From NCBI RefSeq assembly GCF_014235185.1, contig NZ_CP060131.1, positions 4,409,501 through 4,473,500 of the forward strand: DNA of 64,000 bases. Direction: 5' to 3'. How positions within the stretch are numbered: the first letter of the stretch is position 1; each line of letters begins with the position of its first letter. The position numbers were made by a program, and so were the translations under genes. Positions 1-64,000 of this stretch are shown here, piece after piece. Source of the stretch: Pseudonocardia petroleophila. Its GTDB lineage: Bacteria; Actinomycetota; Actinomycetes; Mycobacteriales; Pseudonocardiaceae. The notes under the pieces are model-generated. The model was not told the DNA's origin, made no database searches, and saw only the letters and a program-made list of their open reading frames with translations.

Positions 1-830
1 TTGAGCTCGTCGTAGTCGCGGACCGGCAGCTCCGAGGCGCGCAGCGTGCCCAGGTTGCGGCGCGTCTCGTGGACGGCCTGCGCGGTGTCGTCGGCGCCGT
101 CACGGCGGGCGACCTGCTCGGCGCGGCCCAGCGCGGCGTCGCGCCCGGCGGTGGCGACCTCACGGGCGCCGGTGCTGATGCGCGTCACGGTGGAGGCGGT
201 CTCGCGGGCCAGGTCCTCGGCGGAGTCGCGGACCTGCTCGCCCGTGCGCGAGACGGCGGCGACGGCCTGGTTGAACCGCTCGATCGCGAACCGCGTCGGC
301 AGGCTCACGACGCGGGTGACGCCACCGGCGACGCGCTGCAGCGGCGTGGCGACCAGCGCGGTGACCCCGCCCATGGCCTCCTCGGCCAGCACGGTCGTCA
401 GCCACTCGACGGTGGCCTCGTGCGCGGTGACGAGGTCGTCGGCCAGGCGCTCGGTCGAGACGCGCTCGGCGCGGCGGGCCAGCGTGCGGACGTAGCGGGC
501 CCGGTCGAGCAGCTGGTGCTCGAGGGTGAGGTCGCCCAGCAGCGCCTCGTCGAGGGGCTGGCCCTGCTCGACGGTGGACTTGACCAGCGCGAGCACGCGG
601 CCGATGGCCGGGGTGACGACGTCGGGCACGCCGCCGACGCGGCGCAGCTCGTCGTTGATGCGCTCGGTGCGGCGCTCGGCGTTGGCGCCGTTCTGCCGCA
701 GCTCACGCCGCACGGCCTCGGTCCGGGCCTGGGTGACGCGCACCTTCGCGATCTGCGCCTCGGTCTGGGTGAGCTGCTGCAGAGCGCGGAGCTGGGTGAT
801 CAGGGTCGGGACGACGGTGCGGGTATCCAT
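1..830 (-). CDS. Ferritin-like/coiled-coil protein, C-terminus outside window
   Basis: Reading leftward from ATG at 828-830, the frame stays open to the window edge (276 codons), so the C-terminus is missing. The N-terminus (MDTRTVVPTLITQLRALQQL) and the first ~170 residues look like a helical bundle rich in Leu, Glu, Arg and His. The rest is an Ala/Thr/Arg helical stretch (IERFNQAVAAVSRTGEQVRD), and the last visible residues read LPVRDYDEL. Actinobacterial ferritin-like-domain proteins with a C-terminal YDELT-type segment are the closest family I recall; I cannot verify metal ligands. A CACCCT -10-like box ends six nt before the ATG, consistent with a leaderless start. Function unknown. Confidence 0.6.
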   Translation of the reverse strand, partial: MDTRTVVPTLITQLRALQQLTQTEAQIAKVRVTQARTEAVRRELRQNGANAERRTERINDELRRVGGVPDVVTPAIGRVLALVKSTVEQGQPLDEALLGDLTLEHQLLDRARYVRTLARRAERVSTERLADDLVTAHEATVEWLTTVLAEEAMGGVTALVATPLQRVAGGVTRVVSLPTRFAIERFNQAVAAVSRTGEQVRDSAEDLARETASTVTRISTGAREVATAGRDAALGRAEQVARRDGADDTAQAVHETRRNLGTLRASELPVRDYDEL

Positions 831-898
831 GTCCAGAGGGTGTCCGGGGCGACGGGGGGCTCACACCTCGTCACGGTGTGTCCGCCCGCACAAGCCGA

Positions 899-1789
899 TC
901 ACGCCTCCTCGACCCGCGCCCTGGCGCGCGCCGTGCGGGTCGCGGCGGTGCCCGCCTCCCGGGCCGCGGCCCGCGCCGCGGCCGCGGCCTCCCGGCTGTC
1001 GGCGGCCGCGGTGCGCTCGTGGCGCTGGGCGGCGTCGAGCTCGGCGGTCAGCGACGCGACGCGCTCGCGGGCCCGCTCGTGCTCCTGCTCGGCCCGCTCG
1101 TGCTCGGCCTCGGCCGCGTCGCGCCGTTCCCGGGCCGTCGCCTCCATCGCCTCGGCGTCGGCGAGGTCGCGGCGGCGCTCCGCCCGCTCGCGCTCGCGGC
1201 GGGCGACCTCGGCGGGGTCCTCCGCGGGTTCCGCCTCCGCGGGCTCCGCCGCGTCGGCGGGCTCGGGAGCGGCCGCCTTCTCCGCCGCCCGCTGCACGAC
1301 GGCGTCGGGGTCGGACCCGGGACCGAAGCCCGAGTAGGTGATCGTGCGGGTCAACCGACCGGACCGGACCTCGTCGGCGACGACGGGGTCGGCGAGGGCC
1401 GCCTCCAGGATGTCGCCCAGCTCGCGCAGCAGGGAGTCGCTGACGGGCTCGTGCGCCTCGCGCGCCAGCCGGCCGGCCTCCCGCGCCATCCCCGCCACGA
1501 GCTTGCGACGCTGCGACGACAGCGCGCGCAGCGCGGCCCCGTCGAGGGTCCGCTGGGCGTCGGCGAGGCTCGCGGCGATCCCGAGCAGCCCGTCGAGCTG
1601 GTCGCGGCGGTGGCGGGCCAGCAGGTTCGCCAGCCACGCCGCGCGGGTGGGGCGGCGCAGGCGCGCGGCGGCCGTCGCGAACTCCTTGTCGCCGCGCTCG
1701 CGCGCCGCCCGGACGGCCTCGTCCCGCGTGGCGACGAAGTCGGCGGGCGGCGCGGCGTAGAGCGCGTCGGCCAGCTCGTCCAGGTCCAC
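899..1789 (-). CDS. Conserved actinobacterial coiled-coil protein of unknown function
   Basis: A 296-residue protein starting at GTG 1789 (MDLDELADALYAAPPADF). A start 30 nt further upstream is possible, but a TAGGGT -10 box lies seven nt before 1789, so I prefer the shorter form. Residues 1-130 carry the pattern DFVATRDEAV...RRPTRAAWLANLLAR, recurring in uncharacterised actinobacterial proteins. The C-terminal half is an Ala/Glu/Arg heptad-like coiled coil (RERERAERRRDLADAEAME). There is no signal peptide, membrane segment or catalytic motif. It lies 68 nt upstream of the ferritin-like gene on the same strand. Function unknown. Confidence 0.75.
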   Translation of the reverse strand: MDLDELADALYAAPPADFVATRDEAVRAARERGDKEFATAAARLRRPTRAAWLANLLARHRRDQLDGLLGIAASLADAQRTLDGAALRALSSQRRKLVAGMAREAGRLAREAHEPVSDSLLRELGDILEAALADPVVADEVRSGRLTRTITYSGFGPGSDPDAVVQRAAEKAAAPEPADAAEPAEAEPAEDPAEVARRERERAERRRDLADAEAMEATARERRDAAEAEHERAEQEHERARERVASLTAELDAAQRHERTAAADSREAAAAARAAAREAGTAATRTARARARVEEA

Positions 1790-1814
1790 GGGGAGGACCC
1801 TAGAACGAAACCGC

Positions 1815-1845
1815 CGCACAGCGGGCGCACAGCGGGCCCACAGGG
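1815..1845. repeat. Tandem 11-bp direct repeats in divergent promoter region
   Basis: CGCACAGCGGG occurs twice head to tail (1815-1825 and 1826-1836), followed by a degenerate CCCACAGGG. The 11-bp period is one helical turn, placing repeats on one DNA face between the coiled-coil gene (left) and the dioxygenase gene (right). A regulator site is possible but unproven. Confidence 0.4.
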
Positions 1846-1866
1846 CCGCGCGCCAGGCTCGGGGCC

Positions 1867-2664
1867 ATGAGCGAACACGAACACGATCTCGGCCTGGCCC
1901 ACGACCTGCCCCGCCTGATGGGACGCCGCAGCCTGCTCGGCCTGTTCGCCGGCGCCGGGGCCCTCGCGCTGGCGGGCTGCGCGTCGGCGGCGACCGGCAC
2001 GACCGCGACGACCGGCACGGCGACCGGCACCGCGACGGGCTCGGCCGCCGAGATCCCCGAGGAGACCGCGGGCCCGTACCCCGGCGACGGCTCCAACGGC
2101 CCGAACGTGCTCACCGAGAGCGGCGTCGTGCGCAGCGACATCCGGTCGAGCTTCGGGTCGCTGTCGGGCACCGCGCAGGGCGTGCCGCTGACGATCACGC
2201 TCGCGCTGGTCGACACCGCGACGGGCGCCCCGCTGCCCGGCGCCACGGTCTACCTGTGGCACTGCGACCGCGACGGGCGGTACTCCCTCTACGACGTCGA
2301 GGACCAGAACTACCTGCGCGGCGTCCAGGCCGCCGACGCCGACGGCCGCGTCACGTTCACGACGGTCTTCCCGGCCGCGTACTCGGGACGCTGGCCGCAC
2401 GCGCACCTCGAGGTCTACCCCGACCTCGCGTCGGCCACGACCCCGGAGAACGCGACGGTCACCACGCAGCTCGCGCTCCCGCAGGACGCCTGCGAGCTCG
2501 TCTACGCGACGACCGGCTACGAGTCGAGCGTGCGGAACCTCGCGCGGACCTCGCTGGACCGCGACACGGTCTTCGCCGACGGGTACGCCACGCAGCTCGC
2601 GACCGTCACCGGCGACGTGACGGCCGGGATGACCGCGACCCTGACGGTGGGGATCGACGCCTGA
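1867..2664 (+). CDS. Exported intradiol ring-cleavage dioxygenase-like lipoprotein
   Basis: This 265-residue protein has a Tat-like N-terminus (GRRSLLGLF) followed by a lipobox ending LALAGC, so it is probably exported and lipid-anchored. After a Thr/Gly/Ala linker (residues ~38-60) comes an intradiol dioxygenase fold: PEETAGPYPGDGS, the strand VYLWHCDRDGRYSLYD, and TVFPAAYSGRWPHAHLEVYP, which should supply the Tyr and His iron ligands of the protocatechuate/catechol 1,2-dioxygenase superfamily. Family members cleave catechols between the hydroxyls with Fe(III). The exported subgroup's substrates are poorly known and no aromatic-degradation genes lie nearby. It is monocistronic and convergent with the ABC1 kinase gene. 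Confidence 0.85.
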   Translation: MSEHEHDLGLAHDLPRLMGRRSLLGLFAGAGALALAGCASAATGTTATTGTATGTATGSAAEIPEETAGPYPGDGSNGPNVLTESGVVRSDIRSSFGSLSGTAQGVPLTITLALVDTATGAPLPGATVYLWHCDRDGRYSLYDVEDQNYLRGVQAADADGRVTFTTVFPAAYSGRWPHAHLEVYPDLASATTPENATVTTQLALPQDACELVYATTGYESSVRNLARTSLDRDTVFADGYATQLATVTGDVTAGMTATLTVGIDA

Positions 2665-2686
2665 TCCGGACCCGCCCGGGACCCGC

Positions 2687-3982
2687 TCAGCGGAAGCCCG
2701 GTAGCCACTCCCGCGCCAGGCCCCGGGCGTCGACGGTGCAGTCGAGCTGGGCCAGCACCGCGCACCAGCCGGACAGCACCCGCACCACCACCATGTGCCC
2801 GGCCGGCAGCGACAGTGCCCGCCCGGTCTCGCGGTAGGCCCGGCCGCGCAGGTCCGTCACCCGCGCGCCGTGCCGGGCCAGCCACGCGCGGTGGAACCGG
2901 AACCGCGGCTCGCGCAACGGGTCGGCCAGCCCGCCGACGAACCGCAGCACGTCCGACGCCGCCACCTCGCCCGCGACGAAACCCTCCGCGCGCATCAGCG
3001 CCACCGCGGCGTCCGCGTCGCCGTCGGCGACGTGCCGCAGGATCGTGGCCAGCACCGGCGGGACGCCGTCGGGCAGCTCCGCGACCGCCCCGAAGTCGAC
3101 GAGCCCGAGCCGCCCGTCGGGCAGGACCAGGACGTTGCCCGGGTGCGGGTCGGCGTGCAGCAGCCCGAGGCGGGCGGGGGTGGAGAACATCGTCTCGACG
3201 ATCGTGCGCGCCCACCGGTCGCGCTGCGCCGCGTCGGTGTCCCGGGTCATCGCGACGCCCAGCGGCTCGCCGTCGAGCCACTCCGAGACGATCACCCGCG
3301 GCGCCGACGCGACGACCTTCGCGACGGCCAGGTGCTCGTCGCCGTCGAACGCGGCGGCGAAGACGCGCTGGTGGGCGGCCTCGGCGCGGTAGTCGAGCTC
3401 GTCGAGCATCCGGCGGCGCAGCTCGGCGAGCACCGCGCGGGCGTCCAGCTCGGGGACGATCATCGTGAGGACCCGGGAGAACCGCTCCAGGGTGCGCAGG
3501 TCGGCGTCGAGCGCGTCGCCCGCGCCGGGGTACTGCACCTTGACGGCGACCGCGCGGCCGTCGTGCCACACCGCGCGGTGCACCTGCCCGACGCTCGCGG
3601 CGGCCGCGGGCTCGGCGTCGAACTCGCGGAACCGGGTGCGCCACGCCGATCCCAGCTGCGTGTCCAGGACGCGGTGCACGTCGGCGACCGGCATCGCGGG
3701 GCCCGCGGCCTGCAGGCGGGTCAGCGCCCGGCGGTAGGGCTCGGCGAACTCCGCGGGCAGCATCGGCTCGTAGACCGACAGCGCCTGCCCGACCTTCATC
3801 GCCCCGCCCCGGAGCTGCCCGAGCACGGCGAAGAGCTGCTCGGCGTTGCGCTCCAGCACGTCGGCCGACACGGCGTCGGCGTCGGCGCCGGCGAGGCGGC
3901 GACCCCAGCCGGCGACCGCGCGCCCGCCGAAGGACAGGGGGACGGCGGCGAGCCGCGCCCGGCGGCCGATCACGGTGGTCAT
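2687..3982 (-). CDS. ABC1/UbiB-family atypical kinase
   Basis: The protein has 431 residues from ATG 3982. Family motifs in order are the KxGQ signature (GGAMKVGQALS, ~65-75), the Ala-rich loop of this clan (AAAASVGQVHRA), the ATP-lysine strand VAVKVQYP, the catalytic HADPHPGN and the metal-binding VDFGAV. UbiB/ADCK proteins are ATPase-like kinases linked to isoprenoid-quinone lipid metabolism; in actinobacteria their role is unclear. No ubiquinone-pathway genes are near. An AGGA and a CAGGAT box six nt upstream of the ATG overlap, so a leaderless start is possible. It is divergent from the amylosucrase, with 93 nt between starts. Confidence 0.9.
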   Translation of the reverse strand: MTTVIGRRARLAAVPLSFGGRAVAGWGRRLAGADADAVSADVLERNAEQLFAVLGQLRGGAMKVGQALSVYEPMLPAEFAEPYRRALTRLQAAGPAMPVADVHRVLDTQLGSAWRTRFREFDAEPAAAASVGQVHRAVWHDGRAVAVKVQYPGAGDALDADLRTLERFSRVLTMIVPELDARAVLAELRRRMLDELDYRAEAAHQRVFAAAFDGDEHLAVAKVVASAPRVIVSEWLDGEPLGVAMTRDTDAAQRDRWARTIVETMFSTPARLGLLHADPHPGNVLVLPDGRLGLVDFGAVAELPDGVPPVLATILRHVADGDADAAVALMRAEGFVAGEVAASDVLRFVGGLADPLREPRFRFHRAWLARHGARVTDLRGRAYRETGRALSLPAGHMVVVRVLSGWCAVLAQLDCTVDARGLAREWLPGFR

Positions 3983-4063
3983 GGGGGAATCCTGGTGCCG
4001 CTCCACCGACGGGTGAAGGACCCGGGTACCCGTTCCGCGGGTGGTGCCAGCACGCCCGTTTGG

Positions 4064-4069
4064 CAGGAT
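4064..4069 (+). promoter_or_regulatory. Putative -10 box of amylosucrase gene
   Basis: CAGGAT (NANNNT type) ends six nt before the GTG at 4076, matching the spacing seen at many starts here and predicting a leaderless mRNA. No clear -35. Confidence 0.4.
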
Positions 4070-4075
4070 GGGCCG

Positions 4076-6061
4076 GTGATCGCAGCTGCCGCCGCCCGGT
4101 CCGACGGCGAACGGGCCCGCAGTGCCGCCGACGCGCTGGCGCGGCTGCGCCCCGGCGTCGTGGAGGAGGCCCGGCGCTGCCTCGGATCGGTCGAGGCCGT
4201 CGGGTTCGTCGCCCGGCTGGACCGCTGGTTCGCCGACGTGCACGTGCCGCTGTCGGCGCTCTACCCCGACCCCGACGGGCTGGCCGCGATGATCGTGCAT
4301 CTGGCCCTGCGCGCGGCCGCGCAGCGCCCGGCCGACCTGCGGGCGGTCGACCGGCGCCGGGAGGTCGACCCGGGCTGGTTCCAGCACGAGCGGATGGTCG
4401 GCTACGTCGCCTACACCGACCGCTTCGCCGGCACCCTCGACGCGCTGCCCGCCCGCCTGGACCACCTCGCCGAGCTGGGCGTGACCTACCTGCACCTGAT
4501 GCCGCTGCTCGCCCCGCGCGAGGGCGCCAACGACGGCGGCTACGCGGTGGCCGACTACCGCTCCGTCGACCCGCGCCTGGGCACCATGGACGACCTGTCC
4601 GACCTCGCCGCGGAGCTGCGCGCCCGCGACATGAGCCTGTGCGTCGACCTCGTCCTCAACCACACCGCCCGCGAGCACGCCTGGGCCCGCGCCTGGCTGG
4701 CGGGCGATCCCGCGTACGAGGGCTTCTACCTCGCCTTCCCGGACCGCACGCTGCCCGACGCCTACGAGGAGACGATCACCGACGTCTTCCCCGACCAGGC
4801 GCCCGGCTCGTTCACCGAGGTGCCCGGCACGGGCTGGGTGTGGACCACGTTCTTCGACTACCAGTGGGACCTCGACTACTCCACCCCGCGCGTGTTCACC
4901 GCGATGCTGGAGGAGATCCTGTGGCTGGCCAACCGCGGGGTCGAGATCTTCCGGATGGACGCCGTGCCGTTCATGGGCAAGCGCCTGGGCACCTCGTGCA
5001 TGAACCAGCCCGAGGTGCACGACATCGTGCAGGCGCTGCACGCGGCGGTGAAGCTCGCCGCCCCGGCCACGGTGTTCAAGGCCGAGGCGATCGTGGCGCC
5101 CGACGAGCTCGTCGCCTACCTCGGCGCCCACGGCGACGAACGGTCCGGGCGGTACCGCCCCGAGTGCGAGCTGGCCTACCACAACCAGCTCATGGTGATG
5201 CTGTGGTCGAGCCTGGCGACGAAGGACGCCCGGCTCGCCGTGCAGTCGCTGCGCCGGCTGCGCCCGATCCCGCCCGAGACCTCCTGGGCCACCTACGTGC
5301 GCTGCCACGACGACATCGGCTGGGCGGTCGGTGACGTCGACGCGCGGGCCGTCGGCTACGACCCGCACGCCCACCGCGACTTCCTCAACGCCTTCTACGC
5401 GGGCGAGTTCCCGCTGTCCTTCGCCCGCGGCGCCCGCTTCGGGGAGAACCCGGAGACCGGCGACGCCCGCATCTCCGGATCGACCGCGGCGCTGTGCGGG
5501 ATCAGCGAGGCGCGCGAGCGGGGCGACGCGGCCGCGCTGGAGGCCGGCATCCGCCGGTTCGTGCTGCTGCACGCCGTCACGTTCGCCTGGGGCGGGGTGC
5601 CGCTGCTCTACATGGGCGACGAGCTGGCCCAGGGCAACGACACGACCTACCTCGACGACCCCGCGCTCGCCGGCGACAACCGCTGGATGCACCGCCCGTA
5701 CTTCGACGACGCCGCGGCCGCGCTGCGCCACGACCCGGCCACCGTCGAGGGGCGGGTGTTCGGCTGGACGAAGGCGCTGGCCGCGGCCAGGGCGTCGCTG
5801 CCCGCGCTGCACGCGGCGGGGCGGGGGCGGGCGCTCGACGTCGACTCGCCGCACGTGCTGGCCTGGCACCGCCGCCACCCGCGCAGCGGGCACTTCGTCG
5901 GGATGGTCAACGTCGCCGAGCACCCGGTCACGGTCGACGCGCACGTCCTGGACGGGTTCGGCGCGCTCGACACGGTGCTGTCGAGCGACGGCCCGCTGCT
6001 CGTGCACGACGGCCGGCTCGTCGTGCCCGCGCTGGGTTTCGTCTGGCTCGCCGAGCCGTAG
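4076..6061 (+). CDS. Amylosucrase (GH13 subfamily 4)
   Basis: The 661-residue length fits amylosucrases. The enzyme would convert sucrose to an alpha-1,4-glucan plus fructose. An N-terminal helical domain (~1-100) precedes a GH13 barrel with MVGYVAYTDRFAG, the CVDLVLNHTA strand, the nucleophile Asp in GVEIFRMDAVPF (~294), the acid/base Glu in FKAEAI (~338) and the transition-state Asp in VRCHDDIGW (~411). The amylosucrase-typical stretch FDYQWDLDYSTPRVF and the late motif YMGDELAQGND are present. There is no signal peptide, so it is probably cytosolic. A related sucrose-acting GH13 activity cannot be excluded. No sugar transporter lies nearby. Confidence 0.88.
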   Translation: MIAAAAARSDGERARSAADALARLRPGVVEEARRCLGSVEAVGFVARLDRWFADVHVPLSALYPDPDGLAAMIVHLALRAAAQRPADLRAVDRRREVDPGWFQHERMVGYVAYTDRFAGTLDALPARLDHLAELGVTYLHLMPLLAPREGANDGGYAVADYRSVDPRLGTMDDLSDLAAELRARDMSLCVDLVLNHTAREHAWARAWLAGDPAYEGFYLAFPDRTLPDAYEETITDVFPDQAPGSFTEVPGTGWVWTTFFDYQWDLDYSTPRVFTAMLEEILWLANRGVEIFRMDAVPFMGKRLGTSCMNQPEVHDIVQALHAAVKLAAPATVFKAEAIVAPDELVAYLGAHGDERSGRYRPECELAYHNQLMVMLWSSLATKDARLAVQSLRRLRPIPPETSWATYVRCHDDIGWAVGDVDARAVGYDPHAHRDFLNAFYAGEFPLSFARGARFGENPETGDARISGSTAALCGISEARERGDAAALEAGIRRFVLLHAVTFAWGGVPLLYMGDELAQGNDTTYLDDPALAGDNRWMHRPYFDDAAAALRHDPATVEGRVFGWTKALAAARASLPALHAAGRGRALDVDSPHVLAWHRRHPRSGHFVGMVNVAEHPVTVDAHVLDGFGALDTVLSSDGPLLVHDGRLVVPALGFVWLAEP

Positions 6062-6082
6062 GCAGGGCCCCGCGGGCGGGCC

Positions 6083-6844
6083 TCAGCGCTGCTGCTGCTG
6101 GGCCAGCCGCTGCGCCACGACCTGCTGCATCCGCTGCAGCCCGGACAGCCCGAGCCCCGCGACCTGACCCTCCAGCTGCTGCAGCAGGTGGGGGTCGGCC
6201 ACGGTGTTCTCGCTGGACTGGATGAGCACCGTGCCGGCGCCGGTGAAGTCGAACTGGCGCTCCTCACCGGAGTTGCTCCCCAGCATCCCCATCGCCCCGC
6301 CGAGGAACCCGGTCATCCACCGCGCGTCGTAGTGGTGGCTGGGGGACGGGCAGTCGGCCCAGCCGACCAGTGCGTCCGGGTCGACCCGGATCGGGGGCTC
6401 GGCGAAGATCACCGGGCCGGAGCTGGAGGCCAGGAACTTGCCGGTGCCGATCAGCGTGAGGAACCCGGGCACGATCGACTGCTTGAGCTCGAGGGAGGAG
6501 TCGAACGCGAGCAGGTTCGCGGCGCGCAGCGTGAGGTTGCCGTCGTCGAGGTCGTAGCTGTTGATGTCGTAGCCGCGGTCGCCGAGGATCAGGTGCCCCG
6601 CGCCGGAGGCCACCACCCAGTCGCGGGTGTAGAGAGGTGCGGAGAACCGGGTCGCGACCATGCCGCCGATGCTCGCCGAGGTGAGCGGTTCGAAGCGGAT
6701 GCCGTTGCTGTGCGGGGCCGGGTAGTAGGCGATCATCCGGCCGGTCTGCATGAACAGCTGCCCGTCGAGGCGCACGCAGTAGGCGTAGTGGTTGCCGGGG
6801 AGGTTGTCGTTGTCCGGCAGCGTGCTCGGGTTGAGGGGGATCAC
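6083..6844 (-). CDS. AIM24/DUF124-family protein (third of three paralogues)
   Basis: A 253-residue AIM24-type beta-rich protein and the last gene of a three-paralogue operon. GTG 6844 overlaps the preceding stop as GTGA, implying translational coupling. Recognisable segments are SGAGHLILGDRGYDI, FDSSLELKQSI, FLTLIGTGKFLASS and GAGTVLIQSS. Its C-terminus adds a Gln/Leu-rich helix (QRMQQVVAQRLAQQQQR) absent from the other two. Yeast Aim24 is mitochondrial; bacterial AIM24 proteins are mostly uncharacterised and predicted to assemble. No membrane segment or catalytic residues are evident. It is the most diverged of the three copies. Confidence 0.85.
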   Translation of the reverse strand: MIPLNPSTLPDNDNLPGNHYAYCVRLDGQLFMQTGRMIAYYPAPHSNGIRFEPLTSASIGGMVATRFSAPLYTRDWVVASGAGHLILGDRGYDINSYDLDDGNLTLRAANLLAFDSSLELKQSIVPGFLTLIGTGKFLASSSGPVIFAEPPIRVDPDALVGWADCPSPSHHYDARWMTGFLGGAMGMLGSNSGEERQFDFTGAGTVLIQSSENTVADPHLLQQLEGQVAGLGLSGLQRMQQVVAQRLAQQQQR

Positions 6845-7491
6845 AGCTTCTGCTCCGATGCCTGGACGTAGACGGTTCCCTGGCCGGTGAGCTTGAGCTG
6901 CACGGCCTCGCCGGAGCCCCGGCCCACGGCGTCGCGCCAGCCCACCGAGGCGGCGATGTCGACGTTCACCTGCCCGACGTGCGCGACGTAGGCCTGCGGG
7001 TCGACCGCGACCGGCCGCCCGCCGACCGGGATCGCGATGGTGCCGCCGTGGCTCAGGACCGCGGCGGTGCCGTAGCCGTGCAGCTGCGTGGTGAACAGGC
7101 CCTGCCCGGAGACGGCGCCGCGGACGGCCCCGCGGATGCCGCCCTGGGAGCCGAGGAACACCACCGTGGACTGCAGCGCGGCGTCGTGCGCGACGAGCCG
7201 GTCGGCCTCGACGGACAGCGGCCCGGACCCGTCGAGCTCGATGATCGTCACGTAGAGGCCGCGGTAGCCGTAGTGCACCGTCCCGTGGCCCTGGGCGACC
7301 ATCATCGGGACCTGCTCGCCGGCCATCATCCGGCCGACCATGCCGCCCGCCCCGCCCTGGCCCGTGTGGACGGGGGAGAACCCGACGTCGCCGGTGTAGG
7401 CGAGCATCGCGCCGCGGCGGGCGAGGATCTCCCGCCCGGGTGCGACGGCGGCGGCGACGACCTTGTTGTTGATCTGCTCGAAGGTGCCCAT
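6841..7491 (-). CDS. AIM24/DUF124-family protein (second of three paralogues)
   Basis: This 216-residue protein begins at ATG 7491, whose A is also the last base of the upstream TGA (one-nt overlap), so it is tightly coupled. It shares the block order of its neighbours: MLAYTGDVGF, MMVAQGHGTVHYG, YVTIIELDGSGPLSVEADRL, VSGQGLFTTQLHGYGTAAVL, VAHVGQVNVD and GQGTVYVQASE. The Gly-rich loop after the first block (GQGGAGGMVGRMM) parallels MGGGDGLMAGLKRR of the first paralogue. There is no signal peptide or catalytic motif. The strong paralogy suggests gene duplication and possibly a hetero-oligomer. Biochemical role unknown. Confidence 0.88.
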   Translation of the reverse strand: MGTFEQINNKVVAAAVAPGREILARRGAMLAYTGDVGFSPVHTGQGGAGGMVGRMMAGEQVPMMVAQGHGTVHYGYRGLYVTIIELDGSGPLSVEADRLVAHDAALQSTVVFLGSQGGIRGAVRGAVSGQGLFTTQLHGYGTAAVLSHGGTIAIPVGGRPVAVDPQAYVAHVGQVNVDIAASVGWRDAVGRGSGEAVQLKLTGQGTVYVQASEQKL

Positions 7492-8114
7492 CAGCGCTCC
7501 TCGGGCTGGATGTAGACGACCCCGCTGCCGTCGAAGCGCAGGGAGAACGCCTCGCCGGAGCTCTCGCCGATCAGGTTGCGCCACGACACGTCGGTGACGA
7601 AGGACTGGTTGAGCTGGCCCTGGCTGGCGATGAACGCGTCGGGGTCGACCACCAGCGGGTACTGCGGCGAGACCTCCAGCGCGATCGGCGGCCCGCCCGC
7701 CGACAGCAGCGCGACGGTGCCGTACCCGGTGACGGTGGTGGTGAACAGCCCCTGCCCGGACGACGCTCCGCGCACCCCGGCGAACGCCACGTCGGTCCTG
7801 AGCTTGTCCGACAGCGCGAGCAGCTGCTCGGACTCGACCTTGAGCGTGTCGCCGTTCAGCTCGACGATCAGCACCTCCATCGCGTCCTTCGCGAACCACA
7901 CGGTGCCCTGCCCCGTGCAGTGCATGAGCGCGACGGACTCGCCCGCAGCGCGGCGCTTCAGGCCCGCCATCAGGCCGTCGCCGCCGCCCATGCCGGCGTT
8001 CTTGAACGTGACGTCGCCGGTGTAGGCGATCATCGACCCGGTCGCGGCGCGCACGGCGTCGCCCGCCAGGTCGATCTCCAGCACCCGCGACCCGTTGAGT
8101 CGGAATCCCTGCAC
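7491..8114 (-). CDS. AIM24/DUF124-family protein (first of three paralogues)
   Basis: This 207-residue first gene of the AIM24 operon starts at GTG 8114; no other start fits the frame, and a CAGGAT box lies seven nt upstream. Diagnostic blocks are MIAYTGDVTFKN (~28-39), ALMHCTGQGTVWFA, VLIVELNGDTLKVESEQLL, SSGQGLFTTTVTGYGTVALL and GSGVVYIQPEE. The fold is expected to be all-beta. The family is widespread in actinobacteria without an assigned reaction. It is divergent from the OleA-like gene with 142 nt between starts, so the two operons might share control, but I see no shared operator. Confidence 0.88.
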   Translation of the reverse strand: MQGFRLNGSRVLEIDLAGDAVRAATGSMIAYTGDVTFKNAGMGGGDGLMAGLKRRAAGESVALMHCTGQGTVWFAKDAMEVLIVELNGDTLKVESEQLLALSDKLRTDVAFAGVRGASSGQGLFTTTVTGYGTVALLSAGGPPIALEVSPQYPLVVDPDAFIASQGQLNQSFVTDVSWRNLIGESSGEAFSLRFDGSGVVYIQPEER

Positions 8115-8256
8115 GCGGGGGATCCTGGCACATGATCCTCCTGCGGTGGGCGGTATCGGTAGTTCCGCGGTCGTCGACGGTCGGGGCGCCTCCTAGGGTG
8201 CTGGTCGTCCCGGGTGATCTGGTCGTCCCGACCGACGGGGCCGGAGGGGGTGGGCC

Positions 8257-9258
8257 GTGGGCGCGCGGATCGCGGGGGTGGAGGTGCACCTGCCCGGGTC
8301 GCGGGTCGGCACCGAGGAGGTGGAGGCGCGGATCGCGGCAGCGTCGGGGTGGTCACCGCCGTCCGGACTGATCCACCGGCTCACCGGCATCTCGTCGCGG
8401 CACGTGGCCGCCGACCACGAGCAGGCCTCCGACCTCGCCGTGGCCGCGGCCCGCAAGCTGCTGGCCGGCACGGGCACGGCGCCGCACGAGATCGACCTGC
8501 TGGTCTTCGCCTCGGCCAGCCAGGACATGGTCGAGCCGGCGACCGCGCACATCGTCGCGGCGAAGCTGGAGCTGTCGTGCCCGGTGATGGACGTCAAGAA
8601 CGCGTGCAACAGCGTGCTCAACGGCATGGAGGTCGCCGACGCGCTGATCGCCGTCGGTGGCTACGGGCGCGTGCTCGTCGTGAGCGGGGAGACGCCGTCG
8701 CGGGCGGTGCGGTGGGCCGTCGACGGCATCCGCGGGTTCCTGCGCGCGTTCCCCGGCTACACGCTCTCCGACGCGGGCGCGGCCGTGCTGCTGACGGCGG
8801 GGGAGCCCGGCACCGGCGTGCTCGGGTCCGGGTTCACCGCCGACTCCCGGCACTGGGAGGCGGGCACGCTGGCCGCGGGCGGGTCGCTGCACCCGCGCGA
8901 GGTCGAGCACACCTACTTCGCGATGGACTCCGCCCGGCTCAAGTCCGCGTTCCTGTCGGTGGGCACCGGGATCCTCGACGCGACGCTGGCCCGACTGGGT
9001 CTGGCCTGGGACGACATGGCGGTCGTCGCCGTGCACCAGGTCTCGCTGCCCTACCTGGAGGTGTTCGCGCGCGGTGCGGGGGTGCCGGGGGACAAGCTCG
9101 TGGTCACCGTCGCCGAGCACGGCAACGTCGCGTCGGCGAGCCTGCCGCTGCAGCTGGTCACCGCCCGGGAGCTGGGGCGCTGCGGGCCGGGTGACCTGGT
9201 CGCGCTCGTCGGGCTGGCCGGCGGGGTCAGCCTGGGCATCACGGTGGTGCGGCTGTGA
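8257..9258 (+). CDS. OleA-like beta-ketoacyl synthase III/thiolase
   Basis: A 333-residue KAS III-fold enzyme. The Cys-His-Asn triad is visible: Cys117 in VKNACNSVLNG, His260 in VAVHQVS and Asn290 in EHGNVASAS. Residue Glu93 in SQDMVEPATA matches the position where OleA enzymes carry the glutamate that deprotonates the second acyl chain, which FabH lacks; this and the NAC motif favour OleA-type head-to-head condensation of two acyl-CoAs over fatty-acid initiation. GGAGGGGG precedes GTG 8257. It heads a tight operon with GT2, P450, OleC-like and OleD-like genes, which supports the assignment. A KAS III involved in another lipid pathway remains possible. Confidence 0.8.
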   Translation: MGARIAGVEVHLPGSRVGTEEVEARIAAASGWSPPSGLIHRLTGISSRHVAADHEQASDLAVAAARKLLAGTGTAPHEIDLLVFASASQDMVEPATAHIVAAKLELSCPVMDVKNACNSVLNGMEVADALIAVGGYGRVLVVSGETPSRAVRWAVDGIRGFLRAFPGYTLSDAGAAVLLTAGEPGTGVLGSGFTADSRHWEAGTLAAGGSLHPREVEHTYFAMDSARLKSAFLSVGTGILDATLARLGLAWDDMAVVAVHQVSLPYLEVFARGAGVPGDKLVVTVAEHGNVASASLPLQLVTARELGRCGPGDLVALVGLAGGVSLGITVVRL

Positions 9259-9986
9259 GGCTGTTCGTCGTGGTCCCGGCGTTCGACGAGGCCGCGGGCA
9301 TCGGGGCCACGCTCGACGCGCTGGCCGCCCAGACCGACCAGGACTTCCGGCTCGTCGTCGTGGACAACGCCTCGACCGACGGCACCGCCGACGTCGTGCG
9401 CGCGCACCCGGTGCCGGCCGAGGTCGTCGACGAGCCGCGGCGCGGTACCGGGACCGCCGCCGACACCGGGATGCGGTTCGCGATCGCCCGGGGCGCGACG
9501 CACCTGGCCCGCACCGACGCCGACTGCCTGCCCGCCCCCGACTGGGTCGCGCGGGTCCGGGCCGCGTTCGCCGACCTCGACCTCGTCGCCGGGCGCCTGC
9601 TCCCGCGCACCGACGAGGGGCTGCCCGCGTGGCAGCGCGGGGTGCTCGTCGGGGCGGTGGGGGTGGCGGCCGCGTTCGGCCGCTTCCGGCCCGGCAACCG
9701 GGTGCCGGGCGCGCTCGGGCCCTACGTCATGTCGGCCGGCTGCAACATGGCGATCACCGCGGAGCTCTACGAGCGCGCGGGCGGCTTCCCGCGCACCCGC
9801 ATCCAGGACGTGCACGAGGACCGCGCGCTGGTCAACGCGGTGCGCCCGCTGACGGCCCGCTACGGGGCCCGGCGCGACGTCGTGGTGCGGGGGTCGAGCC
9901 GGCGGGTGCGGGCCTGGGGGCTGGTGCGGACGCTGGGCTGGTACGCCGACCACCGGTACCGCCCCGAGCACGTGGACATCCGATGA
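9255..9986 (+). CDS. GT2-family glycosyltransferase in the Ole-like operon
   Basis: A 243-residue GT-A fold enzyme. The N-terminal strand RLFVVVPAFDE (2-12), VVVDNASTDGTADVV for nucleotide binding, and the DxD motif in RTDADCLPAPDW (~90-100) define GT2. A later Asn-containing loop (YVMSAGCNMAITAELYERAGGF) and DVHEDRAL supply acceptor-side residues. No transmembrane helix is seen. The start overlaps the OleA-like stop as GTGA, and its own stop overlaps the P450 start as ATGA, so it is translationally coupled into the operon. It may glycosylate the operon's product or a lipid carrier; substrate unknown. A GT2 is not part of the classical oleABCD set, making it a notable addition. Confidence 0.82.
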   Translation: MRLFVVVPAFDEAAGIGATLDALAAQTDQDFRLVVVDNASTDGTADVVRAHPVPAEVVDEPRRGTGTAADTGMRFAIARGATHLARTDADCLPAPDWVARVRAAFADLDLVAGRLLPRTDEGLPAWQRGVLVGAVGVAAAFGRFRPGNRVPGALGPYVMSAGCNMAITAELYERAGGFPRTRIQDVHEDRALVNAVRPLTARYGARRDVVVRGSSRRVRAWGLVRTLGWYADHRYRPEHVDIR

Positions 9987-11137
9987 CCGACCGGTGGGAG
10001 CGCCGGGTCCAGCTCGGGGCGCACCCGCTCGCGTACCCGCTGGTCCGGGGCCTGGCGCGGGTCGGGCCGGTGGTGCGGGTGCCGCGGGTCGGGGTCGTCG
10101 TCAGCGACGCCGCGCTCGCGCGGGCCGTGCTCACCGACACCGCGTCGTTCACCAAGACCGGTCCGGGATCGCCCGCCGCGCTGTGGACGCCCGTCGTCGG
10201 GCCGTCGGTGCTGCTCAACATGGAGGGCGCGGAGCACGCGGCGCTGCGCCGCGCGCTGGCCGACCTGTTCACCCCGGCCGCGGTGGCGCAGCTGTGTGCG
10301 CGGGTGCTGGCCGAGCCGTGCGCGGCGCTGCGCGGTCGGCTGGCCGCGGGGGAGGCCGTCGACCTCGTCCCGGTGGCCCAGCGCGCGGCCGGCGCGGTGA
10401 TCGCGGGGCTGGTCGGGCTCGACGCCGGGGACGCCGCCGGGCCGGCGTTCGCGGCGGCGACGGCGGTGACCTCGATGGTGCGCCTGCGCCGCCCCGAGCT
10501 GACGCCGCGCCAGGTCGTGCGGGGCCGGGCGGCGCTGGCCGGGATCACGGCGCCCGCGGCCGCCGCCTACCGCGAGGGGGACCCCGCGACCGTGCCCGGC
10601 CGGATGCGCGAGCTGGGGCTCACCGAGCGCGAGGCGCTGGGGGCGGTGGCGGCGTTCGCACTGACCGGCACGGAGACGGTGGTGTCGTTCCTGCCGCGGC
10701 TGGTCGCCCTGCTGCACGACGCGGGGCTGCTGGGGGCGGTGGCGGCCGACCGCGGACGCGTGGACGCGTGCGTCGAGGAGGGCCTGCGGATCACCGTGCC
10801 GTCGCCGGTGATGCTGCGTCGCGTGGCCGCCCCGGCCCGGATCGGGACCGTCGCGGTGAGGCCGGGGGACCGCGTCGTCATCGCGACGGTCTCGGCCGCC
10901 CGGGCGCCCGGCGGCTTCGACCCGGACCGCCCGCACCCGCCCGCGTTGCGCCGGCTGTGGTTCGGGGCCGGTCCGCACTTCTGCCTCGGGATGCCGCTGG
11001 CCACGGCGCAGGTCCGGACGGTCCTCGACGCTCTGCTCGACGCCCACCTGGACCGGCCGCTGCGGATCACCCGCCGCCGCGTCGCCCACCGGGTGCTGAT
11101 CCCGGCCTACCGCGAGCTGGTGGTGCGCGGTGCCTGA
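9983..11137 (+). CDS. Cytochrome P450 in the Ole-like operon
   Basis: A soluble bacterial P450 of 384 residues. It has the I-helix oxygen-binding motif FALTGTETVV, the K-helix ExxR in VEEGLRITV, and the haem loop WFGAGPHFCLGM with the ligand Cys at 334. The N-terminus (DRWERRVQLGAHPLAYPLV) begins directly in the fold, without an anchor. ATG 9983 overlaps the GT2 stop by four nt, and its own stop overlaps the OleC-like start by eight nt. It needs ferredoxin and reductase, neither of which is in the window. Position suggests hydroxylation or oxidation of the condensed lipid or beta-lactone precursor; that is inference. Confidence 0.9.
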   Translation: MTDRWERRVQLGAHPLAYPLVRGLARVGPVVRVPRVGVVVSDAALARAVLTDTASFTKTGPGSPAALWTPVVGPSVLLNMEGAEHAALRRALADLFTPAAVAQLCARVLAEPCAALRGRLAAGEAVDLVPVAQRAAGAVIAGLVGLDAGDAAGPAFAAATAVTSMVRLRRPELTPRQVVRGRAALAGITAPAAAAYREGDPATVPGRMRELGLTEREALGAVAAFALTGTETVVSFLPRLVALLHDAGLLGAVAADRGRVDACVEEGLRITVPSPVMLRRVAAPARIGTVAVRPGDRVVIATVSAARAPGGFDPDRPHPPALRRLWFGAGPHFCLGMPLATAQVRTVLDALLDAHLDRPLRITRRRVAHRVLIPAYRELVVRGA

Positions 11138-12932
11138 GTCCGGCGCGGCGGCCCGCGACCTGCTGAGCCTGGTCCTCGACGCCGCCGACCGGCACGGCGA
11201 CGCCCCGGCCCTCACCGGCCCACCACCCCGGCGCGGCGCGTTCCGCGGGGCAGGAACGGCGTTCCGCGGAACGCGGCAGGACGGGGCCGGGGGAGCCTCC
11301 GGCAGGGCAGGAACGGCGTTCCGCGGAACGCGGCAGGACGAGCGGGGAACCTCCGGCGGGATACGCCGCGCGTTCCGCGGAACGCGGAAGGACGGGTGCG
11401 AGGGAACGTCCCGTGGGACAGGAACGGCGTTCCGCGGAACCCGGCCCGCCGAGGTCACGGAGCCGCACGCGGCGACGGAGCCGGCCGGGGTGACCCTGAC
11501 GTACGCCCAGCTCGGCGACCGGATCCGCGCCGTCGCCGCCCGGCTGACCGCGGCCGGCTTCGCCCCGGGGCAGCGCATGCTGTTCTCCGTCCGCCCGTCA
11601 CCGGACTCGGTGGTGCTCGCGCTGGGGGTCGTCGCGGCGGGCGGGACGGTGGTGTTCGTCGACCCCGGCGTCGGGCCCGCGCTGTTCGCCGCCCGCACCG
11701 AGCTGGCCGCGCCGGGCTGGGCCGCGGCGGAGTCGGTCCTCTACGCCGCGGGCCGCCGCCCGCTGCGGGCGCTGGCCCGTCGCCGCGGGGTGCTGCTGCC
11801 CGACTACGCGCGGCTGCCCGTCCGCCACGTGCGGGCCGGTCGGTGGCTGCCGGGCGTCCCGCGGAACGCGGTACCGCTGCGCAGCCTGCTGCGGCCGGTG
11901 CCGCGCCGGTCGGTCGCCTCGGACCCCGGGCAGGACGCCGTCGTCGTCTTCACCGCCGGGACCACCGCCGCACCGAAGGCCGTCGTGCACACCCGGGGCT
12001 CGCTCGGCGCGGCGCTGGACGTGCTGTCCACCCGCTGCGCACTCGGCCCGGGCACCCGCGTGCACACCGACCAGTTCCTGCTCGGGCTCCCGGCGCTGGT
12101 CGGCGGCGGGCACTGGTCGATGCCGCCCTACGGGTTGGCCCCCGCCGCGCGGCCGGACGAGCTGGCGCGCGGGCTGGACGGCGCCACCCACACGTTCCTC
12201 GTCCCCGCCGACCTCGCCGCGGTCCTCGACGCCGTCGAGCGCGGGCAGGTGGCGCTGCCCGCCTCCCTGCGGCAGGTCCTGCTCGGTGCGGCGCCGGTGC
12301 TGCCCCCGCTGCTGCGCCGGGCGGGCGCCGCGCTGCCGGGCGTCGAGTTCCTCGCGGTCTACGGGATGACCGAGATCCTGCCCGTCGCGGTCGCCACCGC
12401 GGCCGAGAAGCTCGCCCACCCCGGGCCCGGTGACCTGGTCGGGACCCCGCTGCCCGGTGTCCGCGCCCGCGTCGACGGGGACGGACGGCTCGTCGTCGGC
12501 GGCGCGAACCTCGGCCACTACCTCGGCGAGGAGCCCGCCGACGAGCACACCACCGGCGACCTCGCGACGCTCACCGACGACGGGGCGATCGTCCTCGGCG
12601 GCCGCGCCACCGACATGATCATCCGCGGCCGCACCAACATCTACCCCGGCCTGCACGAGCCCGCCATCGCCGCGCTGCCCGGCGTCGCGCGGGCGGTGCT
12701 GGTCGGGGTGCCGGACGCGATCGGCGACGACCGGGTGGTGCTCGCCGTCGTCGCCGCTGCGCTGGAGCCGCCCGGGCTCGCCGACCGGGTGCGGGCGGCG
12801 CTGCCGCAGGTGGTCGACGCGTCCGCGCTGCCCGACGAGATCGTCCTGGTCGATGACATGCCGGTGGCCGGGCGCACCCGCAAGACCGACCGGGCCGCCC
12901 TGCGGGACCGGCTCGCGCGGGCGCGGCGATGA
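11130..12932 (+). CDS. OleC-like adenylate-forming enzyme (beta-lactone synthetase candidate) with repeat insertion
   Basis: A 600-residue ANL-superfamily enzyme. The P-loop-like motif FTAGTTAAPKAVV (274-286), YGMTE (411-415), the TGDL block and the C-terminal catalytic Lys region GRTRKTDR are present. OleC enzymes use ATP to close beta-hydroxy acids to beta-lactones; assignment here rests on the neighbouring OleA- and OleD-like genes. Residues ~37-106 are a foreign-looking Gly/Arg/Thr-rich insert (AFRGTRQDG-type units) encoded by palindromic DNA repeats, placed between the N-terminal helix and the first strand (TLTYAQLGD), where family members have a short linker. The frame is unbroken through it. 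The start GTG overlaps the P450 stop. Confidence 0.75.
   Translation: MPESGAAARDLLSLVLDAADRHGDAPALTGPPPRRGAFRGAGTAFRGTRQDGAGGASGRAGTAFRGTRQDERGTSGGIRRAFRGTRKDGCEGTSRGTGTAFRGTRPAEVTEPHAATEPAGVTLTYAQLGDRIRAVAARLTAAGFAPGQRMLFSVRPSPDSVVLALGVVAAGGTVVFVDPGVGPALFAARTELAAPGWAAAESVLYAAGRRPLRALARRRGVLLPDYARLPVRHVRAGRWLPGVPRNAVPLRSLLRPVPRRSVASDPGQDAVVVFTAGTTAAPKAVVHTRGSLGAALDVLSTRCALGPGTRVHTDQFLLGLPALVGGGHWSMPPYGLAPAARPDELARGLDGATHTFLVPADLAAVLDAVERGQVALPASLRQVLLGAAPVLPPLLRRAGAALPGVEFLAVYGMTEILPVAVATAAEKLAHPGPGDLVGTPLPGVRARVDGDGRLVVGGANLGHYLGEEPADEHTTGDLATLTDDGAIVLGGRATDMIIRGRTNIYPGLHEPAIAALPGVARAVLVGVPDAIGDDRVVLAVVAAALEPPGLADRVRAALPQVVDASALPDEIVLVDDMPVAGRTRKTDRAALRDRLARARR
11237..11445 (+). repeat. In-frame palindromic repeat array inside OleC-like gene
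   Basis: Four perfect copies of GTTCCGCGGAAC sit at 11261-11272, 11318-11329, 11372-11383 and 11429-11440, spaced 57, 54 and 57 nt, all multiples of three. A partial copy (GTTCCGCGG) starts at 11240. Three copies extend to the 16-nt palindrome GCGTTCCGCGGAACGC, and three carry the upstream GGAACGGC, which can form an alternative hairpin with GTTCC. All six translated frames of the array stay largely stop-free. Confidence 0.9.
11856..11876 (+). repeat. Degenerate further copy of the palindromic unit
   Basis: GTCCCGCGGAACGCGGTACC matches the repeat core with one change in the left arm. It lies in the same gene between the N-terminal part and the FTAGTT motif, encoding GVPRNAVPL, which corresponds to a different reading frame of the unit than the main array uses. 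Confidence 0.55.
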
Positions 12933-12972
12933 CGGGCGCGGCGATGAGGGGCGCGGCGATGACGGGCGCGGC
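12921..12972 (+). repeat. 15-bp tandem repeat at the OleC-like gene 3' end
   Basis: GCGCGGCGATGAC recurs at 12921, 12936 (one mismatch) and 12951 with a truncated fourth unit at 12966, period 15. The first unit contains the OleC-like stop TGA. It lies in the 106-nt gap before the reductase gene and probably arose by slippage. Confidence 0.7.
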
Positions 12973-13038
12973 CCGCACCGGTGCGGGCAGTGCCGCTCCG
13001 GGAACGGCCGGGTGCGACGTCCGGCGGGAGGGGGCGGC

Positions 13039-13920
13039 GTGCGGATCGCGGTGACCGGGGCCGCCGGGTTCGTCGGCTCCGCGGTGGTGGCGGCGGCGCG
13101 CGCCCGGGGCTGGGAGGTCCACCCGCTCACCCGGCGCGAGTGGGACGTCGCCGCCGGGCCCCTGCCCGGCCCGCCGGCCGTCGACGCCGTGGTGCACGCC
13201 GCCGCGGCCGTCACCGACTGGGCCGACCCGGTCCGGGTCTGGGCGGCCAACCTGCACGGCACCCGGCACGTCGCCGCGACCTTCCCCGGTGTGCGGCTGG
13301 TCCACCTCTCGACCGCGAGCGTCTACGACCCGTTCGTCCCGACCGTCGACGCGCCGGAGTCGGCGGGGCCCGCGGCGCGGCACCTCACCGCGTACGGGGC
13401 GTCCAAGGCGGCGGCCGAGCGGCTGCTGGCCGGGCGGCCGGAGACGGTGGTGCTGCGCCCGCACGCCGTCTACGGCCGCGGCGACCCGACGCTGCTCCCG
13501 CGCATCCTCGGTGCGGTCCGCGGCCGCACGCTCGTCGTCGCCGGGGACGGCGGCGCCCGCCACACCCTGACCGCGGTCGGCACGCTCGCCGAAGCGTGCC
13601 TGCTCGGGTGCACCGGCCCGCCGGGCACCTACAACGTCGGCGACGCCGAACCGGTCACCCTGGACGCCGCGCTCGGCGGGCTGCTCGCCGCCCGCGGGAT
13701 CGACGCGCGCATCCGGCACCTGCCGCGCCGGGCGGCGTGGGGGCTCGCCGGGGTCGCCGAGGCGGTGGCCTGCGCGCTGCGCCGGCCGGACCCGCCGCGG
13801 CTCACCCGCTACGCCGTGAGCCAGCTCGGCACGGAGCGCACGCTCGACCTCACCGCCGCCCGCACCCGCCTGCACCTCGACCCGGCGCCCACCTCCTTCG
13901 CCGGCGCCGACGACTGGTAG
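13039..13920 (+). CDS. OleD-like NAD(P)-dependent 3-beta-HSD-family reductase
   Basis: A 293-residue extended short-chain dehydrogenase. It has the Rossmann motif TGAAGFVG (6-13), VVHAAAAV (~51-58), STASVYDP and the catalytic Tyr119/Lys123 in YGASK. The tail (TRYAVSQLGTERTLDLTAAR) resembles the OleD/3-beta-hydroxysteroid dehydrogenase family. OleD reduces the 2-alkyl-3-ketoacid from OleA to the 3-hydroxyacid that OleC activates, so it completes an A-C-D set. GTG 13039 is chosen because GGGAGGGGG precedes it. It is separated from the adenylating gene by 106 nt but still probably cotranscribed. A generic sugar epimerase is less likely given the context. Confidence 0.8.
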   Translation: MRIAVTGAAGFVGSAVVAAARARGWEVHPLTRREWDVAAGPLPGPPAVDAVVHAAAAVTDWADPVRVWAANLHGTRHVAATFPGVRLVHLSTASVYDPFVPTVDAPESAGPAARHLTAYGASKAAAERLLAGRPETVVLRPHAVYGRGDPTLLPRILGAVRGRTLVVAGDGGARHTLTAVGTLAEACLLGCTGPPGTYNVGDAEPVTLDAALGGLLAARGIDARIRHLPRRAAWGLAGVAEAVACALRRPDPPRLTRYAVSQLGTERTLDLTAARTRLHLDPAPTSFAGADDW

Positions 13921-14043
13921 GCCCGACGACCGACAGACCCCGACGAGCGGCGGCTCCGACGAGTGGCGCGCCGGGTCGGCCGAACGGCCCACTGCGCGCG
14001 GCGGGCGGGGTTTGCTCGGAAGCGCGCCGGGCAAATCTGGATC

Positions 14044-14475
14044 ATGGAGCCGTTCGCACCGGGGCATGTGGAGTTCGTGCACCGCAGCTGGCCCGCCGAT
14101 CCCGCCCAGCTGACCGTCATCCGTCACGAGCTCGCCGGGTGGCTCACGCCGCTGTCGCTGACCCCGGACGAGACCGCCGACGTCGTCCTCGCCGTCGACG
14201 AGGCCGCCGCGAACGTCGTCCGGCACGCCTACGGTCCGGACGAGTCCGGCGCGGTGGAGCTCACGCTGTGGACCGAGCCCGCCGAGGACTCGGCGTCCAC
14301 GACGCTGTGCATCGAGGTCGTCGACCACGGCCACTGGCAGCCGCCGGTGGAGCGGCCGACCGAGGGCGGCCGGGGGATCCCGCTGATGAGCACGATGTCG
14401 GAGTCCGTCCTCATCCGCTACGACGAACGGGGCAGCCGCGTGCTGCTGCGCCACCGCATCCCGAACGCTGCGTGA
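14044..14475 (+). CDS. Anti-sigma factor / serine kinase, RsbW-SpoIIAB type
   Basis: A 143-residue GHKL-fold protein. The N-box DEAAANVVRHAY (~56-67), the G1-like VVDHGHW and the G2 segment GGRGIPLM define the ATP-binding kinase family of RsbW/SpoIIAB switch proteins, which bind alternative sigma factors or phosphorylate STAS antagonists. No STAS or sigma gene is adjacent. The multi-domain SpoIIE phosphatase at 47.4 kb belongs to the same kind of partner-switching network but is unlinked. The start follows AAATCT by five nt, so the mRNA may be nearly leaderless. Preceding 13921-14043 has no gene. Confidence 0.85.
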   Translation: MEPFAPGHVEFVHRSWPADPAQLTVIRHELAGWLTPLSLTPDETADVVLAVDEAAANVVRHAYGPDESGAVELTLWTEPAEDSASTTLCIEVVDHGHWQPPVERPTEGGRGIPLMSTMSESVLIRYDERGSRVLLRHRIPNAA

Positions 14476-14519
14476 CAACTCGTGAGTAACCGCCGCTGAC
14501 CTCCGCTCGTTCGCCGGGT

Positions 14520-15470
14520 ATGGGTCGGGGACGCAGGATCGGGTACGTCGGGGGTGCCGCGCTGGTCGCGGCCGTGGTCGCGGGGCTGGCGGTGGTACCG
14601 GCGTCGGCGCAGGAGCGGGACCTCCCCGTGCCGTACGGCGCACTGGCGACGCTCGCCGCGCAGGCCTCCCCGGCCCCGGCCGACCCGCCCGGCTCCAACG
14701 ACGACGACTGCGAGCCGAGCGCCGCGCACCCCGACCCGGTGGTCCTCGTGCACGGCCTGGGTGCGAACAAGTCGGTCAACTGGCAGACGATGTCGCCGCT
14801 GCTGGCCAACGAGGGCTACTGCGTGTTCGCCCTGACCTACGGCACCGCGCTCGCCGGAGAGCAGGTCGGCGGGCTGCTGCCGATGGAGCAGAGCGCGGAA
14901 CAGCTCGACGCGTTCGTCGACGGCGTGCTGGAGGCGACCGGCGCGGAGCGGGTCGACCTCGTCGGACACTCCGAGGGCACGCTCATGCCGCAGTACTGGC
15001 TGCAGTTCCTCGGCGGCGACGCCGTCACCGACGACTACGTGGCCGTCACCCCGCTCTACGACGGGACGCTCGCCGATCCCCTGCCGGTCGCCGCGCTGGC
15101 CGACGCGCTCGGGGTGCGCGACGTCGCGGGCGCACCGGTCGCCCTGGCCTGCGGCTCCTGCCCGCAGTTCATTTCCGGCTCGGACTACCTGGAGCGGATG
15201 GCGCAGGCGGGCACCCGCGTCGAGGGCGTCGACTACACGACGATCATGACCCGCTACGACCAGCTGGTGGTCCCGTACACCAGCGGCGAGCTCGAGGGCG
15301 CCACCAACATCGTCGTTCAGGACGGCTGCGAGATCGACCTCTCCGACCACCTGTCGATCATCTTCTCCGAGCGCACCGGCGCCCTGATCCTCAACGCTCT
15401 GGACCCGGAGAACGCCCGCGACGTGCCGTGCCGCCCGGTGCTGCCGCTGCTGGGCAACGAGGTGATCTGA
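14520..15470 (+). CDS. Secreted triacylglycerol lipase/esterase (EstA-like)
   Basis: A 316-residue secreted alpha/beta-hydrolase. The first ~31 residues are a Sec signal peptide (RRIGYVGGAALVAAVVAG core, cleavage after ASA). Catalytic elements are the oxyanion strand PVVLVHGLGANKS, the nucleophile elbow GHSEG (~143), an Asp in MTRYDQLVVPY and His in LSDHLSII. Cys in DDDC, ALACGSCP, DGCEI and DVPC could form disulfides, as in actinobacterial lipases of this group. It probably hydrolyses short- to long-chain esters outside the cell. It is the sole gene in its unit; 47 nt separate it from the next transcription unit. Confidence 0.88.
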   Translation: MGRGRRIGYVGGAALVAAVVAGLAVVPASAQERDLPVPYGALATLAAQASPAPADPPGSNDDDCEPSAAHPDPVVLVHGLGANKSVNWQTMSPLLANEGYCVFALTYGTALAGEQVGGLLPMEQSAEQLDAFVDGVLEATGAERVDLVGHSEGTLMPQYWLQFLGGDAVTDDYVAVTPLYDGTLADPLPVAALADALGVRDVAGAPVALACGSCPQFISGSDYLERMAQAGTRVEGVDYTTIMTRYDQLVVPYTSGELEGATNIVVQDGCEIDLSDHLSIIFSERTGALILNALDPENARDVPCRPVLPLLGNEVI

Positions 15471-15481
15471 CCGCTCCCGCG

Positions 15482-15511
15482 TTGCAGGATCGGGCATCGC
15501 TCACATAGCGT
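15482..15511 (+). promoter_or_regulatory. Promoter of the ssu leader and operon
   Basis: TTGCAG (15482-15487), an 18-nt spacer and TAGCGT (15506-15511) form a good sigma-70-type promoter. The -10 ends six nt before the leader peptide GTG at 15518, so transcription probably begins at that codon. Confidence 0.65.
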
Positions 15512-15517
15512 GCTCGC

Positions 15518-15595
15518 GTGGCGCAGCGCGATGATCTCTCGGCCCGACCGTGGGTCGACTTCGGCTACGTCTGCAGCGCCGCCTGTCGGGTCTGA
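15518..15595 (+). CDS. 25-aa Cys-containing leader peptide upstream of sulfonate importer
   Basis: GTG 15518 to TGA 15593-15595 encodes 25 residues ending GYVCSAACRV. Short leader peptides with a C-terminal CSAACR/SSAACR-like motif recur upstream of sulfur-uptake operons in Streptomyces and relatives, and Cys-rich upstream ORFs in mycobacteria act as cysteine-sensing attenuators. Here two Cys codons lie seven and three codons before the stop, 43 nt before the ssuB start, and the promoter predicts leaderless translation. I infer translation-dependent control by cysteine supply. The ORF is too short to be called by most gene finders. Confidence 0.75.
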   Translation: MAQRDDLSARPWVDFGYVCSAACRV

Positions 15596-15638
15596 CGCAC
15601 CGCCCCACCTGCGCCGACCCTCTCCGACAGGACCCCTC

Positions 15639-16409
15639 GTGACCACCCGTGTGCCTGCCGTGCCCGTCACCCTGCGTGCACTCGGTCGTGCCTTCGGCGA
15701 CCGTCCGGTGCTCGCCGGCATCGACCTGGACGTCGCGGCCGGTGAGGTCGTGGCGCTGCTGGGGGCCTCGGGCAGCGGCAAGTCGACGCTGCTGCGGCTC
15801 GTCGCGGGCCTGGACCGGCCGACGGCGGGGGAGGTGCTCGTCGACGGCACCCGCGTCGACGGCATCGAGAACCGCGCCGCCGTCGTGTTCCAGGAGCCGC
15901 GGCTGCTGCCGTGGCGCACGGTCGCGGAGAACGTCGCGTTCGGGCTCCCCGACGGCACGGCGCGCGCCGCCGGCCGCGAGGAGGTGGCCCGCGCGCTGGA
16001 CTCGGTCGGGCTCACCGCGTTCGCCGGGCACCGCCCGCGCGAGGTGTCCGGCGGCATGGCGCAGCGCACCGCGCTGGCCCGCGCGCTCGTCCGGCGGCCC
16101 GGCGTCCTGCTGCTCGACGAGCCCTTCGCCGCCCTCGACGCGCTCACCCGGCTGCGCATGCAGGACCTGGTCGACGACCTGCAGCGGACCTCCGGTGCCA
16201 CGGTCCTGCTCGTCACCCACGACGTCGACGAGGCGCTGCAGCTCGCCGACCGGGCCGTCGTCCTGTCCAACGACCCCGCGGGAGCCGGGATCGGGCACGT
16301 GCTCGACGTCCCCGGTGACCGCCCGCGCGACCGCGCCGATCCCGTGCTCGCCGCCCTGCGCGTCGAGCTGCTCGACCGCCTCGGCGTGCCCCGGCACGCC
16401 CCCGCCTGA
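15639..16409 (+). CDS. ssuB: Sulfonate/taurine ABC transporter ATPase
   Basis: The 256-residue ATPase of a sulfonate importer. Walker A is GASGSGKST (~42-50), the Q-loop VVFQEPRLLPWRT, the signature EVSGGMAQR, Walker B VLLLDEPFAALDA and the H-loop VTHDVDEA. The VVFQEPRLLPWR form is typical of nitrate/sulfonate/taurine importers. The frame is open upstream into the leader region, but GTG 15639, eight nt after AGGA, is the likely start. It is cotranscribed with the binding protein and permease and controlled by the leader peptide. Nitrate or another alkane-sulfonate-like substrate is the main alternative. Confidence 0.88.
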   Translation: MTTRVPAVPVTLRALGRAFGDRPVLAGIDLDVAAGEVVALLGASGSGKSTLLRLVAGLDRPTAGEVLVDGTRVDGIENRAAVVFQEPRLLPWRTVAENVAFGLPDGTARAAGREEVARALDSVGLTAFAGHRPREVSGGMAQRTALARALVRRPGVLLLDEPFAALDALTRLRMQDLVDDLQRTSGATVLLVTHDVDEALQLADRAVVLSNDPAGAGIGHVLDVPGDRPRDRADPVLAALRVELLDRLGVPRHAPA

Positions 16410-16452
16410 TCCTCCCCGCCTGACCCTCCCGACGACTCTCGGAGCCGCCGTC

Positions 16453-17469
16453 ATGTCCCGTCTCGCCCGCCTCGGCGTGTTCCTCGCCGCCTCCGCCCTG
16501 CTCGCCGGCTGCGTGTCGGGGGAGAGCTCCGACGGCTCCGTCGACGCCGCGCCGGCCGGTGAGGTGCAGCTCAGCCTGGACTACGCCTACTACAACCCCG
16601 AGAGCCTGGTGATCAAGGAGCAGGGCTGGCTCGAGGAGGAGCTCGGCGCGGGGTCGGTGGAGTGGATCCTGTCCCAGGGCAGCAACAAGGCCAACGAGAA
16701 CCTGCGCGCGAACGTGATCGACATCGGTTCGACCGCGGGCACCCCCGCGCTGCTCGCCCGCGCGAACGGGTCGCCGATCAAGTCGATCGACGTCTACAGC
16801 CGCCCGGAGTGGTCGGCGATCGTCGTCGCGGCCGGCTCCCCGATCACGTCGGTGGAGCAGCTGCGCGGGCAGAAGGTCGCCGCCACCCAGGGCACCGACC
16901 CCTACTTCTTCCTCCTGCAGGCCCTCGCCCAGGCCGGCCTGTCGGCGTCGGACGTGGAGATCGTCAACCTCCAGCACTCCGACGGGCGCACGGCGCTGGA
17001 GCGCGGTGACGTCGCCGCGTGGGCCGGGCTCGACCCGTTCATGGCGCAGTCGGAGCTGGAGGCCGGCTCGACGCTGATCTACCGCAACCTCGACTTCAAC
17101 TCCTACGGCCTGCTCAACGCGACCGAGTCGTTCATCGAGGAGCAGCCCGAGCTCGCGCAGACCGTCGTCACCGCCTACGAGCGGGCCCGGGCCTGGATCG
17201 CCGAGAACCCCGACGCGGCCGTGCAGACGCTCGCCACCGCGGCGGGCATCGACCCGGAGATCGCGCGCCGCCAGCTCACCGAGCGCACCGACCTCGCCAT
17301 CGACCCGGTGCCCGGCGAGCCGCAGCGCGCGGTGCTGTCGCGCCTGCTGCCGCTGCTCGTCGCCGACGGGCTGGTGCGCTCCGAGCAGGAGGCGACCACC
17401 GCGCTCGACACCCTGTTCGAGCCGCGCTTCGCCGAGGCGGCCCGCGGGACGGGCTCGGCAGGCGCGTGA
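16453..17469 (+). CDS. ssuA: Sulfonate ABC transporter substrate-binding lipoprotein
   Basis: A 338-residue lipoprotein: signal peptide with lipobox LLAGC (Cys ~19), then a NrtA/SsuA/TauA-type binding fold. Characteristic stretches are LDYAYYNPESLVIKEQGWLE, QGSNKANENLRAN, IGSTAGTPALLARANG and the hinge strand KVAATQGTDPYFFLLQAL. These match aliphatic-sulfonate binding proteins closely. ATG 16453 is the only sensible start before the signal peptide. The leader peptide upstream supports a sulfur source as substrate. Its stop overlaps the permease start as GTGA. Confidence 0.87.
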   Translation: MSRLARLGVFLAASALLAGCVSGESSDGSVDAAPAGEVQLSLDYAYYNPESLVIKEQGWLEEELGAGSVEWILSQGSNKANENLRANVIDIGSTAGTPALLARANGSPIKSIDVYSRPEWSAIVVAAGSPITSVEQLRGQKVAATQGTDPYFFLLQALAQAGLSASDVEIVNLQHSDGRTALERGDVAAWAGLDPFMAQSELEAGSTLIYRNLDFNSYGLLNATESFIEEQPELAQTVVTAYERARAWIAENPDAAVQTLATAAGIDPEIARRQLTERTDLAIDPVPGEPQRAVLSRLLPLLVADGLVRSEQEATTALDTLFEPRFAEAARGTGSAGA

Positions 17470-18278
17470 CCCTCACCGAGCAGCCCACCGCCGTCACCTC
17501 GGCGCCCCCGCCGCCCCGGGCCCGCCGCGGGTGGTGGCGGGCCGCGGCGCTGGGTCTCGTCGTCCCGGTGCTGTTCGTGCTGGTCTGGCACCTGCTGGCG
17601 ACGTCGGGGGAGTTCTCGCCGTCGCAGCTGCCGACGCCGGGGGCGGTGCTGGCGGCGTTCGTCGAGCTGCTCGGGCGCGGCGAGCTGTGGCGGCACATCG
17701 GGATCAGCACGCAGCGGGTCCTGCTCGGGTTCGCGGTCGGGGCGGGGGCCGGGCTGGTGCTCGGCGGGCTGGTGGGGCTCGCCCGCCCGGCCCGGTCGCT
17801 GCTCGCGCCGTCGATCCAGGCGGTGCGCGCGGTGCCGTCGCTGGCCTGGGTGCCGCTGCTGCTGCTCTGGCTGGGCATCGGGGAGACCCCGAAGATCGTC
17901 CTCGTCGCGATCGGCGCGTTCTTCCCCGTCTACACGACGGTCTCGGCGGCGCTCGACCACGTCGACCGCCAGCTCGTGGAGGTCGGCCGCGCCTACGGCC
18001 GGTCGGGGCTGCGGTTGTTCCTGTCCGTGCAGCTCCCGGCGATCGCCCCCGGCACGCTGGCCGGGATGCGGCTGGGGCTCGCGCAGGGCTGGCTGTTCCT
18101 GGTGGCGGCGGAGCTGATCGCGTCGTCGATCGGGCTGGGGTTCCTGCTGATCGACAGCCAGAACACCGGCCGCACCGACATCCTGCTGCTGGCCATCGTG
18201 CTGCTCGCCCTGCTGGGCAAGCTCACCGACAGCCTGCTCGGCCTGGCCGAGCGGCGGCTGCTGCGCCGCTGGAGCTAG
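17466..18278 (+). CDS. ssuC: Sulfonate ABC transporter permease
   Basis: A 270-residue inner-membrane permease of the BPD-transport family with about six hydrophobic segments. The EAA-type coupling loop is seen around VDRQLVEVGRAYGRSGLRL. The segment RAVPSLAWVPLLLLWLGIGE is characteristic of nitrate/sulfonate/taurine permeases. It is translationally coupled to the binding protein (GTGA overlap). Its TAG stop lies in the CTAG at 18275-18278 that also provides the stop of the opposing decarboxylase gene. With SsuA and SsuB it would import organosulfonates; no FMN monooxygenase (SsuD/TauD) is adjacent. Confidence 0.9.
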   Translation: MTLTEQPTAVTSAPPPPRARRGWWRAAALGLVVPVLFVLVWHLLATSGEFSPSQLPTPGAVLAAFVELLGRGELWRHIGISTQRVLLGFAVGAGAGLVLGGLVGLARPARSLLAPSIQAVRAVPSLAWVPLLLLWLGIGETPKIVLVAIGAFFPVYTTVSAALDHVDRQLVEVGRAYGRSGLRLFLSVQLPAIAPGTLAGMRLGLAQGWLFLVAAELIASSIGLGFLLIDSQNTGRTDILLLAIVLLALLGKLTDSLLGLAERRLLRRWS

Positions 18279-19711
18279 CTCCCCGGTGCGGCCCCGCGCA
18301 GCCGGTCCCACAGCGCCACGACGTGCTCCCGCTCCGTCGCGACCGAGCCGATCGCGACGCGGACGACGTGGCGCCCGTCCACGACGGTGTGCGTGAGCAG
18401 GGCGGTCCCCGAGGCGTTGACGCGTTCCAGCAGCGCGCGCGTCGCCCGGTCGTCGGCATCGGGGTCGCCGGTGTCCAGGCGGAAGCAGACCAGCGACAGC
18501 GACCGCGGCACCGCCAGGACGAACCCGGGCTCCGCCTCGATCCACGACGCCAGCTCCGCGGCCAGCGCCACGTGCCCGCGCAGGTGCGCGCGCAGCCCCT
18601 CCAGCCCGAAGCCGTGGATCACCGTCCAGAGCTTCAGCGCCCGGAACCGGCGGCCGAGCGGCACCTGCCAGTCGCGATAGTCGACGACCGCCCCGGAGTC
18701 GGTGGCGCTGTTGCGCAGGTACTCGGGGGTGATCGACAGCGCGTCGGGGAGGGCGGCGGCGTCGCGCACCCACAGCAGCGAGGCGTCGAACGCCGTCATC
18801 AGCCACTTGTGGGCGTCGGTGCAGAACGAGTCGACGTGCTCCACGCCGTCGAGCAGGTCGCGGTGCTCGGGGCACAGCGCCGCCACCCCCGCCCAGGCCG
18901 CGTCGACGTGCACCCACACGCGGTGCGGGGCGGTGACCGCGGTGATCGCGGCGACCGGGTCGACCGCGCCGGTGCCGGTGGTGCCGACGGTCGCGCAGAC
19001 GAGCACGGGCCGCAGGCCGGCGGCCACGTCGGCGGCCAGCATCTCCGCGAGCGCGTCGGCCGACATCGCGAGCGAGCCGGGCGACGGCGGCACCACCCGC
19101 AGCGCCCGCGCGCCGAGCCCGGCCACCCGCACCGCCTTGGCGAGCGAGGAGTGCGTCTCGGCGGTGACGTAGACGCGTTCGGTGCCGTCGACGCCGGACT
19201 CCCGCCACGCGCCCCCCGACGTCCGGTGCAGCGCCGCGAGCAGGGCCACGAGCGCCGCGGAGGACGCGGAGTCGGCGATCGTGCCGCCCCCGCCGCCGGC
19301 CCAGGTGAACGCCGGGCCGAGGCCGAGCGCGTCGGCCAGGCCGTCGAGCAGGACCTGCTCGACCTCGGTGGCCGCTGGCGAGGTCGACCACAGCATCCCC
19401 TGGACGCCGAGCCCGCCGGAGAGCAGGTCGCCCAGCACCGAGTGCAGCGAGGCGTTCGCCGGGAAGTAGCCGAAGAACCCGGGGTGCTGCCAGTGCGTGG
19501 TGGCCGGGACGACGACCCGGTCCAGCTCGCCGAGCAGCGCGCCCAGCTCCCGGGGCGCCTCCGGGAGGGTGTCCGGCAGCTGCGACCGGACCCACCCCGG
19601 CTCCACGGCTGGTCGCACCGGCAGGTCGCCGACGCCGGCCCGGTACCCCGCGATCCAGTCGACGACGGCGTACCCCAGCCGCCGGAACTCCTCGGGATCG
19701 AGATCCGTCAC
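18275..19711 (-). CDS. Aromatic-L-amino-acid decarboxylase (PLP group II)
   Basis: A 478-residue PLP enzyme. Diagnostic motifs are THWQHPGFFGYFPANAS near the N-terminus, the PLP-stacking segment AETHSSLAKA, the Asp of VDAAWAG and the Schiff-base Lys ~301 in TDAHKWLM, the aromatic-amino-acid decarboxylase signature. It probably makes tryptamine, tyramine or phenethylamine. GTG 19711 is preferred over GTG 19732 because it gives a GTGA four-nt overlap with the upstream hydrolase stop and has AGAGG before it. Coupling to a lipoprotein hydrolase suggests a joint role that I cannot name. Tryptophan versus tyrosine preference cannot be read from sequence alone. Confidence 0.9.
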   Translation of the reverse strand: MTDLDPEEFRRLGYAVVDWIAGYRAGVGDLPVRPAVEPGWVRSQLPDTLPEAPRELGALLGELDRVVVPATTHWQHPGFFGYFPANASLHSVLGDLLSGGLGVQGMLWSTSPAATEVEQVLLDGLADALGLGPAFTWAGGGGGTIADSASSAALVALLAALHRTSGGAWRESGVDGTERVYVTAETHSSLAKAVRVAGLGARALRVVPPSPGSLAMSADALAEMLAADVAAGLRPVLVCATVGTTGTGAVDPVAAITAVTAPHRVWVHVDAAWAGVAALCPEHRDLLDGVEHVDSFCTDAHKWLMTAFDASLLWVRDAAALPDALSITPEYLRNSATDSGAVVDYRDWQVPLGRRFRALKLWTVIHGFGLEGLRAHLRGHVALAAELASWIEAEPGFVLAVPRSLSLVCFRLDTGDPDADDRATRALLERVNASGTALLTHTVVDGRHVVRVAIGSVATEREHVVALWDRLRGAAPGS

Positions 19712-21069
19712 AGGAACCTCTCGCTCAGCCACGCCGTGACCGCGTCCAGCACCTCGGGCGCGATCGTCGTCTCGATGGTGCCGTACTCGCCGATCGCGCC
19801 CGTGGCCGTCGGCTGCATGAGGTGGTTGAGGCCGGGGAAGGTCCGGACGGTGGCGTCCGGGCCGCCCGCGAGCAGGTCCCGCATCGGGCCCTCGCTCTGC
19901 GACGGCGGCACCTGCAGGTCCTTCTCCCCGAAGAACGCGAACACCGGCACGTCGAGCGAGCGCAGGGCGGGGGCGGGGTCGTGGAGCAGGAACGGGGCGA
20001 GGTCGAGCGTCGAGTCCACGATCGCGTCGACCTGCTCCGGGCCCGGGCGCTGCGACTCCGGCAGCGTCGCGAGCTGGCCGATGATCTCGTCGCGCGACCG
20101 CGCCCGGGCGGCCTCGACGTCCCCCGCGCGCAGCAGGTCGGTGAACTCCGCCAGGAACGCCAGGTAGGCGTCGGTCTCGGCGGCGGGCGCGCCCGCCTGC
20201 TCGCGCAGCAGCCGGTTCTGCAGGATCAGCACGTCCTCGCCGGACACGGCGGGCCCGGCCATCGAGACCACGAACGCGACGTCGCCCCGCGACGCGGCGA
20301 GCGGGCCCAGGTAGCCGCCCTCGCTGTGCCCGAACAGCCCGACGCGGGCCGGGTCGATCCCGTCGGTGCCGCGCAGGAACGCGACGCCGGCGAGCGCGTC
20401 GTCGGCCAGCACCTCGTACGGCGTGCCGGACGCCGCTCCACCGGACCCGCCGACGCCCCGGTCGTCGGTGCGCAGCACGGCGAACCCGGCGCGGGTGAGG
20501 GTGTCGGCGAGCAGCAGGAACGGCTTGTGGCCCTCGATCGTCTCGTCGCGGTCCTGCGCACCGCTGCCGGTGATCATGACGACGGCGGGGAACCGCCCGG
20601 CGCCGTCGGGGCGGGTGAGCGTGCCGGCCAGGGTGACCTCGCCGCTGGGGAAGGTCACGTCGTCGGCGCGGTAGGGGAACGGCGGCCGCGGCTCCTGCGG
20701 GCGGGCCGCGGCCACCGGCTCGCCGCGGGTCAGGGCGAACGGGGTGGCCGGGGCGGCGCCCTGGGTGTAGTCGCCGCTGATCGTGTCGCCGTCGAGCGTT
20801 CCGCGGAACGTCGCGCCGCCGGGGGCGTCGGGCAGGGCGAACGTGACGGCGGCGCCGTCGACCCGCACGTCGCGCAGCGGGAGGCCGGTGACCCCCTGCG
20901 CGGGGATGTCGATCCCGCCGCCGTCACCGGAGAAGGTGAGCCGGACCTGCAGCGGCGAGCCGGGCGCCTCGATCCGGCCCTGCCAGGTGCCCTCGATCGC
21001 GGTGGGCCCGGGCGGGGCTCCGCACGCAGCCGTCAGGACGAGCACGACCGCCATGATCCACCACCTCAC
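19708..21069 (-). CDS. Lipoprotein alpha/beta-hydrolase (S33/DAAP-like)
   Basis: A 453-residue lipoprotein. The N-terminus MRWWIMAVVLVLTAAC is a lipoprotein signal. Residues ~25-110 form a beta-rich N-domain (TAIEGTWQGRIE...GDTISGDY), followed by an alpha/beta-hydrolase domain with VVMITGSGAQDRDETI, the nucleophile elbow GHSEGGYLG, a late Asp in FFGEKDLQVPP and His in GLNHLMQPT. GTG 21069 is chosen because TACGGT (21076-21081) ends exactly six nt upstream, as for other leaderless genes here. The family cleaves esters or small peptides extracellularly. It is coupled by GTGA to the decarboxylase. Confidence 0.87.
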   Translation of the reverse strand: MRWWIMAVVLVLTAACGAPPGPTAIEGTWQGRIEAPGSPLQVRLTFSGDGGGIDIPAQGVTGLPLRDVRVDGAAVTFALPDAPGGATFRGTLDGDTISGDYTQGAAPATPFALTRGEPVAAARPQEPRPPFPYRADDVTFPSGEVTLAGTLTRPDGAGRFPAVVMITGSGAQDRDETIEGHKPFLLLADTLTRAGFAVLRTDDRGVGGSGGAASGTPYEVLADDALAGVAFLRGTDGIDPARVGLFGHSEGGYLGPLAASRGDVAFVVSMAGPAVSGEDVLILQNRLLREQAGAPAAETDAYLAFLAEFTDLLRAGDVEAARARSRDEIIGQLATLPESQRPGPEQVDAIVDSTLDLAPFLLHDPAPALRSLDVPVFAFFGEKDLQVPPSQSEGPMRDLLAGGPDATVRTFPGLNHLMQPTATGAIGEYGTIETTIAPEVLDAVTAWLSERFL

Positions 21070-21075
21070 GGCCCC

Positions 21076-21081
21076 ACCGTA
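21076..21081 (-). promoter_or_regulatory. -10 box (TACGGT) of lipoprotein hydrolase gene
   Basis: Read on the minus strand, TACGGT ends six nt before GTG 21069. It lies in the 19-nt gap after the acyl-CoA ligase stop, giving the hydrolase-decarboxylase pair its own leaderless promoter. Confidence 0.55.
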
Positions 21082-21088
21082 TCCGCAC

Positions 21089-22627
21089 TCAGACGGCGGG
21101 CTCCGCCACCGACGCGGCGCCGTGCGCGGTGCGCAGCGCGGTCTTGAGGACCTTCCCGCTGGGGTTGCGCGGCAGGGCGTCGACCAGCACGATCCGCCGC
21201 GGCCGCTTGTAGGCGGCCAGGTGCTCACGGGAGAACGCCTCGATGTCGTCGGCCGTCGGCGGGTCGGCGGGGTCGCGCGGCGCGATCACCGCGAGCGGGG
21301 CCTCGCCGTAGCGCTCGTCGGGGACGCCGATGATCGCGACCTCGGCCACCTTCGGGTGCGCGGCGAGCGCGTTCTCGACCTCGGCGCAGTAGATGTTCTC
21401 GCCCCCGGAGATGATCATGTCCTTCTTGCGGTCGACGACGTAGAGGTAGCCGTCGGGGTCGGCGCGCACGAGGTCGCCGGAGTGGAACCAGCCGCCGCGG
21501 AAGGCCTCGGCGGTCTCTTCGGGCTTGTTCCAGTACCCCGCCATCACGGTCGGGCCGCGGTAGACGATCTCGCCGACCTCGCCCGGGGCCACGTCGACCA
21601 TCTCGTCGTCGACGATCCGGACCTCGACGCCCACGATCGGCTTCCCGATCGAACCGATCTTGCGGATCGAGTCCTCCCCGCCGAGCATGCAGGTGACGGG
21701 GCTGCACTCGGTCTGGCCGAAGGCCGTCATGACCTCGGCCCCGGGGAAGGTGTCGATCATCGTGCGCAGCAGCGTGGTCGACGCGGGAGCGGCCCCCCAC
21801 ACCGCCCGGCGCAGCGCGGACAGGTCCCGGTCGCGGACGCCGGGCACCGCGACGATCGCCGCCCACTGCGCCGGCACGAAGAACACGGTGGAGACGCGCT
21901 CGCGCTCGAGCAGGTCGAGCATCGCCGACGGGTCGAAGCCGCCCGACGGCGTCAGCACGGTGGTGCCGCCCGCGATCAGGGTGTTGTAGAAGCCCGACAC
22001 CCCGGCGATGTGGAACAGCGGCGCCCCCGACATCCCGACGTTGTCGCCGACGCCCGAGCCCGCCTGCAGGGCGTTGGCGTAGGCGTGCAGGTACATGTTG
22101 CGGTGGCTGAGCACCGCACCCTTGGGCCGGCCGGTGGTGCCGGAGGTGTACATGACCAGCGCGGGTGCGGCGTCGTCGACGGGCAGCTCCGTGTAGTCCT
22201 CCGACCCGCCCGCGAGCAGGTCCTCGTGCCCCGCGCCGATCGTGACGACGGTGCCCGCCCCGGCCGCCCCGGCGAGCGGCGCGAACGCGTCGTCGGCGAC
22301 GACGACCCGCGCCCCGGAGTCGGTCAGCACGTAGGTGACCTCCTCGGCGACGAGCCGGAAGTTCACCGGCACGCAGATCGCGCCGAGCCGCAGGACCGCG
22401 GCCATCGCCTCGATCAGCGGCACGCTGTTGAGCGCCAGCACCGCCACCCGGTCGCCCGGGCCGACGCCGTGCCCGGCGAGCACCGAGGCCATCCGGCTGA
22501 CGCGGGCGTGGGTCTGCGTCCAGGTGAGCGTCAGGTCGCCGTCGCGGAAGGCGACCGCGTCGGGGGTGGTGCGGGCGAAGCGGGCGACGAGGTCGCTCAT
22601 CGTCATGCCCTGTCCGGAGACCGTCAT
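21089..22627 (-). CDS. Fatty-acid-CoA ligase, FadD type
   Basis: A 512-residue ANL enzyme, the normal size. AMP-binding motifs are MYTSGTTGRPKGAVLSHRN (~165-183), FGQTE, the hinge YVVDRKKDMIISGGENIYCAEVE and the catalytic Lys in LPRNPSGKVLKTALR near the C-terminus. It would activate a carboxylic acid as acyl-CoA with ATP. The start at 22627 is favoured by CAGGGT ending six nt upstream. It is divergent from an MFS transporter. Chain-length preference is not evident. Unlike the ligase at 29.0 kb it has no dehydrogenase partner beside it. Confidence 0.9.
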   Translation of the reverse strand: MTVSGQGMTMSDLVARFARTTPDAVAFRDGDLTLTWTQTHARVSRMASVLAGHGVGPGDRVAVLALNSVPLIEAMAAVLRLGAICVPVNFRLVAEEVTYVLTDSGARVVVADDAFAPLAGAAGAGTVVTIGAGHEDLLAGGSEDYTELPVDDAAPALVMYTSGTTGRPKGAVLSHRNMYLHAYANALQAGSGVGDNVGMSGAPLFHIAGVSGFYNTLIAGGTTVLTPSGGFDPSAMLDLLERERVSTVFFVPAQWAAIVAVPGVRDRDLSALRRAVWGAAPASTTLLRTMIDTFPGAEVMTAFGQTECSPVTCMLGGEDSIRKIGSIGKPIVGVEVRIVDDEMVDVAPGEVGEIVYRGPTVMAGYWNKPEETAEAFRGGWFHSGDLVRADPDGYLYVVDRKKDMIISGGENIYCAEVENALAAHPKVAEVAIIGVPDERYGEAPLAVIAPRDPADPPTADDIEAFSREHLAAYKRPRRIVLVDALPRNPSGKVLKTALRTAHGAASVAEPAV

Positions 22628-22727
22628 CCACCCACCCTGGCCCGGCCGTCGTGGCGGGGGCAAGGGGTGGCGAGCCTCACGCGGCCCGGGGTCGGCGGGC
22701 GCGGGCCGCGAGGAGGAGGGTCGCCGG

Positions 22728-23885
22728 GTGACCACCGTCCCCGACACCCGGCTGCGCCTGCTCCAGGCCGCCGCGCTCACCAGCACCTGCGACCGCTTCG
22801 CGATCGCGCCGCTGCTCGTCGTGATCTCCCTGGACCTGGGCGCGTCGCTGGCCGCCGTCGCCGGCGTCGCGAGCGTCTACTTCCTCGCCTACGGCCTCAT
22901 GCAGCCGGTGTGGGGGCTGGTCAGCGACCGGATCGGCCGGGTGCGAGTCATGCGGATCGCGCTGGTCGGGGCCGCGCTCGGCGGGATCGGGTCGGTGCTG
23001 GCGCCGGACCTGCTGGTCCTGGGGATCACCCGGGCGGTCGCGGGCGGGTGCTTCGCCGCGCTGATCCCCACGACCCTGGTCTACGTCGGCGACGCCTGGC
23101 CCGCCGACGTGCGGCAGCGCCCGCTGTCCGACGTGCTGGCGGCGTCCTCGCTCGGGGTCGCGGCCGCGACCGCGGGGGCGGGCCTGCTCGCCGACGTCGT
23201 CGGCTGGCGGGTCGTCCCGGGCGTCACGGCGACGGCCGCGGTGGCGCTGTGGTTCGCGCTGGCCCGGCTGCCCGAGCCGGACCGGGCCCCGACCGGGGGC
23301 AGCCCGTGGCACGCGCTGCGCGGGGTGCTGCGCTCGCCGTGGGCGGTCGCGGTGCTGGCGCTCGCGGTCAGCGAGGGGATCGTGGTGCTCGGGGTGCTGA
23401 CGTTCCTCGCGCCCGCCGCGCAGTCGCTCGGCACGACCGCGACCGTCGCCGGGTTCCTCGCGGCCGGGTACGGGCTGGGGGCGCTGGCCTGGTCGCGGCT
23501 GGTGCGCCGGCTCGTCGGGCGGGTGCCGCCCGCCGGGCTCGCGGCGATCGGCGGGGCGTTCCTCGTCGCGGGCTGGGCGGTGCCCGCCACGGCGCTGAAC
23601 CTCGTGACGATCGCCGTCGCGGGCGCGCTCGTCGGCGGCTCGTGGGCGTTCCTGCACTCGACGCTGCAGGCGTGGGTCACCGAGGTCGTGCCGGAGCAGC
23701 GGGCCTCGGCGGTGGCGCTGTTCGCGGCGTCGCTGTTCCTGGGCAGCGCCGCGGGCACCGCGCTGTTCGCGCCGCTGGCCGAGGCGGGGGCGTACCCGCT
23801 GGTGTTCGGGCTGGCCGTCGCCGCCGCGGTGCCGGTCGCGCTGCTGTCGGCGGCCGGGCGCCGGGCCTACGCCCGGCGGGGGTGA
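22728..23885 (+). CDS. Major facilitator superfamily transporter
   Basis: A 385-residue, ~12-helix integral membrane protein. The loop 2-3 motif GLVSDRIGRVRVMR (~60-73) is the MFS motif A, and the loop between helices 4 and 5 contains YVGDAWPADVRQR. The repeat-like second half starts near PWHALRGVLRSPWAVAVL. GTG 22728 follows a strong GGAGGAGGG ribosome site. Drug or metabolite efflux is the usual role of this 12-helix type; the substrate is unknown. It is divergent from the acyl-CoA ligase. Confidence 0.88.
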   Translation: MTTVPDTRLRLLQAAALTSTCDRFAIAPLLVVISLDLGASLAAVAGVASVYFLAYGLMQPVWGLVSDRIGRVRVMRIALVGAALGGIGSVLAPDLLVLGITRAVAGGCFAALIPTTLVYVGDAWPADVRQRPLSDVLAASSLGVAAATAGAGLLADVVGWRVVPGVTATAAVALWFALARLPEPDRAPTGGSPWHALRGVLRSPWAVAVLALAVSEGIVVLGVLTFLAPAAQSLGTTATVAGFLAAGYGLGALAWSRLVRRLVGRVPPAGLAAIGGAFLVAGWAVPATALNLVTIAVAGALVGGSWAFLHSTLQAWVTEVVPEQRASAVALFAASLFLGSAAGTALFAPLAEAGAYPLVFGLAVAAAVPVALLSAAGRRAYARRG

Positions 23886-23950
23886 CCGGGGATGTGACGG
23901 TCCGCGGACACCGCGCGCCGGGGGCGGGGCCCGTCGGCGATCATGGCCGC

Positions 23951-25258
23951 GTGAGCACCCCGACCCGCACCCCCGTCCGCCACCGCGCCCGGTGGGACCT
24001 GGTCGCGGTGGCCGCCGCCACGGCGCTCGTCGTCGCCGCGCACCTGGTGGGGGAGTCGCTCAAGGCCGCGGGCCAGGACATCTTCCTGGGCGTGCCGCCG
24101 CTGCTGGCCTCGTGGCTGCCGCACGTGGGGCCGGGCACGCCGGTGGCGGTCGTCGTCGCGCTGGCGGTCGTCGCGCGCGGCCCGGAGCTGGCCGCGCGGC
24201 TGGCCTGGCGGCCGCTGCTGCTGCTCGCCCACGGCGCCGCGGCCACCTGGACGGTGTCGCTCGCCCTGGTCGACGGCTGGACCCGCGGCGTCGTCGAGCG
24301 GCTGAGCAGCGACCAGGAGTACCTGTGGGACGTCCCGCGCGCCACCGACGTGCCGACGATGCTGCGCACGTTCACCGACTTCATCCTGCCCGCGCCGGAC
24401 ATGTGGGTCACCCACGTCGGCGCGCACCCGCCGGGCGCCTTCCTGTTCTACGTGGTGCTCGACCGGATCGGGCTGGGCGGCGGCGGACCGGCGGGCGTGG
24501 TGACGATGCTGATCGGGGCGTCGGCCTGCGTCGCGGTCGCGGTCACGCTGCGCGCGCTCGACGCCGAGGCGGTCGCCCGGGCGGCGCTGCCGTTCGGGGT
24601 GCTGCTCCCCGGCGCGGTGTGGGTCGGGGTCTCGGCCGACGGGATGTTCGCCGCGATCCTGGCCTGGGGGGTCGCGCTGCTCGCGATCGGGGCGGCCGGC
24701 CGCAGGGCCCTCCCGGCGTTCGCCGGGGGCGTGCTGCTGGGGTGCAGCCTCTACCTGTCCTACGGACTGGTGCTGGGCGGGCTCGTCCCGCTCGCGGTGC
24801 TCGGGCTGACGCGCTCCTGGCGGGCCGGGGCGTGGGCGGCGGCGGGGGTCGCGGCCGTCGTCGCGGCGTTCACGGTCAGCGGGTTCTGGTGGTTCGACGG
24901 CTTCGAGCGCGTCCAGGTGATCTACGCGCTGTCGGTCGCCTCGACGCGGCCGTACTCCTACTTCGTGTGGGCCAACCTCGCCGCGCTGGCGCTCGCGGTC
25001 GGCCCCGCGGTCGTCGCCGGGCTGCGGCGGGTCCCGGACCTCCCGGCCCGCGCGGCGTGGCTCGTCGCCGCGGCCGGGGCGGCGGTCCTGCTCGCCGACC
25101 TGTCCGGGCTGAGCAAGGCCGAGGTGGAGCGGATCTGGCTGCCGTTCGCGATCTGGCTGGTCGTCGCGTGCGCCGGGCTGCCGCACCCGCGGCGCTGGCT
25201 GGCCGCGCAGGCGGGTCTCGCGCTGGCGGTGAACCACCTGCTGCTCACCGTCTGGTGA
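23951..25258 (+). CDS. Polytopic membrane protein, GT-C glycosyltransferase-like
   Basis: A 435-residue protein with about ten hydrophobic helices (for example WDLVAVAAATALVVAAHLV, PFGVLLPGAVWVGVS, WAAAGVAAVVAAFTVSGFWW). A periplasmic loop contains TDFILPAPDMWVTHVGAHPP, resembling the HPPG loop of GT-C (PMT/ArnT-like) polyprenyl-sugar transferases. A later conserved-looking loop reads YALSVASTRPYSYFVW. I suspect a GT-C-like transferase or uncharacterised relative; donor and acceptor are unknown. The GTG start follows GATCAT by six nt, so it is possibly leaderless. It is 65 nt downstream of the MFS gene and may be cotranscribed. Confidence 0.7.
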   Translation: MSTPTRTPVRHRARWDLVAVAAATALVVAAHLVGESLKAAGQDIFLGVPPLLASWLPHVGPGTPVAVVVALAVVARGPELAARLAWRPLLLLAHGAAATWTVSLALVDGWTRGVVERLSSDQEYLWDVPRATDVPTMLRTFTDFILPAPDMWVTHVGAHPPGAFLFYVVLDRIGLGGGGPAGVVTMLIGASACVAVAVTLRALDAEAVARAALPFGVLLPGAVWVGVSADGMFAAILAWGVALLAIGAAGRRALPAFAGGVLLGCSLYLSYGLVLGGLVPLAVLGLTRSWRAGAWAAAGVAAVVAAFTVSGFWWFDGFERVQVIYALSVASTRPYSYFVWANLAALALAVGPAVVAGLRRVPDLPARAAWLVAAAGAAVLLADLSGLSKAEVERIWLPFAIWLVVACAGLPHPRRWLAAQAGLALAVNHLLLTVW

Positions 25259-25275
25259 GGGGCCACGATGGTCGG

Positions 25276-25830
25276 GTGGACGTCGCGCGCGAGGAGCTGT
25301 CCGCCGGGCCGGTGACGCTGCGGCGCTGGCGGATGTCCGACGTCGACGAGCTCTACCGGGTGGTGGGGGAGTCGCTCTCGCACATCGGGCCGTGGATGGC
25401 CTGGGCCGCGCACGGCTACTCCGACGCCGACGCGCGCCGCCACGTCGACCACGTGGACGCGGGCTGGGCGGCCGGTACCGGGTACGGCTACGCGATCCGG
25501 CTCGGCGCCGGGGCGGCGGGTGCCGGGGAGCTGGTGGGCGGCTGCGGAATGACGAACCGGATCGGCCCCGGCGGTATGGAGATCGGGTACTGGCTGCACC
25601 ACGCCCGTACCGGACGCGGTTACGTGACGGCCGCGGTGGCCGCGTTGGCGGCCGAGGCGTTCCGGATCGGCGCGGATCGCGTCGAGATCGTGCACGACGT
25701 GGCGAATGTGCGCAGTGGGGCCGTGCCGCGCCGCCTCGGATTCACCGAGGTCGACCGCCGGCCGCCCCAGGAGGAACTGTCTCCCGGGGAGGCTGGCGAG
25801 GACGTCGTGTGGCGGTTGTGCGCGCCCTGA
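25276..25830 (+). CDS. GNAT acetyltransferase (RimJ/RimL-like)
   Basis: A 184-residue GNAT-fold protein related to RimL-type acetyltransferases. N-terminal VTLRRWRMSDVDELYRVV, the strand GMEIGYWLHHARTGRGYVT containing the acetyl-CoA pyrophosphate loop, and IVHDVANVRSGAVPRRLGF are the diagnostic blocks. It would acetylate an amine (protein N-terminus or small molecule). GTG 25276 sits six nt after CACGAT, so it may be leaderless, despite lying only 17 nt behind the membrane protein gene. Substrate unknown. Confidence 0.85.
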   Translation: MDVAREELSAGPVTLRRWRMSDVDELYRVVGESLSHIGPWMAWAAHGYSDADARRHVDHVDAGWAAGTGYGYAIRLGAGAAGAGELVGGCGMTNRIGPGGMEIGYWLHHARTGRGYVTAAVAALAAEAFRIGADRVEIVHDVANVRSGAVPRRLGFTEVDRRPPQEELSPGEAGEDVVWRLCAP

Positions 25831-25849
25831 TCAGCGGTTTCCGGGCGGA

Positions 25850-26191
25850 TCAGTGGTTCGCGTGGTACGCCTCGAGAACGTTGGACGGGATGCGTCCGCG
25901 CTCCGAGATCTTCATCCCCTGGGCGACCGCCCATTCGCGAATCGCCTGGTTCTGCTCACGGTCGGTGCTCGGCCGGCTCGCCGGGGTGGCCGACGAACCG
26001 CCGGAGCCCCGACGTCCGCCGGACCGGCGGGCCGCGGAAACGAACGGGGCGAGGGCGTCGCGCAAACGCGAGCTATTGGCGGAGGAGAGATCGATCTCGT
26101 AGGCCTTGCCGTCGATCGCGAACTCGACCTGCTCGTCGGCCTCGGAACCGTCGATGTCGTCGACCAGGGTAACGGTGGTGTGCTTCGCCAC
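25850..26191 (-). CDS. lsr2: Lsr2 nucleoid-associated xenogeneic silencer
   Basis: A 113-residue Lsr2. The N-terminal dimerisation domain (KHTTVTLVDDIDGSEADEQ...YEIDLSS, 1-50) is followed by a flexible Arg/Gly/Ser linker (52-75) and the C-terminal DNA-binding domain with EWAVAQGMKISERGRIPSNV, in which RGR (98-100) is the AT-hook-like minor-groove finger. Lsr2 bridges AT-rich DNA and silences acquired genes. GTG 26191 has AAAGG upstream. The promoter is in a 145-nt divergent region shared with a MarR gene. There is no unusually AT-rich island in this window. Confidence 0.95.
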   Translation of the reverse strand: MAKHTTVTLVDDIDGSEADEQVEFAIDGKAYEIDLSSANSSRLRDALAPFVSAARRSGGRRGSGGSSATPASRPSTDREQNQAIREWAVAQGMKISERGRIPSNVLEAYHANH

Positions 26192-26263
26192 GCACGTGCC
26201 TTTCTCGGGATCGTCAATTGTTCGTGGCCAACGATAAAGGATGCGATGCCGCATTGTCGAACA

Positions 26264-26283
26264 GGGGTCGGTATTTCGACCCC
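26264..26283. promoter_or_regulatory. Inverted repeat between lsr2 and marR-like gene
   Basis: GGGGTCG-GTATTT-CGACCCC is a perfect seven-bp inverted repeat with six-nt centre. It lies upstream of both divergent genes, where an autoregulating MarR protein would typically bind. No T-run follows, so a terminator is unlikely. Confidence 0.5.
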
Positions 26284-26324
26284 CGGGACGGGGGAATGGC
26301 GTCTCTCGACGGTCGAGATGCTGC

Positions 26325-26330
26325 TATCGT
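26325..26330 (+). promoter_or_regulatory. -10 box (TATCGT) of marR-like gene
   Basis: TATCGT ends six nt before GTG 26337, predicting a leaderless transcript. No good -35 is visible. Confidence 0.55.
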
Positions 26331-26336
26331 CGTGCC

Positions 26337-26807
26337 GTGGACGGTGATCGGGACGAGTTGGTGCGCCTGCTGCAGGCCTACGCCGCGGAGGCCGAACGGC
26401 TCAGCCACGTGTTCGCCGACCGCCACGGCATGCACGCCACCGACCTGTCCGCGCTCCTGGCGGTGATGCAGGCCGACCGCGCGGGCGCGCCGCTCACCCC
26501 CGGCCGGCTGGGCCGGCACCTCGGGCTGTCCTCCGGGGCGACGACCGCGGTCGTCGACCGGCTGGAGCGCGCCGACCACGTCCGCCGCGCCCGCGACGAC
26601 CGCGACCGCCGCCGCGTCACGCTGCACTACGGCGCCGCCGCCGAGCAGGTCGGCTCGGCGTTCTTCGGGCCGCTCGGGGCCCGGATGGACGAGCTGCTGG
26701 CGGGCTACGACGCCGCGGAGCTCGCGGCCGCCCGGCGCTTCCTCGGCGAGGCCACGGAGATGGTGCGGGCCTACCGAGAGTCGGTGGCGCCTCCTACCGG
26801 GGGCTGA
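26337..26807 (+). CDS. MarR-family transcriptional regulator
   Basis: A 156-residue MarR-type winged helix-turn-helix protein. The recognition region GRLGRHLGLSSGATTAVVDR (~58-77) is followed by the wing RARDDRDRRRVTLHYG and C-terminal dimerisation helices. It probably represses itself or a neighbour; the perfect inverted repeat at 26264-26283 is the candidate operator. Its ligand is unknown. The start GTG 26337 is supported by TATCGT six nt upstream. Its 3' end overlaps the opposing hydrolase gene by 14 nt. Confidence 0.9.
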   Translation: MDGDRDELVRLLQAYAAEAERLSHVFADRHGMHATDLSALLAVMQADRAGAPLTPGRLGRHLGLSSGATTAVVDRLERADHVRRARDDRDRRRVTLHYGAAAEQVGSAFFGPLGARMDELLAGYDAAELAAARRFLGEATEMVRAYRESVAPPTGG

Positions 26808-27540
26808 CGCGGTCCCACGCGCGGCGCCACCGGGGACGCGGCGGGGCGGTCTCCAGCGCCACCGGCTCGGTGCCCGGGGCGGGCGGCAGGGCCACCTCGA
26901 TCTCGCCGCCGAGCCGGAACCCCGCGGCCAGCTCCAGGTCGTCGCCGCTCCAGAAGCGGCCCGGGTCGTACCAGTTGGGCCGGCGGTCGCGGGGGAGCAG
27001 GCCCATCTCCTCGTAGGTCAGCGCCACGACCTCCGCGCAGTACGCGGTCTCCAACCCGGCCGGTCCGGTGTCTCGCTCGCGCCGCCACGGCAGCTGCGGG
27101 GTCCGGCCCCACAGCCAGCGGCCGGTGAGCCGGGCCGTCGAGGGGAAGGGGGTGCCGTCGAGGCGGGCGACCGCGCGCAGGGCCCCGTCCTCGTGCTGCC
27201 GGGCGACCGGCCCCTTCAGCTGCCGCAGCCAGCCGCGCTGCCCGTAGCGGTGCCCCCACTGCAGCACGGCGTCGCGCATGTCGTGCAGCTGCACGCCCCG
27301 CTGGTGCTGCCCGGTCCACAGGTCGAGCAGCGAGCGGCCCAGCTCGGCGTGCCACATCATCGGCGGCAGGTCGTCGACGACGATCGCCATGCCGACGTGG
27401 TTGACCGGTGAGTTGGTCAGTCCGCGGATCGCCCGGTCGGCGCCGCTGCTCCCGCGGAAGACCCAGATGTCGCCGGTGCGGGCGAGCTCGCAGGCCCGGT
27501 CGAGGGTGATCAGGCTCTTTCCTGAGTCCGGGGGAGGCAC
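26794..27540 (-). CDS. Permuted NlpC/P60-like (YiiX/YebB type) cysteine hydrolase
   Basis: A 248-residue protein. GDIWVFRGSSG (~24-34) and the His motif SPVNHVGMAIV (~44-54) come first and the Cys motif AYCAEVVALTYEEMGLL (~165-181) later, the order of circularly permuted papain-like amidases/lipid-modifying hydrolases (YiiX/YebB type). It may hydrolyse an amide or thioester in lipid or peptide substrates. No signal peptide is visible. GTG 27540 is supported by TACCGT six nt upstream on the minus strand, in a shared divergent promoter. Function is otherwise inferred. Confidence 0.65.
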   Translation of the reverse strand: MPPPDSGKSLITLDRACELARTGDIWVFRGSSGADRAIRGLTNSPVNHVGMAIVVDDLPPMMWHAELGRSLLDLWTGQHQRGVQLHDMRDAVLQWGHRYGQRGWLRQLKGPVARQHEDGALRAVARLDGTPFPSTARLTGRWLWGRTPQLPWRRERDTGPAGLETAYCAEVVALTYEEMGLLPRDRRPNWYDPGRFWSGDDLELAAGFRLGGEIEVALPPAPGTEPVALETAPPRPRWRRAWDRVSPR

Positions 27541-27545
27541 GCCGG

Positions 27546-27552
27546 TACGGTA
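27546..27552. promoter_or_regulatory. Overlapping divergent -10 boxes (TACGGTA)
   Basis: The seven bases TACGGTA supply TACGGT to the right and TACCGT to the left. Each ends exactly six nt before a start codon: ATG 27558 (right) and GTG 27540 (left). Both genes are predicted leaderless from one bidirectional promoter. Confidence 0.6.
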
Positions 27553-27557
27553 GCGAG

Positions 27558-27722
27558 ATGCGCTGGTGGAAGCTGATCGGACTCGCCGGGCTGGCCGGGG
27601 TCGCGGCGACGGGCGTCGTCACGGTGCGGGCGGAGCGGAAGCGGCAGGCCTACACCCCCGACGAGATCCGCTCCCGCCTGCACGAGCGCGCCGCCCGGGC
27701 CGCGGCGGAGCCGGCGGACTAG
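27558..27722 (+). CDS. Small single-span membrane protein
   Basis: This 54-residue protein begins MRWWKLIGLAGLAGVAATG, one transmembrane helix, then the basic segment VRAERKRQAYTPDEIRSRLH. Short proteins with a TM helix followed by YTPDEIR are common and uncharacterised in actinobacteria. The start is fixed by the -10 box TACGGT six nt upstream. The stop TAG is part of the CTAG shared with the opposing acyl-CoA dehydrogenase gene. Function unknown; possibly a membrane-associated accessory factor. Confidence 0.7.
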   Translation: MRWWKLIGLAGLAGVAATGVVTVRAERKRQAYTPDEIRSRLHERAARAAAEPAD

Positions 27723-29005
27723 AGGTCGGCCGTCGCGCCCACCAGGTACTCCGCGAACCTCTCGCGCGCGGCCGCGGCCCGCGTCGGGACGTGCTCGGTC
27801 GGCACGTCGGTCGGGGTGTAGCCGCGCAGGATCCGCTTCGCGACGGTCGCCTTGTGCACCTCGTCGGGCCCGTCGTAGATCCGGGCGGCGCGGGCGGCGC
27901 GGTACATCTCCTCCAGCGGGAGGTCGCCGGAGAACCCGAGCGAGCCGTGCACCTGGATGGCCCGGTCGATCACGTCGTGGAGCACCTTCGCGCCCCAGTA
28001 CTTGATCATCCCGATCTCCAGGCGGGCGTTGGACGCCCCGACCTGGTCCATCGTCCACGCCGCGTGCAGCGTGAGCAGGCGCGCGGCCTGCATCTCCGCG
28101 GCGCTGGTCGCCACCCAGTCCTGCACCATCTGCTTGTCGGCGAGGATCGACCCGTGCGTGTGCCGGCTGACGGCGCGCTCGCAGAGCATGTCGAACGCGC
28201 GGCGCGACTGCCCGAGCCAGCGCATCGCGTGGTGGATGCGGCCGGGGCCCAGGCGCTGCTGGGCGAGCCGGAACCCGTCGCCGGGGTTGCCGACCAGGTT
28301 CTCCTTCGGCACGCGCACGCCCTCGTAGAGCACCTCGGCGTGCCCGCCGTAGAGCTCGGGGGAGTGCAGGGGGTGGTCCATGACCGGGATGTCGCGGACC
28401 ACGTTCACCCCGGGGGTGTCGGTCGGCACGATGATCATCGAGCTGCCCTGGTACGGCGAGACGTCCGGGTCCGTCACGCACATGACGATGAGGAAGTCGG
28501 CCTGCGAGGCGTTGGAGCTGAACCACTTGTGGCCGTCGATGACGTAGTCGTCGCCGTCGAGGACGGCGCGGGTCGACAGCAGCGTCGGGTCGGCGCCCGC
28601 CCCCGGCTCGGTCATCGAGAAGCAGCTGCGCAGCTCGCCGCGCAGCAGGGGGTGCATCCAGCGCTCCTGCTGCTCCGGGGAGCCGCCGATGGCGAGCAGC
28701 TCGGCGTTGCCCGAGTCGGGGGCCTGGTTGCCGAAGATCCCCGGGGCGTAGCGGCACTGGCCGAGGATCTCGTGCATGAGCCCCAGCCTGACCTGCCCGA
28801 ACCCGCCGCCGCCCAGCTCCGGCGGCAGGTGTGCGGCCCACAGGCCGCGCTCCTTGACGCGCTCCTTGAGCGGGGTGGTGATCCGCTCGAACGCCGCGCG
28901 GTCGAGGTCGAGCGTCTCCAGCGGGATGATCTCGTCGCGGACGAACCCCCGCATCCACTCCAGCTGCGTCTCGAACTCCGGTTCGGTGGAGAAGTCCCAT
29001 GCCAT
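27719..29005 (-). CDS. Acyl-CoA dehydrogenase family protein
   Basis: A 428-residue FAD enzyme. Diagnostic segments are CFSMTEPGAGADPTLLSTRA (FAD/substrate signature), IDGHKWFSSNASQADF, and the C-terminal IQVHGSLGFSGDLPLEEMYR with RAARIYDGPDEVH. An Asp-rich loop replaces the Glu seen at some family active sites, so which residue is the base is unclear. It would oxidise an acyl-CoA at the alpha-beta carbons, passing electrons to ETF. It is divergent from an acyl-CoA ligase, with only 22 nt between starts and a shared palindromic -10, so both are coregulated for degradation of an unidentified acid. Confidence 0.9.
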   Translation of the reverse strand: MAWDFSTEPEFETQLEWMRGFVRDEIIPLETLDLDRAAFERITTPLKERVKERGLWAAHLPPELGGGGFGQVRLGLMHEILGQCRYAPGIFGNQAPDSGNAELLAIGGSPEQQERWMHPLLRGELRSCFSMTEPGAGADPTLLSTRAVLDGDDYVIDGHKWFSSNASQADFLIVMCVTDPDVSPYQGSSMIIVPTDTPGVNVVRDIPVMDHPLHSPELYGGHAEVLYEGVRVPKENLVGNPGDGFRLAQQRLGPGRIHHAMRWLGQSRRAFDMLCERAVSRHTHGSILADKQMVQDWVATSAAEMQAARLLTLHAAWTMDQVGASNARLEIGMIKYWGAKVLHDVIDRAIQVHGSLGFSGDLPLEEMYRAARAARIYDGPDEVHKATVAKRILRGYTPTDVPTEHVPTRAAAARERFAEYLVGATADL

Positions 29006-29011
29006 GCCCCC

Positions 29012-29021
29012 AACCTAGGTT
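29012..29021. promoter_or_regulatory. Shared palindromic -10 (AACCTAGGTT) for divergent acyl-CoA genes
   Basis: AACCTAGGTT is a perfect palindrome that reads TAGGTT on each strand. Each copy ends exactly six nt before a start: ATG 29028 (ligase) and ATG 29005 (dehydrogenase). One 10-bp element thus appears to be the -10 for two leaderless genes. Confidence 0.65.
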
Positions 29022-29027
29022 TGGGCG

Positions 29028-30593
29028 ATGCTGGCGTCCATGCAGCACAGCTTCGAGCCCCTGAGCCCGGTGTCCTTCCTCGACCGGGCCGCCGCCGCGC
29101 ACGGTGACCGCACCGCCGTCGTCGACGGGGAGCGGCGCTGGACCTACACCGAGCTGCACGACCGCTGCCGGCGCCTGGCCGGTGGGCTCGCTCCGCTCGC
29201 GGACGGGCGCCCGGTGGCGGTGCTCGCCCCGAACACGCACGTGCTGCTGGAGGCGAACTTCGGCGTGCCGTGGGCGGGGGTGCCGCTCGTCGCCGTCAAC
29301 ACGCGGCTCTCGGCGGGCGAGGTGGCGTACATCGTGGAGCACTCGAACTCCTCCGTGCTGGTGCACGACCCCGTGTTCGACGACCTGGTGGACGCGGTGT
29401 TCGCCCAGCTGGACGCCCCGCCGCTGCGGATCCGGGCCGGCGCGGAGTACGAGGCGCTGCTCGACGGGGCCTCGCCGACGGCCCACACCGTCGACGACGA
29501 GCGCGGCCTGCTCTCGATCAACTACACGTCGGGCACCACGGGGAAGCCCAAGGGCGTGATGTACCACCACCGCGGTGCCTACCTGCAGGCGCTGGCGATG
29601 GTCGGGCACACCGGCCTGACGCCGAGCGCGGTGCACCTGTGGACGCTGCCCATGTTCCACTGCAACGGCTGGTGCTTCCCCTGGGCCGTCACGGCGGCGG
29701 GGGCCACGCACGTGTGCCTGCCGAAGGTCGATCCCAGCGAGGTGTGGCGCCTGATCCGCGAGGAGGGCGTCACGCACCTCAACGGCGCGCCGACGGTCCT
29801 GTCGATGTTGGCCTACGCGAAGGAGGCGGCGCCGCTCTCCGGTGTGCCGGTGCGGGTGGCCACCGGTGGCGCTCCGCCCAGCCCGGCGATCCTGCGTCGG
29901 ATGGGGGAGCTGGGGTTCGAGGTCACCCACCTCTACGGGCTCACCGAGACGTTCGGGCCGGTGATGATCTGCGACTGGCGGCCCGAGTGGAACGAGCTCG
30001 ACGCGGGCGAGCAGGCGCGGCTCAAGGCGCGCCAGGGCGTCGGGAACATGATCTCCTGCGCGGTGCGGGTGGTCACCGACGACGGCGCCGACGTGCCGCG
30101 CGACGGGGAGTCGGTCGGGGAGATCGCGCTGCGCGGCAACAACGTGATGCTGGGCTACCTCGACGACGAGCAGGCGACGGCCACCGCGATCCCGGACGGC
30201 TGGTTCCGCACCGGCGACCTGGGGGTGATCCACCCCGACGGGTACGTGGAGCTCCGCGACCGCTCCAAGGACGTGATCATCTCCGGCGGGGAGAACATCG
30301 CGTCGGTGGAGGTGGAGCAGGCCATCGCCGACCACCCCGCGGTGCTGGAGGTCGCCGTGATCGCGGTGCCCGACGAGAAGTGGGGCGAGGTCGCGGCCGC
30401 CTACGTCACGCTGCAGGAGGGGGCGAGCGCGACGGAGGAGGAGATCATCGAGCACGTCCGGGGGCGGCTGGCGCGGTTCAAGGCGCCGAAGACGGTGACG
30501 TTCACCGACCTGCCGAGGACCTCCACCGGGAAGATCCAGAAGTTCGTGCTGCGGGACGAGGCGTGGAAGGGGTCCGAGCACCGGATCCGGTGA
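29028..30593 (+). CDS. Acyl-CoA synthetase (ANL superfamily)
   Basis: A 521-residue AMP-forming ligase. It has INYTSGTTGKPKGVMYHHRG (~163-182), YGLTETFG, the adenylation-hinge RDRSKDVIISGGENIASVE and the catalytic Lys in PRTSTGKIQKFVLRDEAW. MYHHRG and MFHCNGWCFPW are seen in actinobacterial medium- or short-chain acyl-CoA synthetases. ATG 29028 is six nt after TAGGTT; ATG 29040 is an alternative. Together with the divergent dehydrogenase it forms an activation-then-dehydrogenation pair. Substrate is not determinable here. Confidence 0.9.
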   Translation: MLASMQHSFEPLSPVSFLDRAAAAHGDRTAVVDGERRWTYTELHDRCRRLAGGLAPLADGRPVAVLAPNTHVLLEANFGVPWAGVPLVAVNTRLSAGEVAYIVEHSNSSVLVHDPVFDDLVDAVFAQLDAPPLRIRAGAEYEALLDGASPTAHTVDDERGLLSINYTSGTTGKPKGVMYHHRGAYLQALAMVGHTGLTPSAVHLWTLPMFHCNGWCFPWAVTAAGATHVCLPKVDPSEVWRLIREEGVTHLNGAPTVLSMLAYAKEAAPLSGVPVRVATGGAPPSPAILRRMGELGFEVTHLYGLTETFGPVMICDWRPEWNELDAGEQARLKARQGVGNMISCAVRVVTDDGADVPRDGESVGEIALRGNNVMLGYLDDEQATATAIPDGWFRTGDLGVIHPDGYVELRDRSKDVIISGGENIASVEVEQAIADHPAVLEVAVIAVPDEKWGEVAAAYVTLQEGASATEEEIIEHVRGRLARFKAPKTVTFTDLPRTSTGKIQKFVLRDEAWKGSEHRIR

Positions 30594-30609
30594 GGGGGAG
30601 GATCGTGCG

Positions 30610-32544
30610 GTGATCCTGCACGTCGTCCCGCTCGACCTGCCCGGCCTCGGCGTCGGCGAGGCCGCCCGGCGCCTCGCCCACCGGGAGCGGGTCACCGCCT
30701 GGGCGGGGGACTGGTCGACCGGCGGCCTGGTCACCTGCGACCCGGTGCCCGGCGGCCGGTTCCCCGAGCTCCCCGCCGTCGCGCCGGACCCGGCGCACCC
30801 CGACGCCGTCGGCGGGGGCTGGTTCGGCCACCGCGGCTTCGACGGCACCGACTCGTGGGCGTCCTACCGCGACGTGCTCCGGTTCGACGGCACGGCCTGG
30901 TTCCACGAGGCGCTGCTCGACGGCGCGTTCGACGCCGCGGCCGCCCGGCGGCGGGCCGCCGAGCTGACCGCCGACCTGCGGCGGCCGGCCCGGACCGTGC
31001 CCGCCCGCCTGGAGGTCACCGCGTTCCCGGACCGGACCGCGCACGTCGTCGCGGTGGAGCGGTGCGTGCAGGCGATCCGGCGCGGGGAGATCTACCAGGC
31101 CAACATCGCCTGCCACGTGCACGGCCGGCTGCACGGGTCCCCGCACGACGCCTGGGCCCGGCTCGTCGAGGCCCACGCCCCCGCCCGCGCCGCACTGGTG
31201 GCCGACCCGGGCCGCACGGCGGTCGGCGCGAGCCCCGAGCTGTTCCTGCGCCGCCGCGGGCGCACCGTCGAGACCTCGCCGATCAAGGGCACGCGCCCGC
31301 GGACCGGCGGCCCCGACGACGCCGCCGAGCGGGACCGGCTCGCCGCGTCGGCCAAGGACGCGGCCGAGAACGTGATGATCGTCGACCTGATGCGCAACGA
31401 CCTCGCGCGCGTCTGCTCCGGCGTCACCGTGCCCCGGCTGCTCGAGATCGAGCCGCACCCCGGCGTGTGGCACCTGGTGTCGACGGTGCGCGGCACCCTC
31501 GACACCGACGACGCCGGGCTGCTCGCCGCGACCTTCCCGCCCGGCTCGGTCACCGGCACCCCGAAGATCCGGGCGGTCGAGCTGATCGGCGAGCTGGAGG
31601 CCGGGCCGCGGGGGCTGTTCACCGGGATGCTCGGGTACCTGAGCCCGCTCGCCGGGGTCGAGCTCGCGGTGGCGATCCGCACGCTGGAGGTCGCGGCGGA
31701 CGGCACGGCGCGGCTGGGGGTCGGCGGCGGCGTCACCGTCGACTCGACACCGGTGCAGGAGTGGGCCGAGTGCCGGACGAAGGCGGCGCCGCTGCTCGCC
31801 GCGCTCGGCGCCGCACCGTGGCCGCCGGACCCGGGGCCGAGCCGGCTCGCCGACCCCGCCGCCGGGCTGTTCGAGACCCTCCTCGCCGTCGACGGGCGGC
31901 CGCGGCGGGTGGCCGAGCACGTGCGGCGGCTGCAGGCGTCGTTCACCGAGTGCCACGGCCGGCCCCTCGACGCCGACGTGGCGGCCGCGATGACCACCGG
32001 TCCGCCCGGCCCCGCCCGCGTCCGGGTGGACGCGTCCCCGGACGGGCGGCTCACGGTGACCGCGGCCCCGTTCGTCCCGGTGCCGCTCGCCGCGCAGCCC
32101 GGCCTCGACCTGGTGGTGCACCGCCTGGGACCCGGCGGCGCCCCGCGGCACAAGTGCGCCGACCGCGACTGGGTGGCGAAGGTCGAGGCGCCGCTGGGGC
32201 CGGACCAGGCGGCGCTGCTCGTCGACGACCGCGACGTGGTGCTGGAATCCACCCGCTCGGGCGTCGCCGTCGTGCTGGGCGGGCGCGTCACCGTCCCGCC
32301 GCTGGACGGCCGGATCCTGCCGGGCACCGCCCGGCGCGCGCTGCTCGACGTCCTCGACACCGCCGCCGTGCCCTACGACCTGCGCGCCCCGGCGCTCGGC
32401 GAGCTGGTCGACGCCGACGGGGTGTTCCTGCTCAACGCGCTGCGCGGGGTGCAGTGGGTCCGCTCGGTGCCCGGGCGGACCTGGGCCGCGCCGGACCCGG
32501 TCACCGTGCGGGCGGCGCAGCTGCTGGGCGCGGACCGAGGGTGA
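30610..32544 (+). CDS. Fused aminodeoxychorismate synthase component I and lyase (PabB-PabC)
   Basis: A 644-residue bifunctional protein. Residues ~1-400 are a chorismate-binding enzyme with QAIRRGEIYQANIA, VETSPIKGTRPR, VMIVDLMRNDLARV and GSVTGTPKIRAVELI, typical of PabB. Residues ~415-640 are a class IV PLP aminotransferase-like lyase (GLFETLLAV, HKCADRDWVAKVE with the PLP Lys, FLLNALRGV). Together they would convert chorismate, with a separate PabA glutaminase, to 4-aminobenzoate for folate. GTG 30610 follows GGGGGAGG. It is 16 nt behind the acyl-CoA synthetase, presumably cotranscribed but unrelated in pathway. Fusion of PabB and PabC occurs in several bacteria. Confidence 0.9.
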   Translation: MILHVVPLDLPGLGVGEAARRLAHRERVTAWAGDWSTGGLVTCDPVPGGRFPELPAVAPDPAHPDAVGGGWFGHRGFDGTDSWASYRDVLRFDGTAWFHEALLDGAFDAAAARRRAAELTADLRRPARTVPARLEVTAFPDRTAHVVAVERCVQAIRRGEIYQANIACHVHGRLHGSPHDAWARLVEAHAPARAALVADPGRTAVGASPELFLRRRGRTVETSPIKGTRPRTGGPDDAAERDRLAASAKDAAENVMIVDLMRNDLARVCSGVTVPRLLEIEPHPGVWHLVSTVRGTLDTDDAGLLAATFPPGSVTGTPKIRAVELIGELEAGPRGLFTGMLGYLSPLAGVELAVAIRTLEVAADGTARLGVGGGVTVDSTPVQEWAECRTKAAPLLAALGAAPWPPDPGPSRLADPAAGLFETLLAVDGRPRRVAEHVRRLQASFTECHGRPLDADVAAAMTTGPPGPARVRVDASPDGRLTVTAAPFVPVPLAAQPGLDLVVHRLGPGGAPRHKCADRDWVAKVEAPLGPDQAALLVDDRDVVLESTRSGVAVVLGGRVTVPPLDGRILPGTARRALLDVLDTAAVPYDLRAPALGELVDADGVFLLNALRGVQWVRSVPGRTWAAPDPVTVRAAQLLGADRG

Positions 32545-33706
32545 GGGTCAGCGCCTGCTCCAGGTCGGCGACCAGGTCGCGGGGGTCCTCCAGACCCACC
32601 GACAGGCGCAGGTGGCCCCACCGGCGGAACTCCTCCGGGTAGTGGGCCACGCGCGGGCCCTCGGTGCCGACGTGCACGATCAGGGTCTCGTCGTGGCCCA
32701 GCGACACCGCCGACGTGATCAGCTCCAGCGCCGCGACGAACCGGTTCTGGGTGGCCGGGTCACCGCGGACCGCGAACGCGAGCATGCCGCCGGACCCGCC
32801 GTCGAGCGTGCGGGCGGCGAGCGCGTGCTGCGGGTGCGAGGGCAGCCCGGGGTAGGCGACGTAGGCCACCCGCGGGTCGGCCTCCAGGAACTCCGCGACG
32901 ACCTGGGCGCCCGCGCAGTGCGCCCGCATCCGCATCGGCAGCGTCACCGCCCCGCGCATGATCAGCCAGGCGTTGAACGGGCTGATCGTGCCCCCGACGT
33001 TGACGCCCGCCTCCAGCCGGATGCGGTCGACCAGCTCCGCGGCCCCGATCACGGCCCCGCCCATCGCGTCGCCGTGCCCGTTGACGTACTTGGTGAGCGA
33101 GTGCACGACGAGGTCGGCACCGAGCTCCAGGGGTCGCTGCAGCACCGGGGTGGCGAACGTGGCGTCGACCGAGAGCAGCGCGCCGCCCTCGTGCGCCACC
33201 GCGGCGACGGCGGCCACGTCGGTGATCTTCGTCGTCGGGTTGGCCGGGCTCTCGACGTGCACCAGCCGGGTCTGCGGGCGCATCGCCGCCCGCACGGCGC
33301 CGGCGTCGGAGGTGTCGACGAGCGTCGTCGTGATCCCGTACTTGGCCGGCAGCAGCTCGGTGAGGAGCTGGTACGTGGCGGCGTAGGTGACGTCGGAGCA
33401 GACGACGTGGTCACCGGTGCGCAGCAGCGTGAAGAAGACCGCGTGCAGGGCCGCCACCCCCGTGGCCGTGGCGAACGCGGCCTCGCCCCCGTCCAGCGCC
33501 GCGAGCTTGCACTCCAGCCAGCCCTGGTTCGCGCCGCCGTTGCGGGTGTAGAGCGGGGTGCCGGTGCCCGACCAGCTCAGCTCCGACGGGTCATCGGGCA
33601 GCGCGTAGGAGTTCGCGGCGACCAGCGGGCGGCGGATCGCGCCGGTGCCGGGGTCGACGGCGTTCCCGGCGTGCACGGCGCGGGTGGCCAGGTGGTGCCC
33701 GCTCAC
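32501..33706 (-). CDS. Cys/Met-metabolism PLP enzyme (cystathionine gamma-synthase/lyase family)
   Basis: A 401-residue fold-type I PLP enzyme. The Lys motif VVHSLTKYVNGHGDAMGG (Lys ~205), ESPANPTTKI, VDATFATPVLQRPLE and FNAWLIMRGAVTL place it in the trans-sulfuration/gamma-elimination family; the N-terminus HLATRAVHAGNAVDPGTGAI is typical. Whether it is a cystathionine gamma-synthase, gamma-lyase or methionine gamma-lyase cannot be decided. GTG 33706 overlaps the upstream oxidoreductase stop (GTGA). Its 3' end overlaps the PabB-PabC gene by 44 nt on the opposite strand. Confidence 0.85.
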   Translation of the reverse strand: MSGHHLATRAVHAGNAVDPGTGAIRRPLVAANSYALPDDPSELSWSGTGTPLYTRNGGANQGWLECKLAALDGGEAAFATATGVAALHAVFFTLLRTGDHVVCSDVTYAATYQLLTELLPAKYGITTTLVDTSDAGAVRAAMRPQTRLVHVESPANPTTKITDVAAVAAVAHEGGALLSVDATFATPVLQRPLELGADLVVHSLTKYVNGHGDAMGGAVIGAAELVDRIRLEAGVNVGGTISPFNAWLIMRGAVTLPMRMRAHCAGAQVVAEFLEADPRVAYVAYPGLPSHPQHALAARTLDGGSGGMLAFAVRGDPATQNRFVAALELITSAVSLGHDETLIVHVGTEGPRVAHYPEEFRRWGHLRLSVGLEDPRDLVADLEQALTLTLGPRPAAAPPAR

Positions 33707-34650
33707 GTCTGCTCCGGGCCGAGCTCGGCGACGAACTCGTCGACGAACCCGCGCCAGGACGCCACCGGGGCGAGCGGGCGCACCACGAACTTGGTGAGGC
33801 CGACGTCGACGAACGCCCGCACCTGGGTGCGCGCGGCGGCCCACCCGTCGGCGACGAGCAGCGCCGGGTCCACGTCCGGGCGGCGCCGCGCGGTCTGGGC
33901 CAGCGCGGCGGCGCGGTCGGCCTCGGACGTCCCGGGCGGGAGCAGTCCGATGTTGGTGCCGTAGTGGTCGTCCTCGATCTCCCGGTCGGCGTCGGCCGCG
34001 GCGCGCTCGATCCCGGCCCGGCACCCGCCCGCCTCCGCCGGGGTGACGGCGGCGCCCAGCCAGCCGTCGGCCAGGCGCCCGATCCGGCGCAGCGCGACGG
34101 GGGCGGTTCCGCCCAGCCACAGGTCGAGCGGGCGCGGGGGCAGCGGGCCGACCGCGGCGTCGTCGAGGTGGAAGAACTCGCCGTGGTGGGTCACCGACGG
34201 CTCGGACAGCAGCCGCCGCAGCACGAGCAGGGCCTCGTCGAACACCGCGGCGCGCTCCCCGGGCACCGGGTAGAGGGCGCGGTCGCGGACGCTGACGGCG
34301 CGGACGCCGAACGTCGGCAGGATCCGCTTCGGGGCCAGCGCGACGAGGGAGGCGAGCTGCGCCGCGACCAGCATCGGGTTGCGACCGGGCAGCACGAGCA
34401 CCCCGGTGCCGAGCTTGAGCCGGCGGGTGCGGCCGGCCGCGTAGGCCAGCCCCACCAGCGGGTCGACGGCGTCGGTGGAGGCGAAGTCGGGCAGCCAGAC
34501 CGAGTCGACGCCCGCCGCCTCGCACGCGTCGACGTACCCACCGAGGTCGTCGTGCGGCACCGAACCCAGGCCGATGCGGATCTTCGACTGCGACGGGGCC
34601 TTCGGCGACTGCGACGGGGCCTTCGGCGACTGCGGGAGGGGAGGAGGCAC
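33703..34650 (-). CDS. LLM-class (luciferase-like) flavin/F420 oxidoreductase
   Basis: A 315-residue luciferase-like monooxygenase-fold enzyme. Segments CEAAGVDSVWLPDF, LKLGTGVLVLPGRNP, LDLWLGGTAPVALRRIGRLA and DGWLGAAVTPAEAG are typical. In actinobacteria many LLM enzymes use F420; the cofactor cannot be assigned. The N-terminus holds a low-complexity repeat QSPKAPSQSPKAPSQSK encoded by 21-bp DNA repeats. GTG 34650 is supported by TAACGT six nt upstream, which starts with the previous gene's TAA stop. It is coupled to the PLP enzyme by GTGA, an unusual pairing. Confidence 0.82.
   Translation of the reverse strand: MPPPLPQSPKAPSQSPKAPSQSKIRIGLGSVPHDDLGGYVDACEAAGVDSVWLPDFASTDAVDPLVGLAYAAGRTRRLKLGTGVLVLPGRNPMLVAAQLASLVALAPKRILPTFGVRAVSVRDRALYPVPGERAAVFDEALLVLRRLLSEPSVTHHGEFFHLDDAAVGPLPPRPLDLWLGGTAPVALRRIGRLADGWLGAAVTPAEAGGCRAGIERAAADADREIEDDHYGTNIGLLPPGTSEADRAAALAQTARRRPDVDPALLVADGWAAARTQVRAFVDVGLTKFVVRPLAPVASWRGFVDEFVAELGPEQT
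34582..34635. repeat. 21-bp tandem repeats at LLM gene start
   Basis: TTCGGCGACTGCGACGGGGC-type units of 21 bp repeat about 2.5 times (34582-34635), in frame, giving the APSQSPK heptapeptide repeat at the protein N-terminus. The repeats precede the first beta-strand and look like slippage products. Confidence 0.75.
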
Positions 34651-34656
34651 CCCGCG

Positions 34657-34662
34657 ACGTTA
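34657..34662 (-). promoter_or_regulatory. -10 box (TAACGT) overlapping a stop codon
   Basis: On the minus strand TAACGT begins with the TAA stop of the DUF4383 gene and ends six nt before the GTG of the LLM oxidoreductase, giving it a leaderless internal promoter. Confidence 0.5.
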
Positions 34663-35355
34663 GCCCGCCGACGGCTCCGTCGCGGATCCCGTGGCCGACC
34701 GCCAGGCCACGAGCCGGTCCTCCGCGGTGCGGACGTCCCGGATCGCGTGCACGGCCGCGGCCTGCTCCGGGGTGGCGCTGTGCTGGGCCACCGCGCGCTC
34801 GGCGTCGGCGAGGTCGCGCACGGCCACGGCGTCGTCCGCGTGCGGGTAGATCGTCGGCAGCGGCGCGCCGGCGCCGTCGTCCCCGTCGGCGGCGCCGCTC
34901 TCGCCCGCCTGCCGGTACGGGCTGTCGTCGGGCAGCCGGCCCGTGAACCGGCCGTAGGCGCCGAGCACCATGAGCAGGCCGCCGGCGAGCAGGCTGAAGA
35001 TCACGTTCGACATGCGGAACGCGAGGACGTTGAAGGGGGTGTCGAGGACCAGGACGTTCGCCACACCGGAGAGCAGGAACGCGACGCCGATCCCGAACGT
35101 CACCGTCGACGCCATCCGCCCGCCGCGGACCGCCGCCGCCACCAGCAGGGCGGCCGTGACGAGGGAGATCACCGACAGCAGGCCGTTGGAGGACAGCCCG
35201 AGGACCGGGGTGCCGCTCGTGGTGAAGGGCTCGAGCTGGTTGACCAGGCCGAGCACGCCGAAGACGACGAGGCCCGCGGCGAACACCACCGCCCCGATCC
35301 GGTGCACGAGCCCCAGCCGCGTGCCGGGTTCAGGATCGCGCCGAGAGTTGTTCAC
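34660..35355 (-). CDS. DUF4383 membrane protein
   Basis: A 231-residue protein with four transmembrane helices. HRIGAVVFAAGLVVFGVLGL begins the family signature, GLSSNGLLSVISLVTAALLV follows, and NVLAFRMSNVIFSLLAGGLL ends it. Residues ~150-231 form a hydrophilic Ala/Asp/Arg-rich tail with a helical DLADAERAVAQHSATPEQ. DUF4383 is common in actinobacteria and of unknown role. GTG 35355 has CACTGT seven nt upstream. It is divergent from the class A PBP gene and nine nt upstream of the LLM gene. Confidence 0.85.
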   Translation of the reverse strand: MNNSRRDPEPGTRLGLVHRIGAVVFAAGLVVFGVLGLVNQLEPFTTSGTPVLGLSSNGLLSVISLVTAALLVAAAVRGGRMASTVTFGIGVAFLLSGVANVLVLDTPFNVLAFRMSNVIFSLLAGGLLMVLGAYGRFTGRLPDDSPYRQAGESGAADGDDGAGAPLPTIYPHADDAVAVRDLADAERAVAQHSATPEQAAAVHAIRDVRTAEDRLVAWRSATGSATEPSAG

Positions 35356-35478
35356 ACGACCCACAGTGGGGCCGGGCGCCCGGTCCCGCCACTCGACGCC
35401 GCAGGTGCGCGGAATGTCGGGAGGAGGCATTCCGTCCGATCCGACGCCTGATCGCGCGGGAATGGTAGACCGGAGACC

Positions 35479-37518
35479 GTGCGGATCGCGGGTGCGGGAA
35501 CACGGTTGGTCGGGCTGGTCGTGGCCGGGGGGTTGGTGGCCGCCCTGATGTCGTTGCCGCTGGTCGGGGGCCTGGGGCTGGTCGCGGAACGGGCCAGCGG
35601 ATCGGCGACGGAACTGTCGCCGGAACTGCGTTCGGGAATCGTCCCGGAAGCGACCACGGTGACCGATTCGGCCGGTGCGCCGATCGCCTATCTCTACGAC
35701 CAGTTCCGGATCCCGGACGGCTCGGTGTCCGCGGCGATGCGCGCCGCGATCGTCGCGATCGAGGACCGGCGCTTCTTCGACCACGGCGGCGTCGACCCGA
35801 TCGGCACCCTGCGCGCGGTCGTCCACGACGCGAGCGGGGGAGCGCAGCAGGGCGGGTCGACGCTGACCCAGCAGTACGTCAAGAACTACGAGCTCTACGT
35901 CACCGCCACCACCGACGCCGAGCGCGCGGCGGCGGTGGCGCCGAGCCTGGCGCGCAAGGTCACCGAGGCGGAGCTGGCCGTCCAGCTCGACCACGCCCTG
36001 AGCAAGGACGAGATCCTCGCCCGCTACCTCGATCTCGTGTACTTCGGGCACGGCGCCTACGGCGTCGGCGCGGCGGCGCAGGCGTACTTCGGCACCACGC
36101 CCGACCGGCTGACCGTCGCGCAGTCCGCGCTGCTGGCGGGCCTGGTGCAGAGCCCGGCCGAGGACGACCCGGTCGCGCACCCGGACGCGGCGCTGACCCG
36201 GCGCGGCCTGGTCCTCGACGCGATGCACGCCCAGGGCGCGATCGACGACGCGCAGTACACCGCGGCGTCGGCCGAGCCGCTGGGCGTCGGTGACGTCGGG
36301 GTGCCGCGGGCGGGCTGCTCCGCCGCGGGCGACGCCGGGTACTTCTGCGCCTACGTCAGCTCCTACCTGCAGGCGGCCGGTCTCCCGCCCGCGCTGCTCG
36401 CGGGCGGCGGGTACACCGTGCGCACCACGCTCGACCGCTCCGCGCTCGGGCACCTGGTCACCTCGCTGACCGCGCAGGCCCCGCCGGACGGCTCGCACGT
36501 CGCCGACGTCATGTCCGTGGTGGCGCCGGGCGCCGACCGGCACCCCGTCGTGGCGATCGCGGCGAACCGCCCGTTCGGCAACGGCGAGGGGGAGTCCGCC
36601 TACGACCTGCCGGTGGTGCCGGAGAACCTCGGCGCGGGCTCGGTCTACAAGATCTTCACCGCGGCGGCGGCGCTGGACCGGGGCATCGCGGGCATCGACA
36701 CCGTCCTCGACGTCCCGGCCAGCGGCTCCACGCTGCCCAACTACCGCGGCGCCGACGGTCGCCCGCTGCCCGTCCGCAACGCCGGGACCTACCCGGCGCA
36801 GCTCTCGCTCACCGACGCGCTCGCGCAGTCGCCCAACACCGCGTTCGTCGAGCTGGAGGGGCGGACGGGGGTCGCGCCCGCCGTCGACATGGCGCAGCGC
36901 CTCGGCCTCACCTCGCTCGACACCCCCGGCCCCGACGGCCGGTCGGTCGCCGACGTCGCCCGCGCGGAGGACCAGGCGTCGTTCACGCTCGGGGTGTCGC
37001 CGACGAGCGACCTGGAGCTCGCGAACGTCATGGCGACGATCGCGAGCCACGGCACCTGGTGCCCGCCGACGCCGATCGCCTCGGTCACCGACCGCGACGG
37101 GAACGCCGTGGCGCTGGCCGAGCCGCCGTGCACCCAGGCCGTCGACCCGGGCCTCGCCGACACGCTCATGGTCGGTCTGGGCCGCGACCACCTGCCCGGC
37201 GGCACGTCCGCGGCCGCCGCGGCGTCGAGCGGGTGGGACCGGCCGATCGCGGCGAAGACCGGCACGACGCAGGACCAGGAGTCGGCCGCGTTCGTCGGGG
37301 CCACGCCGCAGCTGGCCGGGGCCGTGATCACCTTCGACGACTCGGCGGCGCCCCGCCCGATCTGCGACGGGTCGCCCCCGCGCAGCTGCGCGGGCGGCAC
37401 GCTGTTCGGCGGGACGGTGCCGGCCCGCACGTTCTACCGGGCGATGGGCCCGATCCTGGAGGGGCGGCCGGTGGCGCCGCTCCCCGATCCCGATCCCCGC
37501 TACCTCGACGCGCGCTGA
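35479..37518 (+). CDS. Class A penicillin-binding protein (GT51 + transpeptidase)
   Basis: A 679-residue bifunctional peptidoglycan synthase. A transmembrane helix (~9-37) anchors it; the GT51 glycosyltransferase has catalytic Glu95 in AIEDRRFF and GGSTLTQQYVKN (125-136). The transpeptidase has S388xxK391 (SVYK), SPN 451-453 and KTG 593-595. Cys in VPRAGCSA, GYFCAY, TWCPP, PPCTQ, ICDG and SCAGG suggest disulfides outside the membrane. No PASTA domain follows. It polymerises and cross-links peptidoglycan, like PonA-type enzymes. A second class A PBP lies at 51.8 kb. GTG 35479 starts right before the anchor. Confidence 0.9.
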   Translation: MRIAGAGTRLVGLVVAGGLVAALMSLPLVGGLGLVAERASGSATELSPELRSGIVPEATTVTDSAGAPIAYLYDQFRIPDGSVSAAMRAAIVAIEDRRFFDHGGVDPIGTLRAVVHDASGGAQQGGSTLTQQYVKNYELYVTATTDAERAAAVAPSLARKVTEAELAVQLDHALSKDEILARYLDLVYFGHGAYGVGAAAQAYFGTTPDRLTVAQSALLAGLVQSPAEDDPVAHPDAALTRRGLVLDAMHAQGAIDDAQYTAASAEPLGVGDVGVPRAGCSAAGDAGYFCAYVSSYLQAAGLPPALLAGGGYTVRTTLDRSALGHLVTSLTAQAPPDGSHVADVMSVVAPGADRHPVVAIAANRPFGNGEGESAYDLPVVPENLGAGSVYKIFTAAAALDRGIAGIDTVLDVPASGSTLPNYRGADGRPLPVRNAGTYPAQLSLTDALAQSPNTAFVELEGRTGVAPAVDMAQRLGLTSLDTPGPDGRSVADVARAEDQASFTLGVSPTSDLELANVMATIASHGTWCPPTPIASVTDRDGNAVALAEPPCTQAVDPGLADTLMVGLGRDHLPGGTSAAAAASSGWDRPIAAKTGTTQDQESAAFVGATPQLAGAVITFDDSAAPRPICDGSPPRSCAGGTLFGGTVPARTFYRAMGPILEGRPVAPLPDPDPRYLDAR

Positions 37519-37694
37519 CGGACCACCCGGTACAGCAGCACGGCGCCGGCCACCAGGCAGACCAGGCCCACCACCAGCCAGAACCGGGAACCGGTCATGA
37601 AGCTGCCGGGCAGCACGTTCGCGCCCTGCAGCGTCCAGACCGCCCCGATCAGGAGCAGGAGCACGCCGAGGACGGTGGGGACGGCACGGGTCAT
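37500..37694 (-). CDS. Small two-helix membrane protein
   Basis: A 64-residue protein with two transmembrane helices: TVLGVLLLLIGAVWTLQGANVLPGS split across the first helix and its loop, then WLVVGLVCLVAGAVLLYRVV. The loop GSFMTGSRFW is shared by small actinobacterial membrane proteins of unknown function. ATG 37694 follows CATGAT by six nt, so it is likely leaderless. Its stop overlaps the PBP 3' end by 19 nt. Function unknown. Confidence 0.75.
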   Translation of the reverse strand: MTRAVPTVLGVLLLLIGAVWTLQGANVLPGSFMTGSRFWLVVGLVCLVAGAVLLYRVVRQRASR

Positions 37695-37753
37695 CGGCCG
37701 ATCATGCCCCACCCGGTTTCGACAGCCGGTAGAAGGTCGGGCAGAGTGGCGGG

Positions 37754-38098
37754 GTGTCCGCTCCGGTCCTGTCCCCGCCCCTGACCGCCCGGCTCTTCCG
37801 CGTGGTGTCGGTCGCCGAGGCCTGTTCCTGGGTCGGGCTGCTGGTGGGGATGTTGTTCAAGTACGTGGTGGTGTTCGACGACATCGGGGTCACGGTGTTC
37901 GGGCCGATCCACGGCGCGCTGTTCGTGGCCTACGTCGCGGTCACCCTCCTCACCGCGCGGGTGTTCCGCTGGGACCTGCGCACCCTCGTGCTCGCGCTGG
38001 CTGCCAGCATCCCGCCGCTGGCGACGCTGTGGTTCGAGCGCCGGGCGCGGCGGACGGGACGCCTGGACTACTCCCCGTCGGGGTCGGCCAGCGCCTGA
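37754..38098 (+). CDS. DUF3817 membrane protein
   Basis: A 114-residue protein with three transmembrane segments. FRVVSVAEACSWVGLLVGML, KYVVVFDDIGVTVFGPIHG and LFVAYVAVTLL are the DUF3817 hallmarks. The family is found as single genes or fused to permeases in actinobacteria and has no assigned role. GTG 37754 follows CAGAGT by six nt. Its 3' end overlaps the SWIM-protein gene by 31 nt on the opposite strand. Confidence 0.85.
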   Translation: MSAPVLSPPLTARLFRVVSVAEACSWVGLLVGMLFKYVVVFDDIGVTVFGPIHGALFVAYVAVTLLTARVFRWDLRTLVLALAASIPPLATLWFERRARRTGRLDYSPSGSASA

Positions 38099-38889
38099 TA
38101 CGCCGGACGCAGCAGCTCCACCACCGACGCCCCGCGCACCGCCACCGGGAACTCCGGCACCTGGTCGAGCAGGGCGTCGGACGGGGTCCGCGGCCCGGCG
38201 ATCCGCTCGCCGAGCCCCGGGCCCGCGACGAAGTAGGTGTCGAGCAGGTCGGCCAGCGGGGCCACGCCCGTGGGGGCGGGGGAGCCGCGCCGGGCGCGCA
38301 GGTCGTCGAGCACGGTCTCGCGGTCGCGCCCGCGCAGAGCGAGGATCTGGAACGGGTCGGCGTCGAAGCGTTCCGCGAGCACGTAGAACACGGCCGCGAG
38401 GTGCTTGCAGGGCACCGCGAAGTCGGGGCAGCTGCAGTCCATCACCAGGTCGCGCGCGGTGGCGGGGAACAGGCTCAGGCCGGCGCGGTCGAACACGTCC
38501 TCGATCCCGCGCGGCATCTCCCCGGCCAGCAGCGCCGCGGCGTAGGAGGCGTCGGCGGCGAGCGCGTCGAGGACCTGCGTCCACTCGGTCTTGCCGTACG
38601 CCGGCACCCCGATCCGCGCCCGGTACGGCTGCGGCCGGCTGCCCTGGACCTGCGCGACCGCCCCGCCCGCGTCGACGTCGAGGGAGACGATCTGCCCGGC
38701 CCGGGCGTAGGACCTGCCGCGCGAGAGGCGCCCGCCGATGCCGAGGCACTCCACGACCGACAGGAAGCGCCCCGACCACCAGGTGCGCGCGACCTTCCCC
38801 CGCCGGTTCCGGATCTGGATGCCGCCCTCGACCCGGCGGGGACGGGTGTCCTCGTCCTGCCACCAGAAGGGATCGGGGGTGTCAGTCAT
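38068..38889 (-). CDS. SWIM zinc-finger protein partner of SNF2 helicase
   Basis: A 273-residue protein. The SWIM finger CSCPDFAVPCKHLAAVFYVL (~152-171) gives CxCx(n)CxH zinc ligands. Upstream, WWSGRFLSVVECLGIGGRLSR is a conserved N-terminal block. SWIM domains bind DNA or proteins. ATG 38889 overlaps the end of the SNF2 gene by eight nt, so the two are translated together, as is frequent in actinobacteria. The likely role is a substrate- or DNA-recognition partner of the SNF2 ATPase. Confidence 0.88.
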   Translation of the reverse strand: MTDTPDPFWWQDEDTRPRRVEGGIQIRNRRGKVARTWWSGRFLSVVECLGIGGRLSRGRSYARAGQIVSLDVDAGGAVAQVQGSRPQPYRARIGVPAYGKTEWTQVLDALAADASYAAALLAGEMPRGIEDVFDRAGLSLFPATARDLVMDCSCPDFAVPCKHLAAVFYVLAERFDADPFQILALRGRDRETVLDDLRARRGSPAPTGVAPLADLLDTYFVAGPGLGERIAGPRTPSDALLDQVPEFPVAVRGASVVELLRPAYQALADPDGE

Positions 38890-41800
38890 CGTCGACCACC
38901 TCGTCGAGCGCCTCCTGGCCCAGGCTGAACACCTCGCGCAGCGACTCGGTGGACAGCTCGGTGAGCCAGCCCTCCCCGTCGCCGACGACCATCTCCGACA
39001 GCGCCTTCTTCTTCGTGATCATCTCGTCGACCCGCTCCTCGACGGTGCCCGGGCAGACGAACTTGCGGACCTGGACGTTGCGCCGCTGCCCGATCCGGAA
39101 CGCCCGGTCGGTGGCCTGGTCCTCCACGGCCGGGTTCCACCAGCGGTCGAGGTGGACCACGTGGTTGGCCGCGGTGAGCGTCAGCCCCGTGCCGCCCGCC
39201 TTGAGCGAGAGCAGCAGGACCGGCGGCCCCTCCCCGGCCTGGAACCGCGCGACCATCGCGTCGCGGCGCTTCTTGGGCGTGCCGCCGTGCAGGTAGGCGA
39301 CGTCGGTGTCGAAGCGGGCGCTCAGGTGCGGCACGAGCAGGTGCCCGAACTCGGTGAACTGCGTGAAGCACAGCACGCGGTCGCCCTCGTCGAGGATCTC
39401 GCCGAGGATCTCCTCCAGCCGGATGATCTTGCCGGAGCGGCGCCCGACCGCGGAACCGTCGTGCAGCAGCTGCGCGGGGTGGTTGCAGACCTGCTTGAGC
39501 TTGGTCATCGCCGCGAGGACGTTGCCGCGCCGCTCGATGCCCTCGCTGTCCTCGATCTTCTCCATCATGTCGTCGACGACCGTGCGGTAGAGCGAGGCCT
39601 GCTCGCGGGTGAGCCGGTAGTGCTGGGTGATCTCGATCTTCTCCGGCAGGTCGTCGATGATCGTGGGATCGGTCTTGAGCCGGCGCAGCAGGTAGGGCCG
39701 GGTGACGCGGCGCAGCAGCTCGGCGGCCTCGGTGCTGCCGTGCCGCTCGACCGGGATCGCGTAGCGCGCCCGGAACTTCTCCGACGTGCCGAGCAGGCCC
39801 GGGTTGAGGACGTCCATCACCGACCACAGCTCGGACAGGCGGTTCTCCACGGGCGTGCCGGTGAGCGCCACCCGGTGCCCGGCGACGAACCGGCGCACGG
39901 CGTGGCTGTGCGTGGCCCGGCTGTTCTTGACGGCCTGCGCCTCGTCGAGCACGAGCCGGTGCCAGGGCCGTGACTCCAGGTCCTCGACGTCGCGGGTGGC
40001 GGTGGCGTAGGTGGTGACGACGAGGTCGGACGCGGCGATCCGCTCGGTGAGCTCGGCGCCGCGGGGACGGCCGGGACCGTGGTGGGCGTGGACCCGCAGG
40101 CCGGGGGCGAACCGCGCGGCCTCGCGCTGCCAGGTGCCGACCAGCGACATCGGGCACAGCAGCAGCGTCGGCCCCGGGCTGCCGTCGCGCCGCTCGTGCG
40201 CCTCCAGGGCCAGGAGCTGCACCGTCTTGCCCAGGCCCATGTCGTCGGCCAGGCACGCGCCGAGGCCGAGCCGGGCCAGGAACGCCAGCCACGCGACGCC
40301 GCGCTGCTGGTAGGGCCGCAGCTCGGCGCGGAACCCGGGGATCGGCGGGACCGGGGCCAGCGCGCTCTCGGCGCGGCCGGAGAGCAGGTCGCCGATCCAG
40401 CCGTCGGTGCGCACGGCGACGGGCAGGGGCGCGTCCTGGTCGTCGGGGTGCTGCTGGGCGACCGCGAGCACCTCGGCGACCGTGGGGGCCCGCCCGCGCC
40501 GCCGGGCCTTGGCGAGGAACTCCAGCCCCGCGCGGAGCCGGTCGGCGTCGACGCTGACCCAGCGCCCGCGCAGCCGCACCAGCGGCGCCTTCGCCGCCAC
40601 CAGCTCGCCGATCTCCTCCTCGGAGAGCTCGTCGTCGCCGACGGCGAGGGACCAGGCGAAGTCGGCCAGCTCCTCGCGGCCCAGCCCGCCGCGGGTGATC
40701 ACGCCGTCGGTGGGGGTGCTGCGGGCGCTGAGCGTGAGCCCGACGGTGCGGGCGCCGTCCCACCCGGCCGGGAGCTGCACCCCGAACCCGGCCCCGACGA
40801 GCAGCGCGGCGTCGGAGGTGAGGAAGCGGTGGGCGCCGTCGAGGTCGAACTCGTACCGCGCCGGGCGGGGCGAGCGCAGCGCCTGCGCCAGGGCCGGCAC
40901 CACCTGCGCGGCGCGCCCCAGCTCGGCGAGCAGCAGCTCCTGGGGCTCGGCGATGAGCCGGGCCGCCGCGCCGTCCCACACCTGCTCGGCGGGGACCTGC
41001 AGGCTCGGGTCGGCGGAGGACTGCAGCAGGAACTCCAGCACCCAGCGCGTGCCGTCGCCGGTCTGGTCGTCGGGGTCCTCGCCCGGGTCGGACGGGTCGT
41101 GCAGCGTGCGCTCCTCCACCAGGCGGAAGCTCGCGCGCCCCTCGCCGGTGGGGGCGGTGCCGAACGCGTCCCACGCGGCGAGCTCGTCGGCGAGGCCGCC
41201 CAGCTCGCGCTCGCCCGCGTCGACCCGGGCGTCGGGGGTGAGGAGGGCGGCGAGCCAGGTCTCGGTGACCGGTGACCGGCTGCGCCGCGCCGGGGCGATG
41301 GTGAGGGGTTCGGGGGTGCGGGCCAGGCGGTCGCGCACGCCGGCGTCGACGAGGACGGCCAGCGCGTCGGCGACCAGCGCGCCCGGGTCGGGCCCGACCA
41401 GCTCGGTGCGACCGCCGGTGTGCTCGGCCCGCCCGACCGGGGGCATCGACGCCGCGAGCGTGTCGACGGCCACCGCGTCGAGGCCCTGGACGACCGGTCG
41501 CCAGCGCGCCTCGCCCGCGGTGAGCGTGGGCAGGACGCGGCCGCGGGTGACGAGGTCGGCCGCCGTCGCGGCGACCGCGCGCAGGTGGGCGACCGACGCG
41601 CCGTAGCGCACCTCGTCGACCGGGTCCTCCAGCTCCGCGATGTCGACGACCAGCGCGGGCACCGACCACGGCCGCAGCACCGGCCCGCCCCGCGGCGAGG
41701 TGTCGCGGGCCCGCACCAGCTCGGGCGAGGCCAGCGGCCCGCCCGCCCGTGACGGCAGCAGCAGGGAGACGGTGGTGGCCTTGCCCGGGTGCAGCGCCGC

Positions 41801-41941
41801 GAGCCCCGCCGACGGCACCGCGAACGGGTGCGGCCGGGCCGAGCGCAGCGACCGGCTGCTGCCGGTGGCCGGGCGCTCCCCGTCCTCCGCCCAGATCAGG
41901 ACGCCCCGACCGGGGGACCAGAGGGCGTGGACGGCGAGCAC
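38882..41941 (-). CDS. SNF2-family DNA-dependent ATPase
   Basis: A 1019-residue remodelling-type ATPase. Residues ~1-530 form a family-specific N-terminal region; the ATPase core follows with motif I DDMGLGKT (~567), DEAQ (~669), ALTGTPVENR (motif III), the second RecA lobe with VLCFTQFTEF and motif VI QATDRAFRIGQRR (~949). It translocates on double-stranded DNA; helicase unwinding is not expected. Bacterial relatives are linked to transcription recycling or DNA repair. GTG 41941 is supported by TACTCT six nt upstream. It is paired with the SWIM gene downstream. Confidence 0.92.
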   Translation of the reverse strand: MLAVHALWSPGRGVLIWAEDGERPATGSSRSLRSARPHPFAVPSAGLAALHPGKATTVSLLLPSRAGGPLASPELVRARDTSPRGGPVLRPWSVPALVVDIAELEDPVDEVRYGASVAHLRAVAATAADLVTRGRVLPTLTAGEARWRPVVQGLDAVAVDTLAASMPPVGRAEHTGGRTELVGPDPGALVADALAVLVDAGVRDRLARTPEPLTIAPARRSRSPVTETWLAALLTPDARVDAGERELGGLADELAAWDAFGTAPTGEGRASFRLVEERTLHDPSDPGEDPDDQTGDGTRWVLEFLLQSSADPSLQVPAEQVWDGAAARLIAEPQELLLAELGRAAQVVPALAQALRSPRPARYEFDLDGAHRFLTSDAALLVGAGFGVQLPAGWDGARTVGLTLSARSTPTDGVITRGGLGREELADFAWSLAVGDDELSEEEIGELVAAKAPLVRLRGRWVSVDADRLRAGLEFLAKARRRGRAPTVAEVLAVAQQHPDDQDAPLPVAVRTDGWIGDLLSGRAESALAPVPPIPGFRAELRPYQQRGVAWLAFLARLGLGACLADDMGLGKTVQLLALEAHERRDGSPGPTLLLCPMSLVGTWQREAARFAPGLRVHAHHGPGRPRGAELTERIAASDLVVTTYATATRDVEDLESRPWHRLVLDEAQAVKNSRATHSHAVRRFVAGHRVALTGTPVENRLSELWSVMDVLNPGLLGTSEKFRARYAIPVERHGSTEAAELLRRVTRPYLLRRLKTDPTIIDDLPEKIEITQHYRLTREQASLYRTVVDDMMEKIEDSEGIERRGNVLAAMTKLKQVCNHPAQLLHDGSAVGRRSGKIIRLEEILGEILDEGDRVLCFTQFTEFGHLLVPHLSARFDTDVAYLHGGTPKKRRDAMVARFQAGEGPPVLLLSLKAGGTGLTLTAANHVVHLDRWWNPAVEDQATDRAFRIGQRRNVQVRKFVCPGTVEERVDEMITKKKALSEMVVGDGEGWLTELSTESLREVFSLGQEALDEVVDDD

Positions 41942-41947
41942 CGGGCC

Positions 41948-41953
41948 AGAGTA
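41948..41953 (-). promoter_or_regulatory. -10 box (TACTCT) of the SNF2-SWIM operon
   Basis: TACTCT on the minus strand ends six nt before GTG 41941, predicting leaderless mRNA for the SNF2 gene. Confidence 0.5.
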
Positions 41954-41992
41954 CGAAGCCGCCCCGACAGTCCTCGCGCCAGGCGGGAGGAG

Positions 41993-42283
41993 CTAGGCCG
42001 GGACCAGGTCGGCGTAGTCGGGGTGCTTCGCGATCCAGCCGCGCACGAACGGGCAGTCCGGGTGCACGGCCAACCCCCGTGCGCGGGCGGAGTCGAGGGC
42101 CGCCCGCACCAGCACCCCGCCCAGGCCCCGGCCCGCGACGGCGTCGGAGATCTCGGTGTGGGTGAACCGCAGTCCGCCGGGAACGGTGCGGTAGGCCGCG
42201 AACCCGACGGTCTCCCCGTCGACGCGGACCTCGAACCGCGACCGCTCCGCCACGTCGACGACCTCGGCGTCAGCCACGGGCAC
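41993..42283 (-). CDS. YjdJ-type small GNAT acetyltransferase
   Basis: A 96-residue single-domain GNAT. Blocks are RFEVRVDGETVGFAAYR, LRFTHTEISDAVAGRGLGGVLV containing the acetyl-CoA loop GRGLGG, and DCPFVRGWIAKHPDY, a pattern typical of the short YjdJ/Gcn5-related family. The substrate is unknown. Starts at 42283 and 42277 are both possible; either overlaps the pirin stop, so the genes are coupled. Confidence 0.85.
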   Translation of the reverse strand: MPVADAEVVDVAERSRFEVRVDGETVGFAAYRTVPGGLRFTHTEISDAVAGRGLGGVLVRAALDSARARGLAVHPDCPFVRGWIAKHPDYADLVPA

Positions 42284-43247
42284 CGCCGTGCGGGACGTAC
42301 GTGGCGGGCACGACGCCCAGCTTGCCCTTCTGGTAGTCCTCGAACGCGGCCATGACCTCGGCCTTGGTGTTCATGACGAACGGCCCGGCCCAGGCGATCG
42401 GCTCGCGGATCGGGGCGCCCCCGAGGATCACGACGTCCATGCCGGACAGCCGCGACTCCTGCGCGGCCGCCGCGGTGATCGAGAGGACGTCGCCGGGACC
42501 GAACAGCGCGGCCTGGCCCGTCCGGATCGGCCGCCGGTCGGCGCCGACGGTGCCCTCGCCGGACAGGACGTAGACCAGCGCGTTGAAGTCGCGCCGCCAC
42601 GGCAGCCGCACCCGCGCGCCGGGGGCGACCGTGGTGTGGGTCATCGCCATCGGCGTGTACGTCGAGCCCGGCCCCGTGTGCCCGGCCAGGTCACCGGCGA
42701 TCAGCCGGATCAGCGCGCCGCCGTCGGGGGTGGTGAGCAGGGCGGTCTCGCTGCCGCGCAGGTCCTGGTACTTCGGCTCGAGCCACTTGTCGGCCTTCGG
42801 CAGGTTGACCCACAGCTGCAGGCCGTGGAACAGCCCGCCGCTCGCGACCAGCGCCTCCGGCGGCCGCTCGATGTGCAGCAGCCCGCCGCCCGCGGTCATC
42901 CACTGGGTGTCGCCGTTGGTGATGGACCCGCCGCCGCCGTGGCTGTCCTGGTGCTCGAACTCGCCGTCCATGATGTAGGTGACGGTCTCGAAGCCGCGGT
43001 GCGGGTGCCACGAGGTGCCCTTGGGCTCGCCGGGCGCGTACTCGACCTCGCCCATCTGGTCCATCATCAGGAACGGGTCGAGGTCGCGCAGCTCGATCCC
43101 GGCGAACGCGCGGCGCACCGGGAAGCCCTCGCCCTCGAAGCCGGTCGGGGCGGTGGTGATCGCGCGGACGGGCCGGTCGACGGCCGTCACGTCGGGCTCG
43201 GTGACCCGGGGCAGGACGGTGATGTCGGGGACGGTGACGGCGGGCAT
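42270..43247 (-). CDS. Pirin-family protein
   Basis: A 325-residue two-cupin protein. The N-terminal cupin holds [21 protein letters not shown] with the metal-binding His/Glu set, then [18 protein letters not shown], typical of pirins. A second cupin ([15 protein letters not shown]) follows. Bacterial pirins include quercetin-2,3-dioxygenase-like enzymes and regulators of pyruvate metabolism; no choice can be made here. ATG 43247 has GGAGG eight nt upstream, so it is a leadered gene. A palindrome at 43268-43291 in the promoter may bind a repressor. Confidence 0.9.
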
Positions 43248-43267
43248 CGGAGTACCTCCGTGGTCAG

Positions 43268-43291
43268 GTTGTTGCGAGTGCAACGATCAAC
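43268..43291. promoter_or_regulatory. Inverted repeat upstream of pirin gene
   Basis: The core GTTGC-GAGT-GCAAC (43271-43284) is a perfect five-bp inverted repeat, extended imperfectly on both sides by GTT and ATCAAC. It lies 21-44 nt upstream of the pirin start and is a plausible MarR/TetR-size operator. Confidence 0.4.
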
Positions 43292-43345
43292 GGGGCGCCG
43301 CAGCCGATTGTTCCCGATACCGGGCTCGTTCCCATACTGGTGCCC

Positions 43346-44425
43346 ATGCCCGACCTGGACCTCGTCGACGGCCACAACGACCTGCCCTGGGCCCTGCGAC
43401 GACTCGGCGACACCGACGTCGCGCGCCCCCGACCCGAGCTCCACACCGACCTCCCGCGCCTGCGGGCGGGGCGGGTCGCCGCCCAGTTCTGGTCGGTCTA
43501 CGTGCCGTGCTCGTTCACCGGCGACGCGGCCGTCACCGCGGTGCTGGAGCAGGTCGACCTCGTGCACCGGCTCGTCGCGCGCCACCCGCGGGACCTGGCC
43601 CCGGCCACGACCGCCGACGACGTCGACGCCGCCCGCGCCGACGGGCGGATCGCGTCGCTGCTCGGCGCGGAGGGCGGGCACTGCCTCAACGGCTCGCTCG
43701 CCGTGCTGCGGATGCTGCGCCGCCTCGGCGTCCGCTACCTGACGCTGACGCACAACTCCAACACCGACTGGGCCGACTCGGCCACCGACGAGCCCGTCTG
43801 CGGGGGACTGTCCCCGTTCGGCCGCGAGGTGGTGGCCGAGATGAACCGGATCGGCGTGATCGTGGACCTCTCCCACGTCGCCGCCACCACCATGCGCGAC
43901 GCACTCGACGCGACGCGCGCCCCGGTGCTGTTCACGCACTCGTCGTGCCGGTCGGTCACCGACCACCCGCGCAACGTTCCCGACGACGTGCTGGCCGCCC
44001 TCGCGGCCAACGGCGGCACCGCGATGGTGACGTTCGTGCCCCGGTTCGTCTCCACCGCCGTCGCCGAGTGGGACGAGCGGCTGGCCGAGGCGATGGGGGA
44101 GCGCGGGCTCGACCACGACGACCTGCGGGCCCGCGACGCCTTCGCCGCGTCCTGGGACGGCCCGCCCGCGCCCCGCGCGACCCTCGACGACGTCGTCGCC
44201 CACCTCGACCACGCCCGCGAGGCCGCCGGTGTCGACCACATCGGCATCGGCGGCGACTACGACGGCTGCGCCGAGCTGCCCACCGGGCTGGAGGACGTCT
44301 CCCGCTACCCCGCCCTGTTCGACGCCCTGCGCGACCGGGGCTGGTCCGACGACGACCGGGCCAAGCTCGCCGGACGCAATGCGCTGCGGGTGCTGCGCGC
44401 CGCCGACGAGACGGCCACACTCTGA
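43346..44425 (+). CDS. Membrane dipeptidase-family (M19) zinc peptidase
   Basis: A 359-residue metallo-dipeptidase of the renal dipeptidase family. Metal-binding features are DGHND near the N-terminus, [12 protein letters not shown] (the bridging Glu), DLSHV and [10 protein letters not shown] (His ligands), and the Asp in [10 protein letters not shown]. There is no signal peptide, so it is probably cytosolic. It may cleave dipeptides or related lactams. ATG 43346 is seven nt after CATACT; GTG 43340 is an alternative. It heads a + strand cluster with the SMP-30 and PPOX-type genes. Confidence 0.9.
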
Positions 44426-44428
44426 CCC

Positions 44429-45316
44429 ATGTCCCCTGAGACCGGGCCCACCGCCGTGCTGGAGAAGTACTCGTTCCTGGAGAGCCCCCGCTGGCGGGAG
44501 GGCCGCATCTGGGTGTCCGACTTCTACACCCACCGCGTGCTGTCCGCCCGCGAGGACGGCTCCGACGTGCGCGTCGAGGCCGAGGTGCCCGCGCAGCCGT
44601 CCGGGCTGGGCTGGCTGCCCGACGGCCGGCTGCTGATCGTCTCGATGCGCGACCACCGCGTGCTGCGCCGCGAGGCCGACGGGACGCTCGCGGTCCACGC
44701 CGACCTGTCCGAGTACGCCACCGGCCACCTCAACGACATGGTCGTCGACGCCGACGGGCGCGCGTTCGTCGGCCACTTCGGCTTCGACCTCATGTCCGGC
44801 GCCCCCGTGCGCACCGCCTCGGTGGTGCGCGTCGACCCGGACGGCTCCACCACGGTGGCCGCCACCGACCTGAGCTTCCCCAACGGGTCGGTGTTCATCA
44901 ACGGCGAGTTCGTCGTCGCCGAGACCCTCGGCAACCGGATCAGCGGCTACCCCGTCGACTTCGACGGCTCGCTGGGGCAGCGCCGCGACTGGGCCCGCTT
45001 CGGCGACCACCCGACCGGCACCGAGGTGCCCGACGTCCTCGGGTCGCTGGCGGTCGCCCCGGACGGGATGTGCGCCGACGCCGAGGGTGCGGTGTGGGTC
45101 GCCGACGCGCTCGGCAACCGGGCCCTGCGGGTGCGGCCGCAGGGAGCGGTCGTCGACACCGTCGACGTCGGGACGGGCGTGTACGCGTGCGCGCTGGGCG
45201 GCGAGGACGGCCGCACGCTGTTCCTGTGCACGGCCCCCGGGTTCGCCGAGCACGAGCGGCGCGACACCCGGGAGGCGGCGCTGCTGGCCGTGCGGGTCGA
45301 AGTCCCGGCGGCGTAG
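44429..45316 (+). CDS. SMP-30/gluconolactonase/LRE-family protein
   Basis: A 295-residue six-bladed beta-propeller of the SMP-30 family. [20 protein letters not shown] carries the first metal-binding Glu, [20 protein letters not shown] the Asn/Asp pair, and LSFPNGSVF and [17 protein letters not shown] later blades. These proteins hydrolyse sugar lactones using a divalent metal. ATG follows the dipeptidase stop by only three nt. Substrate is unknown and no sugar-acid pathway is adjacent. Confidence 0.87.
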
Positions 45317-45318
45317 CG

Positions 45319-45759
45319 GTGCCGGTCCTCGACGACGCCCAGCGGCGGGAACGGCTCGCCGCGGCCCCCGTGGCCCGGCTCGCGACCCTGCGCGCCGACG
45401 GCACCCCGCGGCTGGTCCCGATCACGTTCGTGCTGCTCGGGGACCTGCTGTGCTCCGCGGTCGACGACGTCAAGCCCAAGCGCAGCACGCGGCTGGCCCG
45501 GCTCGACGACGTGCGCCGCGACCCCCGGGTGGCCCTGGTCGCCGACCACTACGCCGACGACTGGTCGACGCTGTGGTGGGTGCGGGTCGACGGCACGGCC
45601 GCGGTGCACGAGGACGGGGACCTGCGCGCCGAGGCGCTCGCCGCCCTGTGCGCGAAGTACCCGCCCTACGCCGCGGCCCCGCCCGACGGCGCGGTGCTGG
45701 TGATCACCCCGGACCGCTGGTCGGGCTGGACGGCGGTCCAGGGGAGGGCGGCGGTCTAG
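45319..45759 (+). CDS. Rv0121-type PPOX-class F420-dependent oxidoreductase
   Basis: A 146-residue split-barrel protein. [20 protein letters not shown] opens the flavin/F420-binding barrel, and the signature [20 protein letters not shown] followed by [15 protein letters not shown] matches TIGR03668/Rv0121-like proteins. These reduce substrates with F420H2 in actinobacteria. It implies that the host makes F420. GTG 45319 follows the SMP-30 stop by two nt. The stop uses the CTAG shared with the opposing hydrolase. Confidence 0.88.
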
Positions 45760-46532
45760 GGGAGGGCGGCGAGGAACTCCAGCAGCGCGTCCGTCGTCTC
45801 CTGCGGGGCCTCCAGGTGGGGCGCGTGGGCGCAGCCGAGGACGACCAGCCGCACCGGGCCGGACGCGAGGTCGCGCACCGCCTCCACGTGCGCGACCGTG
45901 CCGTACGGGTCGTCGGTGCCCTGCACCGCGAGCACCGGGCAGGTGATGCCGGGCAGCTCGGGGCGCAGGTCCCAGTCGCGGAAGCCGTCGCTGAGCCACA
46001 CGTCGTTCCAGTTGCGGAACACGGCGTCGGGGTCGCGGTGCCGGCGCGCCATCCGGGTGCGCAGGCCGCCCTCGTCGTACGCCGTGCGCGCCGCGCGCAC
46101 CCCGGCCAGCCCGAACTCCTCCGCGAACACGTGCGGGGCGAGCACCGCCAGCCCGGTCACCCCGTCGCCCGCGGCAGCGGGCCGGGCCGCGTGCAGCAGC
46201 CCGATCGACGCCCCGTCGCTGTGCCCCACCAGCACGGGCGCCTCGAGGCCCAGCGCCGCGCGCAGGGCCGGGACGACGGTGCGCGCCTCCTCGTGCATGA
46301 ACCCGGCGCCGCGCGGCGCGGGCGGCGGGTCGGACCAGCCGTGACCGAGCCGGGAGTAGGCCACCGCGCGCCGCCCGGTGGCCTCGGCGACCCGCCGGTG
46401 CCACCCGCGCCACAGGGCGACCGACCCGAGGCCCTCGTGCAGGAACAGCAGGGGGGCGCGGTCACCGGAACCGGACACGTCGTCGTACTCGACGCGGCCG
46501 CCGGGCACGGCGAGCGTGGGAAGATCGGACAC
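45756..46532 (-). CDS. Alpha/beta-hydrolase (Ser nucleophile)
   Basis: A 258-residue soluble hydrolase. [15 protein letters not shown] carries the oxyanion-region His, [13 protein letters not shown] holds the nucleophile Ser (~104), and [11 protein letters not shown] (Asp) and [10 protein letters not shown] (His) complete the triad. Its Ser nucleophile distinguishes it from OleB-type haloalkane-dehalogenase-like proteins, which use Asp. GTG 46532 is supported by TACGTT six nt upstream and sits back to back with the next gene's start. Substrate unknown (ester, lactone or C-C bond). Confidence 0.85.
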
Positions 46533-46535
46533 GTG
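46530..46535. promoter_or_regulatory. Back-to-back start codons in CACGTG
   Basis: The palindrome CACGTG supplies the GTG of the hydrolase (minus strand, 46532-46530) and the GTG of the VOC protein (plus strand, 46533-46535) with no bases between. On the minus side TACGTT ends six nt upstream, inside the VOC coding region. Confidence 0.55.
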
Positions 46536-46958
46536 TCGAACGTAGCCGTCCCCCCGTTCCACCTCGCCGTCCCCGTCGACGACCTCGACGCCGCCCGTGC
46601 CTTCTACGGCGACGTCCTCGGCCTGGCGCGCGGCCGCAGCGCCGACAACTGGCAGGACTGGGACCTGCACGGCCACCAGTTCGTCACCCACGTGGCGCCG
46701 GGCGCGGGGCCGGTCGGGCACAGCGAGGTCGACGGCCACCGCGTGCCGGTCCCGCACTTCGGGCTCGTGCTGGACGTCGCGGAGTTCCACGCCACCGCCG
46801 AGCGGCTGCGCGCGGCGGGCACGGCGTTCGTGATCGAGCCCTACCTGCGGTTCGCGGGCGAGCCGGGGGAGCAGTGGACGATGTTCCTGCTGGACCCGGC
46901 GGGCAACGCGCTGGAGTTCAAGGCGTTCGCGGACCCGTCCGCGCTGTTCGCGACCTGA
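46533..46958 (+). CDS. VOC/glyoxalase-fold protein
   Basis: A 141-residue VOC-superfamily protein. The N-terminal half [20 protein letters not shown] and the C-terminal half [19 protein letters not shown] each form a beta-alpha-beta-beta-beta module; [18 protein letters not shown] supplies metal ligands. It resembles bacterial dioxygenase/glyoxalase paralogues. GTG 46533 immediately abuts the start codon of the opposing hydrolase in CACGTG, and no other in-frame start exists upstream in a useful position. Its 3' end overlaps the YjbR-type gene by 41 nt. Function unknown. Confidence 0.85.
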
Positions 46959-47334
46959 CCTCGGCCGCGAGCTTCTTCGGGGCGATCTCCAGGTAGGCGT
47001 CGGTGACGATCTCGGCGATCTCGGCCCAGTCGGGGTCGACGTCGAGCCGCACCCCCAGCCACCCCCGCCCGCCGACGTAGGGCGGGCGGAAGAAGCGCTC
47101 CGGCTCGGCCGCCACCAGCTCCTCCTGCACCCCGGGCGGGGCGGCGCACCAGAACGCGAGGTGGTCGTCGTGGTGGTGGTCGGCGAGGGAGACGAACACC
47201 TTACGCACGAACCACGTCGGCTCGCCGTGGCTGAGCTTCTCGGTGACCTCGGGCAGGGCCAGGCACAGGGCGCGCAGCCGGTCGACGGGGTCCTGCCGGT
47301 CACGGTCCGCGCTGCCGTCCACGAACCCCAGCAT
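46918..47334 (-). CDS. MmcQ/YjbR-family protein
   Basis: A 138-residue protein. [35 protein letters not shown] and [20 protein letters not shown] are the MmcQ/YjbR-like DNA-binding-fold signature (a CyaY-like fold). The family's role is unresolved. The C-terminus ([14 protein letters not shown]) is short and basic. ATG 47334 lies 35 nt from the phosphatase start, so the divergent pair share a compact promoter. Confidence 0.82.
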
Positions 47335-47357
47335 CGCACCAGGGGCCTTCCGGCACC

Positions 47358-47363
47358 TACGAT
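47358..47363 (+). promoter_or_regulatory. -10 box (TACGAT) of the phosphatase operon
   Basis: TACGAT ends six nt before GTG 47370, predicting a leaderless phosphatase mRNA. Confidence 0.55.
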
Positions 47364-47369
47364 CTCCGC

Positions 47370-49724
47370 GTGGAGCACCCGGACGACGTGCCGGCCGGGG
47401 TCGTGGACCGGCTGCCGGTCGGGGTGTTCGCACTCGACGGGGACGAGACCGTCGTGCTCTGGAACCGCCGCGCCGAGCAGCTGACCGGCTGGCCGCCGGA
47501 GCGGGTGCTGGGCACCCGGCTGGCCGAGCCGTCGCTGGACGCCCCGACCGTCGCCCGGATCGCCGACGAGCTGCGCGCCGGCCGCCCGTTCGCCGGGCGC
47601 GTCCCCGCCCGCGGCTCCGGCCCCACGCTGTACTTCCGGGCCGTCCCGGTGACGATGCCCGGGATCTCGGTGGTCGGGGTGCTCCAGGACGTCGACGACA
47701 CGCGGGCGGGGGACGAGGCGTTCGCGCTGCTCGACGCCCTGTGGGAGAGCGCACCCGTCGGTCTCGCCTACTTCGACACCGCCCTGCGCTACCGCCGCGT
47801 CAACGGCGCCGTCCTCGACATCGACGGCGGCACGGTCGACCAGCGGCTCGGCCGCACGCTGGAGGAGGTGCACGGCGCGGTCGGCGCCACGATCGCCGAC
47901 GGCCTGCGCGCCGTCCTCGCCGGCGGGCGGGCCCGCGCGTCCGTGCCGGTCCGGGGACGGCTCTGGCACGGGGCCGGCCCGCCGCAGGAGTGGCGGGTGA
48001 GCATGTACCCGGTGCACGCGCCGGACGGGCGGGTGATCGGGTGCGGCGCCGTCATCGTCGACGTCACGGTGGCCGAGAGGACCCGCCGCGAGCTCGCCAG
48101 GGTCGCCGCCCAGCGCGAGCACGCGCTCAACCGCTACCAGAGCCTCATCGAGGCCACGAGCGCCGCGGTGTGGGTCCGGGAGGTCGACGGCAGCGCCCGC
48201 CGCGACGCCCCGGGGCTGCGCGCGATCACCGGGCAGAGCGTCGCGGAGATGCGCGGCTGGGGCTTCCTCGACGCGGTCCACCCCCAGCACCGCGACGCCT
48301 GGCGCGCGGCGTGGGAGCAGGCCGTCACCGCCGAGACCGCCGAGGTGTTCTCGCTGGTCTACCGGCTGCGCACGGCCGACGGCGGGTACCGGTGGTTCCG
48401 CACCCGCGCCGTCCCGGTCCGCACCGAGGGCCGCGTCGCGCAGTGGGTCGGCACCGAGACCGACATCGACGACGCGATCCGGGCCCGCGACCGGCTCGAC
48501 CTGCTCGCCCGGGCCACGCTCGCGATGAACTCGGCCGTCGAGCCCGAGGGCGAGCTCGGGGCCCTCGCCGACGCGCTGGTGCCCGACTTCGCCGACGTCT
48601 GCCGCGTCTACCTGGTGGACCCGCCACGGGCGCGGGGCGGCATCACCGGGCGCCGCTCGGTGGCCCGGACCGCGCCCGGCCTGCCGGAGTCCCCGATGAC
48701 CGACCCCCGGTTCGTGTTCGCCGCCGACCACCCCATCGCCCGGTGCGTCCGCACGGCCGCACCGGTGCTCGCCGCGGTGCCCCGGATCGGCGAGCAGGAC
48801 TGGCAGCCGACCCCGCAGATGGCGCGGTGGGGGGTCGGCGTCGACGCCCACTCGGTGCTGGTCGCGCCGGTGCTCTCCGGCGGGGTCGTCGTCGCCGCCC
48901 TGCTGTTCGTGGGCGCCGGCGACCGGCCCCCCTACACCGAGGACGACCTGGGCCTGGTCGGCGAGCTGGGCACGCGGGCGTCGGCCGCGGTGGAGAAGGC
49001 GATCGCGTTCCAGCAGAGCAGGCAGGTCGCCGTCGCCCTGCAGAGCGCGATGCTCACCGAGCCGCCGACGGCGCCCGGCCTGGAGATCCAGACGCGCTAC
49101 CTGCCGGCCGCGGCGGGCCTCGCGGTGGGCGGCGACTGGTTCGACGCGTTCCCGCTGCCCGGCGGCGACCTCGCCGTCGGGGTGGGCGACGTCGCCGGTC
49201 ACGACCTGCCCGCGGCGGCCACGATGGGCCAGCTCCGCAGCATGCTGCGGGCGCTCGCCGACGACGCCCGCCCCCCGTCGGCGGCGGTGGCGGCGCTGGA
49301 CCGCGTCGCGACCCGGCTCGGCGTCACCCGGTTCACCACGCTGGTGCACGGACACGTGGTGCGGGGCGCCGGGGGCACGGTGTTCCGCTGGTCCAACGCC
49401 GGGCACCCGCAGCCCGTGCTGGTGTCGGCCGACGGCGATCCCGCGTTCCTGGCCGGGGACGTCGGGGTGGTCCTCGGCGTCGCGCCGGGCAGCGCGCGCC
49501 GCGACAACGAGGCCGTGCTGCCGCCGGGGAGCACCCTGCTGCTCTACACCGACGGGCTCGTCGAGCGCCGCCGCGACCCCGACGACCGGGCGAACGCCGA
49601 CCTGCTCGCGCTCGCCCGCGCCCACGCCCACCGCCCGCTCGGCGAGTTCTGCGACCACCTGGTCCGCGACACCGCCGCCGACACCGACGACGACATCGTG
49701 GTGCTGGCGGTGCGCGTCTCGTGA
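47370..49724 (+). CDS. PAS-GAF SpoIIE-type serine phosphatase
   Basis: A 784-residue sensor phosphatase. Three PAS-like units occupy ~8-110, ~115-230 and ~255-365 (GVFALDGDETVVLWNRRAEQ, PVGLAYFDTALRYRRVNGAV, FLDAVHPQHRDAWRAAWEQA), a GAF-like domain ~375-555, and a SpoIIE/PP2C domain to the end. Metal-binding Asp residues are in AVGGDWFDAF (~585), VGVGDVAGHD (~605), LYTDGLVERR (~727) and DDDIVVLAVR (~773). It would dephosphorylate STAS anti-anti-sigma factors in response to a small molecule, redox or light signal. No STAS gene is adjacent. Its stop overlaps the kinase start. Confidence 0.92.
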   Translation: MEHPDDVPAGVVDRLPVGVFALDGDETVVLWNRRAEQLTGWPPERVLGTRLAEPSLDAPTVARIADELRAGRPFAGRVPARGSGPTLYFRAVPVTMPGISVVGVLQDVDDTRAGDEAFALLDALWESAPVGLAYFDTALRYRRVNGAVLDIDGGTVDQRLGRTLEEVHGAVGATIADGLRAVLAGGRARASVPVRGRLWHGAGPPQEWRVSMYPVHAPDGRVIGCGAVIVDVTVAERTRRELARVAAQREHALNRYQSLIEATSAAVWVREVDGSARRDAPGLRAITGQSVAEMRGWGFLDAVHPQHRDAWRAAWEQAVTAETAEVFSLVYRLRTADGGYRWFRTRAVPVRTEGRVAQWVGTETDIDDAIRARDRLDLLARATLAMNSAVEPEGELGALADALVPDFADVCRVYLVDPPRARGGITGRRSVARTAPGLPESPMTDPRFVFAADHPIARCVRTAAPVLAAVPRIGEQDWQPTPQMARWGVGVDAHSVLVAPVLSGGVVVAALLFVGAGDRPPYTEDDLGLVGELGTRASAAVEKAIAFQQSRQVAVALQSAMLTEPPTAPGLEIQTRYLPAAAGLAVGGDWFDAFPLPGGDLAVGVGDVAGHDLPAAATMGQLRSMLRALADDARPPSAAVAALDRVATRLGVTRFTTLVHGHVVRGAGGTVFRWSNAGHPQPVLVSADGDPAFLAGDVGVVLGVAPGSARRDNEAVLPPGSTLLLYTDGLVERRRDPDDRANADLLALARAHAHRPLGEFCDHLVRDTAADTDDDIVVLAVRVS

Positions 49725-50353
49725 CCCCCGACGTCGTGGCCGATCTCGTGTCCCGCATCGGCGCGCTGCCCGGCGACAGGGTCGTGGTGGGCGTCGCCGG
49801 TTGTCCCGGCGCGGGCAAGTCGACGCTGGTCGCGGCCCTGCTCACGGCGCTGGCGGCCGAGCACGGGCCCGAGTCCGTCGCGCACGTCCCGATGGACGGG
49901 TTCCACCTCGCCGACGTCGAGCTCGCCCGCCTGGGCCGGTCGGACCGCAAGGGCGCCCCCGACACCTTCGACGCCGGCGGGTACGTCGCGCTGCTGCGGC
50001 GGATCGCCGCGCACGACGAGGACGTCGTCTACGCGCCGGCGTTCGAGCGCGACCTCGAGCAGCCCGTGGCCGGGGCGATCCCGGTGCCGCGCACGGCCCG
50101 GGTGGTCCTCACCGAGGGCAACTACCTGCTGCTCGACGCGCCGGGCTGGCGCGCGGTGCCCGGCCTGCTCGACGCCGCCTGGTTCTGCGACGTCGACCCG
50201 GCGCTGCGCCACGAGCGGCTGGTCGCCCGGCACGTGGCGTTCGGGAAGACCCCGGCCGCGGCGGCCGCCTGGGTGGCGGCGGTCGACGGCCCGAACGCGG
50301 CGCTGGTCGAGGCCTCGCGCGACCGCGCCGACCTGGTGGTGCGGGTCGGCTAG
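49721..50353 (+). CDS. Uridine kinase-like nucleoside/nucleotide kinase
   Basis: A 210-residue P-loop kinase of the uridine kinase/PRK/pantothenate-kinase-like group. Walker A is GVAGCPGAGKST (~24-35), followed by MDGFHLADVELAR, APDTFDAGGYVALLRR and VLTEGNYLLLD, a set shared by the YfdG/FrcK-like small-molecule kinases. RHVAFGKTPAAAAAWV is a lid segment. It would phosphorylate a nucleoside, sugar or fructose-like substrate. GTGA overlap with the phosphatase stop couples it to sensing, an odd pair. The CTAG stop is shared with DUF3500. Confidence 0.85.
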   Translation: MTPDVVADLVSRIGALPGDRVVVGVAGCPGAGKSTLVAALLTALAAEHGPESVAHVPMDGFHLADVELARLGRSDRKGAPDTFDAGGYVALLRRIAAHDEDVVYAPAFERDLEQPVAGAIPVPRTARVVLTEGNYLLLDAPGWRAVPGLLDAAWFCDVDPALRHERLVARHVAFGKTPAAAAAWVAAVDGPNAALVEASRDRADLVVRVG

Positions 50354-51492
50354 TGGTGCCGGGCCCGGTGCGCGGCGAGGGTGTCCAGCCCGAAGTCGGC
50401 CTCCGGGTCGCGCCACACCGAGTGCGCGTGGTTGACGTCGCGCTGGGTGTTGTCCCACTCCAGCAGCAGCCGGGGGCCCTGCAGCCGGTAGTAGTGCGGC
50501 TCGCCCGGTGCCGTCGATCCCGCCCAGGCCAGGTGCACCGCGTCGAGGGCGGTGTCGTCGGCGTAGCGGGGCAGCGGGGAGAGCCCCTCGGGGACGCGGT
50601 CGAGGTAGCAGCCCAGCAGCGCGCGCAGCCGCTCGCGCTGGCCCGCGTCCAGCGCCGACGCCGGCACCCCCTTCGGGGCGTCGGTGAGCGCGACGGCGGC
50701 GTGGTCGGCGTCGTCGAGACCGGCCTTGTCGTCGATGCCGTCGCTCATCCTCTGCAGCTTCGCCTGCTCGGCCGCGTCCTCGAACGGGGCGCGCCAGATC
50801 CCGGCCAGCGGGATCACCCGGTCACCCGCCGACGCGCGGGTCCGGTTGCCCGAGACGATGTCCGACGGCGCGCGCGGCAGCAGCACCGCCGCGGCGGCGA
50901 GGTCGGGGTCGAGCGAGCGGACGAGGTCGCGCGCGAGGTCCTCGACGGCCCCGAGCGGGCGCAGCCGCGCCCCGCCCAGCAGCGGGGAGGAGGCGGGGTC
51001 GGCGCCGAGGAACAGCGGCGTCGTCGCGGCCACCCGCCCGTCGACGACGAGGACGTTGACCGACACGTGGTGCCCGCCGAACCGCCACGCCCACGGCGCC
51101 GCTCCGCCCGGCTCGCCGAAGACCCGCAGGTAGTACAGCCCGGGGTCGCGTCCGCGGTCGCGGTCGAAGGAGGTGACGAAGCCCTCCGTGCGGTCCAGGA
51201 CGTTCTCCAGGCCCATCACAGTCGCGACGGTGACGTACGCGGCCTCGGACAGCGCGCTCGCGACCAGGGCCATCGCCAGCCGCTGCTGGGCGGGGCGCTG
51301 CGCGTGCACGGTGAGCCCGCCGTGGTCGGTCGGCGTGTAGAACCAGCGCAGCCGCTCGGCGTCGTCGGCGGACCCGGGGACCGCGCCCGAGGCGACGCGG
51401 CGCTGCTCGGCGTCGAGGGAGTCGAGCCACGCGGCGGCGGCCTCGGCGCAGCGGGCGGCGACGTCGCGGGCGGCGGCATCTGCGGTGATCAC
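50350..51492 (-). CDS. DUF3500 protein
   Basis: A 380-residue DUF3500 protein. The family blocks are RLRWFYTPTDHGGLTV, YLRVFGEPGGAAPWAWRFGG, HHVSVNVLVVDG, TPLFLGADPA and the C-terminal EPHYYRLQGPRLLLEWDNTQ with HAHSVWRDPEADFG. The His-rich pattern could bind a metal or haem-like ligand. No signal peptide is visible. GTG 51492 is supported by TAGCAT six nt upstream. Function of DUF3500 is unassigned. Confidence 0.87.
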   Translation of the reverse strand: MITADAAARDVAARCAEAAAAWLDSLDAEQRRVASGAVPGSADDAERLRWFYTPTDHGGLTVHAQRPAQQRLAMALVASALSEAAYVTVATVMGLENVLDRTEGFVTSFDRDRGRDPGLYYLRVFGEPGGAAPWAWRFGGHHVSVNVLVVDGRVAATTPLFLGADPASSPLLGGARLRPLGAVEDLARDLVRSLDPDLAAAAVLLPRAPSDIVSGNRTRASAGDRVIPLAGIWRAPFEDAAEQAKLQRMSDGIDDKAGLDDADHAAVALTDAPKGVPASALDAGQRERLRALLGCYLDRVPEGLSPLPRYADDTALDAVHLAWAGSTAPGEPHYYRLQGPRLLLEWDNTQRDVNHAHSVWRDPEADFGLDTLAAHRARHH

Positions 51493-51498
51493 CGGCGG

Positions 51499-51504
51499 AT
51501 GCTA
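51499..51504 (-). promoter_or_regulatory. -10 box (TAGCAT) of DUF3500 gene
   Basis: TAGCAT on the minus strand ends six nt before GTG 51492, again a leaderless arrangement. Confidence 0.55.
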
Positions 51505-51509
51505 ACCGC

Positions 51510-51722
51510 TCAGGGGCGGGGCCGCCCCGCCCCGATCCGGCAGTCGATCTCCTCCGGGGCGAGGCCGGTGAGGTCGGCGATCAGCGAGCGGGCGGCGTCC
51601 TCGGCGCCCACCATCGAGACGACCGTGGTGGCCGCCTCGATCTCCGGCACGTAGAGCACGATCCGCCGGTCCGACGGCCAGGCCAGCACCTCGAAGATGC
51701 GCACACCGGGCCCGTCGTCCAC
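51510..51722 (-). CDS. Small HicB-like alpha/beta protein
   Basis: A 70-residue protein from GTG 51722 (MDDGPGVRIFEVLAWPSDRR). VLYVPEIEAATTVVSMVGAE then DAARSLIADLTGLAPEEID looks like the RNase-H-like partial fold of HicB-type antitoxin proteins. No HicA toxin gene is adjacent, so a solitary HicB-like role is a guess. TACCGT lies seven nt upstream of the start. It is 17 nt upstream of the DUF3500 start on the same strand and may be cotranscribed with it. Confidence 0.5.
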   Translation of the reverse strand: MDDGPGVRIFEVLAWPSDRRIVLYVPEIEAATTVVSMVGAEDAARSLIADLTGLAPEEIDCRIGAGRPRP

Positions 51723-51763
51723 GCCGCCAACGGTAGACCCGCCGGAGGCGTCGCGACACGGGC

Positions 51764-54121
51764 TCAGCCGCAGGGCGTGACGGAGCAGTCCTGGGTCGAC
51801 GGCGGGGTCCGCGTCTCCTGCGGTGCGCCGCCGCCGGTGCCGAACAGCAGGGAGTCGTCCTCGCGGGGGCGCTCGGGCTGCGGGGCGCCGGACTCCTGCG
51901 GGGCCTCCGGCGCCGGGGGCGGCGGCTCCTCCGTCGGCGTGACGACCGGTTCCGGCGTGGGCGTCGGGGTCGGCGTCGCCTCCGGGTCGACGCCGGGGGG
52001 CGCGTCGGAGGCGGCCTCGCCGATCGGGCGGTACGGCGGGAACGTCTCCACCGGCGCCTCGTCGAGCGCCTGGCCCATGAACGTCCGCCAGACCTCGCCG
52101 GGCAGGGTCTTGCCGCTGATCGGCTCGCCGCTCGCCGTCCGGATCGGGGAGTTCATGTCGGTGCCGATCCACACCGACGTCGACAGCGACGGGGTGAACC
52201 CGGCCATCCAGGCGTCGTTGTTGTCGCCGTCGAACCGCGACTGCACCGTGCCGGTCTTGGCCGCGACCGGGCGCCCGCCGGGCAGCGACAGGCCGTCCTG
52301 CTCGGCGACCTCCAGCATCGACTCGACGACGTTGCGCGCGACCCGCTCGGGGAAGCGCCGCTCGCCCTCGGTGATGCCCCCCGCCCCCGCGGCGGAGAAC
52401 AGCACCCGCCCGTCGGCGGTGACGACCTCGCTGACCAGGTGCGGCTGGTGCCACACCCCGCCGCCGGCGATCGTCGCGTACGCCGAGGCCAGCTCGAGCG
52501 CACTGACCTCCTTGTTGCCCAGCGCGATGCCCTCGTTCGGGTCGTCGAGCGGCGCGGTGATCCCGGCCGCCCGGGCCGCCGCGGCGACGGCCTCGGGGCC
52601 GACCTGCTTGGCGAGGGTGTTGAACACGACGTTGTTGGACACCGTCATGGCCTGCTTGAGGTCGCAGCGGTCGCAGTCGGCGCCCTCGGCGTTGCGCAGC
52701 CCGGGCACCTCCTCGCCGTCGAAGGTCTCGCCGAGCCCGACCGGCGGGTCCTGCTGCAGGCCGGCGAGCACCACGAACGGCTTGAACGTCGACCCGGCGA
52801 GGCGCTGCACGCGCGCGTAGTCCAGGCCCAGGCCGTTGTCGCCGCCGTAGTAGGCGAGGATCCCCCCGGTCTGCGGGTCGATCGCGACCATCGCGCTGCG
52901 CAGGTCGTCCGGCTGCCCCTCCAGGGCCGCCTGCGCGGCCTCGACGGCCTGCTGCTGGCGCTCGGGGTCGATCGTCGTGGTGATCCGCAGGCCCTCCTGG
53001 GCGAGGTCCTCCGAGGTGATGCCGAGCGCGTCCAGCTCCGCGGTGACGGCCGTGACGACGTGCCCGTTCGCGTCGGCGGGCACCCCGGCCGCGGCCCGGC
53101 GGGGCTCGATCGTCGCGGGGAACTGCACCGCGGCCCGCTCCGCCGGGTCGAGCCAGCCCTGCGCGACCATCCCGTCGAGCACGAAGTTCCAGCGCTCGAC
53201 GGCGCGGTCGGGGTTGCGCGCGGGGTCCCAGCGCGACGGCGACTGGATCAGCCCGGCCAGCAGCGCGCCCTCGCTGGGGTCCAGCAGCTGCACCGGCTTG
53301 CCGAAGTAGGCCTGGCTCGCCGACTGGATGCCGTAGGCGCCGCGGCCGAAGTAGATCGCGTTGAGGTAGTCGCCGAGGATCTCGTCCTTCGTGCGCTCCT
53401 GCGAGATCTTGACGGCGAGCACGACCTCCTTGTACTTGCGCCACAGCGAGTACTCGTCGCCGACGAGGGCGTTCTTGACGTACTGCTGGGTGATGGTCGA
53501 GCCGCCGCCGGACCCGCCCTGCACCTGGTTCCAGACCGCCCGCAGGATGCCGGTCAGGTCGAAGCCGGGGTTGGAGTAGAACGTGCGGTCCTCGGCGGCG
53601 AGCACGGCGTCGCGGACGTGCGGGGGGACGTCCTCGATGGCCACCGCGATCCGGTTGCCCTCCTCGGGCACCAGCCGCGTCAGCCGGCTGCCGTCGGAGT
53701 AGGACACCAGCGCGACCTGGTTGGTCACCGCGTCGGTGGGGCTGGGGACGGAGAAGAACACCCAGCCCAGCCCGAAGGCCAGCAGCGGGCCCAGCAGCAC
53801 CGCGGCCAGGCCCGCGAGGGCGGTGCGGCGGACCAGGCGCAGGCGCTGGGCGCGGCGCTCCTCCGGGGTGGCGGGCCTGCGGTGCTGCGACCCGCCGCCG
53901 CCGGGGCGCAGCCGGTTGACGAGGGCGCCGATCCGGCCGGGGGCGGCGCGGCGGCGGCCGGTGCCGTCCGCGCGGGCGGTGTCCTGGACCGTCGCGCCGC
54001 GGCGGCGCGTCGGGGGCTGCCACCAGCCGACCTCGCCCGCGGCGGCCCGGCGCCTCCCGCCCGCGGACCGCGACCCGTGGCCCGGACGCCGTGCGGAGGC
54101 GACGGTGTGTGCTCCCGACAC
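51764..54121 (-). CDS. Class A penicillin-binding protein with long cytoplasmic and Pro-rich tails
   Basis: A 785-residue bifunctional synthase. Residues 1-98 are a basic, disordered cytoplasmic tail; a transmembrane helix (~100-122) follows. GT51 has Glu177 in AEDRTFY and GGSTITQQYVKN (207-218). The transpeptidase has S444xxK447 (STFK), SNN 495-497 and KTG 622-624. After ~700 comes an acidic Pro/Thr/Glu tail (TPTPTPTPEPVVTPTEEPPP) ending with two Cys (DCSVTPCG). It makes and cross-links peptidoglycan and resembles mycobacterial PonA1 in layout. GTG 54121 follows GGGAGGTG. A second such gene lies at 35.5 kb. Confidence 0.92.
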   Translation of the reverse strand: MSGAHTVASARRPGHGSRSAGGRRRAAAGEVGWWQPPTRRRGATVQDTARADGTGRRRAAPGRIGALVNRLRPGGGGSQHRRPATPEERRAQRLRLVRRTALAGLAAVLLGPLLAFGLGWVFFSVPSPTDAVTNQVALVSYSDGSRLTRLVPEEGNRIAVAIEDVPPHVRDAVLAAEDRTFYSNPGFDLTGILRAVWNQVQGGSGGGSTITQQYVKNALVGDEYSLWRKYKEVVLAVKISQERTKDEILGDYLNAIYFGRGAYGIQSASQAYFGKPVQLLDPSEGALLAGLIQSPSRWDPARNPDRAVERWNFVLDGMVAQGWLDPAERAAVQFPATIEPRRAAAGVPADANGHVVTAVTAELDALGITSEDLAQEGLRITTTIDPERQQQAVEAAQAALEGQPDDLRSAMVAIDPQTGGILAYYGGDNGLGLDYARVQRLAGSTFKPFVVLAGLQQDPPVGLGETFDGEEVPGLRNAEGADCDRCDLKQAMTVSNNVVFNTLAKQVGPEAVAAAARAAGITAPLDDPNEGIALGNKEVSALELASAYATIAGGGVWHQPHLVSEVVTADGRVLFSAAGAGGITEGERRFPERVARNVVESMLEVAEQDGLSLPGGRPVAAKTGTVQSRFDGDNNDAWMAGFTPSLSTSVWIGTDMNSPIRTASGEPISGKTLPGEVWRTFMGQALDEAPVETFPPYRPIGEAASDAPPGVDPEATPTPTPTPEPVVTPTEEPPPPAPEAPQESGAPQPERPREDDSLLFGTGGGAPQETRTPPSTQDCSVTPCG

Positions 54122-54292
54122 CGGTCACCTCCCGTTCGTCCTGCCGCTCCGGGGCGCCGGAGGTTCCACCGCTCCAACGGGTCTCCGCACGGCCGCGGTG
54201 TGGCGGGCGCTCCGAGATCACCCGATGAGAGGAAGCGTGTCGCGCCTCGACCCGGTGACCCGGTCGACCGCGGCCACTGTACGTAGTCGGGC

Positions 54293-54308
54293 TGGGCCGT
54301 TCGGCCCA
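54293..54308. repeat. Inverted repeat between PBP and esterase genes
   Basis: TGGGCC-GTTC-GGCCCA is a perfect six-bp inverted repeat, extended by GGG/CCC, in the 272-nt divergent region. It is GC-rich without a T-run; it could be an operator or a fortuitous hairpin. Confidence 0.3.
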
Positions 54309-54393
54309 ACCCCCCGCAGGCGTAGCGTCGGTGGGGTTGCGGAGCGGTCCGACGGGGCCGCGCCATCGGTGGATCTCGGGTGGTGGGTGGATC

Positions 54394-55593
54394 GTGGTGT
54401 GGCGGCGGGCCGTGCGGGGCGCGGGATTCGCGGTGGGGGCGCTGGGTGTGCTCGGCGCGGCCGGGGCGCGGCGCCCGGTGATCCGGCGCTGGCCTGCGTC
54501 GATCGTGCAGGCGGCGCCGTGCCTGCCCGCGTCGGAGTTCCCGGGGGCGGTGTCGCTGCTGGCCGGGGCGGCCGGGGTGGGTGCCGCGCTGGCCGGCGGC
54601 CCGGCCGGGCTCGCCGCCGCGGCGCTGAACGGTGTCGCGGTGGCCGCCCTGCACGGTCTGCGCGGTGACGCAGCGCGCTCGGCCGTGGTCCTCGACGCGG
54701 CGCTGGCGGGCCTGCCCCGGACACCGGGGCCGGCCCCCGCCGGACGGCTGCCGGCGGGGCGCGCGGCCCGGTCCCGGCACCTGCGCGCGGCCGACCTCGC
54801 CTACGGCGACGACCCCGCCCAGCGCCTCGACGTGTGGGGCCCGGCGGAGCCCGTCCGGGGCGCGCCGGTGCTCGTCCAGGTCCACGGCGGCGGGTGGACG
54901 GGCGGGGACAAGGCGCTGTCCGCCTCGCCGCTGCTTTCGCACCTCGTCGACCGCGGCTGGGTGTGCGTCACCGTCAACTACCGCCTCGGCCCGCAGGAGC
55001 GGTGGCCGTCGATGATCGTCGACGTCAAGCGCGCGCTCGCGTGGGTGCACGAGCACATCGCCGAGCACGGGGGCGACCCGTCGTCCGTCGCGATCACCGG
55101 GGGGTCCGCGGGCGGGCACCTGGCCTCGCTGGCCGCGGTCACGGCGGGCGACCCGGCGTTCCAGCCCGGTTTCGAGGCCGCCGACACCTCCGTCGTCGCG
55201 GCGGTGCCGGTGTACGGCGTGCACGACTTCTCCGTCGACGAGCACGGCCTGCACCACACGGTGGAGCACGACGTGATCGGCACGACGTACGCCGCCGACC
55301 GCGCGACGTGGCTGGCCGCGTCACCGCTGCACCGGGCCGGGCCGGACGCCCCGCCGTTCCTGGTCGTGCACGGCAGCGCCGACACGATCGTCTCCGTCGG
55401 CCAGTCGCGGCGGTTCGTCGCGCGGATGCGGGAGCTGGGCAACGAGGTGCACTTCGCCGAGCTGCCGCACGCCCAGCACGGCTTCGACGGGTTCCCGTCG
55501 GCGCGCACCGGGCACCACGTCCGGGCGGTCCACCGGTTCCTCTCCGCCGTCCACGCCCGACGCCCGGCCCCGGCCGCCACCACCGTGGGGTGA
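54394..55593 (+). CDS. Alpha/beta-hydrolase esterase (HSL-like)
   Basis: A 399-residue esterase. Residues ~1-75 are hydrophobic (GFAVGALGVLGAAGA, AVSLLAGAAGVGAALAGG), probably membrane-associated. The catalytic part has VLVQVHGGGWTGGDK (oxyanion hole), GGSAGGHLASLAAV (nucleophile Ser), VVHGSADTIVS (Asp) and LPHAQHGFDG (His), the hormone-sensitive lipase-like arrangement. A possible TAGCGT -10 at 54323-54328 would place the mRNA start near 54335, after GTG 54331, so GTG 54394 with a GGTGGGTGG site is preferred. Substrate unknown. Confidence 0.82.
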   Translation: MVWRRAVRGAGFAVGALGVLGAAGARRPVIRRWPASIVQAAPCLPASEFPGAVSLLAGAAGVGAALAGGPAGLAAAALNGVAVAALHGLRGDAARSAVVLDAALAGLPRTPGPAPAGRLPAGRAARSRHLRAADLAYGDDPAQRLDVWGPAEPVRGAPVLVQVHGGGWTGGDKALSASPLLSHLVDRGWVCVTVNYRLGPQERWPSMIVDVKRALAWVHEHIAEHGGDPSSVAITGGSAGGHLASLAAVTAGDPAFQPGFEAADTSVVAAVPVYGVHDFSVDEHGLHHTVEHDVIGTTYAADRATWLAASPLHRAGPDAPPFLVVHGSADTIVSVGQSRRFVARMRELGNEVHFAELPHAQHGFDGFPSARTGHHVRAVHRFLSAVHARRPAPAATTVG

Positions 55594-55714
55594 CGCGGTG
55601 GAGTTGCGCGCAACGGAATTGTGCGCGAACGGCCTATGGCGTCGCGGCTCCCGACCGCACAGACTGGGCGCGCGGCCCGGGGCTGGCCGCGGTGGGCGGC
55701 TCGGGGAGTACGAC

Positions 55715-55906
55715 GTGCTGGCATGGGTCGTGGGTGGAGCCGCCGTCTGGATGGTGTCCGCCGTGGGCGTGGCGGGTGTGCTCGGCGCGGTGATCGCGCG
55801 GGCCGACCGCGAGGACCCCTTCGTCGACGACTCCCGGATGCTCGTGCCCACCCAGCGCACCGCCTCACCGCTGTGCGACTGCCCGGTGCACAGCGCCGTC
55901 TCCTGA
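55715..55906 (+). CDS. Small single-TM protein with C-terminal CxC
   Basis: This 63-residue protein begins MLAWVVGGAAVWMVSAVGVA, one transmembrane helix, and ends TASPLCDCPVHSAVS. GTG 55715 follows GGGGAG by six nt, giving a good ribosome site. The short C-terminal loop with Cys-Asp-Cys-Pro-Val-His could bind metal or be redox-active. No family is recognised. It sits alone between the esterase gene and the SnoaL-like gene. Confidence 0.55.
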   Translation: MLAWVVGGAAVWMVSAVGVAGVLGAVIARADREDPFVDDSRMLVPTQRTASPLCDCPVHSAVS

Positions 55907-55952
55907 GCGCCGTCCCCCTCAGCGCCGTCCCCCCGGGTCGGGTCCCGATCTC

Positions 55953-56324
55953 CTACGGGGTGAGCAGGGCCGCCATCCGCTCGCGCAGCGCGGTGGCCGC
56001 CGAGTAGGGCCGCACCATCACCGTCAGCTCCGTGAGCACGCCGTCGACGGCCCTGAGGATGTCGACGCCCTGCAGTGCGCGGTCGCCGACGCGGGCGGTG
56101 AAGACGAGCACCCGCCCGTCGTCGTCGCCGTACGCGTCGGTGTAGGTGAAGTCCTCGAACACGCCCACGACGGCGGTGAGGATCGCCCGCAGCGCGTCGC
56201 GCCCGACGTAGGGCCGGTGGACGACGGGGGAGACGAAGACGGCGTCGGGGGCGAACAGCGCCACCGCCGCGTCCACGTCGCCGCGGTGCACGGCGTCGCG
56301 GAAGGCGGAGATCGGGTCGGTCAT
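55953..56324 (-). CDS. SnoaL-like/NTF2-fold protein
   Basis: A 123-residue NTF2-like protein. FRDAVHRGDVDAAVALFAPD and AVFVSPVVHRPYVGRDALRA are the SnoaL-like helix and strand, and FEDFTYTDAYGDDDGRVLVF the sheet. Such proteins can be small-molecule-binding isomerases or cyclases. ATG 56324 overlaps the upstream LLM gene's stop by four nt (ATGA), so the pair is coupled. Function is inferred only from fold. Confidence 0.83.
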   Translation of the reverse strand: MTDPISAFRDAVHRGDVDAAVALFAPDAVFVSPVVHRPYVGRDALRAILTAVVGVFEDFTYTDAYGDDDGRVLVFTARVGDRALQGVDILRAVDGVLTELTVMVRPYSAATALRERMAALLTP

Positions 56325-57316
56325 CGGGCCGTCGTGCCCGCGGGGGCGAACGCCTCGGTCAGCAGCTCGTAGGACCGGATCCGGTCGGCTCCGGCGTGGG
56401 CGCCGGTGACGACCATCAGCTCGTCGACGCCGGTGCGCTCGACGAGCGCGCGCACGCCGTCGCGGACCGTGTCGGGCGAGCCGATGACCTGCCCGGCCAG
56501 CCGGTCGTCGACGAACGCCCGCTCCTGGGCGGAGTACGGGTACGCGGCGGCCTCCTCGGGGGTGGGCACGAGGCCGGGCGTGCCCAGGCGGAGCCGGAGG
56601 AACTGCAGGGCGCTGGGCAGCGCCAGCCGCTGCGCCTGCGCGTCGGTCTCGGCGGCCAGCACCGAGGCGCAGATCATCGCGTAGGGCTCCTGCAGGGTGC
56701 CGGGCCGGAAGGTCTCGCGGTACAGCGCCAGCGCGGCGTCGGTGTTCTCGCCGCTGAAGTGGTGCGCGAAGGCGAACGGCAGGCCGAGCAGCCCCGCGAC
56801 CTGCGCGCTGTACCCGCTGGAGCCCAGCAGCCACATGTCCGGCCGCTGCCCGTGCGCGGGCACCGCGGTGACCGGCCCCTCGCCGCGGAAGTAGGAGGCC
56901 AGCTCAGTGAGCTGCTCGAGGAAGTCGTCGGCGCCCAGCGACCCGGCGCCGCGGCGCAGGGCCTGCGCGGTGCGCGGGTCGGTGCCGGGGGCGCGCCCGA
57001 TGCCGAGGTCGATCCGGCCGGGGTGCAGGGCGTCGAGGGTGCCGAACTGCTCGGCGACGACCAGCGGCTGGTGGTTGGGCAGCATGACGCCGCCGGAGCC
57101 GACCCGGATCGTCGAGGTGGCCCCGGCGAGGTGCGCGATGAGCACGGCGGGCGACGAGCTGGCGATGCCGGGCATGCCGTGGTGCTCGGCCACCCAGTAG
57201 CGCCGGTAGCCCAGCTGCTCCACGCGCCGGATCAGCGCGGTGCTGTCCTGCAGCGCTTCGGTGGGGGTCGAGCCGGAGCCGACGGGGACGAGGTCGAGTA
57301 CGGAGAGAGGCACCAC
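56321..57316 (-). CDS. LLM-class (luciferase-like) oxidoreductase
   Basis: A 331-residue LLM enzyme of the FMN-type luciferase-like group (YhbW-like). PLSVLDLVPVGSGSTPTEAL, YWVAEHHGMPGIASSSPAVL, HPGRIDLGIGRAPGTDPRTA and WLLGSSGYSAQVAGLLGLPF are diagnostic. It would transfer hydride or oxygenate a small substrate with FMN or F420. The frame extends further upstream, but GTG 57316 begins the first strand. It is coupled to the SnoaL-like gene. Substrate unknown. Confidence 0.85.
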   Translation of the reverse strand: MVPLSVLDLVPVGSGSTPTEALQDSTALIRRVEQLGYRRYWVAEHHGMPGIASSSPAVLIAHLAGATSTIRVGSGGVMLPNHQPLVVAEQFGTLDALHPGRIDLGIGRAPGTDPRTAQALRRGAGSLGADDFLEQLTELASYFRGEGPVTAVPAHGQRPDMWLLGSSGYSAQVAGLLGLPFAFAHHFSGENTDAALALYRETFRPGTLQEPYAMICASVLAAETDAQAQRLALPSALQFLRLRLGTPGLVPTPEEAAAYPYSAQERAFVDDRLAGQVIGSPDTVRDGVRALVERTGVDELMVVTGAHAGADRIRSYELLTEAFAPAGTTAR

Positions 57317-57585
57317 GACGGGTGCAACCGCCGCGCCCCGGCCGTTCTTCCCGACCGCGCGTCCGGCCCAGCGGGGCGCCCGCGGAGCGCTACCGGGCAG
57401 TAGGCGGTCGGTCACCGTCGGTGAGCTGGGAAGTACTCGACCGGAGCAGTCCGGGGGATCGGAATCGTCGGCGATCGGACCTGCGGGGCGTACGGCGTTC
57501 GGCCGCAGGTGCGGATCCGAAAGCGTTGCCGGAAACTGCTCCGAGGACGTCGTGGAACAATTCGCGGCCGAGGAAGGACGGCCGC
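57317..57585. other. 269-bp intergenic region before the Roadblock array
   Basis: This gap separates the divergent LLM oxidoreductase and Roadblock genes. It is somewhat less GC-rich near 57500-57570. I see no ORF with coding character, no clear -35/-10 pair and no RNA family. The last part carries AGGAAGGA, the ribosome site for TTG 57586. Confidence 0.4.
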
Positions 57586-58276
57586 TTGTCAACGATCCAC
57601 GACGTCCTCCGGGAACTGCTCCAGATGCCCGGTGCGACCTATTCCTGTGCCGCCGTCCGGGCGAGTGGCGACGTCGTCGCCGAGGCCGGTGCGGAGCCGG
57701 TCGACCCGGCCGCCGTCGTGCGCTGGGCGCGCACGGCCGCCGACCTGCTCGCCGACGCGGACGACGACCTCGAGGACCTGATGGTCACCTCGCGGCGGTC
57801 CTACCGGATCGTCCGCCCGGTCGACGGGGGAGAGCGGGGTCCGCTGCTGCTGCTGCTGTGCCTCGACCGGTCCCGCGCCACCCTGGCCGCCGCCCGCCGC
57901 GAGCTGGCGCTGGTCCGGCTCGTCGACGCCCCGCCCGCACCGTCGGCCCTCCCACCTGGGGTGATCGAGGTCCCGCCCCCCTCGCAGGCGCTCGCGGCGC
58001 CGCCGGCGCCGCTGCCGCGCCGGGTGCCCGCGGCGATCCCGCCGCCCGCGGTGCGGATCCCGTCGACGCGGGCCCCGCGGTGGCCGTCGCGGGCCCGGCC
58101 GCCCGGGTCCGTCGCCGTCGCGCCGCCGCCCGCGGCGCCGTCGGTGGTGCCGCAGCCGCGCCGTGGCGCGCCGGTCCCAGGGCCCGCGCCCGGAGCCGAC
58201 CGCGGCGCCGGCGCCGCGCTGGGCCGACGACGTCGGCACCCTGCGCCGGCTGCTGGCCGGGCTCCGCGCCCTGTAG
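57586..58276 (+). CDS. Roadblock/LC7-like protein 1, apparent frameshift near C-terminus
   Basis: The first of four related proteins. TTG 57586 follows AGGAAGGA. Residues 1-112 form the Roadblock-like domain: TIHDVLRELLQMPGAT, AAVRASGDVVAEAG, EDLMVTSRRSYRIVRPV and LLLLLCLDRSRATLAAARRE align with paralogues 2-4. A Pro/Ala/Arg-rich tail follows. The starting frame runs on to 58368 with a non-coding-looking tail, but the +1 frame near 58190-58276 encodes WADDVGTLRRLLAGLRAL then TAG, which matches the C-terminal helix of paralogue 4. So a one-base indel (real or sequencing) probably lies around 58100-58190. Roadblock proteins often act with small GTPases. Confidence 0.6.
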
Positions 58277-58341
58277 TGGTCCGGGCCCCGCGACAATGCC
58301 CGGAAAAGGGGGTCCCGTGCGGGCCCGAAAATGGTGGGGGA

Positions 58342-58347
58342 TACGGT
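58342..58347 (+). promoter_or_regulatory. Possible -10 of Roadblock gene 2
   Basis: TACGGT at 58342-58347 lies 73 nt before the ATG at 58421, within the gap after gene 1, suggesting an own promoter with a ~67-nt leader and a GGAGG ribosome site. Confidence 0.3.
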
Positions 58348-58420
58348 CGGCACACCCCGAACGGGTGACGGTCGCGAACTCCCCGCGTCGACCGGATTCT
58401 GTGCCCCTGGAGGCTCGGCA

Positions 58421-58861
58421 ATGAACATCGAACACTCGCTCGACATGGTCGCCAACATCAAGGGCGCCTTCGCGGCCGCGATCGTCGACTACGACAGCGG
58501 CATGACGCTCGGCTCGCGCGGCGGCAGCCCGGAGTTCGACCTCGACGTCGCCGCACCCGGCAACAGCGAGGTCGTCCGGACGAAGCTCGAGGTCATGGAG
58601 AAGCTGGGCCTGCGCGAGACGATCGAGGACATCCTCATCACCCTCGACACCCAGTACCACCTGATCCGCCCGATCCACGGCAACAACGACGAGAAGCTGT
58701 TCTTCTACCTCGTCCTCAACCGCGCCCAGGCGAACCTGGCCATGGCCCGGCGGGACCTGCGCGTCATCGAGCAGCAGTTCTACATGGCCGCCCCCGGGGT
58801 GAAGGCCGGTCGTCCCAGCCCGGGTGACCAGGCGTTCTTCCCCGCCGCAGCCGGTCGCTGA
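58421..58861 (+). CDS. Roadblock/LC7-like protein 2
   Basis: A 146-residue protein, the most canonical of the four. MNIEHSLDMVANIKG begins a helix, then AAIVDYDSGMTLGSRGG, a helical block with KLEVMEKLGLRE, the strand EDILITLDTQYHLIRPI, LFFYLVLNRAQANLAMARRD and a final helix. This beta-alpha layout is that of Roadblock/LC7 proteins (MglB, CvnB), which partner small Ras-like GTPases. No GTPase or sensor kinase of the conservon type is adjacent. ATG 58421 has a strong GGAGG. It has the least C-terminal extension and the least biased codons of the set. Confidence 0.75.
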   Translation: MNIEHSLDMVANIKGAFAAAIVDYDSGMTLGSRGGSPEFDLDVAAPGNSEVVRTKLEVMEKLGLRETIEDILITLDTQYHLIRPIHGNNDEKLFFYLVLNRAQANLAMARRDLRVIEQQFYMAAPGVKAGRPSPGDQAFFPAAAGR

Positions 58862-58896
58862 GCGGTCCGCGCGGGGTGTGGGGGAGGCCGGTCCCG

Positions 58897-59811
58897 ATGT
58901 CGCGCCACCGTCACACCGTGAACGTCCGCGCGGACGGGCTGCGGGCCGTGCTCGGGCCGCTGCTGCGCGACCGGCGCGTCGTCACCGCGGTGCTCGTCGA
59001 CGTCGACAGCGGCATGGTGCTCGACGCCTGGTCCTCGCACCTCGGGCGCACCGAGCTGGAGCTCCTGGGTGCCGGGCACGCCGAGCTGGTGCGCACCGCC
59101 CGCGGCGGTGCGCGCGGCCCGGACCAGGGGTGCGAGGTCGTGGTGAGCCACGGCGACGACTGGCACCACGTGGTCCGGACCGTCCCGGACCCGCACGGCG
59201 ACCACCTCGCCCTGGCCGTCGTCGTCGCGGGCCGGCGGCGGGTGCTGGAGCGGGCGCGGCGCCGGCTGCGGGTGGTGTCGACCCCGGCCCTGACCGCAGG
59301 TCCCACGATGTCGCGCCGTCCGGACGCGCTGCGCCGCCCCGACCCGGAGGCGGTCCCTGAGGTGGCCCCGGACGCCCGTGGCGGCGGGGCGCCGATGTCG
59401 GTGGCGTCCGGATCTGCTCGCGCGGGATCCGGCGCGGCGGGGCCCGCCGCGGTCGGCGGGGTGCGGAGACCCGATCCGGACGGTCCGGGCCCGGACGGTC
59501 GGGGCCAGCACGGTTCCGGCCAGGACGGTTCCGGTCCGGTCCGGCCGGGATCCGGCGGCCGGACGCGGGAGGACGCGGCCCTGCTCTCCCTGGGCGGCGC
59601 GTTCCGGCCCGAGGGGCCGCGCGCGGCGCTGGACCTCGGCGGGGACGTGCTGCCGCCCCGCGCGCCGGTCCTCCGCGCGGTGCCGCCGACGGCCACCGCC
59701 CCTGCGCCGCCGGGTCCCGTACCGCGCTCGGACCGGCGGCCGGACCGTCCCCGCGCCCCGATCTCGGCCCTGGCCCCGGGTCCCCGTCGGCAGCATCCGG
59801 CCGACGGTTGA
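58897..59811 (+). CDS. Roadblock/LC7-like protein 3 with long disordered tail
   Basis: A 304-residue protein. Residues ~10-128 form the Roadblock-like domain (AVLVDVDSGMVLDA, CEVVVSHGDDWHHVVRTV, LALAVVVAGRRRVLERARRR), aligning to paralogue 2. Residues ~129-304 are low complexity, rich in Gly, Pro, Ala, Asp and Arg, with repeated DG and GSG units (PDGPGPDGRGQHGSGQDGSG). ATG 58897 is preferred to GTG 58876 because GGGGGAGG precedes it. The tail may be an unstructured tether. The gene is 35 nt after paralogue 2. Confidence 0.65.
   Translation: MSRHRHTVNVRADGLRAVLGPLLRDRRVVTAVLVDVDSGMVLDAWSSHLGRTELELLGAGHAELVRTARGGARGPDQGCEVVVSHGDDWHHVVRTVPDPHGDHLALAVVVAGRRRVLERARRRLRVVSTPALTAGPTMSRRPDALRRPDPEAVPEVAPDARGGGAPMSVASGSARAGSGAAGPAAVGGVRRPDPDGPGPDGRGQHGSGQDGSGPVRPGSGGRTREDAALLSLGGAFRPEGPRAALDLGGDVLPPRAPVLRAVPPTATAPAPPGPVPRSDRRPDRPRAPISALAPGPRRQHPADG
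59460..59560 (+). repeat. GC-rich degenerate repeats in Roadblock gene 3 tail
   Basis: Short degenerate repeats built on GGACGGTCC and GGTTCCGG (for example at 59480-59530) encode the DG/GSG-rich segment of paralogue 3. They probably expand by slippage. Confidence 0.45.
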
Positions 59812-59915
59812 CGGCGGACGGCAGACGGCCGACCCGGATGGGCCGTCCGGTCCAATCCGGCGTGTCCGGACGGGCGGGTCCGGCCGGGTCGCGCCCGGTG
59901 CGGGAGTATGCGGCG

Positions 59916-60944
59916 ATGGCCGTCCCCGCCCCTCGGCTCCCCGCACCACGGCTCGCCGCCGCACTGGCCGAGCTGCTGTCGCGTGCCGGCGCGCGGGCCG
60001 TCCGGGTCGTCGACGGCACCGGGACGGTCGTCGCCACCGCGGGGGCGGACCCCGACGGCCCGTCCGGGTCCGACGACCCGTCCACGGTGGTGGCGCTGCT
60101 CCGCGAGGCGACGGCGTTCGGGTCGGGCGGTCTCGACGACGTCGTGGTCACCACCGACCGGTCCGTGCACGTCCTGCGCCGGGGCTCGGTCGCCGGGGTC
60201 TTCGTGCACCTGTGGGTGGACCGGGACGGGGCCGACACCGCGCGGGCCCGGCACGCCCTCGCCGACCCGGCGTTCCACGAGGTGGTGCGGCGGGCCGTGG
60301 CGCCCGGCGGGGTGGCGGCGTTCGGCCCGGTCCGCGGGACCGCCCCCGCCGGGTCCCTCCCCGCCGCCGCCCGCCGCCCCGGGCGGAGCGTCGTCGGGTC
60401 GCCCCCGTCGCCGTTCGCGGCCGCACCGGCCGCCGCGACCCCGGAGCCCACGCCGTCCGACGCCGCCCCCTCGGGTCCGGCGGCTCCCGTTCCCCTCCCG
60501 GGTGTCGCTCCCACCCCGGAGCCCGCCCCGCCGTCCGACCCGGCCGCCGCGGTCCCGCACCCCCGGCCGGCCGTGGCCCCGGTCCGCGCCGTCTCACCGG
60601 TCCCCGCCTCCCCGGTCCCCGTGGAGGCTCCGGTCCCGGCCGCCCACCGGGTCCCGGCCCCGCGCACCGCCCCCGGCCGGCCGGTCCCGCAGCAGCCCGC
60701 GCTGGCCGGTCTGGTCGCGGACCGCGCCCGCACCGGGGACGGGGTGCTGGCCGCGGTCGCCCTCGCCGAGCTCAGCCGACCCGACGCGCCGCCCGTCGTG
60801 CTGCCCCGCCGCCGGGCCGCCGGGGCGGTGCGGTCGGTGCCCGCCCCGCGCCCGGGCGGCACGGTGGGCCTGCCCGACCGCGCCTGGGCCCGCGACCTCG
60901 ACACCCTGCGCCGCCTCGCCGACGGCCTGCGCCGCCTGAGCTGA
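59916..60944 (+). CDS. Roadblock/LC7-like protein 4 with Pro-rich linker and C-terminal helix
   Basis: A 342-residue protein. The N-terminal domain (~10-120) has RLAAALAELLSRAGAR, VRVVDGTGTVVATAG, DDVVVTTDRSVHVLRRG and VFVHLWVDRDGADTARARH, aligning with the other three. Residues ~130-320 are a Pro/Ala/Val-rich linker. The end, RAWARDLDTLRRLADGLRRL, is an amphipathic helix also seen in the shifted frame of paralogue 1. ATG 59916 follows GGGAG. The shared terminal helix suggests a conserved docking segment. Its gene precedes thrS by 113 nt. Confidence 0.65.
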   Translation: MAVPAPRLPAPRLAAALAELLSRAGARAVRVVDGTGTVVATAGADPDGPSGSDDPSTVVALLREATAFGSGGLDDVVVTTDRSVHVLRRGSVAGVFVHLWVDRDGADTARARHALADPAFHEVVRRAVAPGGVAAFGPVRGTAPAGSLPAAARRPGRSVVGSPPSPFAAAPAAATPEPTPSDAAPSGPAAPVPLPGVAPTPEPAPPSDPAAAVPHPRPAVAPVRAVSPVPASPVPVEAPVPAAHRVPAPRTAPGRPVPQQPALAGLVADRARTGDGVLAAVALAELSRPDAPPVVLPRRRAAGAVRSVPAPRPGGTVGLPDRAWARDLDTLRRLADGLRRLS

Positions 60945-61015
60945 CCCGCACGGGCGGCGCGCCGGCGTCGTCCCCGTCCGGGGAGCCGCGCCGACGGCCC
61001 GCGGCACGAGACCTC

Positions 61016-61021
61016 TAGCAT
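61016..61021 (+). promoter_or_regulatory. Possible -10 of thrS
   Basis: TAGCAT lies 37 nt before GTG 61058, giving a short leader with CTGGAGG as ribosome site. No T-box-like structure is seen. Confidence 0.35.
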
Positions 61022-61057
61022 CGACGCGACGTCCGCACCACCCCCTGGAGGCCCTCC

Positions 61058-63100
61058 GTGTCCGCGCCCGCACCCAGTCCCGCCCCCGCTCCCGTCCGGG
61101 TGCCGGCGGGGACGACCGCGGGCGCCGCCGTCCGCGAGGCGGGCCTGCCGACGAGCGGCCCGAGCGCGGTCGTCGTCGTCCGCGACGCGCAGGGGCAGCT
61201 CCGCGACCTGGCCTGGGCACCCGACGCGGACGCCGAGGTCGAGTCGGTCGGCGCCGACACCCCGGACGGCCGCGCCGTGATCCGGCACTCCGCCGCGCAC
61301 GTGCTCGCGCAGGCCGTGCAGCAGCTGCGCCCGGAGGCGAAGCTCGGGATCGGCCCGCCCGTCGTCGACGGCTTCTACTACGACTTCGACGTGGAAGTCC
61401 CGTTCACCCCCGAGGACCTGACGAAGCTCGAGTCCGCGATGAAGAAGATCATCAAGGCCGGGCAGAGGTTCGCCCGGCGCCGCTACGACTCCCTCGACGA
61501 CGCCCGCAAGGAGCTCGCCGACGAGCCGTACAAGCTGGAGCTCATCGAGCTCAAGGGCGTCGACACGAGCGAGGTCATGGAGGTCGGCGGGGCGGAGCTC
61601 ACGGCCTACGACAACGTGCACGCCCACACCGGCGAGGTCGTGTGGTCGGACCTGTGCCGCGGCCCGCACGTGCCCACCACGAAGTTCATCCCGGCGTTCA
61701 AGCTGATGCGCAGCGCCGCGGCCTACTGGCGCGGCAGCGAGAAGAACCCGATGCTGCAGCGCATCTACGGCACCGCGTGGGAGTCCACCGAGGCCATGGA
61801 CCTCCACCTGGACCGCCTGCTGGAGGCCGAGAAGCGCGACCACCGCCGGCTGGGCTCCGAGCTCGACCTGTTCTCGTTCCCCGACGAGATCGGCTCCGGC
61901 CTCCCGGTCTTCCACCCCAAGGGCGGGATCATCCGCCGCGAGATGGAGGACTACGCGCGCCGCCGGCACGAGGAGGCGGGCTACGAGTTCGTCAACACCC
62001 CGCACATCACCAAGGGGCAGCTGTTCGAGACCTCGGGTCACCTCGCCTGGTACGCCGAGGGCATGTACCCGCCCATGCAGATCGACGCGGAGATCGGCGC
62101 GGACGGCGAGGTGCGCAAGCCCGGCCAGGACTACTACCTCAAGCCGATGAACTGCCCGATGCACAACCTGATCTACCGGGCGCGCGGGCGGTCCTACCGG
62201 GAGCTGCCGCTGCGGCTGTTCGAGTTCGGCTCGGTGTACCGCTACGAGAAGTCCGGCGTGGTGCACGGCCTGACCCGCGCGCGCGGCTTCACCCAGGACG
62301 ACGCCCACATCTACTGCAGCCGCGAGCAGATGGGCGAGGAGATCCGCTCGCTGCTGCAGTTCGTGCTCGACCTGCTGCGCGACTACGGCCTCGACGACTT
62401 CTACCTTGAGCTCTCCACCCGCGACCCGGAGAAGTCGATCGGCAGCGACGAGGACTGGGAGGCGGCCACCGACGCCCTGCGCGAGGCGGCCGAGGCCAGC
62501 GGGCTCGAGCTCGTCCTCGACCCGGGCGGGGCCGCGTTCTACGCCCCGAAGATCAGCGTGCAGGCCAAGGACGCGATCGGGCGCACCTGGCAGCTCTCCA
62601 CGATCCAGGTCGACCTCATGGAGCCCGGCCTGTTCGACCTGGAGTACACCTCCACCGACGGCTCCCGGCAGCAGCCCGTCATGATCCACCGCGCGCTGTT
62701 CGGCTCGATCGAGCGGTTCTTCGGCGTGCTGCTGGAGCACTACGCGGGCGCGTTCCCGGCGTGGCTGGCGCCGGTGCAGGTCGTCGCGATCCCCGTCACC
62801 GACGACCAGGTCCCCGCCGTCCGCGAGATCGCGGCGGCGCTGCGGGCGCGCGGGATCCGGGTCGACGTCGACGCGGGCGACGACCGGATGCAGAAGAAGA
62901 TCCGCACCCACACCCTCGCCAAGGTGCCGTTCCTGCTCCTCGCGGGTGCCCGGGACGTCGAGGCGGGCGCGGTGAGCTTCCGGTTCCGCGACGGCACCCA
63001 GGTCAACGGCGTGCCGGTGGCCGACGCGGTGGAGCGGATCGCCGCGTGGGTGGCGAGCCGCAACAACGCCAACCCCACCGCCGACGCCCTCACCGCCTGA
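61058..63100 (+). CDS. thrS: Threonyl-tRNA synthetase
   Basis: A 680-residue class II aminoacyl-tRNA synthetase that charges tRNA-Thr. An N-terminal TGS domain (1-70) is followed by the editing domain with [14 protein letters not shown] (HxxxH) and DLCRGPHVP, then the catalytic core with motif 1, the zinc Cys in [11 protein letters not shown] (~364), [10 protein letters not shown] and the later His of [10 protein letters not shown], and the C-terminal anticodon domain [12 protein letters not shown]. The start GTG 61058 follows GGAGG. It heads the conserved thrS-HIT-phosphatidyltransferase order seen in mycobacteria and relatives. Confidence 0.97.
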
Positions 63101-63144
63101 CCGTCGACGGCCGCACGCCGGACCCCGGCCTAGGATCGGTGACC

Positions 63145-63687
63145 ATGAGCGACGCCGCCGATCCGGAGCTGGAGCCCCGCGACGGCATCGGCACGCCCGA
63201 CGGTTTCCGCAGGCTGTGGACCCCGCACCGGATGGCCTACATCAAGGACGCCGGGGCCACGGGCTGCCCGTTCTGCCGGATCCCGTCGCTGCCCGACGCC
63301 GAGGGTCTCGTCGTCGCCCGCGGTGACGCCGTCTACACCGTGCTCAACCTGCACCCCTACAACCCCGGCCACCTCATGGTGCTGCCCTACCGGCACGTCG
63401 CGGAGCTGGAGGACCTCACGCCCGACGAGGCGGGGGAGCTGATGGCGTTCACGCAGGAGGCGGTGCGCACCATGAAGCGGGTGGCGGCCCCGCACGCGTT
63501 CAACGTCGGGCTGAACCTGGGCACCGTCGCGGGCGGGTCGCTGGCCGACCACCTGCACCAGCACGTCGTGCCGCGCTGGGGCGGCGACGCCAACTTCATC
63601 GCCGTCGTCGGGCAGACCAAGGTCATCCCGCAGCTGCTGAGTGAGACCCGCGACCTGCTGGCCTCGGCGTGGGACCAGCACGGATAG
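63145..63687 (+). CDS. HIT-family nucleotide phosphorylase/hydrolase (Rv2613c-like)
   Basis: A 180-residue HIT protein. The C-terminal histidine triad is in ADHLHQHVVPRWGGD (HxHxH); CPFCRI near residue 41 and HPYNPGHLMVLPYRHV are typical. Mycobacterial Rv2613c, in the same thrS-linked position, is an Ap4A phosphorylase, so this is probably its orthologue. It would split dinucleoside polyphosphates. TAGGAT lies eight nt upstream of the ATG, so it may have its own near-leaderless promoter inside the operon. Confidence 0.93.
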   Translation: MSDAADPELEPRDGIGTPDGFRRLWTPHRMAYIKDAGATGCPFCRIPSLPDAEGLVVARGDAVYTVLNLHPYNPGHLMVLPYRHVAELEDLTPDEAGELMAFTQEAVRTMKRVAAPHAFNVGLNLGTVAGGSLADHLHQHVVPRWGGDANFIAVVGQTKVIPQLLSETRDLLASAWDQHG

Positions 63688-63714
63688 GCTGGAGTCCCCA
63701 CCAGCAGGAGCGCG

Positions 63715-64000
63715 ATGCTCAACCTCTTCGCCCGTGTCCACGTCAACCGCGCCGTCGAGCCCTTCGGGCGCTGGCTGGTCGCGCGCGGGGTCACGCCGAA
63801 CGCGGTCACCGTGATCGGGACGATCGGCACGGTCGCCGCGGCGGTGTGGTTCCTGCCGCGCGGCGAGCTGTTCGTGGGCACCCTCGTCATCTGGTTCTTC
63901 GTGATGTTCGACATGATCGACGGCGCGATGGCGCGCGCCCGCGGCCACAGCACCCCGTTCGGCGCGGTGCTCGACTCCACCTGCGACCGCCTCGCCGACG
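63715..64000 (+). CDS. pgsA: CDP-alcohol phosphatidyltransferase (PgsA1-like), truncated by window
   Basis: The first 95 residues are visible; the gene runs past the window. DMIDGAMARARGHSTPFGAV plus LDSTCDRLAD show the DxxDGxxAR...GxxxDxxxD CDP-alcohol phosphotransferase motif. In this conserved neighbourhood the enzyme is phosphatidylinositol-phosphate synthase, which makes PI for PIMs and lipoglycans at the membrane. ATG 63715 has GGAG upstream; the first helices start at VTPNAVTVIGTIGTVAAAVW. PG synthase is the less likely alternative. Confidence 0.93.
   Translation, partial: MLNLFARVHVNRAVEPFGRWLVARGVTPNAVTVIGTIGTVAAAVWFLPRGELFVGTLVIWFFVMFDMIDGAMARARGHSTPFGAVLDSTCDRLAD

Follow-up and report, generated by a model that had tools for sequence, protein, structure and literature searches.

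The locus examined here raises the question of whether an operon with genes like oleA, oleC and oleD, together with a glycosyltransferase and a cytochrome P450 and without oleB, makes a lipid that keeps a β-lactone, as an earlier note on the same DNA had proposed. We analysed the 64-kb window (the whole stretch of Pseudonocardia petroleophila DNA under study), the remainder of the genome and related loci in other genomes. Pfam agreed with the earlier note for every class among the five same-strand genes, which encode a KAS III (gene A), a GT2 glycosyltransferase, a P450, an adenylating enzyme (gene C) and an SDR (gene D; Table 1). The A/GT2, GT2/P450 and P450/C junctions overlap by 4, 4 and 8 bases, and C and D are separated by a gap of 106 bases, with D read from a start that gives a protein as long as in near relatives. 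Divergent from the operon, on the - strand, are three consecutive AIM24-family genes (6083-8114).

Table 1 Features of the operon and of related sites in the same genome. Positions are those of the 64-kb window unless marked as genome positions.
Feature	Position	Strand	Basis or remark
Gene A, OleA-like KAS III, 333 aa	8257-9258	+	Pfam; tree; residues Glu93, Cys117, His260, Asn290
GT2 glycosyltransferase, 243 aa	9255-9986	+	PF00535, E 9.5e-20; TDAD and EDRA motifs
Cytochrome P450, 384 aa	9983-11137	+	PF00067; heme-ligand Cys, I-helix TGTET
Gene C, OleC-like adenylating enzyme, 600 aa	11130-12932	+	PF00501/PF13193; tree; motifs
Lineage-specific insert in gene C, residues 37-115	11238-11474	+	pLDDT <50; four palindromic repeat copies
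Repeat copies in the insert	11258, 11315, 11369, 11426 (span 11258-11442)		
Fifth repeat copy in gene C	11853-11869		with mismatch
Gene D, OleD-like extended SDR reductase, 293 aa	13039-13920	+	PF01370
Further repeat site outside operon	20795-20811		
Orthologue of the second P450 family	genome 2202368-2203519 (within 2202362-2203600)	-	57% identity; unlinked to operon
Canonical oleA-oleBC-oleD cluster	genome 4129756-4134322	-	~280 kb from operon
OleB-OleC fusion, 850 aa	genome 4130745-4133297	-	haloalkane-dehalogenase-like and AMP-binding halves

Conservation and gene order in actinobacteria

The five-gene operon is real and widely conserved in actinobacteria. Gene A was found in 15 of 120 relatives (this genome among them; 14 belong to the genus and one lies outside it), and a scan of named-species genomes yielded 515 stretches with some relative of A (E 1e-3), the best 80 of which were analysed. 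The order A-GT2-P450-C-D was kept in 11 of the 14 relative regions fetched and in 74 of these best 80 loci, two sets that overlap, with some genomes in both, which bears out both the proposal of a single operon and the expectation that its order would be conserved in related genomes. Exceptions among the 14 were a contig end (L028), a region with only A, P450 and D (L035) and a fragmentary one (L036), while the six deviating loci among the 80 comprised two contig ends (L073 and L130), three gene-poor loci (L096, L108 and L139) and a locus in which C is inverted (L144). In L035 and L139 (Fodinicola feengrottensis) GT2 and C are missing and the other three genes are present, and in L035 both A and the P450 are split across two reading frames, as in a decaying or misassembled copy. 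Genera represented among the best 80 included Pseudonocardia, Saccharothrix, Lentzea, Saccharopolyspora, Arthrobacter, Paenarthrobacter, Streptomyces, Actinomadura, Catellatospora and others, and at E 1e-40 gene A was detected in 3 of 396 sampled genomes of the phylum, this one included. The distribution of the operon is widespread but patchy.

A second gene order, A-GT2-C-P450-D, occurred in two loci whose A is ~48% identical to operon A (L069 and L070). We also fetched 12 loci with a KAS III scoring below the OleA cut-off from a 397-genome sample of the taxonomic order. Three of them carried A-GT2-P450-C-D (L237, L242, L243) and three A-GT2-C-P450-D (L236, L240, L241), and both gene orders occur within one OleA-like clade. 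Two had A, C, P450 and D, with GT2 not found (L238 and L247), and two had the KAS III only (L245 and L246). The remaining two were mosaics, L239 combining an operon-type KAS III, a P450 and canonical-type C and D, and L244 having an operon-type A beside a C and a D of canonical type, with an OleB-like match (35%) upstream of this diverged cluster.

The neighbourhood was assessed in 31 chosen loci, setting aside the core genes and reading frames overlapping them (29, 29 and 11 loci). No further family was present in more than 8 of the 31 loci, and those in 8 and 7 loci came mainly from Actinomadura and Spirillospora. An extra P450 lay beside 42 of the 80 loci, within ~1.6 kb upstream of A in 37 and just downstream of D in 5. 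These flanking P450s are one family (median identity 57.6% among themselves and 37% to the core P450), each having another of the 42 as its best match. This genome encodes an orthologue at a distant site (Table 1), where it adjoins an AMP-binding gene.

Kinship and conserved residues of the enzymes

The catalytic residues that the earlier note had assigned to gene A were at their given positions and invariant in 14 alignment rows. Aligned with X. campestris OleA, the protein has the E93-P94 base segment and the Cys/His/Asn triad of OleA, and these residues were kept in all 51 KAS IIIs outside canonical clusters (including L200, L245 and L246, from outside such operons) and in all 15 canonical ones; residue counts here and below (51, 48, 46 rows etc.) include variant-cluster rows. 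In a tree of 32 rows, the operon type formed a clade of 16 rows (support 100/99) that was sister (93/81) to canonical OleA, a clade of 10 rows including the X. campestris structure (100/100), plus three other KAS IIIs. This OleA-like branch was split from FabH at 100/100, with an outgroup of only three FabH-type rows, one of them long-branched, and gene A did not join FabH, a grouping that the earlier note had named as fatal to its proposal.

On this tree we reject a FabH identity, although HMM and fold rankings taken by themselves would point to one. The best NCBIfam model for operon A was FabH-type (163.8 bits vs. 156.6 for the OleA model NF006720), the OleA score being below the cut-off of 285 bits, which the canonical OleA of the same genome exceeded at 443.2 bits. 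Foldseek with the predicted structure (pLDDT 85.7) gave a FabH as the top match, with OleA entries starting at rank 9 and TM-scores alike, so the fold cannot tell OleA from FabH. An OleA-like assignment of gene A is supported by its residues and placement.

In a tree of 56 rows, with the 30 best-scoring of 71 AMP-binding matches in the same genome as outgroup, operon-type C and canonical OleC were sisters (99/94), and a larger quick tree again placed the operon type with canonical OleC (support 91). The ligase keeps its adenylation motifs, and a lack of OleC-like active-site residues was what the earlier note had named as a refutation: the core residues of A3, A5, A7, A8 and A10 were invariant in a 33-row alignment that includes three canonical OleCs, while strict whole-motif patterns were matched in 14 of 45 operon-type rows for A3 and 19 of 45 for A10. 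A YGMTExLP-like A5 motif was common to both C types (23/45 operon-type, 12/17 canonical and 0/30 other rows by strict pattern). The A8 motif of operon-type C (consensus GRkKDMiiRGxtNiYPGLYEP) is unlike that of canonical OleC and nearer that of common acyl ligases. Operon C fell below the OleC cut-offs (NF045786, 74 bits vs. 900; NF006754, 127 bits vs. 478), as did the canonical OleBC of this genome (266 and 340 bits). An amide synthetase and aryl-acid adenylating enzymes are among the folds closest to it, and the structure search did not set OleC apart from other ligases. Kinship and motifs support an OleC-like assignment of gene C.

The lineage-specific insert in gene C holds four copies of a palindromic repeat with the core GCGTTCCGCGGAACGC (Table 1), which has 13 exact sites genome-wide, 3 of them within the 64-kb window. 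The core recurs in gene C of the near relatives L023, L024 and L025, with 3 to 9 copies that in L024 are mostly at 33-base spacing, while L026, L027 and L029 showed no copy in this gene.

Of the OleC-like and OleD-like enzymes that had been proposed to follow the KAS III, the first was supported by its tree, while the second was not placed by trees. The best NCBIfam match of gene D was OleD (NF042422), at 99.9 bits vs. a cut-off of 580, and the canonical OleD of the same genome was also below this cut-off (297.1 bits). All 48 rows from outside canonical clusters have the SDR Ser/Tyr/Lys residues. The free tree joined operon-type D to two further SDRs from the same genome (90/90) and set canonical OleD in a separate clade, and a tree constrained to hold operon D with OleD was 14.7 log units worse and not rejected (p-AU 0.263). 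Gene D may encode either an OleD or a reductase that was recruited separately. In the two accessory enzymes, conserved GT2 residues were D88, D90, D189 and R190, and the P450 rows kept the heme Cys (46/46), the I-helix Thr (46/46), ExxR (45/46) and the I-helix Glu (40/46), the row of L236 probably being a neighbouring P450.

OleB and the canonical olefin cluster of this genome

We found no OleB in the 64-kb window, consistent with the earlier note. The OleB of this genome gave at best a 46-residue match there (E 0.001), and the three Abhydrolase_1 matches in the window have nucleophile elbows with Ser (GHSEG, GHSEGG and GHSDG). Having no OleB, the operon is not a canonical oleABCD olefin cluster. 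Nor is the genome free of oleB, as it would be for a nocardiolactone (Nlt) type system: searching it with the OleD model gave 296.6 bits at 4129768 vs. 84.3 for operon D and pointed to a canonical oleA-oleBC-oleD cluster, whose identity to the operon over the BLAST-aligned part is 30% for A, 31% for C and 37% for D. This cluster refutes the absence of oleB from the genome, and the argument that the product is retained for want of OleB fails here.

Of the 120 relatives, 15 carry gene A, 14 carry OleBC and 3 carry both, indicating no association (Fisher P = 0.38, only a guide since the genomes are related). A full OleBC match was absent in 12 of the 15 relatives with gene A and in 54 of 56 further genome entries, which stand for 12 genomes plus 44 named loci from the best 80 (56 of 68 candidates). 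These entries include variant clusters (G563, G584, G684, G789 and the genome of L144) and probably count one genome twice (G772 and G845, equal in size, with a G772 contig matching that of L077 in length). The two entries with a full match were both Paenarthrobacter, and a third matched the OleC half only. Because the fused OleBC served as query at E 1e-60, a separate and diverged OleB such as the one suggested by the match in L244 could escape this search. The operon seems independent of OleBC, and because its family mostly occurs without OleBC, the idea of an OleB-free system is supported for the family, though not for this genome.

Candidate products and their precedents

The operon is a further example of a kind of cluster already predicted in print. 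The earlier note suggested that its product type was undescribed, but a hydroxylated, glycosylated β-lactone was put forward in 2020 as a possible product of Actinoplanes atraurantiacus, for which the available text describes a region with OleA, glycosyltransferase, OleC, P450 and OleD in a genome without a candidate oleB (Smith et al. 2020, PMC7064751). The likeness, judged by the gene classes named there and not by sequences, extends to the same five classes, a cluster without OleB and the same predicted product. The two differ in gene order, A-GT-C-P450-D in A. atraurantiacus and A-GT-P450-C-D here, and in oleB, which is absent from that genome according to the same text and present here as oleBC elsewhere in the genome. 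The available text also reports that the recoverable Actinoplanes OleA precipitated and condensed none of the tested acyl-CoAs, whereas in cells the enzyme acted on a pNP ester, and this text does not mention the second P450 in describing the cluster type (PMC7064751).

With the canonical oleA-oleBC-oleD cluster the operon shares a related A and C and an SDR reductase, and it differs in lacking OleB and in its added GT2 and P450. Two KAS III subunits set the Nlt and lipstatin (Lst) clusters apart from the operon, and these clusters are not known to carry a GT2/P450 pair. The likeness to these systems lies in oleACD-type genes without oleB, and both are described as leading to a β-lactone product in the text available to us (PMC7064751). 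We found no reported product of a cluster like the operon in titles and abstracts, with subscription journals mostly outside the search. New here are the two gene orders, the second P450, the coexistence with a canonical olefin cluster and the uncertain reductase.

The reading we favour, to which we give an even chance, is that the operon encodes a pathway related to Ole that does without OleB and makes an oxidised, glycosylated β-lactone lipid. Gene A would join two acyl-CoAs head to head into a 2-alkyl-3-keto acid, Glu93 serving as the base and Cys117 carrying the acyl group, and D would turn the keto group into a hydroxyl. The P450, along with the second P450 in many genomes, would hydroxylate a chain, GT2 would transfer a sugar onto a hydroxyl, and C would adenylate the acid and then close the β-lactone ring. 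We infer each of these reactions, and the order in which they would occur, the sugar, the position of the hydroxyl and the lactone are likewise predicted. In favour of this reading are the OleA residues, the tree placements of A and C, the shared A5 motif, the conserved gene order, the scarcity of OleBC among carriers and the published Actinoplanes prediction; the curated cut-offs missed by A, C and D, the FabH-type rankings of A, the A8 motif of C, the free tree of D and the lack of condensation by the Actinoplanes OleA speak against it.

The main rival, which we consider rather unlikely, is a glycolipid without a β-lactone, in which GT2 would act on the 3-hydroxyl made by D and C would activate the acid and link it as an ester to a sugar or to some other hydroxyl, so that an ester or macrolactone glycolipid results. 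With the 3-hydroxyl glycosylated, no β-hydroxyl would be left for ring closure. The position of GT2 directly after A, found in 78 of the 80 best loci, fits this arrangement, as do the departure of operon-type C from canonical OleC in A8 and the amide synthetase and aryl-acid adenylating enzymes among its nearest folds, but the closest kin of C is OleC and the P450 offers another site for the sugar. Sugar-linked 2-methyl-3-hydroxy-acid macrodilactones such as glucolipsin are known from actinobacteria and lend the rival a precedent with no gene link seen; in the source text available, however, they carry a 2-methyl or no branch, not a long 2-alkyl chain (PMC4365757). As a product lead, the accessible text of the arthrobacilin, glucolipsin and cycloviracin literature yielded no genes.

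We regard as doubtful a broader possibility, in which the operon and its relatives would be a large side branch of OleA and OleC that departed from β-lactone chemistry. Gene C would then be an ester- or macrolactone-forming synthetase, and GT2 and two P450 families would give a new class of oxidised 2-alkyl-3-glycosyloxy-acid lipids, made in this organism beside the olefin pathway.

It is improbable that A is some other KAS III, for instance a decarboxylative one, with an ordinary β-hydroxy-acid glycoside as the operon product. Such an enzyme would agree with the first-ranking FabH-type model and fold, and with the lack of condensation by the Actinoplanes enzyme in the available account, but the Glu that X. 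campestris OleA is reported there to require (PMC7064751) is invariant here and the tree parts the A family from FabH. There is only a slight chance that the second cluster's OleBC acts in trans, converting the operon's β-lactone to a hydroxylated, glycosylated alkene, since OleB, though encoded in this genome as a fusion with OleC, is tethered to its own OleC, and the operon mostly occurs without OleBC (present in 3 of 15 relatives, with a full match in 2 of 56 entries).

Product predictions should count in the second P450. The operon is worth a product search: named strains with and without OleBC allow clean comparisons, and a strain with both Ole-type routes is a natural test of their separation.
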